Part shown: positions 1 through 34,223 of the stretch, in pieces | Position numbering within the stretch: position 1 is the first letter of the stretch | How the letters are laid out: every line of letters begins with the position of its first letter | DNA from: Vulcanimicrobiia bacterium | GTDB taxonomy: Bacteria > Vulcanimicrobiota > Vulcanimicrobiia > Vulcanimicrobiales > Vulcanimicrobiaceae | Direction: 5' to 3' | DNA length: 34,223 nt | NCBI GenBank assembly: GCA_025451135.1 | Contig: JANWKW010000109.1 | Span: 1-34,223 of the forward strand | Notes under the pieces: model-generated | Seen by the model: only the letters and a program-made list of their open reading frames with translations | What the model was told of the DNA's origin: nothing | Databases searched by the model: none | Program-made: the position numbers and the translations under genes

Positions 1-99
1 GGCATCCGCCGACGAACGGTGGCCGGCTTCACGCGTCTGGTCTATCGTGTTGTCGACCGTGTCCTTGACCGCTTGTTTGACTTCGTTCAAGTCTGTCAT
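1..99 (-). CDS. Small hydrophilic protein, N-terminal 33 residues only (cut by the window edge)
   Basis: A reading frame opens with ATG at 99-97 on minus and stays open to the window edge. The visible part begins MTDLNEVKQAVKDTVDNTID and is rich in Asp, Glu, Lys, Thr and Gln with spacing typical of an amphipathic helix. A G-rich GGGGG tract lies about 12 bases upstream of the ATG as a possible weak ribosome site. The gene is divergent from the Ada-like gene at 209, with about 110 bp between them. The family is not recognised; small stress proteins often have this composition, but that is only a resemblance. The opposite-strand frame here reads Arg-rich and looks like a shadow. Confidence 0.5.
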   Translation of the reverse strand, partial: MTDLNEVKQAVKDTVDNTIDQTREAGHRSSADA

Positions 100-208
100 G
101 CCGATATCGTACCCCCACGTTTCGCGCGCTACACGGAGGGGTCGCTTGCGCGCCGCCGCAAGAATCGGGTGGCCGCACCCCTAACGACCGGCGTACGCTA
201 GGAGCGCA

Positions 209-1063
209 ATGGAAGACCAACACTACCTCCGGATCGCCGAGGCGATCGCTTACCTGACCGAACACGCCGGCGAGCAGCCCTCGCTCGACGACGCCGCCGA
301 GCGCGCGGGCCTCAGCCCGTTCCATTTCCAACGCATCTTCCGCGCCTACGCCGGCGTCACGCCCAAGCAGTTCCTCGCGCACCTCACCCTGCAGAACGCG
401 AAAGGTCTGCTCGATGCGAACGCTTCGGTGCTCGACGCCTCGCTCGACGTCGGGCTCTCGAGCCCGGCGCGGCTGCACGACCACTTCGTCACCATCGACG
501 CCGTGACGCCCGGCGAGTACAAGACCGGCGGCCTCGATCTCACCATCTCCTACGGCTTCGCCCCGACGCCGTTCGGCACGGCCTTCGTCGCCCAGACGGC
601 GCGCGGCATCTGCGCATTCGCTTTCATCGACGGTAACGGCGACGCCGAGTTCGCCGCCCTCGCAGCCGATTGGCCAAACGCCAAGCTCGTCCGCGACGAT
701 GACGGCGCCCGCGTAATCGCCCACCGCACCTTCGCGCCAAGCGAGAACGAAACGCCACTGCGCGTGCTCGTCAAAGGCACCAACTGGCAGATCCGCGTCT
801 GGCGGGCGCTGCTCGAGATCCCCGACGGCGCGCTGACCAGCTACGGTTCGATCGCCCGCGCGCTCGGCAATGCCGACGCTTCGCGCGCCGTCGGCAGCGC
901 CATCGGCAAGAACGCGATCGGCGTCCTGATCCCATGCCACCGCGTCATCACGTCGAGCGGATCGCTCGGCGGCTACCGCTGGGGCCCCGTCCGCAAACGC
1001 GCCCTGCTCGCCTGGGAAGCCGCCCGCAGGTCGGAACGTCCCGCCTTGTCATCCCGAGCGTAG
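209..1063 (+). CDS. Ada-like protein: AraC-type HTH fused to O6-alkylguanine-DNA methyltransferase
   Basis: This 284-residue protein probably transfers alkyl groups from O6-alkylguanine in DNA to its own cysteine and may also act as a transcription factor. Residues about 5-105 form an AraC-family double helix-turn-helix (SLDDAAERAGLSPFHFQRIF). Residues about 112-275 form the methyltransferase, with the active-site motif IPCHRV (Cys243) followed by GGYRWG. It resembles the C-terminal two thirds of E. coli Ada and lacks the N-terminal zinc/phosphotriester-repair domain, so the usual methyl-sensing switch is absent. The start is supported by AGGAG five bases before the ATG. The last residues (LSSRA) and the TAG stop are read from a copy of the dispersed repeat, so the native C-terminus may have been replaced. 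Family assignment is firm; a regulatory role is inferred. Confidence 0.93.
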   Translation: MEDQHYLRIAEAIAYLTEHAGEQPSLDDAAERAGLSPFHFQRIFRAYAGVTPKQFLAHLTLQNAKGLLDANASVLDASLDVGLSSPARLHDHFVTIDAVTPGEYKTGGLDLTISYGFAPTPFGTAFVAQTARGICAFAFIDGNGDAEFAALAADWPNAKLVRDDDGARVIAHRTFAPSENETPLRVLVKGTNWQIRVWRALLEIPDGALTSYGSIARALGNADASRAVGSAIGKNAIGVLIPCHRVITSSGSLGGYRWGPVRKRALLAWEAARRSERPALSSRA

Positions 1064-1119
1064 CGCGACCCCTCTTGTCATCCCGAGCGTAGCGCGACGC
1101 GCGTAGTCGAGGGACCGCC
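1046..1119 (+). repeat. Dispersed repeat, copy 1 (partial head plus full unit)
   Basis: A head fragment starting TTGTCATCCCGAGCGTAG at 1046 is followed at 1075 by a full unit ending GTCGAGGGACCGCCG. The first TAG of the repeat is the stop codon of the Ada-like gene. It lies between convergent genes. Confidence 0.9.
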
Positions 1120-1140
1120 GAGGACCGCTCGCGGCAGCCA

Positions 1141-1527
1141 TCAGCGGATCGTGAAGCGGTACTCGTCCTTGCCGAGCGTCGCGATATCGCACTTCCCGCC
1201 GTTGTTCTGATACGTCACCGAGACTTTATTCGGATGCCAGTATCCCTCGCACGCGATCCGGTCCTCGGGCAACACCAGCCGCACCACGAACGATGTCGGC
1301 TTGCGTTCGTCCCAGACGGTGCAGCGGAAGTGATACGTCTGCCCGGGCTCGATGCGCTGCGCGAGATCCGGGAAGCAGTTCTTGAGGTGCGGCGATTGCG
1401 CTCGCACCTGTTGCGCGCGATCGTTCACGATCGACACCACGATGACGCGCTTCTCCGCCGCCGGCGCCACGCCGGATACCAGCATGAGTCCGGCCGCCAA
1501 CGCCACGGCCCAAACAACACTACGCAC
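1141..1527 (-). CDS. Secreted protein of unknown function with four cysteines
   Basis: This 128-residue protein starts with GTG at 1527, with AGGAGG four bases upstream. Residues 1-24 are a classical signal peptide (a hydrophobic stretch ending GVAPAA before EKR), so the mature protein of about 104 residues should be exported. The mature part has four cysteines (NCFPD, RCTVW, ACEGY, KCDIA), enough for two disulfides, and a beta-rich pattern with alternating hydrophobic residues. No enzyme motif is visible and I do not recognise the family. It ends convergently with the Ada-like gene, with a repeat between them, and lies 53 bp downstream of the YflT-like gene on the same strand. Confidence 0.8.
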   Translation of the reverse strand: MRSVVWAVALAAGLMLVSGVAPAAEKRVIVVSIVNDRAQQVRAQSPHLKNCFPDLAQRIEPGQTYHFRCTVWDERKPTSFVVRLVLPEDRIACEGYWHPNKVSVTYQNNGGKCDIATLGKDEYRFTIR

Positions 1528-1580
1528 GAACCCTCCTCACGGACGCGCGACGCGTTCGACGTCAGCCCGATTCTACCCGG

Positions 1581-2030
1581 TCATGCTCCGCCCGCGAGCA
1601 CCGTGCGGACGCGGTCGCGATCCGCATCCGATGCGAGCGTGACGACCACACCCACGCCGCCCCGACGCAGTCCGTCCCTCCACGCATCCGTACCGACGCC
1701 GAGGCCGAGCAGTCCGCCGAGGATGCTGCCGCCGATCAACCCGACCGAGAGCCCGGACGCGCCGGTCAGCACGAGCGCGAGCGGCCCCGCGACCATCACG
1801 CCTCCCGCGACGAGCACCGTCCCGACCGCCGCCGCGATCAGCGCGCCGACCATGCTGCCGCCGATCGCGCCGACGACCACGCTGCTTTCGTCGGCCGCAT
1901 CGCCCGGAACGTCGTGCTCGTCGAGCACCAAGCTGATGCGTTCGTGACCGTAGCCGAGCTCCTCGAGGCGACCCAAAACCGCCTCGGCCTCGGCGCGATC
2001 GCCGTAGAACATCGATTCGTACTCGCCCAC
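1581..2030 (-). CDS. YflT-like general stress protein with glycine-zipper membrane segment
   Basis: The protein has about 149 residues if it starts at GTG 2030, or 143 from ATG 2012. The first 45 or so residues (MFYGDRAEAEAVLGRLEELG, then ISLVL) match the small alpha/beta domain of heat-induced stress protein YflT / GSP17M. The middle is a long Gly/Ala-rich stretch (VVGAIGGSMVGALIAAAVG, then GLIGGSILGGLLGLGVGT) with glycine-zipper spacing, probably one or two membrane-inserted helices. The C-terminus (VVVTLASDADRDRVRTVLAGG) resembles a second short alpha/beta unit. The GTG start has AGGACG about 9 bases upstream and lies 13 bp after the DUF302 stop, suggesting co-transcription. A longer frame upstream overlaps DUF302 and was not used. 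Confidence 0.75.
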   Translation of the reverse strand: MGEYESMFYGDRAEAEAVLGRLEELGYGHERISLVLDEHDVPGDAADESSVVVGAIGGSMVGALIAAAVGTVLVAGGVMVAGPLALVLTGASGLSVGLIGGSILGGLLGLGVGTDAWRDGLRRGGVGVVVTLASDADRDRVRTVLAGGA

Positions 2031-2043
2031 CGTCGTGTACGTC

Positions 2044-2469
2044 CTATGAAGCCGGTTGCGTCGAGAGGCGTTCGAGCACGCGCCCCAGCCGTTCGTTCGC
2101 ATCCGATGCGACCGGCGAGAGTTCAGAGCCGGCGCCGGCGACGCCGAGCATCGCGGTCGCGTCGATGGCGGAGACGTGCGTCGCCCCGTCGATCTCCTGG
2201 ACCACGAGATTGCACGGCAGGAGCAGCCCGATCTGCGGCTCGGCCGTCAGCGCCCGATGGGCGAGCGTCGGATTGCACGAGCCCAAGATGCGATACGGGC
2301 GAAACGTCACGCCGAGCTTCTCGCGTAAGGTCGCCTGGACGTCGATCTCGCAGAGCACGCCGAAGCCCTCGTCTTTCAAGAACGCCTTGGCGGCGTCGAC
2401 GGCGTTCTCGAAGGTCAGGCCGGTGGTCACGTCGCGCCCGTAGGCGAACGATTCGATGGTCGTTGACAT
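2044..2469 (-). CDS. DUF302 family protein
   Basis: This 141-residue cytosolic protein starts at ATG 2469. It has the DUF302 pattern: an N-terminal strand-helix (TFENAVDAAKAFLKDEGFGV), then VQATLREKLGV, PYRILGSCNPTLAHRALTAE and the core LLLPCNLVVQEIDGATHVSA. Proteins of this family are common, often lie near redox or stress genes and have no settled biochemical function. The conserved GSCNP and LLPCN cysteines are present. It appears to be the first gene of a two-gene unit with the YflT-like gene, and is divergent from panB across 94 bp. The in-frame extension up to 2706 runs through the panB coding region and is rejected. Confidence 0.88.
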   Translation of the reverse strand: MSTTIESFAYGRDVTTGLTFENAVDAAKAFLKDEGFGVLCEIDVQATLREKLGVTFRPYRILGSCNPTLAHRALTAEPQIGLLLPCNLVVQEIDGATHVSAIDATAMLGVAGAGSELSPVASDANERLGRVLERLSTQPAS

Positions 2470-2563
2470 ACCGTCATCATAGGAGCCCGATACGCAGAAG
2501 TCGGGAACATTTCGCGAACGCCGTCCAAGGGCGGGCCCCGCCGGTAGCGAAGGGCCAAAGACC

Positions 2564-3406
2564 ATGATCACCCCCGATCGCCCCCGCGCTGCCGACGCGC
2601 CCGACGCCCGTCCGTACCAGCCCGCTCCCGGTCCCGCCACCGTCCGCCGCGTCACCGCCGGAGCCATCAAGCGCCGCAAGGGCAAGGTGCTCTTCCCGGT
2701 CATCACCGCCTACGACGCCTCGTTCGCGCGCTTCGTCGAAGAGGCCGGCATCGACGTCATCCTGGTCGGCGACAGCCTCGGCAACGTCGTGCTCGGCTAC
2801 GACGAGACCACGCCGGTCACCATGGAAGAGATGATCCATCACGCCGGCGCGGTCACCCGCGCCACCTCGCGCGCCCACGTGATGGTCGACATGCCGTTCG
2901 GCTCCTACCACGTCAGCAACGAGGACGCGCTGCGCAACGCCATCCGCTTGGTCAAAGAGGCCGGCGCGTCGTCGGTCAAGCTCGAAGGCGGCGCGCACGA
3001 GGCCGAAGCCATCCGCGCCATCACCTCGGCCGGCATCCCGGTGGTCGGCCACATCGGCGTCACGCCGCAGACCGCCAGCATGGGGCCGGGCTACAAGCCG
3101 CGCACCCATCGCGACCGGCTGATGGCCGACGCCAAAGCGGTCGAAGCGGCCGGCGCCTACGCGATCGTCCTCGAGGTCGTCGACGCCGAGATCGCCGGCG
3201 AGATCACCCGCGAGCTGAGCATTCCGACCATCGGTATCGGCTCCGGCCCGCAATGCGACTCGCAGGTGCTGGTGCTCTACGACCTGCTCGGCATGTACAA
3301 GCACTCGCCGTCGTTCGTCAAGCGCTACGCCGAAGTCGGCGCCGCCACCGTCGACGCCCTACGCAACTACGCCGAAGACGTACGAACCCGCACCTTCCCC
3401 GAATAG
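2564..3406 (+). CDS. panB: 3-methyl-2-oxobutanoate hydroxymethyltransferase
   Basis: PanB transfers a hydroxymethyl group from 5,10-methylenetetrahydrofolate to 2-oxoisovalerate, giving ketopantoate, the first committed step to pantothenate and CoA. The 280-residue protein has the full TIM-barrel signature: VITAYDASFARFVEEAG, the metal-binding VGDSLGNVVLGY (Asp70), VMVDMPFGSY (Asp109), VKLEGG, GHIGVTPQ, and VLEVVDAEIA with the catalytic-type Glu204. The N-terminus has about 30 extra Pro/Ala-rich residues compared with E. coli PanB, so a later start is possible, though GAAGGG upstream of 2564 supports this one. panC and panD are not in the window. The gene is followed by tandem repeats. Confidence 0.96.
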   Translation: MITPDRPRAADAPDARPYQPAPGPATVRRVTAGAIKRRKGKVLFPVITAYDASFARFVEEAGIDVILVGDSLGNVVLGYDETTPVTMEEMIHHAGAVTRATSRAHVMVDMPFGSYHVSNEDALRNAIRLVKEAGASSVKLEGGAHEAEAIRAITSAGIPVVGHIGVTPQTASMGPGYKPRTHRDRLMADAKAVEAAGAYAIVLEVVDAEIAGEITRELSIPTIGIGSGPQCDSQVLVLYDLLGMYKHSPSFVKRYAEVGAATVDALRNYAEDVRTRTFPE

Positions 3407-3414
3407 AACGCCCC

Positions 3415-3486
3415 GTATCCTCGCAAGCGCGGCGCCCCTTATCATCGCAAGCGCGGCGCCCCTTATCATCGCAAGCGCAGCGCGCC
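3415..3486 (+). repeat. Three tandem 24-bp units leading into dispersed repeat copy 2
   Basis: Three imperfect direct copies start at 3415, 3439 and 3463, each built on TATCATCGCAAGCGC followed by GGCGCCCC or a variant. They resemble the head of the dispersed repeat (TTGTCATCCCGAGCG), which follows at once at 3487. This looks like local amplification and divergence of the repeat head. Confidence 0.85.
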
Positions 3487-3533
3487 TTGTCATCCCGAGC
3501 GTAGCGCGAAGCGCGTAGTCGAGGGACCGCCGC
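3487..3533 (+). repeat. Dispersed repeat, copy 2
   Basis: A full unit beginning TTGTCATCCCGAGCGTAG, with the internal GCGCGAAGCGCG inverted-repeat core and ending GTCGAGGGACCGCCG. It lies between panB and the metallophosphoesterase gene. Confidence 0.92.
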
Positions 3534-3554
3534 CGGCCCGGGCGATCGCGTCAA

Positions 3555-3564
3555 GGGTTAACCC
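3555..3564. promoter_or_regulatory. 10-bp perfect palindrome upstream of the metallophosphoesterase
   Basis: GGGTTAACCC is a perfect palindrome, unusually AT-containing for this region, 24 bases before the ATG at 3589. It could be an operator or part of the promoter, but there is no direct evidence. Confidence 0.25.
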
Positions 3565-3588
3565 AAACCGCCGCCGCACACCGACCCT

Positions 3589-4206
3589 ATGACCGACGGC
3601 GCGGTGCGCGTGCTGGTGCTCTCCGACACGCACGGCAATCACAAGAAGTTCCGCTCGCTGCCCGACGCGGATATCTTCCTGCACGCCGGCGACTTCACGC
3701 GCTACGGTTCCGGCGCCGAAGAGTTCGCCGTCTGGTTCCACAAGCTGCCGTATCGCGTGAAGCTGCTGACGCTCGGCAACCACGAAGGCAAGGACGCCGT
3801 GCAGAAGTACCGCCCCGAGCAATGGCAGGCGCTGTTCGGTCCGCTCCTTCTCCTCGATCGCGGCGCGCGCGTGAAGGTCCGCGATCGCGACCTCGTCATC
3901 CTGGGCCTACCCCACGCGACCGCACTCCCGCGCATCCCACCGGGCGTCGACATCGTGCTCTCGCACGAACCGCCCTATCGCATCCTCGATGCCGTCTATG
4001 GCGGCGGCCACGCCGGTTCCGAGACGGTCGCAGAACTCGTGCGGGACGCCCGCCCGCCGGTCCACGCCTTCGGTCACGTCCACGCCCGCGGCGGCGAACA
4101 CGACCTCGGCGACCACACGACGCACATCAACGCCGCCACCCGAGGCGTCCTCTTCGACCTGTCCGGTCGAAGCGTCCGCGTCCTCGCGACCATCCGGCCC
4201 GCCTAG
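3589..4206 (+). CDS. Calcineurin-like metallophosphoesterase
   Basis: This 205-residue cytosolic protein carries all five metallophosphoesterase motifs for a two-metal site: SDTHGN (Asp13, His15), GDFT (Asp35), GNHE (Asn64, His65), LSHEPP (His126) and GHVHARGG (His163, His165). Spacing and length fit the small subgroup related to bacterial UPF0046 / vertebrate MPPED proteins, which hydrolyse phosphodiesters. The natural substrate cannot be told from sequence. The start ATG was chosen because the first beta strand (VRVLVLSDTH) follows immediately. Its stop codon overlaps that of the convergent gene: the palindrome CTAG at 4203-4206 provides TAG on both strands, so there is no room for a terminator outside coding sequence. 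Confidence 0.93.
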   Translation: MTDGAVRVLVLSDTHGNHKKFRSLPDADIFLHAGDFTRYGSGAEEFAVWFHKLPYRVKLLTLGNHEGKDAVQKYRPEQWQALFGPLLLLDRGARVKVRDRDLVILGLPHATALPRIPPGVDIVLSHEPPYRILDAVYGGGHAGSETVAELVRDARPPVHAFGHVHARGGEHDLGDHTTHINAATRGVLFDLSGRSVRVLATIRPA

Positions 4207-6422
4207 GTCTTCGCCGCCGAACGGGCCGCCCGAATCGTCAGCTCGTCGCCGCCCCGGACCTCGAACCGCACGTGTCCTTCGACCGACCGGACCGGCTTCG
4301 CTCGTTTGGAGCCGCGCACGCCGACCGCATCCAGCGGCACCCGCGAATCCGCGCCCGTCGGGATCAGACGGACGGTACACGTCATTCGCGGATCGCCCGC
4401 GACGCGATAGCGGTTCCTGGCGACCGACTGCAGCGGATATTCGCAGAACACCAGGAATGGCCGGCCGGGTATCCGGACGAAGTGACGCGTCGTGCAGACC
4501 AGCGCGAGGCCGGCGCCGTAGATCTCCTGGCCGACCTGCCCCGACTGCAGCGATCCGTCCTGCAGATCCTCGAGCGGGATCGCGAGTTCGCGTCGAACTG
4601 CGCCGTTGCGCGGTTTGGGCGCCAGCGCTTCGGCCGGCAGCTCGCCCGGATAGTAGCTCCACCCGCGCGAGACCAGCCATTTCGCGAACTCGCTCACGAG
4701 CAGCGTCACGCTCTTCGGCAGCTCGTCGCCGGCCATCGCCAATAGCTCGTGGAATTTCGCCAGTGCTTCGAGCTCTTCGTAGGCCGCGATGTACGGCGCT
4801 CCCCGCAGCGGGTAGAGCCCGAAGTAGGTCGAGTAGTGACGGGCGTTGCCGTAGCGCGACTCCCACAGCGCCATGTTGTCGAACACGTTCGCGAGCGCGA
4901 TCAACGTCAGGTCGTAATAGCGCGCGTCGCCGGTCTTCTTCCACAGCCGGACGGCCGCCTCGGCCGCGAAGCCGGTCGTGTTCGTCTGATAGGAGAGGCC
5001 GAAACCGAGGCCTTCCATCGCTTCGGTCGCGAGCCGCGCCTCGTCGAGATACGTCCGGTCGCCGAAGAGGTCGTGCGCGTGCAGCATCACCAACGCGTAG
5101 AGCCCGGCCACGTCGTTCTCGCCGCCCGAGCCCTTCGACGCTTCGGACTGGATGACGTCGAGCGTCGTCAGGTCGAAGAAGATCGGCCAACGGTAGGCGA
5201 ACCGCTTCGCCACCCGTATGGCGTACGGCAGCGAACGCTCGAGCATCGCGCGCGCGTCGGCCCGGCCCAACGCCGCCAGGCGTGTCAGGTTGAAGAGCAC
5301 GTGGTACAAATACCAGCTATCCATCGCGACGTGGTTCTGGTGCTCGTCTTCCTTCTCGTCGAACCGCTCGCCGGGAAGCCAGCGGACCACCGTTCCCAGA
5401 TCCTCCCGGAAGAACGCCGGTAAGCCTTCGGAGATCTCGCGGGACAACGCGAACGTGCGCCCCAGCCATCGCTCGAACTCCAGCAGCGCGATCAAGACCG
5501 TGAGCTGCACCATGCTCTCGGGAGGCTTGTTCTTGGTGTTCACGTACGGCGCCAGGTAGCGGCGTCCGCGCGCCTCGATCGTGCACTCCGGCGAGAGCGA
5601 GAGATCGTACACGGTCGCCAGCGCTCGCTTCGGCCAGTCGCGATAGGATCGCGGCCGGTCCGCCATTCGCGCCACCACCGCGGCGAGCGCGTCGAGGTAG
5701 GCCCGCGCGACCTCGCCGTCGTCCTTCGGGGCCTTCGGCCCCAGCACCAGATAGGCGTCCGAGAGCGTGTACTCGTCGCTCGCCAGCAGCGGGTGTTCCT
5801 CGCTGGTCGGCAGCGCGAAGCCGATCTCGGGCCACGTCCCGCCGACCGAGTCCTTCGGCGTCGTCTTGGTGTCCTCGAAGTACGCGGCCAGCGACGTGAA
5901 GTTCTGCAGATAGAACAGCGACGCTCCGCGCGTGCCGGAGCATGCGGCGAACAGCGACCCGGTCTGCGATCCGTGCTGACGGGTGTAGAGCCGCCCGCTC
6001 CGCTGCGGCGTCACGCCCTGCGTCTCGATCGCGATCAGGTCGCGCGGCTGGCTCGCCAGACGCAGATCGTGGCTCGGGATCAGGGTCGTCACGCTATGCA
6101 GCGTCGTCAGCCGGCCGTCCGTCCGCGTGTCGACCACGACCCGAAAGGCGCCCACGTCGGTCGATAGCTCGATGCTCGCGCCGTCCGGGCGCTTCTCCAG
6201 GTGACCGACCGCGATCGATCCGGTGGCGACGTGCGCGGCCCGCAGGGCGATCGTCTGCGCGCCGTCGGCGTCGACCACGATCCACAGCCCGCGCGCCCCG
6301 CGGTGCAGCGCGAACCGGAACGTCCGGACCGTCCAGCGCGCGAGGACGCCGTCCTTGCGCCCCAGCTCGCGCCGGACGTCCAACAACGCGGGTGAGGTCG
6401 GACCCTCGCTTCGCGCGATCAT
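4203..6422 (-). CDS. Large protein with probable (alpha/alpha)6-barrel, six-hairpin glycosidase-like
   Basis: This 739-residue protein has no signal peptide or membrane segment. Residues about 1-230 are beta-rich (paired strands such as FRFALHRGARGLWIVVDADG). Residues about 240-600 are helical, with repeated hairpins typical of (alpha/alpha)6 toroids: NHVAMDSWYLYHVLFNLTRL, ENDVAGLYALVMLHAHDLFG, DEARLATEAMEGLGFGLSYQ and TGDARYYDLTLIALANVFDN. The last 130 residues are again beta-rich. Enzymes with such barrels act on carbohydrates (glycoside hydrolases, lyases, epimerases), but I see no catalytic motif that fixes the reaction. The start near 6422 leaves 41 bp to the divergent gene at 6464. Fold call is moderate; function is unknown. 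Confidence 0.72.
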   Translation of the reverse strand: MIARSEGPTSPALLDVRRELGRKDGVLARWTVRTFRFALHRGARGLWIVVDADGAQTIALRAAHVATGSIAVGHLEKRPDGASIELSTDVGAFRVVVDTRTDGRLTTLHSVTTLIPSHDLRLASQPRDLIAIETQGVTPQRSGRLYTRQHGSQTGSLFAACSGTRGASLFYLQNFTSLAAYFEDTKTTPKDSVGGTWPEIGFALPTSEEHPLLASDEYTLSDAYLVLGPKAPKDDGEVARAYLDALAAVVARMADRPRSYRDWPKRALATVYDLSLSPECTIEARGRRYLAPYVNTKNKPPESMVQLTVLIALLEFERWLGRTFALSREISEGLPAFFREDLGTVVRWLPGERFDEKEDEHQNHVAMDSWYLYHVLFNLTRLAALGRADARAMLERSLPYAIRVAKRFAYRWPIFFDLTTLDVIQSEASKGSGGENDVAGLYALVMLHAHDLFGDRTYLDEARLATEAMEGLGFGLSYQTNTTGFAAEAAVRLWKKTGDARYYDLTLIALANVFDNMALWESRYGNARHYSTYFGLYPLRGAPYIAAYEELEALAKFHELLAMAGDELPKSVTLLVSEFAKWLVSRGWSYYPGELPAEALAPKPRNGAVRRELAIPLEDLQDGSLQSGQVGQEIYGAGLALVCTTRHFVRIPGRPFLVFCEYPLQSVARNRYRVAGDPRMTCTVRLIPTGADSRVPLDAVGVRGSKRAKPVRSVEGHVRFEVRGGDELTIRAARSAAKT

Positions 6423-6463
6423 AGCAAGCCCATCGTGCCCGTCCGCGCGTAAACCAAACGGCG

Positions 6464-6802
6464 ATGACTCCGGCGCCCGGTGGGTACGTTGCCTACGTGA
6501 ACGATTCCACGCAGGCAGCTCGTCCGACGATCGTCGTCAGTCTGGTCCTGGTCCCGCCGAGCGCCGAAGGTACGGGCTGGGGTCACACCGAGACGGGGGC
6601 GTGCGTGGAGTTCTCGCGATCCCGGGAAGCGATGCTCCCGCTCTTCCATCGGCTGCGCGGCGCCGGACGGATCTCCCCGCCGCCGCCGGTGGTCATCGAT
6701 GCCGAAGCGTGGGACGTCAGGCCGATCGACCGCGCCGCATGCCCGGTCCACGCCCTTCCGCCGATCTCCGAAGGAACGGCGATCGCGTTCGCGCCCTACT
6801 GA
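6464..6802 (+). CDS. Hypothetical small protein
   Basis: This 112-residue frame encodes a soluble protein with alternating hydrophobic strands (PTIVVSLVLVP, PPVVIDAEAWDV) and one short helix (SREAMLPLFHRLRGAG). It has two cysteines and no signal peptide. No family is recognised. It fits the gap between two minus-strand genes well, and its composition is less Arg/Pro-skewed than the antisense frame, so I take it as real. No clear Shine-Dalgarno sequence precedes the ATG. Its 3' end overlaps the end of the putative micro-ORF at 6796-6828 on the other strand. Confidence 0.5.
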   Translation: MTPAPGGYVAYVNDSTQAARPTIVVSLVLVPPSAEGTGWGHTETGACVEFSRSREAMLPLFHRLRGAGRISPPPPVVIDAEAWDVRPIDRAACPVHALPPISEGTAIAFAPY

Positions 6803-6828
6803 CCGTAGAAGGTCGTGGTCGGATGCAT
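6796..6828 (-). CDS. Possible 10-codon micro-ORF sharing the C-terminal TTTFYG of the HPt-like protein
   Basis: ATG at 6828-6826 opens a frame reading MHPTTTFYGQ and then TAG. It is preceded by GAGG with ideal spacing (five bases) to the ATG. The codons for TTTFYG lie in a 19-base stretch also present at the very end of the HPt-like gene about 1 kb upstream on the same strand (CCGTAGAAGGTCGTGGTCG on plus, at 6803-6821 and 7828-7846). It could be a translated peptide, the residue of a frameshifted tail of the gene ending at 6870, or a relic of duplication. Existence as a gene is speculative. Confidence 0.2.
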   Translation of the reverse strand: MHPTTTFYGQ

Positions 6829-6869
6829 CGCGACCTCACGACGCGCGTGCTCCAGGTGATCCGCCCCGC

Positions 6870-7766
6870 CTAGAGCGAGGCGACCTTCGCGTATCCCGCC
6901 GGAACCTCGAAAAGCGCGGCGTCGGCCGCGGTCAGCGTCCGCACGCGTCCGCGCATCATGATGTTGGCGATCGTGTTTGTCGGTAGTTGCGCCAGCGATA
7001 GATCGCTCCGCGAGAACAACGGCGTCGAGACCATATAGAGCAGGAAGTGGGGATAGAACGGCAACGCTGCGAGCGGGTCGGATGCGGGCATGACGTTGCA
7101 GCCGCTCATCGGCGTGAGCCGAGTCGGCGCCATCGTCAACCAGGGTGCGTAGGTCGGGGGCGGCTCGCCGGGTTCCGTCCGATTCGGATCGTAGAACGCG
7201 ACGAACGACGCGAACGCCTGTGCGTACTTGCAGCGCGAGTCGTCGACCGTCTGGGTGATCCGCCCGGCATAGCCTTGATAGGTCACGCCGTCGACGGGCG
7301 TCGGTGGAAACGTATCCAACGTCGTGTGCAGGACGGCGGTCACGCTTGGCGCGGACGCCGGCGGTGCGGTTGGCGAGGGGCCGCTGGACACCGCATAGAC
7401 CTCGGAATCGCCCTTGAAGACGGCGTAGGTCCGGGCGACCGGATCGATATCGATCGTCAGATGATCCATCGGACGTTGGATGACGATGCGTCCCGTGATC
7501 GGGTCCTCGATGCGTTCGTCGGCGCCCAGCCACGCGACGTGCCGCGCCTGGCCGATCGGCAGACCATCCGGTCCCGTTCGCGCACCTGGATTGGCCTTCA
7601 TAGCGGCGATCTCGGCCGTCCAGGCCGCATCGAACTGCGTCGGCTGCAAGAGCGGACGCGAGCGGGTGACCGTCACGACCTGATCGTAGGCTACGCCGGT
7701 CGCATCCGGAGCGACCGTCGGAGCAGCATTCGCTGCAAGGACGAGAAGAACGATAGCGGCGATCAT
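6870..7766 (-). CDS. Secreted protein of unknown function, possibly DUF4412/LolA-like
   Basis: This 298-residue protein has an N-terminal signal peptide (MIAAIVLLVLAANAAP) and a very good ribosome site, GGAGGG six bases before ATG 7766. After export it is mostly beta strand: residues 85-125 (ITGRIVIQRPMDHLTIDIDP, then RTYAVFKGDSEVYAVSS) resemble the antiparallel sheet of LolA/DUF4412-type proteins, and the end (LTAADAALFEVPAGYAKV) resembles the usual DUF4412 terminus. There are two cysteines (DDSRCKY, MSGCNV). The family link is weak and no reaction is inferred. It lies 57 bp behind the HPt-like gene and may share its transcript. A different frame continues past its stop into the TTTFYG micro-ORF. 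Confidence 0.78.
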   Translation of the reverse strand: MIAAIVLLVLAANAAPTVAPDATGVAYDQVVTVTRSRPLLQPTQFDAAWTAEIAAMKANPGARTGPDGLPIGQARHVAWLGADERIEDPITGRIVIQRPMDHLTIDIDPVARTYAVFKGDSEVYAVSSGPSPTAPPASAPSVTAVLHTTLDTFPPTPVDGVTYQGYAGRITQTVDDSRCKYAQAFASFVAFYDPNRTEPGEPPPTYAPWLTMAPTRLTPMSGCNVMPASDPLAALPFYPHFLLYMVSTPLFSRSDLSLAQLPTNTIANIMMRGRVRTLTAADAALFEVPAGYAKVASL

Positions 7767-7823
7767 GTAGCACCCTCCATCGCGCCTACCTACGCGGGAC
7801 GGGCGCGGCGTGCCTGCGGGTCG

Positions 7824-8288
7824 TCAGCCGTAGAAGGTCGTGGTCGTCGCCGCCGGCGCTTCTTCGCCGATGTGCTGCGTCGCGACGTAGGCGTCGGTCG
7901 CGGAGGTGAACTTCGAGAGGCGGGTCTTGAGCCACCGCGTCGCCATCGTCAGGCGGACGAGCAGCCCGCGCGTCAGGGTCGCGGCCATGAGCCACTGTCC
8001 GTCGGCGACGGCCAGCGAGATCGCCTCGGCCTCGGCCGCGAATGCGCGCGCGCCGACCGAGATCGCGCCCTGCCGCAGGTGGTCGCACATGAACAAGGAC
8101 GTCGCAGTGTCGCCCGAACGCAGACATTCCGACAGCGCATCGACGCTCTTGAAGGCGTCGGGGAGCCAGACGGACTGCACGAACAGATACGTCGCTTCCA
8201 GCTCGCCGTCGAAATACTCTGCGACGCGCCGGACGTCGTGGGGCGCGAAGGGCGCTTCCCTCCGCTGGCGTCGTTCGGGTTGAGACAT
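7824..8288 (-). CDS. HPt-like helical protein with TTTTFYG C-terminal tail
   Basis: This 154-residue all-helical protein resembles histidine phosphotransfer (HPt) domains: a first helix around FDGELEATYLFVQSVW, then LSECLRSGDTATSLFMCDHLRQGAISVGARAFAAEAEAI (described here by its parts: His70 in DHLRQG, then VGA), and a last helix LMAATLTRGLLVRLTMATRW. The spacing from His70 to GA is one residue shorter than canonical HPt, so phosphotransfer is only plausible. After residue 120 comes a flexible tail ending APAATTTTFYG. I chose ATG 8288 rather than 8327 because the upstream bases contain a good promoter and the purF terminator hairpin. No kinase or receiver gene adjoins it. Confidence 0.6.
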   Translation of the reverse strand: MSQPERRQRREAPFAPHDVRRVAEYFDGELEATYLFVQSVWLPDAFKSVDALSECLRSGDTATSLFMCDHLRQGAISVGARAFAAEAEAISLAVADGQWLMAATLTRGLLVRLTMATRWLKTRLSKFTSATDAYVATQHIGEEAPAATTTTFYG

Positions 8289-8297
8289 CGTGCCTCG

Positions 8298-8327
8298 ACT
8301 ATACGCCCATTCCTGGGGAAATGACAA
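8298..8327 (-). promoter_or_regulatory. Candidate promoter of the HPt-like gene, giving a near-leaderless transcript
   Basis: On minus, TTGTCA (8327-8322) and TATAGT (8303-8298) each match the sigma-70 consensus at 5 of 6 bases, 18 bases apart. The ATG begins only nine bases after the -10 box, so transcription would start within about three bases of the start codon. Confidence 0.5.
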
Positions 8328-8331
8328 AAGA

Positions 8332-8346
8332 ATCGGCCCTCGGCCG
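8332..8346 (-). terminator. Possible intrinsic terminator of purF
   Basis: On minus the sequence forms the perfect five-pair stem CGGCC-GAG-GGCCG followed by ATTCTTTTG. It lies 25 bases after the purF stop. The stem is short, so efficiency is uncertain. Confidence 0.4.
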
Positions 8347-8370
8347 TGTTAAGACCCGGTAATGGTTCTA

Positions 8371-9741
8371 TTAGCCCGGCGCCTGCTTGGTCAAATGGGC
8401 CACCGGGACGTTGGGATAGACCCCCGTCAGGCAGCCCAGGCACATCTCGGCCCGCTTGCGCCCGGTCGAGGCCACCAGGGCGTCCAGGCTCAGGTACCCG
8501 AGCGAATCGGCCCCGGTCTTCTGCCGGATCTCCTCGACCGTATAGTTGGCCGCGATCAGCTCGTCGTAGCTGGCCATATCCACACCCAGGTAGCAGGGAT
8601 GCATGATCGGCGGCGAGGTGATCCGCAGGTGCACCTCGGTCGCGCCGGCGTCGCGCAGCAGCCGCACGATCCGGGGCGTGGTCGTGCCGCGCACGATCGA
8701 GTCGTCCACCACCACCACCCGCTGGCCGCGCAGGTTCTCGACCACCGGGTTGAACTTCAACTGGACGCCGCGGCCGCGCATCTTCTGATCCGGGCTGATG
8801 AACGTCCGGCCGATGTACCGGTTCTTGATCAGGCCCTCGACGTACGGCAGGTCGCTCTCGGCCGAGTATCCGATGCCGCCCGGCACCGCGGAGTCCGGCA
8901 CTGCCATCACCACGTCCGCATCGACCGGATGCTCGCGCGCCAGCGCCCGGCCCATCTCGTAGCGCGCCATGTAGATCGAGCGTCCCGAGAGCGACGAGTC
9001 CGGCCGCGCGAAGTAGATGTACTCGAACATGCACAGCGCGGACCGCTCGCCCTCGACGTGCACGACGCGCGACTCGATGCCGTCGGCCGAGATGCGCAGC
9101 ACCTCGCCCGCCTTGATCTCGCGGATGTACTCGGCGCCGACCGTCAGCAGCGCGCACGATTCCGAGGCGACCACGTAGCCGCCGTCGGAGAACCGGCCCA
9201 GGCACAGCGGTCGAACGCCCCACGGATCGCGGAACGCGTACAGCTCGTCCTTGGTGCACAGTACGATCGAATACGCGCCGCGCGCCTGCCCGATCACGCT
9301 CGCGATCCGGTCCATCATCGTCCCGCTCGCCGCCGCCAGCGCCTTGCCGAGCACTTCCGTGTCGGAGCTGGCCAGCAGCACCGCCGTCGGCGGCAGCCCG
9401 TCGCGCAGCTCGTCGGTATTGGTCAGGTTGCCGTTGTGCGCGAACGCGAACGTGCCGATCGCGGTATCCTCGAGCAGCGGCTGCGCGTTGACGACCGCCG
9501 ACGAGCCGGTCGTCGAATAGCGCGTATGTCCGATCGCGATGTGGCCGCTCAGTTCGCCGAGCACCTCTTCGTCGAAGATCGCGCCCAGCAGGCCCATCTT
9601 CTTGTGCGAGCGCAGCGTGTCGCCGTCGGCGGCCGCGATCCCGGCCGACTCCTGGCCGCGATGCTGCAGCGCGTACAGCGCGAAATAGGCAAGCCGAGCC
9701 GCATCCCGGCCCGGCGCGAAGATCCCGGTTACACCGCACAT
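8371..9741 (-). CDS. purF: Amidophosphoribosyltransferase
   Basis: PurF makes 5-phosphoribosylamine from PRPP and glutamine, the first committed step of purine synthesis. The 456-residue protein starts MCGVTGIF, so removal of Met exposes the N-terminal nucleophile Cys2 without a propeptide. The glutaminase half shows LQHRGQESAG, GHTRYSTTG and AHNGNL. The phosphoribosyltransferase half shows the PRPP loop VVVVDDSIVRGTTT. The C-terminal cysteines (MHPCYLG, CLGCL) fit the iron-sulfur-type PurF of B. subtilis, though that type usually carries a propeptide. It lies 21 bp behind the BI-1 gene on the same strand. The other purine genes of the window are 9 kb away, so they are not one operon. Confidence 0.97.
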   Translation of the reverse strand: MCGVTGIFAPGRDAARLAYFALYALQHRGQESAGIAAADGDTLRSHKKMGLLGAIFDEEVLGELSGHIAIGHTRYSTTGSSAVVNAQPLLEDTAIGTFAFAHNGNLTNTDELRDGLPPTAVLLASSDTEVLGKALAAASGTMMDRIASVIGQARGAYSIVLCTKDELYAFRDPWGVRPLCLGRFSDGGYVVASESCALLTVGAEYIREIKAGEVLRISADGIESRVVHVEGERSALCMFEYIYFARPDSSLSGRSIYMARYEMGRALAREHPVDADVVMAVPDSAVPGGIGYSAESDLPYVEGLIKNRYIGRTFISPDQKMRGRGVQLKFNPVVENLRGQRVVVVDDSIVRGTTTPRIVRLLRDAGATEVHLRITSPPIMHPCYLGVDMASYDELIAANYTVEEIRQKTGADSLGYLSLDALVASTGRKRAEMCLGCLTGVYPNVPVAHLTKQAPG

Positions 9742-9762
9742 AAGAAGTAGTTCAGCCAGCCC

Positions 9763-10422
9763 TTAGTCGCGTCGGCGACCCCCGAAGATCTGGAGCAACG
9801 CCAGGAAGATATTGAGCGCGTCGAGGTAGATCTGCACCGCCATCTGGACCGGCGTGAGCCCGTCGCCCCCGGCCCGGATGCGCGCGAAGTCGAGCAGGGT
9901 CAGCCCCGCGAAGATCGCGAGCGTCGCCCACGCGTACGCCGTCGGGCTGATGAAGTGGAAGAACAGCGAGATCAGGCCGACCAGCACCAACGCGACGAGC
10001 GCCCCGAAGAGGATGCCCTGGAAACGCCGGAGATCCAGCCCGGTGATGTAGACGACGCCGCCGAGCACCGCCATGCCGAGCGCGGTCGTCATCGCCGCGT
10101 CGTAGACCACGCCAGGACCGATCGTGCTGACGTAGTTCCCGATCACCGGCGCGATCCCGACGCCTTCCAACAACGCGAACAGGTAGAAGAGCAGCAGCGA
10201 CAGCGACTCGTTCGAGCGCGTCGCCCGGATCGCGAACAGCACCACGAACCCGATCAGCATCGCGATCATCGCGATTCCGAACGGGATGCCTTGCAAGAAA
10301 TACGCGGCCAGGCCCGTGATGGCCATGCCGAGCGCCGTGATCCCGAGCACGTGCCCGAGCAGCGTCTGGGTCGGCATCGCGACCGCGAGACGGTTCGCAT
10401 TCGCCGGTATCTGGAAGGCCAT
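9763..10422 (-). CDS. Bax inhibitor-1 (YbhL/YccA) family membrane protein
   Basis: This 219-residue protein has seven hydrophobic segments: about 24-45, 49-70, 80-100, 107-125, 135-158, 163-185 and a final amphipathic one. It has the family's IYLDALNIFLALLQIFGGRR C-terminus. Bacterial members such as YetJ conduct calcium in a pH-dependent way or interact with membrane proteases; which applies here is unknown. ATG 10422 was chosen because GGGGGCGG lies directly upstream and the first conserved residues follow. A TTG start at 10461 would add 13 unlikely residues. It is the first gene of the minus-strand group with purF. The LexA box at 10462-10477 lies 40 bases upstream and could also affect this gene. 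Confidence 0.9.
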   Translation of the reverse strand: MAFQIPANANRLAVAMPTQTLLGHVLGITALGMAITGLAAYFLQGIPFGIAMIAMLIGFVVLFAIRATRSNESLSLLLFYLFALLEGVGIAPVIGNYVSTIGPGVVYDAAMTTALGMAVLGGVVYITGLDLRRFQGILFGALVALVLVGLISLFFHFISPTAYAWATLAIFAGLTLLDFARIRAGGDGLTPVQMAVQIYLDALNIFLALLQIFGGRRRD

Positions 10423-10455
10423 GCCGCCCCCGTTTCGCGCTTCCCGGCCTTCCCC

Positions 10456-10485
10456 TTGCAATCGAACATACGTTCGATGTACGCT
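10456..10485 (+). promoter_or_regulatory. Candidate leaderless promoter with the LexA box between -35 and -10
   Basis: TTGCAA (10456-10461), an 18-base spacer made almost entirely of the LexA box, then TACGCT (10480-10485), which fits the TANNNT form seen before leaderless genes in Actinobacteria and Deinococcus. The ATG follows seven bases later and no Shine-Dalgarno sequence is visible. Confidence 0.4.
10462..10477. promoter_or_regulatory. Perfect SOS (LexA) box
   Basis: TCGAACATACGTTCGA is a full dyad of the CGAAC-N4-GTTCG form bound by LexA of Gram-positives and relatives (B. subtilis consensus CGAACRNRYGTTYC; mycobacterial TCGAACN4GTTCGA). The arms extend to seven bases (ATCGAAC and GTTCGAT, 10461-10478). 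It ends 15 bases before the ATG of the gene at 10493, where repressor would block the promoter. I noticed no second copy in the window. Confidence 0.75.
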
Positions 10486-10492
10486 CTAACGC

Positions 10493-10939
10493 ATGACCGC
10501 TACCCGCCGCCTCGTCCCCAGCCATGCCGTGCTTGCCGGCCTCCCGGCCGACCTCGCGCGCGCCTCCTCCCGGCCCGCCCGGGTGGCGATCGGATGGCCC
10601 GACGACCCCTACGCCCGCCCCGCCGAGGCCCTGCTGATGCCGCGTCTCCTGGCGATCTTGGCCGATTTCGCGGTGCCCGCCGTCATCCGCACGCGATCGC
10701 CGCTGATCCTGCGCGACCTCGTCGCGCTGGCGCGGCTCGCGCGCGCCGCCGGCGTCCGCGTCTCGTTCCGCATCGTCACCCTCGACGACGTGCGCGTCGC
10801 CGCCCGACTCGCGCGGGCCGGTATCGACGTCGACGCCGCCCTGCTCCGCGCGATCGGCGGCCGGCTCGATGCGGCCATCGGCCGCGCGCGCATCGCACCG
10901 GAGGCACCGCGTCAACTCGGGCTGAACATCGCCGTGTGA
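10493..10939 (+). CDS. Short spore-photoproduct-lyase/Rv2578c-like protein lacking the radical-SAM cysteine motif
   Basis: This 148-residue protein matches the middle of SPL-type radical SAM enzymes: IGWPDDPYARPAEALLMPRL resembles their TDPYQP-E-x4-TR segment, then VPAVIRTRSPLILRDL resembles the ITKSPLILRDL strand-helix, followed by RVSFRIVTLD. The N-terminal CxxxCxxC loop that binds the 4Fe-4S cluster is absent, and there are no cysteines at all, so it cannot be a normal radical SAM enzyme. It may be a decayed or repurposed half-barrel. The LexA box upstream suggests induction by DNA damage. Its end overlaps the start of the next gene (GTGTGA), so the two are probably translationally coupled. 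Homology is moderately sure; function is unknown. Confidence 0.6.
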   Translation: MTATRRLVPSHAVLAGLPADLARASSRPARVAIGWPDDPYARPAEALLMPRLLAILADFAVPAVIRTRSPLILRDLVALARLARAAGVRVSFRIVTLDDVRVAARLARAGIDVDAALLRAIGGRLDAAIGRARIAPEAPRQLGLNIAV

Positions 10940-13900
10940 CCGCGCCGACGTTTCTGCTGCACCCGTCAGAGTTCGCAGCGCACGCCGTGCAGGGCGACTG
11001 GCCGGTCGCGCTCGCGGTCGTGCTCGTCGCCGGGCTCTCGCAGGCGATCGGCCAGAGCATCGTCCTCTTCGTCAACCGCGTCGCCCCGGTGCGCTTCGCG
11101 TTCAGCCTGTTGGTCGGCGCGGCGCTCTTCGTCGTCGGTTATGTCTTCCTGGTGCTGGCCACGTGGCTCACCACGCTGCTGCCCGGCGCGCCCCACGTCG
11201 CGCCCGTCGCGCTCGCGATCGCGATGGCCTACGCCTACGTGCCGCTGCTTTTCGCGTTCCTGGCCGCCATGCCGTACCTCGGCTCGCCCGCGTTGGCCGC
11301 GCTGCGCATCTGGCATCTGGCCGCGCTGGCGCTGGCGTTCGCCTCGCTCGCGCACGTCCCGGTCACCGACGGACTCTGGCACGTCGGCCTCGGCTGGCTG
11401 GTGCTGCAAGTGCTCGAACGCACCGTCGGTCAGCCGGTCGCCGATCTCGGCCGGCGCATCGCCGACGCGGTCGCCGGCGTCTCGCTCGCCGACGAAGGCA
11501 CCGCCGTCCTCAAACGCGCCTGGGTCGCGATCAAACCGGCCAAACGCGACGCCGCCGCCAAGGCGAAGACGCGGCGCAACTGGACGAGCCTCGCGATCGG
11601 TCTCGCGGGGCTCGCCGCTTTCACCTACCTCGTCGCGCTGCTGCTCGACCCGCTCGGCCACACCATCTTCGGCTGGAACCAGGGCCTGCCGCTGGTCGTG
11701 CGATCGATCGTCGGCGTCGTCTGGATCGCGATCGTCGGGCTGGTCGCGGCCTGTCTGCTCGCACCGGTCGAGACGCTCGGATGGTGGGCCGGCTGGTACG
11801 GCGATCCGGTCGGGCCGTCGTCCGGCGGCGAGGCCGGGCTCGCCAATGCCGGCACGCTCGCGCGCCGCGGCGACGCCTCCGGCGCGATCGATCGCTGGGC
11901 CGTCTATCTCGACGGCGTCTCGCAGTCGAGTTCGACCTACACGCCCGACGTCGAGACGTTCCTCGACGCGCTCGTGCCGCGTTTGCCGCGCGGCACCGCC
12001 TTGGTCCGCGGCCTGATGACCTACTCGGTCATGAACAAGCCGCTCGACGCGAGCAGATCGCTCGGCATGTTCTGGGAATTCCTCGACGCCGTGCGCTTCA
12101 AGCGTCCCCAGAGCATCCTCGGCATGATCGTGAATCTGCGCAACATGCTGGTGGTCTCGATCTCCGCCGACGCGCGCTACGGTCCGCTTTACAACCGCGG
12201 CATCGCGCAGATCGTCTATGCCTCGCTCGTCGAGCACGGTTACGTCGCCGGCTCCGGAACGCCGCTCACGCTGATCGGCTACAGCGGCGGCGGTCAGATG
12301 TCGGCCGCCTGCGCGCCCTTGCTCGCGAAGGTCCTCGGCGCGCCCGTCGACATCGTCTCGCTCGGCGGCGTGATGACCGGCGACAACGACTTCCTCGCCG
12401 CCGAGCACCTCTACCACTTCGTCGGCAAGAAGGACGGCGTCGAACCGCTCGGTCCGCTGATGTTCGCGAGCCGCTGGAAGATCGCGTTCCTCTCCAACTG
12501 GAACCGCGCGCTCCGGCTGGGGAAGATCAGCCTGGTCGCCGCCGGTCCGGTCGGCCATCAGGTCCCGGGCGGGTACATGGATCCGCACGCGCTGCTGCCG
12601 GACGGCCGCACCCATCTGGCCGAGACGATCGGCAACATCTCCCACGTCCTGCGCGGCCAGACCGCCTACCTCGCACCGAAGATCCCGAAGCTCGTCAGCA
12701 ACTACGAACGCTATCGCGCGAGCGACGTCAACCGCGAGGGATATTTCCCGGTGAGGCCGGTCGACGATCCGCGCTTCCGTCCCACCGCCGGCTGGATCGG
12801 CCGCTTGATCCTTCCGCAGCCCGCCGATCGCGAGCGCGTGCGCGGCGCGCTCTTCGAAGTCGTGCACGCCCCCGACGGGCACGAAGAACTGCTCGGCAGC
12901 ATCGTGCCGCTGCGCTGGTCCGACGATCCGGCCGTGCGTGCCTGGGTCGAGGCCGTCACCCGCGACGTCGACTTCAGCGCGAACGCGTCCTACAGCAGCA
13001 CCTACCAAGGCTTCGTCCAGCCGGTCCGCGTGAACCATTGGAAGCGCGTCGATCCGCTCGAGTCGCTGGCCGGCTCGCACCCGTACGACGACATCGTGGT
13101 CGCCCTCGACGACGATGCCGTTCTCGAAGCCGCGCCCGACGGCCCGGTGCTGCGCACGCGGCGCGAACCGGTGCAGATCACCGGCAGCCGCTATACGCTG
13201 CTGCACTTCGTCGGCCCGGCGGGCCGGGCCGACCGCTACCGCGTCCGCTTCTTCGACGGAAGCGACGGCGTCGTGCGCGTGCCGCACGTCGTCGCGAACG
13301 GCGACGACATCCTGCCCGCCTCCTCGCGCGATCTCGAGTCGTCGCCCGCCAACGTCGACGGCTGGTACGCCTACGGCGATGTCGACGCCGACGGCCTGTT
13401 CGTCGTGCGCGCCCTCGCGCCGCGCGCGCTGCTCCGTGTCGATCCGCAGCGCACGCTCGCGCGGGACCTCGTCTATCGCTACCTGCGCAAGGAGGCGTGG
13501 GCGGATGCGACCGCCCAGAAAGGCGCCTTCGCGACCGCCGCCTCCGGCACGTGGAACGAAGGCGACGACGCCCTGCTGCTTCACACGTACGGCGGCATCG
13601 GCGGCGCCAAAGCCGAGCCCTCGGCCAAGGGGCGGATCTACTTCGGCCACTTCGCCTACGGCCGGGCGCGCGTCGTGCGCGAACCGCTCGGCGGCGATCT
13701 GCGCTTCGAGATCCGCTACCATCAGGTCTACACCCACAATCCCGACGGTCTGATCGCCGGCGCGCATCACTGGTCGCGGTTCGTCGGCGATCGCCAATAC
13801 GGCTGGCTCGGCTCGCGTCCGATCTGCGACGTCGCGCTCAAGCTCGACGCGTTCGCGCCGGTCTTCCCGGTGATGCTGCGCGAACTCGACGCCATGACCG

Positions 13901-14295
13901 CGCGCTACCGGATCGGCGACGGCACCGGCGCGACTTACGTCGGCGCCGCCAACAACTGCGCCCAAGACGCGAATCAGGCGCTCTTCGACGCGCTCACCGA
14001 TCTCGACATCGCCACCCCGCTCGCCCGCCGGCTGCTGCGCGCTCTCGAACCGTTCGGCCACGCCCGCGGCGATTGGAAAGCCCGCACCGCCAACCTCGGC
14101 CGCACCATGGAAGACGCCCCGTGGTCCGGCCTGATCGCGGGCTTGACGAGTTGGCGCACGTTGCTGCCGCGCAAAGCCTCCGACACCGTCGCCAAGATCT
14201 TCCTACAGCACGGCGCCCACGCCTACATCATGCGAGCCACCCAGATCGGCGGCCACGACCCCACCATAGAACCCATCGTCCCCATGACGTTCTAA
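10936..14295 (+). CDS. Large multi-domain membrane protein with Yip1-like N-terminus and alpha/beta-hydrolase-type serine motif
   Basis: This 1,119-residue protein starts with GTG overlapping the previous stop. About five hydrophobic helices at residues 20-160 resemble a Yip1-like module (FLLHPSEFAAHAVQGDWPVA opening). Two more lie at about 218-238 and 253-278. A soluble domain follows with LIGYSGGGQM (Ser450), a nucleophile elbow as in lipases and esterases. The region to about residue 600 mentions no recognised His/Asp partners with certainty. The C-terminal third is beta-rich and holds HHWSRF and NNCAQDANQAL (Cys1008), which could be a papain-like or LRAT-like His/Cys pair. Substrates are unknown. 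Coupling to the SOS-controlled small gene suggests damage-inducible expression. The longer frame from 9955 is an antisense shadow. Confidence 0.75.
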   Translation: MTAPTFLLHPSEFAAHAVQGDWPVALAVVLVAGLSQAIGQSIVLFVNRVAPVRFAFSLLVGAALFVVGYVFLVLATWLTTLLPGAPHVAPVALAIAMAYAYVPLLFAFLAAMPYLGSPALAALRIWHLAALALAFASLAHVPVTDGLWHVGLGWLVLQVLERTVGQPVADLGRRIADAVAGVSLADEGTAVLKRAWVAIKPAKRDAAAKAKTRRNWTSLAIGLAGLAAFTYLVALLLDPLGHTIFGWNQGLPLVVRSIVGVVWIAIVGLVAACLLAPVETLGWWAGWYGDPVGPSSGGEAGLANAGTLARRGDASGAIDRWAVYLDGVSQSSSTYTPDVETFLDALVPRLPRGTALVRGLMTYSVMNKPLDASRSLGMFWEFLDAVRFKRPQSILGMIVNLRNMLVVSISADARYGPLYNRGIAQIVYASLVEHGYVAGSGTPLTLIGYSGGGQMSAACAPLLAKVLGAPVDIVSLGGVMTGDNDFLAAEHLYHFVGKKDGVEPLGPLMFASRWKIAFLSNWNRALRLGKISLVAAGPVGHQVPGGYMDPHALLPDGRTHLAETIGNISHVLRGQTAYLAPKIPKLVSNYERYRASDVNREGYFPVRPVDDPRFRPTAGWIGRLILPQPADRERVRGALFEVVHAPDGHEELLGSIVPLRWSDDPAVRAWVEAVTRDVDFSANASYSSTYQGFVQPVRVNHWKRVDPLESLAGSHPYDDIVVALDDDAVLEAAPDGPVLRTRREPVQITGSRYTLLHFVGPAGRADRYRVRFFDGSDGVVRVPHVVANGDDILPASSRDLESSPANVDGWYAYGDVDADGLFVVRALAPRALLRVDPQRTLARDLVYRYLRKEAWADATAQKGAFATAASGTWNEGDDALLLHTYGGIGGAKAEPSAKGRIYFGHFAYGRARVVREPLGGDLRFEIRYHQVYTHNPDGLIAGAHHWSRFVGDRQYGWLGSRPICDVALKLDAFAPVFPVMLRELDAMTARYRIGDGTGATYVGAANNCAQDANQALFDALTDLDIATPLARRLLRALEPFGHARGDWKARTANLGRTMEDAPWSGLIAGLTSWRTLLPRKASDTVAKIFLQHGAHAYIMRATQIGGHDPTIEPIVPMTF

Positions 14296-14311
14296 CCGCG
14301 CCGTCTCCCCA

Positions 14312-14352
14312 TGTCATCCCGAGCGTAGCGAAGCGCAGTCGAGGGACCACCA
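14312..14352 (+). repeat. Dispersed repeat, copy 3
   Basis: A unit starting TGTCATCCCGAGCGTAGCG with the shorter core AAGCGCAGTCGAGGGACC, between the membrane hydrolase and the first retropepsin-like gene. Confidence 0.9.
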
Positions 14353-14376
14353 CCCGGCCGCAGCGAACGAACCCTC

Positions 14377-16014
14377 ATGCGGGTTACTACCTTGTCGTCA
14401 TTTGCTATTGCCTTGGCACTTGCAGCGTCCGCGCTCGCGCATGCCGCCACCGCCAAGCCCGATCCGGTGCTCGACGCGCCGCCTGCCGGCCTGGTCCCGG
14501 CGACCGTCAAGCTCTCCGTCATCCTGGCGAAGCACGACGCCTCGACCGGCGCCCAACCGAAGTCGCTGACCGAGGACTGGACGTACGTCGATACCGGGCT
14601 GCGCGGGACCGAACACCTGGTCCGCTCCGGCACCGACTATCACTCGAAGATCAAGAGCGACGCGCAGACCGACGAGTACGGACAGCTCGCCGGGGCGCGC
14701 TGGCACAAGGACACCTACGGCTTCACTACCCCGAACACGGGCACCGAAGACGCGAGCTTCTACGTCCTGCGCGCGATCGAAGATGCATCCGATCCGAAGA
14801 ACGACGTCGAGCTGGCCGGCCGGACCACCGGCGCATCGCCCGCGAACGTCGTCAAGGTGACCGTCCCCGGGGCCAAGCACCCGGAATGGATCTTCTTCGA
14901 CGCGAGCACGTATCGCATCGTCCGCGTCGAGCGCGTCGCCGGCAAGCACCGCATCGCCGCCAGCTACGACGACTTCCGCACGACCGACGGCGTCACCCAA
15001 GCCTGGCACGTGCACGATTCCTACTGGGTCCCCGAATACGACGACGACTACCGCATGACGTCGTTCAAGGCCGGCGGCACGGTCTCGCCGTCGGAGTTCG
15101 CTCCGCCCGCGAACCCGGTCGTGACCGACACCACCGCGCGCGGCCCGCTTCCCTCGCAGTTCCCGTTCCTGGGCGCCATCATCGTCCGCATCACCGTGGG
15201 CGGCCGCGGCCTCGACTTCGAGATCGATCCGAGCGTCCGCTACAACATGATCGACGAAGACGTCGCGCAGCAGCTCGGGTTGCCGAGCTTCGGCAAGTCG
15301 ACCCAGCTCTCGACCGGCGAGCGGATCCCCTACGATACGATCCTGCCGAGCGCCGATCTCGGTCCGATCCATCTCCAGAACTTCCCGGTCTACGCGACCG
15401 ACATCGCCTGGCGCCCGGACGACTCGACCAAGATCGTCGGCACGCTCGGCTACGACTTCTTGGCGTCGCACGTCATCCACGTCGACTACGTGCATCGCCT
15501 GGTCGAGGTTCTCCCGACGTCGGCGCTGCCGCCCGCCCCGGCGAAGCCGATCGCCCACGCTCTCGACATCCCGCTCCAGTTCGACGACGGCGCACTCCTC
15601 GTGCCGATGGCGATCGGCGATGGGTTCACCGAGCACGCCCTCTTGAACACCGGCATGCCGTGGACGGTGGTCTTCGGCAACTACGTCGACGCCCACGCGG
15701 ATACGCTCAAGGGCGCCGGCGGCGCCCACACGAGTTCGTTCGTGCCGTTCGCCGACTCGGCGTCCTACGGCAAGACGATCGACACCTGGATCGTCCACAC
15801 CAACGTCCTATCGTTCGCCAACCTGAACTTCTCGGATCTTCCGATCATCGCGACCGAAGAATCGTACGACGAGCGCAGCATCGACGCCGTCGTCGGCTAC
15901 GACTACTTGGCGTTCTACGACATCTACTTCGACTACCCGCACGACCGTCTGCTGCTCGTGCCGAACGACCGCTTCTACAAAGCGACCGGGAAGGTCAAAC
16001 CCGATGCGCCGTGA
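14377..16014 (+). CDS. Secreted retropepsin-like protein with altered catalytic triads (probable pseudoprotease)
   Basis: This 545-residue protein has a signal peptide (residues 1-24, cut after AHAATA) and an N-terminal beta domain of about 240 residues (RTTDGVTQAWHVHDSYW). Two aspartyl-protease-like domains follow. In the first the expected D-S/T-G triad reads Asp284-Pro-Ser (FEIDPSVRYNMID). In the second it reads Asn424-Thr-Gly (LLNTGMPWTVVF). Downstream family features remain: GTLGYDFLASHVIHVDY and VVGYDYLAFYDIYFDYPHDR. With one triad lacking Gly and the other lacking Asp, proteolysis is unlikely. It overlaps the next gene, an intact paralogue of similar layout, by 11 bases, so the two are probably made together. 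It may be a partner, regulator or binding protein; that is inference. Confidence 0.85.
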   Translation: MRVTTLSSFAIALALAASALAHAATAKPDPVLDAPPAGLVPATVKLSVILAKHDASTGAQPKSLTEDWTYVDTGLRGTEHLVRSGTDYHSKIKSDAQTDEYGQLAGARWHKDTYGFTTPNTGTEDASFYVLRAIEDASDPKNDVELAGRTTGASPANVVKVTVPGAKHPEWIFFDASTYRIVRVERVAGKHRIAASYDDFRTTDGVTQAWHVHDSYWVPEYDDDYRMTSFKAGGTVSPSEFAPPANPVVTDTTARGPLPSQFPFLGAIIVRITVGGRGLDFEIDPSVRYNMIDEDVAQQLGLPSFGKSTQLSTGERIPYDTILPSADLGPIHLQNFPVYATDIAWRPDDSTKIVGTLGYDFLASHVIHVDYVHRLVEVLPTSALPPAPAKPIAHALDIPLQFDDGALLVPMAIGDGFTEHALLNTGMPWTVVFGNYVDAHADTLKGAGGAHTSSFVPFADSASYGKTIDTWIVHTNVLSFANLNFSDLPIIATEESYDERSIDAVVGYDYLAFYDIYFDYPHDRLLLVPNDRFYKATGKVKPDAP

Positions 16015-17596
16015 CGTCCTGCTGATCGCCGCCCTCGCGGTCGCGCTGATGGGGGCCGACGCGGCCGGCGACGACGGCACCGCCGCGCCCGCCGGGATCG
16101 CGCCCGCGAACACGACGCTCGCCGCCGTCATGGCCGCGCACCGCAAGGCCGTCGGCAGACTCGCGCCCGGCGTCCCCCGGACGCGGACCGAGCAGTGGAA
16201 CGTGCACCTCGAAGGTTTGGACGGCACGCAGACCTCGGCCGAAGCAGGCAAGGACGACCGGAACGACTCGACCCTCGGGCCGTTCCACCGTGCCGACGGC
16301 ACCTTCGGCGGCCGCGGCTGGCACCAGAACGAGAACGGCGAGGTCGTGCTCGAGCACGGGCTCCATCAGCTCGACGACGTCAGCGATCGTGCCGTCGCGA
16401 CGCAGTCGAAGGGCGTCACGCTGCTGGGCGCGGTCGCCGCGCCGGTAGCCGCCTACGTCGTCAAGGTCGCGCCGCCGGGCGGCCGCATCGAATACCTCTA
16501 CTACGCGCGCGACACCGGACTGCTCGTGCGCCGCGATCGGTCCGTGCGCGGTCGCCGCCGCATCACGACCTACGCGGACTTCCGCACGACCGCCGGCCTC
16601 ACCGAGGCGTGGCACGTCCACACCACCGACGGTCGTCTAGAGAACGACGGCGACTACACGATGACCGCGCTCGCGCTCGGCAAGCCGGTCGATCCCTCGC
16701 TGCTCGCCATCCCGGCCGCGAAGACGCCCGTCTCGCTCTCGGGGCCGCGCGTCTCGGTGCCGATCAAGATGATCGGCGACCGCATCATCATCCCCATCAC
16801 CATCGCCGGCCACACGGTCGATTTCCAGATGGACAGCGGCGCGAGCGGCATCGTCATCGACGACGCGATCGTCGACGCGCTCAAGCTCAAGACGTACGGT
16901 AAGGGCACGGGCGACACGGCCGGGAGTTATAGCGAAGGCTCGACGATCGTGCCGTCGATGACGTTCGGCGGCGTGACCATGACCGACGTGCAGGCGCAGA
17001 GCCTCCCGTTCACGTTCTGGTCGGACGCCAAGACGCCCGTCGCCGGCCTGATGGGCTTCGACTTCATCGACGGTGCCGTCATGCACATCGACTATCTCGA
17101 CGGCACGCTCGAGGCCATCGATCCCAAGACGTTCGTCCCGCCGGCCGGTGCGAAGGCGCTGCCGATCGCGCTCGACGACGACGTCCCGCTGGTCGACGTC
17201 GGCATCGCCAAGGCGATCGGCCATCTCTTCATCGTCGACACCGGAGCCGATCGCAGCGCGCTCTTCTCGACGTTCGTCGCGGCCCATCCGGGCGACGTCG
17301 TCGACCAGGGTCTCGGCGATCAGATGGTCGCCTCGTATCCGTTCGTCACCGACTTCAACGGCGTCGGCGGCACGGTGAAGTACCGCCCGCTCCAGGTCGG
17401 CCCGCTCACCCTCGCCGGCATCGTCTTTCCGAAGTGGCTCTTCCAAGGGACGCACGACGCGCCGGCCTTCGAGGCCGACGACTTCGACGGCCTGATCGGC
17501 CAGGACGTGCTGCGCAACTTCGACGTTTACCTCGACTACGCGCACGAGAAGATCTGGCTCGTCCCCAACGCCCGCTACAACGCCCGCTGGGGCTGA
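16004..17596 (+). CDS. Secreted retropepsin-like aspartyl protease with two intact triads
   Basis: This 530-residue paralogue of the preceding protein has a signal peptide (MRRDVLLIAALAVALMGADA), the same N-terminal beta domain (FRTTAGLTEAWHVHTTDG), then two aspartyl-protease-like domains with Asp277-Ser-Gly (FQMDSGASGIVID) and Asp412-Thr-Gly (FIVDTGADRSALF). Each is followed by the usual glycine-hydrophobic strand (GLMGFDFIDGAVMHIDYLDG; GLIGQDVLRNFDVYLDY). Retropepsin folds need two Asp triads, and here one chain carries both, so it could act as a single-chain dimer. It should work outside the cytoplasm. GGGAAGG about nine bases before ATG 16004 supports the start. Substrate unknown. It ends at a repeat and hairpin between convergent genes. 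Confidence 0.86.
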   Translation: MRRDVLLIAALAVALMGADAAGDDGTAAPAGIAPANTTLAAVMAAHRKAVGRLAPGVPRTRTEQWNVHLEGLDGTQTSAEAGKDDRNDSTLGPFHRADGTFGGRGWHQNENGEVVLEHGLHQLDDVSDRAVATQSKGVTLLGAVAAPVAAYVVKVAPPGGRIEYLYYARDTGLLVRRDRSVRGRRRITTYADFRTTAGLTEAWHVHTTDGRLENDGDYTMTALALGKPVDPSLLAIPAAKTPVSLSGPRVSVPIKMIGDRIIIPITIAGHTVDFQMDSGASGIVIDDAIVDALKLKTYGKGTGDTAGSYSEGSTIVPSMTFGGVTMTDVQAQSLPFTFWSDAKTPVAGLMGFDFIDGAVMHIDYLDGTLEAIDPKTFVPPAGAKALPIALDDDVPLVDVGIAKAIGHLFIVDTGADRSALFSTFVAAHPGDVVDQGLGDQMVASYPFVTDFNGVGGTVKYRPLQVGPLTLAGIVFPKWLFQGTHDAPAFEADDFDGLIGQDVLRNFDVYLDYAHEKIWLVPNARYNARWG

Positions 17597-17600
17597 CCCC

Positions 17601-17643
17601 TTGTCATCCCGAGCGTAGCGAAGCGAAGTCGAGGGACCGCCGC
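17601..17643 (+). repeat. Dispersed repeat, copy 4
   Basis: A unit starting TTGTCATCCCGAGCGTAG and ending GTCGAGGGACCGCC just after the protease stop, between convergent genes. Confidence 0.92.
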
Positions 17644-17663
17644 CAGCCGGCGCGTCGGCGCGC

Positions 17664-17685
17664 GCTCCCGCGAAGCGAGGGGAGC
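17664..17685. terminator. Hairpin between convergent genes, possible terminator
   Basis: GCTCCC and GGGAGC form a perfect six-pair stem around a 10-base loop. No run of T follows on either strand, so intrinsic termination is doubtful; it may be another small repeat. Confidence 0.3.
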
Positions 17686-17710
17686 GAAGAACGTTCCCTC
17701 TACCCGTTCG

Positions 17711-18244
17711 TCAACGAAGAAGGGCAGCTGCGATCGATATGCCGATCGCGGCCAGCCAGCCGACCAACAGCAGACGCGTGAGGTCGTCTTCCCTCTTCTC
17801 TACCTCGCGTAACGACCGCCCCGCGACCACAAAGCCGCCGTCGGCGGTCTGACGCACGACGATCGCCGCGCGGACACCCGGCCGCGGCTGCCACGTCACC
17901 CGGTCGTCGGGCGACGTGCGAGCGCTTTGAAAGACGCCGGCCGGAGGAAGAAGCCCCGTCCCGTCGAGCGTCGCGGAACCCTCGAGCAAATTACTGCGGC
18001 GATCGTAGACGGCTAACCAGGGTGCGAGGCTTCGCGCCACGTCGACGCGTGGATAGCGCGCGCGCTCGGCGACGACCTCCTGCCGAGCGATTGCGATACT
18101 CGTCGCGGCATCTTGCGTCATCTGGATCTGCGGATCGTCGGCCGACATCCGATAATTTTGCTGGACCGCTACAGCGACCGTGCCAAACGTTGTCGTCACG
18201 ATTGCCATCGATAGAAACGCGCGTAGGATCCTCGAGCGCATCAT
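17711..18244 (-). CDS. Conserved small membrane protein with an extracytoplasmic domain
   Basis: This 177-residue protein has one N-terminal membrane helix (about 8-28) and one C-terminal helix (about 158-176) around a soluble region of about 125 residues outside the cytoplasm. Its pattern, YRMSADDPQIQMTQDAA then VDVARSLAPWLAVYD then SPDDRVTWQPRPGVRAAIVV and VVAGRSLREVEKRE, matches a widespread uncharacterised family that looks like a small extracytoplasmic sensor domain without an attached kinase. Function is unknown. It is divergent from nothing nearby and lies downstream of a clear inverted repeat, so it probably has its own promoter. ATG 18244 is followed by a second ATG, so either could be used. 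Confidence 0.8.
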   Translation of the reverse strand: MMRSRILRAFLSMAIVTTTFGTVAVAVQQNYRMSADDPQIQMTQDAATSIAIARQEVVAERARYPRVDVARSLAPWLAVYDRRSNLLEGSATLDGTGLLPPAGVFQSARTSPDDRVTWQPRPGVRAAIVVRQTADGGFVVAGRSLREVEKREDDLTRLLLVGWLAAIGISIAAALLR

Positions 18245-18278
18245 GGCGAACCGTACCTTTGCAATACAGAGTTATTGT

Positions 18279-18293
18279 CTTTGTACCACAAAG
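18279..18293. promoter_or_regulatory. Inverted repeat upstream of the small membrane protein gene
   Basis: CTTTGTACCACAAAG has perfect six-base arms around ACC, in an AT-rich patch (18255-18295) that stands out from its surroundings. It lies 35-49 bases before the minus-strand ATG at 18244, an operator-like position. Confidence 0.4.
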
Positions 18294-18363
18294 CCCATCG
18301 CCAAGCAACCCGGGCAGGCCCTTTTCATCTCGAGCCCCGGCCCCTGTCATGAGCACCGGCTCC

Positions 18364-18473
18364 TTGTCATCCCGAGCGTAGCGCGAAGCACCTACATTCC
18401 GTGTCATCCCGAGCGTAGTGCGAAGCGCGTAGTCGAGGGACGAGGGACGAGGGACGAGGGACGAGGGACCGCC
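18364..18473 (+). repeat. Dispersed repeat, copy 5, with five tandem GAGGGAC heptamers
   Basis: A head fragment at 18364 is followed by a fuller unit from about 18402. Its tail contains GAGGGAC five times in perfect tandem (18435-18469), where most other copies have one. It ends six bases before the purD stop codon. Confidence 0.92.
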
Positions 18474-18478
18474 GAGCG

Positions 18479-19741
18479 CTACGTGCCGATATCGGTCCGG
18501 TAGGTCAGCTCCGTCGTGCCGATCTTTGCGGCGATCGTCTTGACGCTCTCGTAGGCGCGCTTCCGCGCGCTGGCCAGATCGTCGCCGACGCCGGTCACCG
18601 TCAGCACGCGTCCGCCGCCGGCCATCACCCGTCCGTTCGAGACGGCCGTGTTCCCCCAGAACGCCTGCGCGCCGTCGGGCAGCGCGACGTCGGCGTTGAG
18701 CCCGGCCAGCTCCTTCGACGACCGCGGATAGTCCGGCGTCGCCAGCACCACGCCGACGCACGTCTGCGGCGAGAGCGTCGCCAGGCTCAAGTCCATCGCG
18801 CCGTCCGCGACCGACGCCAGCAGCGCGGCGAAGTCGCCGGTCACCCGCGGCATCATCACCTGCGTCTCGGGGTCCCCGAAGCGCACGTTGAACTCGATCA
18901 CGAACGGGCCGTCCTCGGTCCACATCAAGCCGAGGTAGAGCACGCCGACGTAGGTCTCGCCCTCGGCCAACAAGCCGCGCAGCACCGGCGCGACGATGCG
19001 CTCGCGCACCACGTCCATCATGTCGTCGGGGAATCCGATCGGGGGCGAGAACGCGCCCATCCCGCCGGTGTTGGGTCCGGTATCGCCGTCGCCCGCGCGC
19101 TTGTAGTCGCACGCGCCCGCGATCGGCACCATCGCGCGCCCGTCCGAGAGCGCGAACACGCTGACCTCGCGGCCTTCCAGCCGCTTCTCGAGCAGCACGT
19201 CCGAACCGCCGCCCGGCACCTTGCCCGGCCCGTACCAATCGCGCAGCACGGCCATCGCCGCATCCGCGTCGTCGCACACGACCACGCCCTTGCCGGCCGC
19301 CAAGCCGTCGGCTTTCACCACCACCCCGTCGCGCCAGCCGTCCAGCGCCTTGCGCGCCGTCTCGAGCGAATGCACCACCGTGAAGCGCGCGGTCGGCACG
19401 CCGTGCCGCTCCATGAACCGCTTCGCGAAGATCTTGCTCGACTCGAGCCGTCCGCTCGAGCGGCTCGGCCCGAACACCCGCAGCCCGGCGTCCTTGAGCT
19501 TGTCGCAGACGCCCGACGCGATCGACACCTCGGGCCCGACCACCACCAGGTCGATGCCTTCGGCCAGCGCCCGTTCCGCCAGCGCCCGGCCGTCGGTCGG
19601 CGAGATGTCCCAGTTCGTGCCGCGCGAGGCCGTCCCGGCGTTGCCGGGCGCGGCGAAGATCGCCTCGCACGACGGCGATTGGGCCAAACGCCACGAGAGC
19701 GCATCTTCGCGCGCGCCGTTGCCGACCACGAGTATCTTCAC
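18479..19741 (-). CDS. purD: Phosphoribosylamine-glycine ligase
   Basis: PurD joins glycine to phosphoribosylamine using ATP, giving GAR, the second step of purine synthesis. The 420-residue length and sequence fit: an N-terminal MKILVVGNGAREDALSWRLA, VVVGPEVSIASGVCDKL, the ATP-grasp stretch GVVVKADGLAAGKGVVVC, and FVIEFNVRFGDPETQVMMPR with the metal-binding Glu and Asn. It starts with GTG, four bases after the guaA stop, with GGGA inside the end of guaA as a likely ribosome site, so guaA and purD are one operon. Its product follows that of PurF, encoded 9 kb away on the same strand. Confidence 0.97.
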   Translation of the reverse strand: MKILVVGNGAREDALSWRLAQSPSCEAIFAAPGNAGTASRGTNWDISPTDGRALAERALAEGIDLVVVGPEVSIASGVCDKLKDAGLRVFGPSRSSGRLESSKIFAKRFMERHGVPTARFTVVHSLETARKALDGWRDGVVVKADGLAAGKGVVVCDDADAAMAVLRDWYGPGKVPGGGSDVLLEKRLEGREVSVFALSDGRAMVPIAGACDYKRAGDGDTGPNTGGMGAFSPPIGFPDDMMDVVRERIVAPVLRGLLAEGETYVGVLYLGLMWTEDGPFVIEFNVRFGDPETQVMMPRVTGDFAALLASVADGAMDLSLATLSPQTCVGVVLATPDYPRSSKELAGLNADVALPDGAQAFWGNTAVSNGRVMAGGGRVLTVTGVGDDLASARKRAYESVKTIAAKIGTTELTYRTDIGT

Positions 19742-19745
19742 GGTA

Positions 19746-21284
19746 CTATTCCCACTCCACCGTCGCCGGCGGTTTCGAGGTGATGTCGTAGGCGACGCGG
19801 TTCACGCCGCGCACCTCGTTGACGATGCGCGTCGAGATCCGTTCCAGCAGCGCGTGCGGCAGACGCGCCCAGTCGGCCGTCATGCCGTCCTCGCTGGTGA
19901 TCGAGCGCAACGCCACCAAATTCGCATAGGTCCGGCCGTCGCCCATCACGCCGACCGACTTGACCGGCGTCAGCACCGCGAAGTACTGCCACGGCTTGGG
20001 ATCGAGCGTCGCCGCCTCGATCTCGGCGCACACGATCGCATCCGCCTCGCGCACGACCGTCAACCGCTCCTCGGTGATGTCGCCGATGATCCGGACCGCC
20101 AGCCCCGGCCCCGGGAACGGCTGCCGCTGCACCACGTGCTCCGGCAGGCCGAGCACCCGGCCGAGTTCGCGCACTTCGTCTTTGAACAGCGAACGCAGCG
20201 GCTCGATCAGCGAGAAATCCATGTGTTCGGGCAGGCCGCCGACGTTGTGATGCGACTTGATCTTATGCCCGGCTTTGCTGTCGGGCGTCTTCGATTCGAT
20301 CACGTCCGGGTAGAGCGTCCCCTGCACCAGATACTTCACGCCCGGGATCTTGGCCGCTTCTTCTTCGAAGAGCCGGATGAATTCGTGGCCGATGATCACC
20401 CGCTTGCGCTCCGGATCCTCGACCCCGGCCAGCGCGTCGAGGAAGCGCTTGCGCGCGTCGATCGCGATCACGTTGAGGTGCAGCACGTCGCGGAACGCCG
20501 CCACCACCGACTCGGCCTCGCCCTTGCGCAGCAAGCCGTGATCGACGAACACGCAGGTCAGCTGCTCGCCGATCGCCCGCGCCACCAGCGTCGCCGCGAC
20601 CGCCGAATCGACGCCGCCCGAGAGCGCGCAGATCACCCGGTCGGAGCCGACCTTCGCCTTGATCTCGGCGGTCGCCGTCTCGACGAACGAATCCATCCGC
20701 CACGCGTTGCCGAGTCCCGCGATGCCGTGCAAGAAGTTGTCGAGCACCCGGCGGCCGCATTCCGAATGCACCACCTCGGGATGGAACTGCACGCCGTAGA
20801 TCTTGCGCCGCGCGTCGCCCATCGCGGCGACCTCGCACCGGTCCGTCGACGCCAGCTTCTCGAACCCGTCGCCGAGGCGCGTGACCGAATCGCCGTGCGA
20901 CATCCACACCCGCGTGGTCGGATCGACGCCGGCGAACAGCCCGGCGGCGCTCGCCGCCCGCAGCTCGGCCGGCCCGTACTCCGCATGGTCGAGCTTCACC
21001 AGCTCCGAGCCCAGATGGCGCGCGATCAGCTGCATCCCGTAGCAGATCCCCAGGATCGGCACGCCGCTGCTCAGCAGCGCGGGATCCACGTCGGGCGCAT
21101 CCGGCACCAGTGTCGACTCCGGGCCGCCGGATAGGATGATCGCCCCCGGCGAGCGCGCCGCCAACGTCGCCCACGGCGTGTCGAACGGCACGATCTCGCA
21201 GTAGACCCCCGCCTCGCGCACCCGCCGCGCGATCAGCTGGCTATACTGCGCCCCAAAATCGAGAACGAAGACCGTCTCAGCCAT
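19746..21284 (-). CDS. guaA: GMP synthase (glutamine-hydrolysing)
   Basis: GuaA converts XMP to GMP with ATP and glutamine. The 512-residue protein has the class I glutaminase domain (residues 1-190: [10 protein letters not shown] with the nucleophile Cys, and [11 protein letters not shown] with the catalytic His and Glu), the ATP-pyrophosphatase domain ([14 protein letters not shown]-loop) and the dimerisation domain ending [18 protein letters not shown]. It is a complete bacterial-type single-chain enzyme. Dispersed repeat copy 6 begins directly before its ATG, so the leader and the ribosome site (GGGATGACAA before ATG, with GGGA the only purine-rich stretch) come from the repeat. purD follows after four bases. 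Confidence 0.97.
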
Positions 21285-21327
21285 TTGTCATCCCGAGCGT
21301 AGCGAAGCGAAGTCGAGGGACCGCCAC
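21285..21327 (+). repeat. Dispersed repeat, copy 6, forming the guaA leader
   Basis: A full unit in the plus direction, touching the guaA start codon on minus and filling most of the 55 bp between tpx and guaA. Confidence 0.92.
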
Positions 21328-21339
21328 CATGCTCTTGCT

Positions 21340-21864
21340 CTACGCCGCTTTGGTCGCGGCGATGGTGGCGTCGTAGTTCGGCTCGGTCGTCACTTCCGGG
21401 ACGATCTCGACGTACTTGATCGTCTTGTCCTTGCCGATCACGACGTTGGCGCGCGCCAGCAGGCCGATCTCCTTGATGCGCAGGCCGTAGGCCGTCCCGA
21501 ACTCGTGGGTCTTGAAGTCCGAGAGCATCGAAAGACCTTCCACGCCTTCGGCGCCGGCCCAGCGGCCCATCGCCATCGGCAGATCCATGCTCACGACGTA
21601 CGCCTTGGCGCCGTCGCCCAGCTCTTCGACCCGGCCGTTGAACGTCTTCGATTCCAGCGAGCAGACGCCGGTGTCGAGCGACGGCACCACGATGAGCAGC
21701 GCGTTGCGCGTGCCGCCGGCGGTCACGTCGTCGAGCGAGACCGGCTTCATGTCGCCGCCGGTCAGGTGCAGTTCGGGCGCGGCGTCGCCGACCTTGACGG
21801 TCTTCCCGACGAGCGTCATCGGATTGCCGCGCATGGTGATGACGCCGGTGACTTCTTCTGCCAT
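21340..21864 (-). CDS. tpx: Thiol peroxidase (Tpx), resolving cysteine missing
   Basis: Tpx reduces hydrogen and alkyl peroxides in the cytoplasm. The 174-residue protein has the peroxidatic Cys68 in PSLDTGVCSLE with Thr65, and Arg128 in LLARANVVIG. The usual resolving cysteine in the RFCGAEG motif is replaced: the motif reads RWAGAEG, with Ala103. Cys68 is the only cysteine, so the enzyme must work by a one-cysteine mechanism with an outside thiol. I chose ATG 21864 because GGGGAA lies six bases upstream; ATG 21876 would add four residues. It lies between purP and guaA on the same strand, 48 bp after the purP stop. Confidence 0.93.
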   Translation of the reverse strand: MAEEVTGVITMRGNPMTLVGKTVKVGDAAPELHLTGGDMKPVSLDDVTAGGTRNALLIVVPSLDTGVCSLESKTFNGRVEELGDGAKAYVVSMDLPMAMGRWAGAEGVEGLSMLSDFKTHEFGTAYGLRIKEIGLLARANVVIGKDKTIKYVEIVPEVTTEPNYDATIAATKAA

Positions 21865-21912
21865 GATGTTCCCCATTCGAGCGAAATCGAGTGTCTTCGT
21901 AGTGTAGTGGTC

Positions 21913-23067
21913 TTAGGTTAAGATCTCTTGAAGGCGGTCGGCATCGCGCGCGAACGTCACTTCCATCGCGATACGTTCTCCGACCGAGACGTCGCGTCCC
22001 CAGCGGTAGGCCGAGTATGGCGTATAACGCGTCCCGGGCGATCCCGGGATGCGCAGCGAGACGTCGTAGCACACGAACGCCTTGGGCGGTCCAGCCACGA
22101 TCACGCACTGCAGCGCGAACGGTCCGATGATGCCCGGCGGCTTGGCCGCCTTCGCCGCGGCGACGAAGCGCTCGCCCATCTCGAACGCCTTCTCCAGCGT
22201 CGACTCGGTCAAGGTCGTCGCGATGTGGCCGGCCTCTTCCAACCGCATCGGCACCGAGCGCAGCCCGTCGAACGCCGAGGGCGGCACGTTGCGGAAGCCT
22301 TCCAGGTTCGTCTGCCGGCGGGTATCGGTCCCCATCAGCTCCAGCTCGCCCAGGATCGGCGAGTAGAAGAAATTCAGATTGACCGACGGCCCGAGCGCGT
22401 ACTCCTCGATCACCGCGCCGCGCAATCCGTCCTCGGTCACCATCCCGGCGGCCAGGAGCTTCTCGGCCTGCTCGCGGTATTCGGCCGGCGACGAGCACAG
22501 GAAGAACGCCCGTTCGAACGAGATCTTCGCGTGCGGCGCTTTCACCATCACCAGCCGGTCGATCGCATCGGCCGACGGGAACTGCAGCGGATAGCGGATC
22601 CCGGCCGCTTCCATCAGGGCGTACTGGTTGTTCGCCTCGCCGCGCTCCTCGGCGCGCAGCAGCGATCGGCTGCCGAAGAACGGCACCTGCATCTTCGCTT
22701 CGATCTGGTCGTACGAGTACTGCTGGTGGAGGTACACCTCGAACGACCGGTTGGCCACGAAGATCGCGTTCTGCGCGAACAGCGCCGCCTGCACGTCGTC
22801 GTCCAGGAGGTCGGCGAACTTGTCGAGCTGATACGTCGAATCCACGCACCCGCGCGCCGGCACCGAATCGTCGCGGAAATAGTACCGCAGGTACGTCTTC
22901 TCGCGCCCCTTCTCCGTCACGATCAGATTGCGCAGCCCCTGGAGCCGCGCTCCGTAGGCCACATCCAACGCCGAATGACTGCCGATCGAGCAGAGCGCCA
23001 GGCGCGACCGATCGTAGGCGGAAAGCGCCCGGGAAACCGATTCATGCACGTCCCCCCGGTACGACAT
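21913..23067 (-). CDS. purP: PurP-family 5-formaminoimidazole-4-carboxamide ribonucleotide synthetase-like ATP-grasp protein
   Basis: PurP makes FAICAR from AICAR, formate and ATP in archaea, replacing the transformylase half of PurH. The 384-residue protein shows the family features: GSHSALDVAYGARLQG (residues 29-44), VPFFGSRSLLRAEER (about 128-142), EEYALGPSVNLNFFYSPILG, ELELMGTDTRRQTNLEG, and a C-terminal ATP-grasp end with DVSLRIPG and PYSAYRWGRDVSVGERIAMEV. The start ATG 23067 excludes an upstream extension that is merely translation of a dispersed repeat. It lies in a minus-strand group with tpx, guaA and purD, which supports a purine role. PurP-like paralogues of other function exist, so the reaction is likely but not proven. 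Confidence 0.85.
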   Translation of the reverse strand: MSYRGDVHESVSRALSAYDRSRLALCSIGSHSALDVAYGARLQGLRNLIVTEKGREKTYLRYYFRDDSVPARGCVDSTYQLDKFADLLDDDVQAALFAQNAIFVANRSFEVYLHQQYSYDQIEAKMQVPFFGSRSLLRAEERGEANNQYALMEAAGIRYPLQFPSADAIDRLVMVKAPHAKISFERAFFLCSSPAEYREQAEKLLAAGMVTEDGLRGAVIEEYALGPSVNLNFFYSPILGELELMGTDTRRQTNLEGFRNVPPSAFDGLRSVPMRLEEAGHIATTLTESTLEKAFEMGERFVAAAKAAKPPGIIGPFALQCVIVAGPPKAFVCYDVSLRIPGSPGTRYTPYSAYRWGRDVSVGERIAMEVTFARDADRLQEILT

Positions 23068-23077
23068 CAGGCTCGCC

Positions 23078-23125
23078 TTGTCATCCCGAGCGTAGGCGCG
23101 AAGCGCCGTAGTCGAGGGACCGCCA
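23078..23125 (+). repeat. Dispersed repeat, copy 7, in the purP/deaminase divergent control region
   Basis: A full unit with two single-base insertions (GTAGGCGCG and GCGCCGTAG), filling 48 of the 82 bp between two divergent start codons. No classical -35/-10 pair is visible in this gap. Confidence 0.92.
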
Positions 23126-23149
23126 CTCGCGCCGCGAACGACGCCCGCG

Positions 23150-24505
23150 ATGGCAACCCTCCTGATCCGGAACGCCGCCCGCATCGAGACGTTCGACGAC
23201 GCCGATGCCGCCTACGACGGCGGTTCGATCTTCGTGCGCGACAACGTCATCGAGCAGATCGGCCCATCGGCCGCCCTGCCGCAGACCGCGGACCGGATCG
23301 TGGACGCGAGCGACTGCATCGTCATCCCGGGCCTAGTCAACACGCACCATCACTTCTATCAGACGCTCACGCGCAACGTGCCCGGCACCCAGGACGCCAA
23401 GCTGTTCGATTGGCTGACGACCCTCTATCCGATCTGGGCGCGCATGGACGCGGAAGCGTTCCGCAGCGCGACCGGCGTCGCGCTCGCCGAACTGCTCAAG
23501 TCCGGCTGCACGACCGCCTTCGACCACACCTACATGTGGCCCAACGGCGCCCGCGTCGACGACCAGGTCGATGTCGCGCGCGCCATGGGCGTCCGCTTCC
23601 ACGTCTCGCGCGGCTCGATGTCCGTCGGCCGTTCCAAGGGCGGCCTTCCGCCGGACTCGTGCGTCGAGGACGAAGACGCCATCCTGGCCGACTGCGAACG
23701 CGTCGTCGACGCCTTCCACGACGCCTCGCGCTACGCGATGACCCGCGTCGTGCTCGCGCCCTGTTCGCCGTTCTCGGTCTCGCCCGATCTGATGCGCCAG
23801 AGCGCCGACCTCGCGCGCCGCAAGGGCGTCCATCTGCACACCCATCTCGCCGAAACGCTCGACGAAGAACACTTCTGCCTCGAGACGTTCGGCCGCCGCC
23901 CGGTCGAACTCGCCGAAGACCTCGGCTGGGTCGGCGCCGACGTCTGGTACGCGCACATGGTGCACCCGTCGCCCGATGAGATCGGCCGCCTCGGCGCCAC
24001 CCGCACCGGCATGGCCCACTGCCCGAGTTCCAACATGCGCCTCGCCTCCGGCGTCGCCCCGATCGGCGCGATGCGCAAAGCCGGCGCACGCGTCGGCCTC
24101 GCCGTCGACGGCTCGGCATCCAATGACTCGTCGCATCTTTTGATGGAAGCGCGCCAGGCGCTCCTCGTGCAGCGCGTCCACAACCTCGATCCGGCCGCAC
24201 TCACCGCCCGCGAGGCCCTACGCATCGCGACGCGCGGCGGCGCCGAAGTCCTCGGGCGCGACGACATCGGCCACCTCGCCGTCGGCATGGCCGCCGACAT
24301 CGTCGGCTTCCGCCTCGACACCCTCGATCTGGCCGGCGGCGCCATCCACGACCCGCTCGCCGCCCTCGTCTTCTGCACGCCCCCCAACGCCGACTTCGCG
24401 ATCGTCAACGGCATCCCCAAGATCGAACACGCCGCCGTCATCGACCTCGACGTACAACAACTCGTCGCGACGCAGAATCGCATCGCAAAGCAACTGCTAG
24501 CTTGA
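23150..24505 (+). CDS. 8-oxoguanine deaminase-like amidohydrolase (AtzA/TrzA family)
   Basis: This 451-residue metal hydrolase of the ATZ/TRZ amidohydrolase group has PGLVNTHHHFYQTLTRNVPG (metal His66 and His68), a metal His in HLHTHLAETLDEEH, a further His in WYAHMVHP, and the catalytic Asp in DGSASNDSSHL. The stretch FYQTLTRNVPGTQDAKLFDW and the length are typical of 8-oxoguanine deaminases, which turn 8-oxoguanine into urate. Related enzymes deaminate other purines or triazines, so the substrate is inferred. It should be cytosolic. It is divergent from purP, and a molybdenum hydroxylase of xanthine-dehydrogenase type lies 3.5 kb on, which fits purine salvage or breakdown. Confidence 0.88.
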   Translation: MATLLIRNAARIETFDDADAAYDGGSIFVRDNVIEQIGPSAALPQTADRIVDASDCIVIPGLVNTHHHFYQTLTRNVPGTQDAKLFDWLTTLYPIWARMDAEAFRSATGVALAELLKSGCTTAFDHTYMWPNGARVDDQVDVARAMGVRFHVSRGSMSVGRSKGGLPPDSCVEDEDAILADCERVVDAFHDASRYAMTRVVLAPCSPFSVSPDLMRQSADLARRKGVHLHTHLAETLDEEHFCLETFGRRPVELAEDLGWVGADVWYAHMVHPSPDEIGRLGATRTGMAHCPSSNMRLASGVAPIGAMRKAGARVGLAVDGSASNDSSHLLMEARQALLVQRVHNLDPAALTAREALRIATRGGAEVLGRDDIGHLAVGMAADIVGFRLDTLDLAGGAIHDPLAALVFCTPPNADFAIVNGIPKIEHAAVIDLDVQQLVATQNRIAKQLLA

Positions 24506-24512
24506 TCCCCCC

Positions 24513-24620
24513 CTGTCATTCCGAGCGTAGCGCTTCCTATCTTTGTCATCCCGAGCGTAGCGCTTCCTATCTTTGTCATCCCGAGCGTAGCGAAGCGTAG
24601 TCGAGGGACGAGGGACCGCC
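24513..24620 (+). repeat. Dispersed repeat, copy 8, with two extra 30-bp head units
   Basis: The head unit (TGTCATCCCGAGCGTAGCG then CTTCCTATCT) occurs twice with a period of 30 bases before the complete unit, which has two GAGGGAC heptamers. It lies between convergent genes. Confidence 0.92.
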
Positions 24621-24623
24621 GCG

Positions 24624-26036
24624 CTAGGGAACCGGCCCCGCCGAGATCGTCTCCAGCGTGACCGTCCGCCGTTGCCCCGGCGTACCCGGTGCCGGTCGCT
24701 GCGCCAGCACCGTGCCCAACCGCGCCGGCGAGCGGCGGGCCGCGACGCGGATGCCCAGCTTGGCGGCGGCCAACGTGCGCGCCGCCTCTGCCAAGCTCCG
24801 TCCGACGACGCCCGGAACCGCGACCGGCGGCAAGCCCGAACTCACCACCACGCTCACGCTCTCGCCCTTGCGCAGCATCGCGCCGGGCGCCGGCGCCTGC
24901 GCGACCACCATACCGCTGCGAAGGCGTTCGTCGGCGCGATGCGAGACGGCCGATACCAGTCCGGCGACTTCGACCGCCTTGAGCGCGCTCGTCTCCGTTC
25001 GCCCGCGCAGGTCCGGAACGCGCACGTCCGCCTTCGGACGCAGCGCGAATGCCGCGACCACGATCAGCAGCACCGCGACCGTCGCCGCGAGCGCGATCGG
25101 CGCCCACGCCGGCACGACGTACGCGTGCGACTGCCGCGCGCGCATCACCGGCACCGGCCGCGCCTGCACGATCGTCGGCGCCTCCGGGCCGAACGCCGGC
25201 GTCCGCGCCCGCTCCAAGGCCGCCAAGTCGGCGTCGAGTTCGTTCGCCGAGGCGTACCGCGATGCGGGGTCTTTCTGCAGCAGACGATGCACGATCGCGG
25301 CGAGGCCCGGGCTCATGAACGCCTGCAGATCCGCGGCCGCCGGCACCGGCGCCTGGACCTGCGCGAGCGCGACCGCCAGCTCCGACTCCCCCGCGAACGG
25401 CACCTCGCCGCTGCGCAATTGATAGATGACGATCCCGAGGCTATAGAGGTCCGACGCGGCAGTGACCGGCCGTCCCTGCGCCTGTTCGGGCGAGCAGTAG
25501 TGCGCGCTGCCGACCATGTGTCCCGGCCGGGTGATCGTGAAGTCGCCTGGGGCAGCCGTCTTCGCGAGCCCGAAATCGACGACTTTGACGACGCCGTCGG
25601 CCGCTAGGAGCACGTTCCCGGGCTTGATGTCGCGATGCAGGACGCCGCGTTCGTTCGCGACCGCGAGCGCCTGCGCGATCTGCCGCGCGAACGCGACCAC
25701 GTCGGCCTCCGGCAGCGGCCCGTCGCGGGCCAGCACGGTTCCGAGCGATGGTCCGTCGACGTACTCCATCACGATGGCGTGCGAATCGCCGTCGCTCAGG
25801 ATATCGTGGATGGCGGCGACGTTCGGGTGCGCGACGGTAGCGGCGGCCCGCGCTTCGGCATAGAAGCGCGCGAGGAATTCCCGGTCGAGCGCGTATGCCG
25901 GTTTGAGCACTTTGACCGCGACCGTCCGCCGGAGTACGCGATCGTACGCGCGCGAAACGGTGCACGTCGCGCCTTCGCCGACCGGCTCTCCCAGCAGGTA
26001 GCGGTCTCCAAGCAAGCGGGATGCCGAGCGTGCCAT
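24624..26036 (-). CDS. PASTA-domain Ser/Thr protein kinase (PknB/PrkC type)
   Basis: This 470-residue membrane kinase has a kinase domain at residues 10-275 with the glycine loop GEGATCTV (19-26), Lys42 in VAVKVLKP, HRDIKPGN (134-141) and DFGLAKT (154-160). All catalytic residues are present. A basic juxtamembrane stretch and one membrane helix (311-332) follow, then two PASTA repeats (about 337-401 and 404-467, each with the VP-x-L/V-x-G-R opening). PASTA kinases sense muropeptides or lipid II outside the cell and control cell-wall growth and division. Two repeats is fewer than the three or four of many homologues. It is a lone gene, divergent from the desaturase, with no phosphatase gene beside it. 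Confidence 0.94.
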   Translation of the reverse strand: MARSASRLLGDRYLLGEPVGEGATCTVSRAYDRVLRRTVAVKVLKPAYALDREFLARFYAEARAAATVAHPNVAAIHDILSDGDSHAIVMEYVDGPSLGTVLARDGPLPEADVVAFARQIAQALAVANERGVLHRDIKPGNVLLAADGVVKVVDFGLAKTAAPGDFTITRPGHMVGSAHYCSPEQAQGRPVTAASDLYSLGIVIYQLRSGEVPFAGESELAVALAQVQAPVPAAADLQAFMSPGLAAIVHRLLQKDPASRYASANELDADLAALERARTPAFGPEAPTIVQARPVPVMRARQSHAYVVPAWAPIALAATVAVLLIVVAAFALRPKADVRVPDLRGRTETSALKAVEVAGLVSAVSHRADERLRSGMVVAQAPAPGAMLRKGESVSVVVSSGLPPVAVPGVVGRSLAEAARTLAAAKLGIRVAARRSPARLGTVLAQRPAPGTPGQRRTVTLETISAGPVP

Positions 26037-26116
26037 AGGTCGTACGTTCCCGTTTTCATGCCAAAAGCGAACATCCGCCTCGTGCCTGCGACATTAGGCG
26101 CTTTCCGACGTGAGAA

Positions 26117-26141
26117 GTTTCGACGAAACCGAGAGGCCTCT
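26117..26141. promoter_or_regulatory. Two adjacent palindromes upstream of the desaturase
   Basis: GTTTCGACGAAAC (26117-26129, six-base arms around one base) and AGAGGCCTCT (26132-26141, perfect) lie side by side in the 227-bp divergent gap between kinase and desaturase, about 125 bases before the desaturase ATG and 90 before the kinase ATG. They may be operators for either gene. Confidence 0.35.
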
Positions 26142-26263
26142 AAGCGAAGCCGGGTAAAGTCACGGATACGCGCTAGTCCTATCCACCCGGAACGATCGTG
26201 CGTCGACCTCAATAGACCGGTCCCAGCGTTTCGGAAGCGCATTCCTCGAAAGTAGTCTCTCGC

Positions 26264-27109
26264 ATGGCTCACGCCAAGAAGATCAACTGGCCGATCGCGA
26301 TCAGCATCGGTGCCATCCACGTCATCGCGCTGGCCGCGGTCATCCCGGCGCTCTTCTCCTGGTCGTCGTTCTTCCTGATGATCGGCCTGAGCATCGCGAC
26401 GTGCGGCATCGGCATCTCGCTCTCGTTCCATCGCTCGCTCACCCATCGCGGGCTGCGCCTGATCAAGCCGTTCAACTACATCGCCGCGTTCCTCGGAACG
26501 CTCGCGCTGCAGGGCGGCCCGGTCACCTGGGTCGCGACCCATCGCCAGCACCACGCCGCCACCGATAAGGAAGGCGATCCGCACGGCGCGGACCGCGGCT
26601 TCTTCTGGTCGCATTGCGAATGGCTGATCCGCAACAACGACGCCGTTCCGAACGACGCCGAACGTGCCCGCCTCGCGCCCGACCTCTACAACGATCCGAT
26701 CATGATGTTCCTCGACAAGAACAGCGTGCTGCTCCAGATCGCGCTCGGCGTCGGGCTCTACTTCTTCGGCGGTCTCTCGGCCGTCATCTGGGGAACGTTC
26801 GTCCGCCTGACCGTGATGTACCACTCGACCTGGCTCGTCAACAGCGCGTCGCACATGTTCGGCTACCGTACCTACAAGACCAACGATCTCTCGCGCAACA
26901 ACTGGTGGGTGGCGCTCCTCTCCTGGGGCGAAGGCTGGCACAACAACCACCACGCCTTCCAGTTCTCGGCCCGCCACGGTCTGCGCTGGTTCGAGTTCGA
27001 TCCGATCTGGCTCGCCATCCGCGGTCTCGCCGTCGTCCGCATCGCCCGCGACATCAAAGTCCCCAGCCTAGAAATGCGCCAACGCCTCTCCCTGTCATCC
27101 CGAGCGTAG
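26264..27109 (+). CDS. Acyl-CoA/acyl-lipid desaturase (delta-9 fatty-acid desaturase family)
   Basis: This 281-residue integral membrane di-iron enzyme introduces a double bond into fatty acyl chains. The three histidine boxes are complete: HRSLTH (56-61), HRQHH (93-97) and HNNHH (216-220). Hydrophobic pairs lie at about 9-52 and 145-178. The arrangement matches bacterial stearoyl-CoA-type desaturases; cytochrome b5 or ferredoxin would supply electrons and neither is fused. The final residues LSLSSRA and the TAG stop come from a dispersed repeat, as in the Ada-like gene. It has a long upstream gap with two palindromes, so its expression is probably regulated, perhaps by temperature or lipid state. 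Confidence 0.94.
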   Translation: MAHAKKINWPIAISIGAIHVIALAAVIPALFSWSSFFLMIGLSIATCGIGISLSFHRSLTHRGLRLIKPFNYIAAFLGTLALQGGPVTWVATHRQHHAATDKEGDPHGADRGFFWSHCEWLIRNNDAVPNDAERARLAPDLYNDPIMMFLDKNSVLLQIALGVGLYFFGGLSAVIWGTFVRLTVMYHSTWLVNSASHMFGYRTYKTNDLSRNNWWVALLSWGEGWHNNHHAFQFSARHGLRWFEFDPIWLAIRGLAVVRIARDIKVPSLEMRQRLSLSSRA

Positions 27110-27166
27110 CGCCTCCTCTCCTTGTCATCCCGAGCGTAGCGCGAAGCGCGCAGTCGAGGGACCGGC
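27092..27166 (+). repeat. Dispersed repeat, copy 9 (head unit plus full unit)
   Basis: A 30-base head unit overlaps the end of the desaturase gene and gives its stop. A full unit starts at 27122 and ends GTCGAGGGACCGGCG. Confidence 0.92.
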
Positions 27167-27193
27167 GCCCCCCTTGTCACTCGCTTCGCCCTC

Positions 27194-27712
27194 CTAGTCG
27201 TCGAGATCGGCGAAGGCCTCGCTCACATCGAACACCAGCCAAGGAGCTGCCGCATGTTCGAATCGTTCGTCGCTCGCATACGTGCGAACACCGTCGCGAG
27301 CGTGCGCGATAATGACGCGCTTAGCCGGGTCGACATCCAGCACGAGTACCGCGCCGGTGGCGAGATAACGCGCCGTCTTCCGTTCGCGTAGCCCCGGTCG
27401 GCTCGACGGCGAGCGAACCTCGACCGCAACATCCGGTGAAAACGGCGGAATCTCGCGGTCACCTTTCGGTAAGACCCGAAGCCGATCGTACGAGGCGAAG
27501 GATACGTCGGGCTGAAGGATCGAGTCGGTCCCGTCGACGTCGCCAACACGGAACTCCCATTCGGTACCGACCCTACCCGTCGTTCCAGCAAGACGACGGA
27601 GAGCAATGGCCATGGAGAGTTGAACGGTCGCATGGGTTTGACGCGGGCTCACCTTCGCGTACCGCACGCCGTCGAGGGTCTCGAAGTATTTCGGCTGATA
27701 GGACGTCGGCAT
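27194..27712 (-). CDS. Uma2 family (DUF820) restriction-endonuclease-like protein
   Basis: This 172-residue protein has the PD-(D/E)xK-type core of the Uma2 family: an N-terminal helix (RQTHATVQLSMAIALRRLAG), LQPDVSFASYDRL with the metal-type Asp, PDVAVEVRSPSSRPG with the Glu, and ERKTARYLATGAVLVLDVDP with the Lys. The family is very common in Cyanobacteria and Chloroflexi; nuclease activity is predicted from the fold and the biological role is unsettled. ATG 27712 was chosen because GGTGGA lies seven bases upstream; the extension to 27781 has no support. It lies alone between two repeats, a typical setting for such scattered genes. Confidence 0.85.
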   Translation of the reverse strand: MPTSYQPKYFETLDGVRYAKVSPRQTHATVQLSMAIALRRLAGTTGRVGTEWEFRVGDVDGTDSILQPDVSFASYDRLRVLPKGDREIPPFSPDVAVEVRSPSSRPGLRERKTARYLATGAVLVLDVDPAKRVIIAHARDGVRTYASDERFEHAAAPWLVFDVSEAFADLDD

Positions 27713-28058
27713 AATCTTCCACCGCCAGTCTATCACGCGAAAGCGCCTGACCGACAAGCCCGCGAAGGCCGGCGGCGTCACCGAAATTGGTCAGTCAACC
27801 AAACTTCTCTTCTTCGACGACGCCGGCAGTGGTCGTCGCGCTCTCTCCTGGGGCGCCTCAACCCGCTAGCGCTTCCTCTCTTTGTCATCCCGAGCGTAGC
27901 GCGAAGCGCGTAGTCGAGGGACCGCCCCCACCTACCGCCCGTCGGCAACCGGCGCCGAGAGGACCCAACGACGTGAAGTTCTTCGGGGTCGGTTGGCCGA
28001 CGAGCTCAGCCCAAATCGAACGGCGCAAAATACGCGATGTGCCACCACGTATCGACGC
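27713..28058. other. 346-bp gap without a supported gene
   Basis: Apart from repeat copy 10 I see no gene, RNA or clear promoter here. The short frames on both strands are made partly of repeat sequence. Confidence 0.6.
27866..27927 (+). repeat. Dispersed repeat, copy 10
   Basis: The tail of a head unit (TAGCGCTTCCTCTC) precedes a full unit running from TTTGTCATCCCGAGCGTAG to GTCGAGGGACCGCC. Confidence 0.92.
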
Positions 28059-30233
28059 TCACGCTCGGGAAGTCGCCCCCCGATCGGAAACCGCCTTGAT
28101 CGCGCGCAGGACGCGTTCCGGCGTCATCGGGAGCTGCGTGACCCACGCGCCGGTGGCGTCGTGGATCGCGCTTGCGACCGCGGCCGCGAACGGCACCAGC
28201 GGCATCTCCGACATCCCGCGCGCGCCGTACGGCCCCTGCGGATCGGCGTGCTCGACGATGACCGGATACACGTCGGTCGGCATATCCAGCGTCGTCGGCA
28301 GCAGGTAGTTGCTGAAGTGCGGCGTGAGGATCTTGCCGTCTTTGCAGATCAAATTCTCGGTGAGCGTATACCCGACGGCCTGCGCCAAGCAGCCCTCGAT
28401 CTGTCCCTCGACCTGCTGTTTGTTGATCGCCTTGCCGACGTCGTGCACGCTGATGATCTTGGCGATCCGCACCTGCCCGGTGCGCGTGTCGACCTCGACT
28501 TCGACCGCCTGCGACGTGTAGCCGTAGCAGAAGTTCGGCGTGCCCTTGCCGGTCTCGGGATCGAGCGGCGTGGTCGGCGTCGGACGGAACTGCACGGTCG
28601 CCTTCGCATCCGTGCCCGGGAACTTCGCGAGCGCGGCCTTGGCCGCGTCGTGCACCGCGCGTCCGCCCATGAACGTCATGCGCGAGGCCGACGCGCTGCC
28701 GGCGTTCGGCGCTTCGTCGCTCGCCTCGGCCACGATCTGCACGCGGTCGAGCGGGCAGCCCAGCGCCTCGGCGCAGATCTGCCGCAGGATCAGGTGCGCG
28801 CCCTGGCCGACGTCGGCCGCGCCGACGCGCAGCAGCGCGTGCGTGATCTCGCTCACGCCCGAGAGTTCGACCGTCGCGGTCGCCTGATCCGGATAGCCGA
28901 ACGAGTAGCCGACGTTCTTGATGCCCGACGCGAAGCCGTGGCCGCGTTTGATCGGCCCCTTCGGCGCCGCCACCGGCTTGCCGTAGCCTAGCCGCGCCTG
29001 CGCTTCTTCTTCGCAGCGTTCCAGGCACTCCATCGCACCGACCCCCGCCGGCAGCGTGCATTGCGTCGCCCCGACGTCGCCTTCGACGAAGATGTTGCGC
29101 CGCCGCAGCTCGACCGGATCGATGTCCAGCGCATGCGCCAGGCGCGTCACCATCGACTCGACCGCGAAGTGCGCCTGCGGGCAGCCGAAGCCGCGGAACG
29201 CGCCGCTCGGCACGTTGTTGGTATACACCGCATAGCCGTCCGACCACACGTTGGCGATCCGGTACGAGCCGCCCGCGAACAGCGTCGCGCCCTTGAGCAC
29301 TTCCGCACTGGTCGATTCGTACGCGCCGCCATCCGCGACCAGTTCCGTCTGCGCGGCCACGATCGTGCCGTCGTTCTTGGCGCCCCACTTAGTGCGGATG
29401 AAGTACGGGTGGCGCTTGTGGTGCCCGATGATCGACTCGTCGCGGCTCCACACGATCGCGGTCGGCCGCTTCAGCTTCCAGGTCGCAAGCGCCAGTAGCG
29501 GCGCCACGTTGAGATCCTCGCGGCCGCCGAACGCGCCGCCGATCTTCGCGTAGCGGATCGCGACATCGTCTTCGGAGAGCTGCAGCATCTCGGCGATCTG
29601 GCGCAGGTCTTCGTGCAGCCACTGACCGGCCGTCTCCACGACCAGCTTCTCGCCTTCGTAGTACGCCACGCCCGCGTCGGGCTGCAGGTACGCGTGTTCC
29701 TGCCAGCCGGTCTCGAACTCGCCCTCGAGCACCACGTCGCAGGTCTTGAACGCCGCCTCGCAGTCGCCGTAGCGGATGCGGACGTGTTCGAGCACGTTGC
29801 TCTCGCGCTCGTCGTGCACCAGCGGCGAGTCCGGCGACATGGCCGCGCGCGCGTCCACCACCGGCGGCAGGTCTTCGTAGCTCACCTCGACCAGTTTGGC
29901 GCCTTCTTCGGCCGCCTGCGCGGTCTCGGCCACCACCAGCGCGACCCGGTCGCCCCAGAAGCGGACCTTGCTATCGCACAGCAGCGGCTGATCGGCCTTC
30001 ACCAAGCCGTAGCGATTGTAGGGCACGTCGACCGCGGTCAGCACCGCCACCACCCCCGGATGCGCCAGCGCCTTGGCGCTATCGATCGCGAGGATCTTGG
30101 CGTGGGCGCGATGCGCGAACACCACCTTGAGCCGCAGCATGTCCGGGCGCACGAGATCCGCCGGGTACATGGCCGTGCCGGTCACCTTGCCCAGCGCGTC
30201 GTGACGCGGTTCGGATTTTCCGATCAAGCTCAC
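28059..30233 (-). CDS. Xanthine dehydrogenase-type molybdenum hydroxylase, large subunit
   Basis: This 724-residue molybdopterin-binding subunit hydroxylates a purine or other aromatic heterocycle with water as oxygen source. It has the GGAFGGRE loop (232-239), VPSGAFRGFGCPQ (Arg347, typical of xanthine dehydrogenases; the CO-dehydrogenase loop CSFR is absent), VGQGAH, and the catalytic Glu676 in GMSEMPLVPFAAA. It starts with GTG overlapping the TGA of the upstream gene, so both subunits are translationally coupled. The frame upstream of 30233 is a shadow of that gene. Substrate is inferred as xanthine or hypoxanthine from the motif and from the deaminase nearby. The last residues ATSRA look like a decayed repeat head. 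Confidence 0.93.
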   Translation of the reverse strand: MSLIGKSEPRHDALGKVTGTAMYPADLVRPDMLRLKVVFAHRAHAKILAIDSAKALAHPGVVAVLTAVDVPYNRYGLVKADQPLLCDSKVRFWGDRVALVVAETAQAAEEGAKLVEVSYEDLPPVVDARAAMSPDSPLVHDERESNVLEHVRIRYGDCEAAFKTCDVVLEGEFETGWQEHAYLQPDAGVAYYEGEKLVVETAGQWLHEDLRQIAEMLQLSEDDVAIRYAKIGGAFGGREDLNVAPLLALATWKLKRPTAIVWSRDESIIGHHKRHPYFIRTKWGAKNDGTIVAAQTELVADGGAYESTSAEVLKGATLFAGGSYRIANVWSDGYAVYTNNVPSGAFRGFGCPQAHFAVESMVTRLAHALDIDPVELRRRNIFVEGDVGATQCTLPAGVGAMECLERCEEEAQARLGYGKPVAAPKGPIKRGHGFASGIKNVGYSFGYPDQATATVELSGVSEITHALLRVGAADVGQGAHLILRQICAEALGCPLDRVQIVAEASDEAPNAGSASASRMTFMGGRAVHDAAKAALAKFPGTDAKATVQFRPTPTTPLDPETGKGTPNFCYGYTSQAVEVEVDTRTGQVRIAKIISVHDVGKAINKQQVEGQIEGCLAQAVGYTLTENLICKDGKILTPHFSNYLLPTTLDMPTDVYPVIVEHADPQGPYGARGMSEMPLVPFAAAVASAIHDATGAWVTQLPMTPERVLRAIKAVSDRGATSRA

Positions 30234-31651
30234 GCCTTCGGCCTCCCGGCGCGCGCGACCGCCGCCGTGTCGTTGCACGAGATCATCGCGTCGAGGATCT
30301 TGCGATAGCCGGTGCACCGGCACAGGTTGCCGCTGATCGCCTGCTGGTGCTGCTCGAGCGTCGCCGACGGGAACTCTTGCAGGCCCTTGGCGCCGGCCAT
30401 CAGCATGCCGGGGATGCAGAACCCGCACTGCACGGCCGCATTGTCGATGTATGCCTGCTGCAGCGGGTGCAGGTGCTCGCCCTCGGCCAAGCCTTCGATC
30501 GTGGTCACCGACTTGCCGTGGATCTGCGGCGCCGGCACCAGGCACGACATCACCGCCGCGCCGTCGATCCAGACCGTGCATGCGCCGCACTCGCCTTCGG
30601 CGCAGCCCTCTTTCGCGCCGGTCAGGCCTGCGTTCTCGCGCAGTGCGTTGAGCAGCGTCTTGGTGGCGGCGCCTTCCAGCTGCCGCGGCTGGCCGTTGAT
30701 GGTGGCGTCGATCGTGCCCGCGAACGCGGGCGCGCCGGCGGATCGTTCGCCGGTGTCGAGCAAGACCGGTTCGCGCGGCAAGTTCTCCGCCTGCTTGCCG
30801 TCGCGCATCCGCTCGAGCGCCTCGATCACGTAGACCGCGACCGTCTCCTTGCGATACTCCGCCGAGCCGCGCACGTCGGCGATCGGCCGCACCTCGCCGG
30901 AAGCGATCGTAGCCGCCAGCGCGATCGTCGCGTCGTCCAGCTTCTTGCCGGCCAGGAACGCCTCGGCCTCGGGCACGCGCACGATCGTCGGCGCCACGCA
31001 ACCGATCGCGATCCGCGCGCACTGCACTCGGCCGTCGCTCTCGAGCGCCACTCCGGCCGCGAGCGCGATCACCGAGATCGCCTGCGCGCGCCGCAACCCC
31101 AGCTTCAGGAAGATGCTGCGCTCGTCGGGCCGCGTCGCCCGTACCCGGATCTCCACGAGCAGTTCGTCGGGCGCCATCACGGTCGTGCGGAAGCCGGTGA
31201 AGAACTCGGCGATGTCGACCGTCCGCTCGCCCCGCTCGCTGCGCAGCACGACCGACGCGCCCAGCGCGACCAGCGGCGCGATCGTGTCGTTGGCCGGCGA
31301 TGCGGTCACCAGATTGCCGGCCAGCGTCCCGCGCGTGCGGATCTGCGGCGCGCCCACCTCGGCGCAGGCCTGATAGAGCGAGAGCGCCCGGTCGCGCGCG
31401 TCGCGCGAAGCCAGCACGTCGTTGTGGGTGGCCAGGCCCCCGATCGCGATCTCGTCGCCTTCGCGGCGCACGTACTTGAGCGCGTCGAGCGCCGTGATAT
31501 CGATCAGCGTCTGCGTGAGCTTGATGCCGCGCTGCAGCTCGACGAGGACGTCGGTGCCCCCGGAGACCATCCGCGCGTCGGCCCCGTGCTCGCCGAGAAG
31601 GCGAAGGGCTTCAGCCTCTGTAGTAGGCCGAAGATAGCTGGAATACATCAT
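30230..31651 (-). CDS. Fused FAD and [2Fe-2S] subunit of the molybdenum hydroxylase
   Basis: This 473-residue electron-transfer subunit carries two modules that are separate in many bacteria. Residues 1-290 are the FAD domain (VSGGTDVLVEL, TRGTLAGNLVTASPANDTIA). Residues about 312-473 are the iron-sulfur domain with both clusters: Cys350, Cys355, Cys358 and Cys370 (GCAEGECGACTV ... SC) and Cys409, Cys412, Cys444 and Cys446 (QCGFC ... LCRC). The order FAD then 2Fe-2S is the reverse of eukaryotic xanthine dehydrogenase. ATG 31651 (followed by another ATG) starts the conserved SYLRPTTEAEAL. Its end overlaps the start of the large subunit. It is divergent from the xdhC-like gene across 36 bp. Confidence 0.94.
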   Translation of the reverse strand: MMYSSYLRPTTEAEALRLLGEHGADARMVSGGTDVLVELQRGIKLTQTLIDITALDALKYVRREGDEIAIGGLATHNDVLASRDARDRALSLYQACAEVGAPQIRTRGTLAGNLVTASPANDTIAPLVALGASVVLRSERGERTVDIAEFFTGFRTTVMAPDELLVEIRVRATRPDERSIFLKLGLRRAQAISVIALAAGVALESDGRVQCARIAIGCVAPTIVRVPEAEAFLAGKKLDDATIALAATIASGEVRPIADVRGSAEYRKETVAVYVIEALERMRDGKQAENLPREPVLLDTGERSAGAPAFAGTIDATINGQPRQLEGAATKTLLNALRENAGLTGAKEGCAEGECGACTVWIDGAAVMSCLVPAPQIHGKSVTTIEGLAEGEHLHPLQQAYIDNAAVQCGFCIPGMLMAGAKGLQEFPSATLEQHQQAISGNLCRCTGYRKILDAMISCNDTAAVARAGRPKA

Positions 31652-31687
31652 GCGGGTTTCGATATTTCGCCGTGGAACCCATGCGGG

Positions 31688-32767
31688 GTGCTCGAACTCC
31701 TCGATACCGTGCGCGCGTGGCAGCGCGACGGCCGGCCCGTCGCTCTCGCCACCCTGGTCTCGGTCCAGCACTCGGCGCCGCGCGATCCGGGCGCCGTCTT
31801 CGCGGTCTCCGGCGACGGACGGCTGGCCGGCTCGATCTCGGGCGGCTGCGTCGAGGCTGCGCTCGTCGACGAAGCCCAGGCCGTCCTGCGCGATGGGCGC
31901 GCCCGCGTCGTCAGCTACGGCCTCTCCGACTCCGAAGCCCAAGCGGTCGGACTGACCTGCGGCGGAACCCTGCGGATCGCGGTCGAGCCGCTCGACCCGG
32001 CCTTCTGCCAAGCCCTCGAAGATCGCGTCCCGAACGTGCTCGCGCTGGCGCTGCGTCTCGATGAAGCCGGCGTCGGACGCCGGCTCGCCGTCTTCAAGGA
32101 GACGACGCTCGGCACGCTCGGCTCGGCCGCCCTCGATCACGCGCTCGCGACCGAGATCCGCGAGGGCGGCGCCGTCCTGGAGCCGCACGTCCGCATGCTC
32201 GGCAAACGCGGCGAACCGCACGGCGACGTCGAGCTGTTCGTGGATCGCGTCGCGGTGCCGCCCGAGATGTACGTCTTCGGCGCGATCGACTACGCCGATG
32301 CGATGGTGCGCATGGGGCAGTTCCTGGGCTACCGCGTCACCGTGATCGACGCGCGACCCGCGTTCGCGACGGCGGAGCGCTTTCCGGGTGCGGATCGGGT
32401 CGCCGTCGCTTGGCCGCACGAGTTCCTGGCCGGCGCTCGGGTCGACGAACGCACCGCCATCATCGCGCTTACCCACGACGAGAAGTTCGACATCCCGCTC
32501 TTGCTCGAAGCGATCCGTACCAAGGCCGGCTACATCGGCGCGATGGGCAGCCGCAACACCCACGCCGCGCGCATCGATCGTCTCGGCGCCGCCGGCGCGA
32601 CCGATGCCGAACTCGCGCGCCTCAACGCCCCGATCGGCCTCGATCTGGGCGCGCGAACGCCCGAAGAGACCGCACTCGCGATCGCCGCCGAGATCGTCGC
32701 CCTCCGCCACGGAAGGTCCGGCGGCAGATTGACCGGCGGTACCGGTCGCCTACGAGGAACCGTCTGA
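31688..32767 (+). CDS. XdhC/CoxI family molybdenum-cofactor maturation protein
   Basis: XdhC-type proteins bind molybdenum cofactor, help add the terminal sulfur and insert it into xanthine-dehydrogenase-type enzymes. The 359-residue protein has the N-terminal XdhC domain (RPVALATLVSVQHSAPRDPG, SGGCVEAALV with Cys54) and a C-terminal Rossmann domain (MYVFGAIDYADAMVRMGQFL, YIGAMGSRNTHAARIDRL, GLDLGARTPEETALAIAAEI). In the Rossmann motif the common GAGH reads GAID, as in some actinobacterial members. GTG 31688 is chosen because the conserved VLELLDTVRAWQ starts there; no better start exists downstream of the divergent gene. Its place beside the hydroxylase supports the role. Confidence 0.92.
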   Translation: MLELLDTVRAWQRDGRPVALATLVSVQHSAPRDPGAVFAVSGDGRLAGSISGGCVEAALVDEAQAVLRDGRARVVSYGLSDSEAQAVGLTCGGTLRIAVEPLDPAFCQALEDRVPNVLALALRLDEAGVGRRLAVFKETTLGTLGSAALDHALATEIREGGAVLEPHVRMLGKRGEPHGDVELFVDRVAVPPEMYVFGAIDYADAMVRMGQFLGYRVTVIDARPAFATAERFPGADRVAVAWPHEFLAGARVDERTAIIALTHDEKFDIPLLLEAIRTKAGYIGAMGSRNTHAARIDRLGAAGATDAELARLNAPIGLDLGARTPEETALAIAAEIVALRHGRSGGRLTGGTGRLRGTV

Positions 32768-32794
32768 CCGCCTCGGTCGACGCGCGCACGCACC

Positions 32795-32840
32795 TCGTCA
32801 TCCCGAGCGTCGGAAGCGCAGCGACCAGAGTCGAGGGCCC
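32795..32840 (+). repeat. Dispersed repeat, copy 11 (diverged)
   Basis: A diverged unit starting TCGTCATCCCGAGCGT, with the core altered to CGGAAGCGCAGCGACCAGA, ending GTCGAGGGCCC, between convergent genes. Confidence 0.75.
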
Positions 32841-32846
32841 TCGGAT

Positions 32847-34055
32847 CTAGGAGACGAGATTGACGATCTCTTGTCCTTGGGTCTTCAGGCGACGCGCCTT
32901 CTGTCCGGGCGCCTTCTGCGCGGCCGGCTTGGGCGCGGCCGGCTTCGGCCCGGCGGTGGTGCGGGGACCCGTCTTCGGCGGCTCCATCCGGGCGCGTACG
33001 CGCGCGACCTCCTCCGCGATCTGCGTCACGGTGGCGCGCAATTCGTCGATCTCGCCGAGCGCCGCGGTCAGTGCCTGTCCGGTCGCCTCCGACGTCTGTA
33101 GATCCTCGGAGAGTCTGGAGATGCGTTCCAACGCGGTCACGCGCGCATCATCGGCCTCGCGGAAACGCTGCTGGGCGATCCGCATCTCACGGTCCGCCTC
33201 GGCCAAATGACCCCGCGTCTCTTCGAGTTCGAGGCGGACGGCGTCGAGCGTGCGCGCTTGCGTTTCGATCCGCGCGGTCGCGGCCGCGAGCGCGGTGTTC
33301 GCCTCCAGGAACCGGCGGCTCAGTGCCGCGTGTCGGCTCGCATCGTCGAGCGGCATCGCCCGGACGACGAACTGCAGCGTCGCGCATTCGGGATCGCTCT
33401 CGATCTCGGCGACGGTCGCGGGTGGGTACTGGTCGCGGTCGACATCGGGCACCAGATCCGACCGTTCGAACAAGGGCAGCGTCGTGCGCTCGGTCCGGTC
33501 GACCGCGAAACCGGCGCACAGGAAAAGTTCGTCCAAGCTCTTTGCCGTGAAGAACCGGATGTGTGTCTCGTCGAGCAGGCCGTACTCCGAATAGTCGAAG
33601 CGGCCGGACAGCATCGAGAGCCGGATCGCGCCGTGCGCGATGTTCGGGATCGACGCGACGATGTAGCCGTCCTGGGTCAGCGCTCCGCGCGCCTCCTCGA
33701 GCAGCCGCAGCGGGTCGCGCAGGTGTTCGAGCACGTCGCCGAACGCGACCACGTCGAAGGTCGCGCCGCCCAGCAGCGGCAGCAGCGATTGGATATCGAG
33801 GTCGGCCAGGATCGTGCGCTCGCATCCGTCGCCGGCCAGGGCGAGCGCCTCGGGATTGGCGTCGATCCCCGTCACAACGCAGCCGTTCTTCCGAAGCAGA
33901 CGCGCGAAGTACCCGCTGGCACACCCGACGTCGAGCACGCGCTTGCCCTCGCCGATCATCGCCGCCATCCGCGTCAGGCTGGTGTCGGCATCGGAACTCC
34001 CGCTCTCGAGCTCGGCGTGGGCCGGATACTCCTTCGGCCCGCTAGAGATCATCAT
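32847..34055 (-). CDS. Class I SAM-dependent methyltransferase with C-terminal coiled coil
   Basis: This 402-residue protein has a methyltransferase domain at residues 20-235: VLDVGCASGYFARLL (motif I, 40-54), VTGIDANPEALA, FDVVAFGDVLEHLRDP and GYIVASIPNIAHGAIRLSML. It is of the methyltransf_23/UbiG-like group often found in surface-polysaccharide clusters. Residues about 240-355 form a long coiled coil (DAVRLELEETRGHLAEADRE and following heptads), and the end is a Pro/Ala/Lys-rich tail (KPAAPKPAAQKAPGQKARR). The tail may bind a partner, membrane or nucleic acid. The target molecule is unknown. ATG 34055 is followed by a second ATG. It faces the window edge, so its operon partners upstream are not seen. 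Confidence 0.85.
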   Translation of the reverse strand: MMISSGPKEYPAHAELESGSSDADTSLTRMAAMIGEGKRVLDVGCASGYFARLLRKNGCVVTGIDANPEALALAGDGCERTILADLDIQSLLPLLGGATFDVVAFGDVLEHLRDPLRLLEEARGALTQDGYIVASIPNIAHGAIRLSMLSGRFDYSEYGLLDETHIRFFTAKSLDELFLCAGFAVDRTERTTLPLFERSDLVPDVDRDQYPPATVAEIESDPECATLQFVVRAMPLDDASRHAALSRRFLEANTALAAATARIETQARTLDAVRLELEETRGHLAEADREMRIAQQRFREADDARVTALERISRLSEDLQTSEATGQALTAALGEIDELRATVTQIAEEVARVRARMEPPKTGPRTTAGPKPAAPKPAAQKAPGQKARRLKTQGQEIVNLVS

Positions 34056-34223
34056 CCGTCAGTGTACCCGCGCGTCGTCATGTTCAAAGATCCGCCTCGG
34101 TCCATCGGAATGCATTCCCTCCACCGTGCCTGCGGCCTGCTCGCCATCCCCGTCGGGCTAGGACGACTCGCCGGGGGCGTCGGAATCAGTTTCGGACGCA
34201 TACGTGGAACCCCGGGTCCATGA
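34056..34223. other. Region upstream of the methyltransferase, no gene assigned
   Basis: A 47-codon plus frame ends exactly at the window edge, and a minus frame enters from the edge and stops at a TGA overlapping the methyltransferase ATG. Neither looks clearly coding, so I leave both open. Confidence 0.4.

Follow-up and report, generated by a model that had tools for sequence, protein, structure and literature searches.

Archaeal PurP proteins form two clusters, of which cluster I includes the characterised MJ0136 and cluster II has no assigned function (Brown et al. 2011, PMC3261824). In MJ0136, Asn258 contacts the AICAR carboxamide, and His27 and Arg314 contact the formyl group. In cluster II, Asn258 is replaced by His, and the loop at 161-165 is two residues longer and devoid of glycines (PMC3261824). 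Archaea of the MJ0136 type have a single PurP; Pyrococcus and Crenarchaeota that have both clusters are without a known IMP cyclohydrolase, leaving the last step of their purine synthesis without an identified enzyme. This gene distribution led Brown et al. to the idea, untested at that time, that cluster II proteins are cyclohydrolases (PMC3261824). PurP has been stated to occur in archaea only (PMC4177761). A search of the open literature, with subscription papers and preprints outside its scope, returned no assigned function for cluster II, no description of PurP in Eremiobacterota or CPR bacteria and no relevant paper on PurV.

The window, i.e. the whole stretch of 34,223 nucleotides of bacterial DNA analysed here, contains a PurP-family gene, purP2, whose product resembles archaeal cluster II proteins (PF0421, AF0256; PMC3261824) in the exchange of Asn258 for His, the longer glycine-free loop, the His27 and Arg314 equivalents and, in the relatives of the source genome, the pairing with cluster I. 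AF0256 is clustered with guaA1 and thus shares a purine gene neighbourhood with the window. The cluster II set of PMC3261824 is, however, exclusively archaeal, whereas the window protein is bacterial, stems from a genome with a complete PurH and has relatives encoded in a bacterial-type purine operon. The cluster II kind has been known from archaea since 2011; its presence in Eremiobacterota is a new group of organisms. Two statements are thereby corrected, namely that PurP is confined to archaea and that the window gene makes FAICAR.

Assignment to cluster II

The gene at 21913-23067 on the minus strand encodes 384 amino acids, with its ATG at 23067 and its stop at 21913. When read from an earlier start at 23184, the frame crosses a dispersed repeat and overlaps the divergent gene at 23150. 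The protein matched the Pfam families DUF1246 (PF06849, 2.8e-33) and DUF1297 (PF06973, 5.9e-54), both at full length and in order, and the only solved structures related to it by sequence were three archaeal PurP proteins, 2r7k (1.6e-56), 2r84 (1.4e-36) and 2pbz (1.2e-21). An archaeal-type PurP, as the original prediction had it, is therefore confirmed at the level of the family. All six NCBIfam PurP models matched far under their cut-offs (best 241.6 bits vs 556), and the cut-offs of the formylase equivalog PRK13278 were missed. An AlphaFold2 model (pLDDT 91.4, pTM 0.90) had M. jannaschii PurP, 2r7k, as its top PDB match (TM 0.85, with 32% of the structurally aligned residues identical); the model has the PurP ATP-grasp fold.

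In the alignment, His281 (codon at 22225-22227 on the minus strand, as computed from the residue number and the ORF start at 23067) takes the place of MJ0136 Asn258, the AICAR carboxamide contact (PMC3261824). The P-loop (K/R)GG(K/R)G at 161-165 is absent and replaced by AKISFER, in a loop of 18 instead of 16 residues. These two features went together in the 178 sequences collected: all 103 with Asn258 had the loop of 16 residues, which contained GGxG in 102, and all 74 with His258 had the loop of 18 residues, which contained GGxG in none. The one exception was a cluster II sequence, L136, with Pro at 258. The equivalents of His27, Ser266 and Arg314 are kept in cluster II, and His31, Ser289 and Arg339 are those of the window protein. 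Cluster II also has invariants of its own in or near the site: Arg107, His258 and, within the loop, Glu185-Arg186. Position 310 stays acidic (Glu to Asp), so that use of ATP or a metal by cluster II is conceivable. When compared with MJ0136 (2r7k), the window protein thus shares the two-domain ATP-grasp fold predicted by the model and the substrate contacts His27, Ser94, Ser266 and Arg314, but has lost the P-loop, Asn258, Trp121, Asn320 and other cluster I invariants. Within Ca. Eremiobacterota, cluster I and cluster II proteins are about 30-35% identical.

Phylogeny placed the window protein among cluster II, not cluster I. Its Eremiobacterota clade within cluster II had a support of 1.0 in FastTree, and a second tree grouped it with cluster II (UFBoot 100), with the Thermococcales cluster II proteins as neighbour group. 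From the two Pfam domains, His281, the 18-residue loop without GGxG, the clade and the model, we conclude that the window gene is almost certainly a cluster II PurP paralogue; its earlier designation as the enzyme converting AICAR to FAICAR was not supported.

Gene neighbourhood

On the same strand, purP2 is followed after 36 nt by tpx (21340-21876; thiol peroxidase, NF001808 above cut-off), after another 55 nt by guaA (19746-21284; GMP synthase, NF000848, 774 bits) and after 4 nt more by purD (18479-19741; GAR synthetase, TIGR00877, 417 bits). This gene order bears out the proposed grouping with guaA and purD, interrupted only by tpx, and tpx has the same position in L068, L071, L074 and L077. 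The next purine gene of the order conserved in relatives, purF (8371-9741, minus strand; same family as L065 1835-3289, with GATase_6 and Pribosyltran domains), is displaced by about 9 kb in the window. The divergent neighbour at 23150-24505 on the plus strand encodes an 8-oxoguanine deaminase (NF006055, 661 bits) and lies outside the conserved operon. An intergenic repeat some 38 nt long (TTTGTCATCCCGAGCGTAGCGAAGCGAAGTCGAGGGAC, with variants) is dispersed over the window, at 18363, 21284, 23077, 24542, 24572, 27091 and 27121; one copy lies just 5' of the purP2 start and another between guaA and tpx.

A named relative, L156, identifies the phylum of the source genome as Candidatus Eremiobacterota. 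PF06849 genes were present in 112 of the 117 genomes of the window's class, and 101 of the 117 had exactly two, the usual content being one cluster I and one cluster II gene. The order in these relatives is purB, purC(E), purL, purQ, purP1, purP2, guaA and purD, in many cases with a PurS-like gene before purP1, in some with tpx before guaA and in several with purF after purD; most of the loci fetched showed parts of it. A distance of 27 kb separates purP1 from purP2 in one genome (L079, L080). A conserved protein of about 385 amino acids without a Pfam match above cut-off is encoded directly after purP1, mostly before purP2, at L068 3306-4463 and nine other loci. The PurS-like proteins before purP1 at L064 10691-11335 and L068 1884-2342 are unusual: one has two PurS-like stretches and one is without any Pfam match. 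At L073 14918-16123, SAICAR synthetase is fused to a weak PurE-like domain within the Eremiobacterota operon.

Outside the class, a match was found in one of 32 genomes (G146, locus L082). Its scaffold has a run of N, with one half that contains PurP looking archaeal and the other half bacterial. We therefore rejected a second PurP-bearing lineage of the phylum, since this chimeric-looking scaffold is likely bin contamination.

PurH and the source genome

A missing or partial PurH had been offered as a reason for the presence of PurP. The source genome (assembly of 2.1 Mb, 70% complete) carries a complete purH on another contig (C172; L002 1081-2667, 528 amino acids), in which the transformylase Lys-His motif is intact and Lys66, Tyr104, Asp125 and Lys137 of the cyclohydrolase are conserved. 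Loss or decay of PurH was thus ruled out here and in 68 of the 70 better genomes of the class, where PurH is present; in the relatives, too, it is encoded apart from the purP operon. The change from NPHQ to NPQ in the transformylase motif, considered as a sign of decay, is class-wide, yet it also occurs in the PurP-free genome L033 and is therefore of no diagnostic value. As far as can be tested, the source genome combines a complete purH with a protein of a paralogue clade of putatively other function, which tells against the original prediction. The bifunctional PurH covers both steps from AICAR to IMP, but is an unrelated, folate-dependent protein encoded away from the operon. PurO (PF07826), the archaeal IMP cyclohydrolase, gave no match in the source genome. 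It would be a functional analogue if purP2 were a cyclohydrolase, but belongs to an unrelated family and is absent from 47 of 50 PurP-bearing genomes searched.

The source assembly contains a single PF06849 gene, and no cluster I purP1 was found in the 70% that it represents. Neither was purQ, the neighbour of purP1 in relatives (a search without positive control), and because both were missed together, purP1 is likely missing through an assembly gap and not through absence of the gene. PurT, considered as an indicator of formate use in general, had no match above cut-off in the class; PurN-like genes are present instead, nearly all under the PurN cut-off.

Distribution of the PurP pair

When 84,980 species genomes were scanned with an alignment of cluster I, 383 relatives were found. 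The best 80 of these belong to Thermococcales, Methanococci, DPANN archaea, CPR bacteria (Peregrinibacteria, Curtissbacteria, Saccharibacteria and Daviesbacteria), Dependentiae, one Chlamydiae bin and Eremiobacterota. Except in Thermococcales and Methanococci, the gene after cluster I, in the same orientation, is nearly always cluster II. The pair often lies among purL, purQ, purM, purA, purB, purE, purC and guaA, and close to guaA or purA in Woesearchaeota, Dependentiae and Curtissbacteria; beyond the phylum these gene names come from reading the sequences, not from a profile search.

In 50 of these genomes searched whole, we found the PurH transformylase in 33, PurO in 3 and PurC in 42; the PurH cyclohydrolase profile matched in 36, three of these matches being only CarB. 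Thirteen genomes (G150, G154, G160, G162, G166, G167, G172, G175, G181, G185, G192, G193 and G195; bin completeness undefined), both Dependentiae included, have PurC and the pair without PurH1, PurH2 or PurO, and several of them are small MAGs whose relatives carry PurH. Curtissbacteria, tried as a clean cyclohydrolase-free group, were rejected on account of a split, diverged PurH2: at L176-L183 the transformylase and a strongly diverged cyclohydrolase with its catalytic residues kept are separate genes. In the Saccharibacteria bin G174, which has a purP pair, the Lys66 motif of PurH is changed to HRVVTLSR (L187 432-2111).

Proposed function of purP2

The best explanation, which we put forward tentatively, is that purP2 converts FAICAR to IMP and that purP1 and purP2 together provide a predicted route from AICAR to IMP that needs no folate and runs alongside PurH. 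In this route purP1 would formylate AICAR to FAICAR with ATP and formate, and purP2 would close the ring. For the latter, purP2 retains His31, Ser289 and Arg339, which would bind the nucleotide and the formyl group, and the His replacing the Asn that holds the carboxamide may serve as an acid/base. The ATP loop has lost its glycines and is rebuilt around the invariant Glu-Arg. A cyclohydrolase would fit a site that binds FAICAR without further need of ATP and has gained a His where the carboxamide reacts. The clean signature (74/74 His258 vs 103/103 Asn258), the formyl contacts equivalent to His27 and Arg314, the operon purB-purC-purL-purQ-purP1-purP2-guaA-purD of the relatives, the position near guaA or purA in the three groups named above, the 13 genomes with PurC and the pair that lack PurH1, PurH2 and PurO and the correlated P1 and P2 tree distances (r 0.84) all argue for this reading. 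Most bacterial holders, the source genome included, nevertheless carry a working-looking PurH, and with its cyclohydrolase residues intact there is no pathway gap in the source genome that would demand purP2. Cluster II is kept in Archaeoglobi next to PurH2 and in T. kodakarensis next to PurO (PMC3261824). Several of the 13 genomes are small MAGs with PurH-bearing relatives, the cluster II protein of one cyclohydrolase-free genome (L136) has Pro and not His at 258, and the acid at 310 is kept.

The main rival, a somewhat unlikely one, is a partner subunit: purP2 would assemble with purP1 and be required for, or regulate, the formate-dependent formylation of AICAR, without cyclising FAICAR. That cluster II is almost always paired with, and adjacent to, cluster I is consistent with such a complex, as are the correlated trees, and so is the loss of the ATP loop with retention of the substrate site. 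P. furiosus PF1517 (cluster Ib) and PF0421 (cluster II), each reported to be without AICAR formyltransferase activity (PMC3261824), would fit an obligate pair. M. jannaschii PurP, on the other hand, is active without a cluster II partner (PMC3261824), and the invariants His258, Glu185-Arg186 and Arg107 point to a function of cluster II itself. A second rival is another ATP-grasp reaction, in which purP2 would still use ATP with the altered loop and have some other purine intermediate or acid as its substrate. The fold retained according to the model, the acid at 310 (Glu to Asp) together with Arg314 and the long conservation across bacteria and archaea would agree with this. It is nonetheless improbable, with the GGxG gone from the loop in 74/74 cluster II sequences and operons that point to no further pathway step without a candidate enzyme. 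Finally, family membership and operon context are what would be seen with an ordinary PurP that stands in for PurH in the conversion of AICAR to FAICAR. Loss of the P-loop and of Asn258, placement in the cluster II clade, the complete purH of the genome and the separate cluster I gene that relatives have for this step make it a very remote candidate.

Extended to other organisms, the cyclohydrolase reading becomes slightly more speculative still: cluster II PurP may be the missing IMP cyclohydrolase of Crenarchaeota and their relatives, and clusters I and II a transferable two-gene, folate-independent module from AICAR to IMP that has been passed on to Eremiobacterota, CPR bacteria and Dependentiae. 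A bacterial pair in a clear purine operon and pair-bearing genomes without a known cyclohydrolase offer mesophilic proteins and a simple complementation test, so that the old question of cluster II function becomes testable in bacteria.

Origin of the pair

Judged from the trees, it is plausible that the pair came from the archaeal side by transfer. A transfer between archaea and bacteria, also suggested by the original prediction as an ancient event, thus retains its plausibility, its direction being unproven. Tree distances of P1 and P2 correlated with r 0.84 overall and 0.82 within Eremiobacterota, as expected if the pair was inherited together. With a sampling that left out Crenarchaeota, Thaumarchaeota and Asgard archaea, the bacterial sequences fell among DPANN in both halves of the tree, with Thermococcales (cluster II) and Methanococci (cluster I) outside. 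Eremiobacterota were sister to Curtissbacteria in the cluster I half (100) and branched before the sampled DPANN and CPR sequences in the cluster II half.
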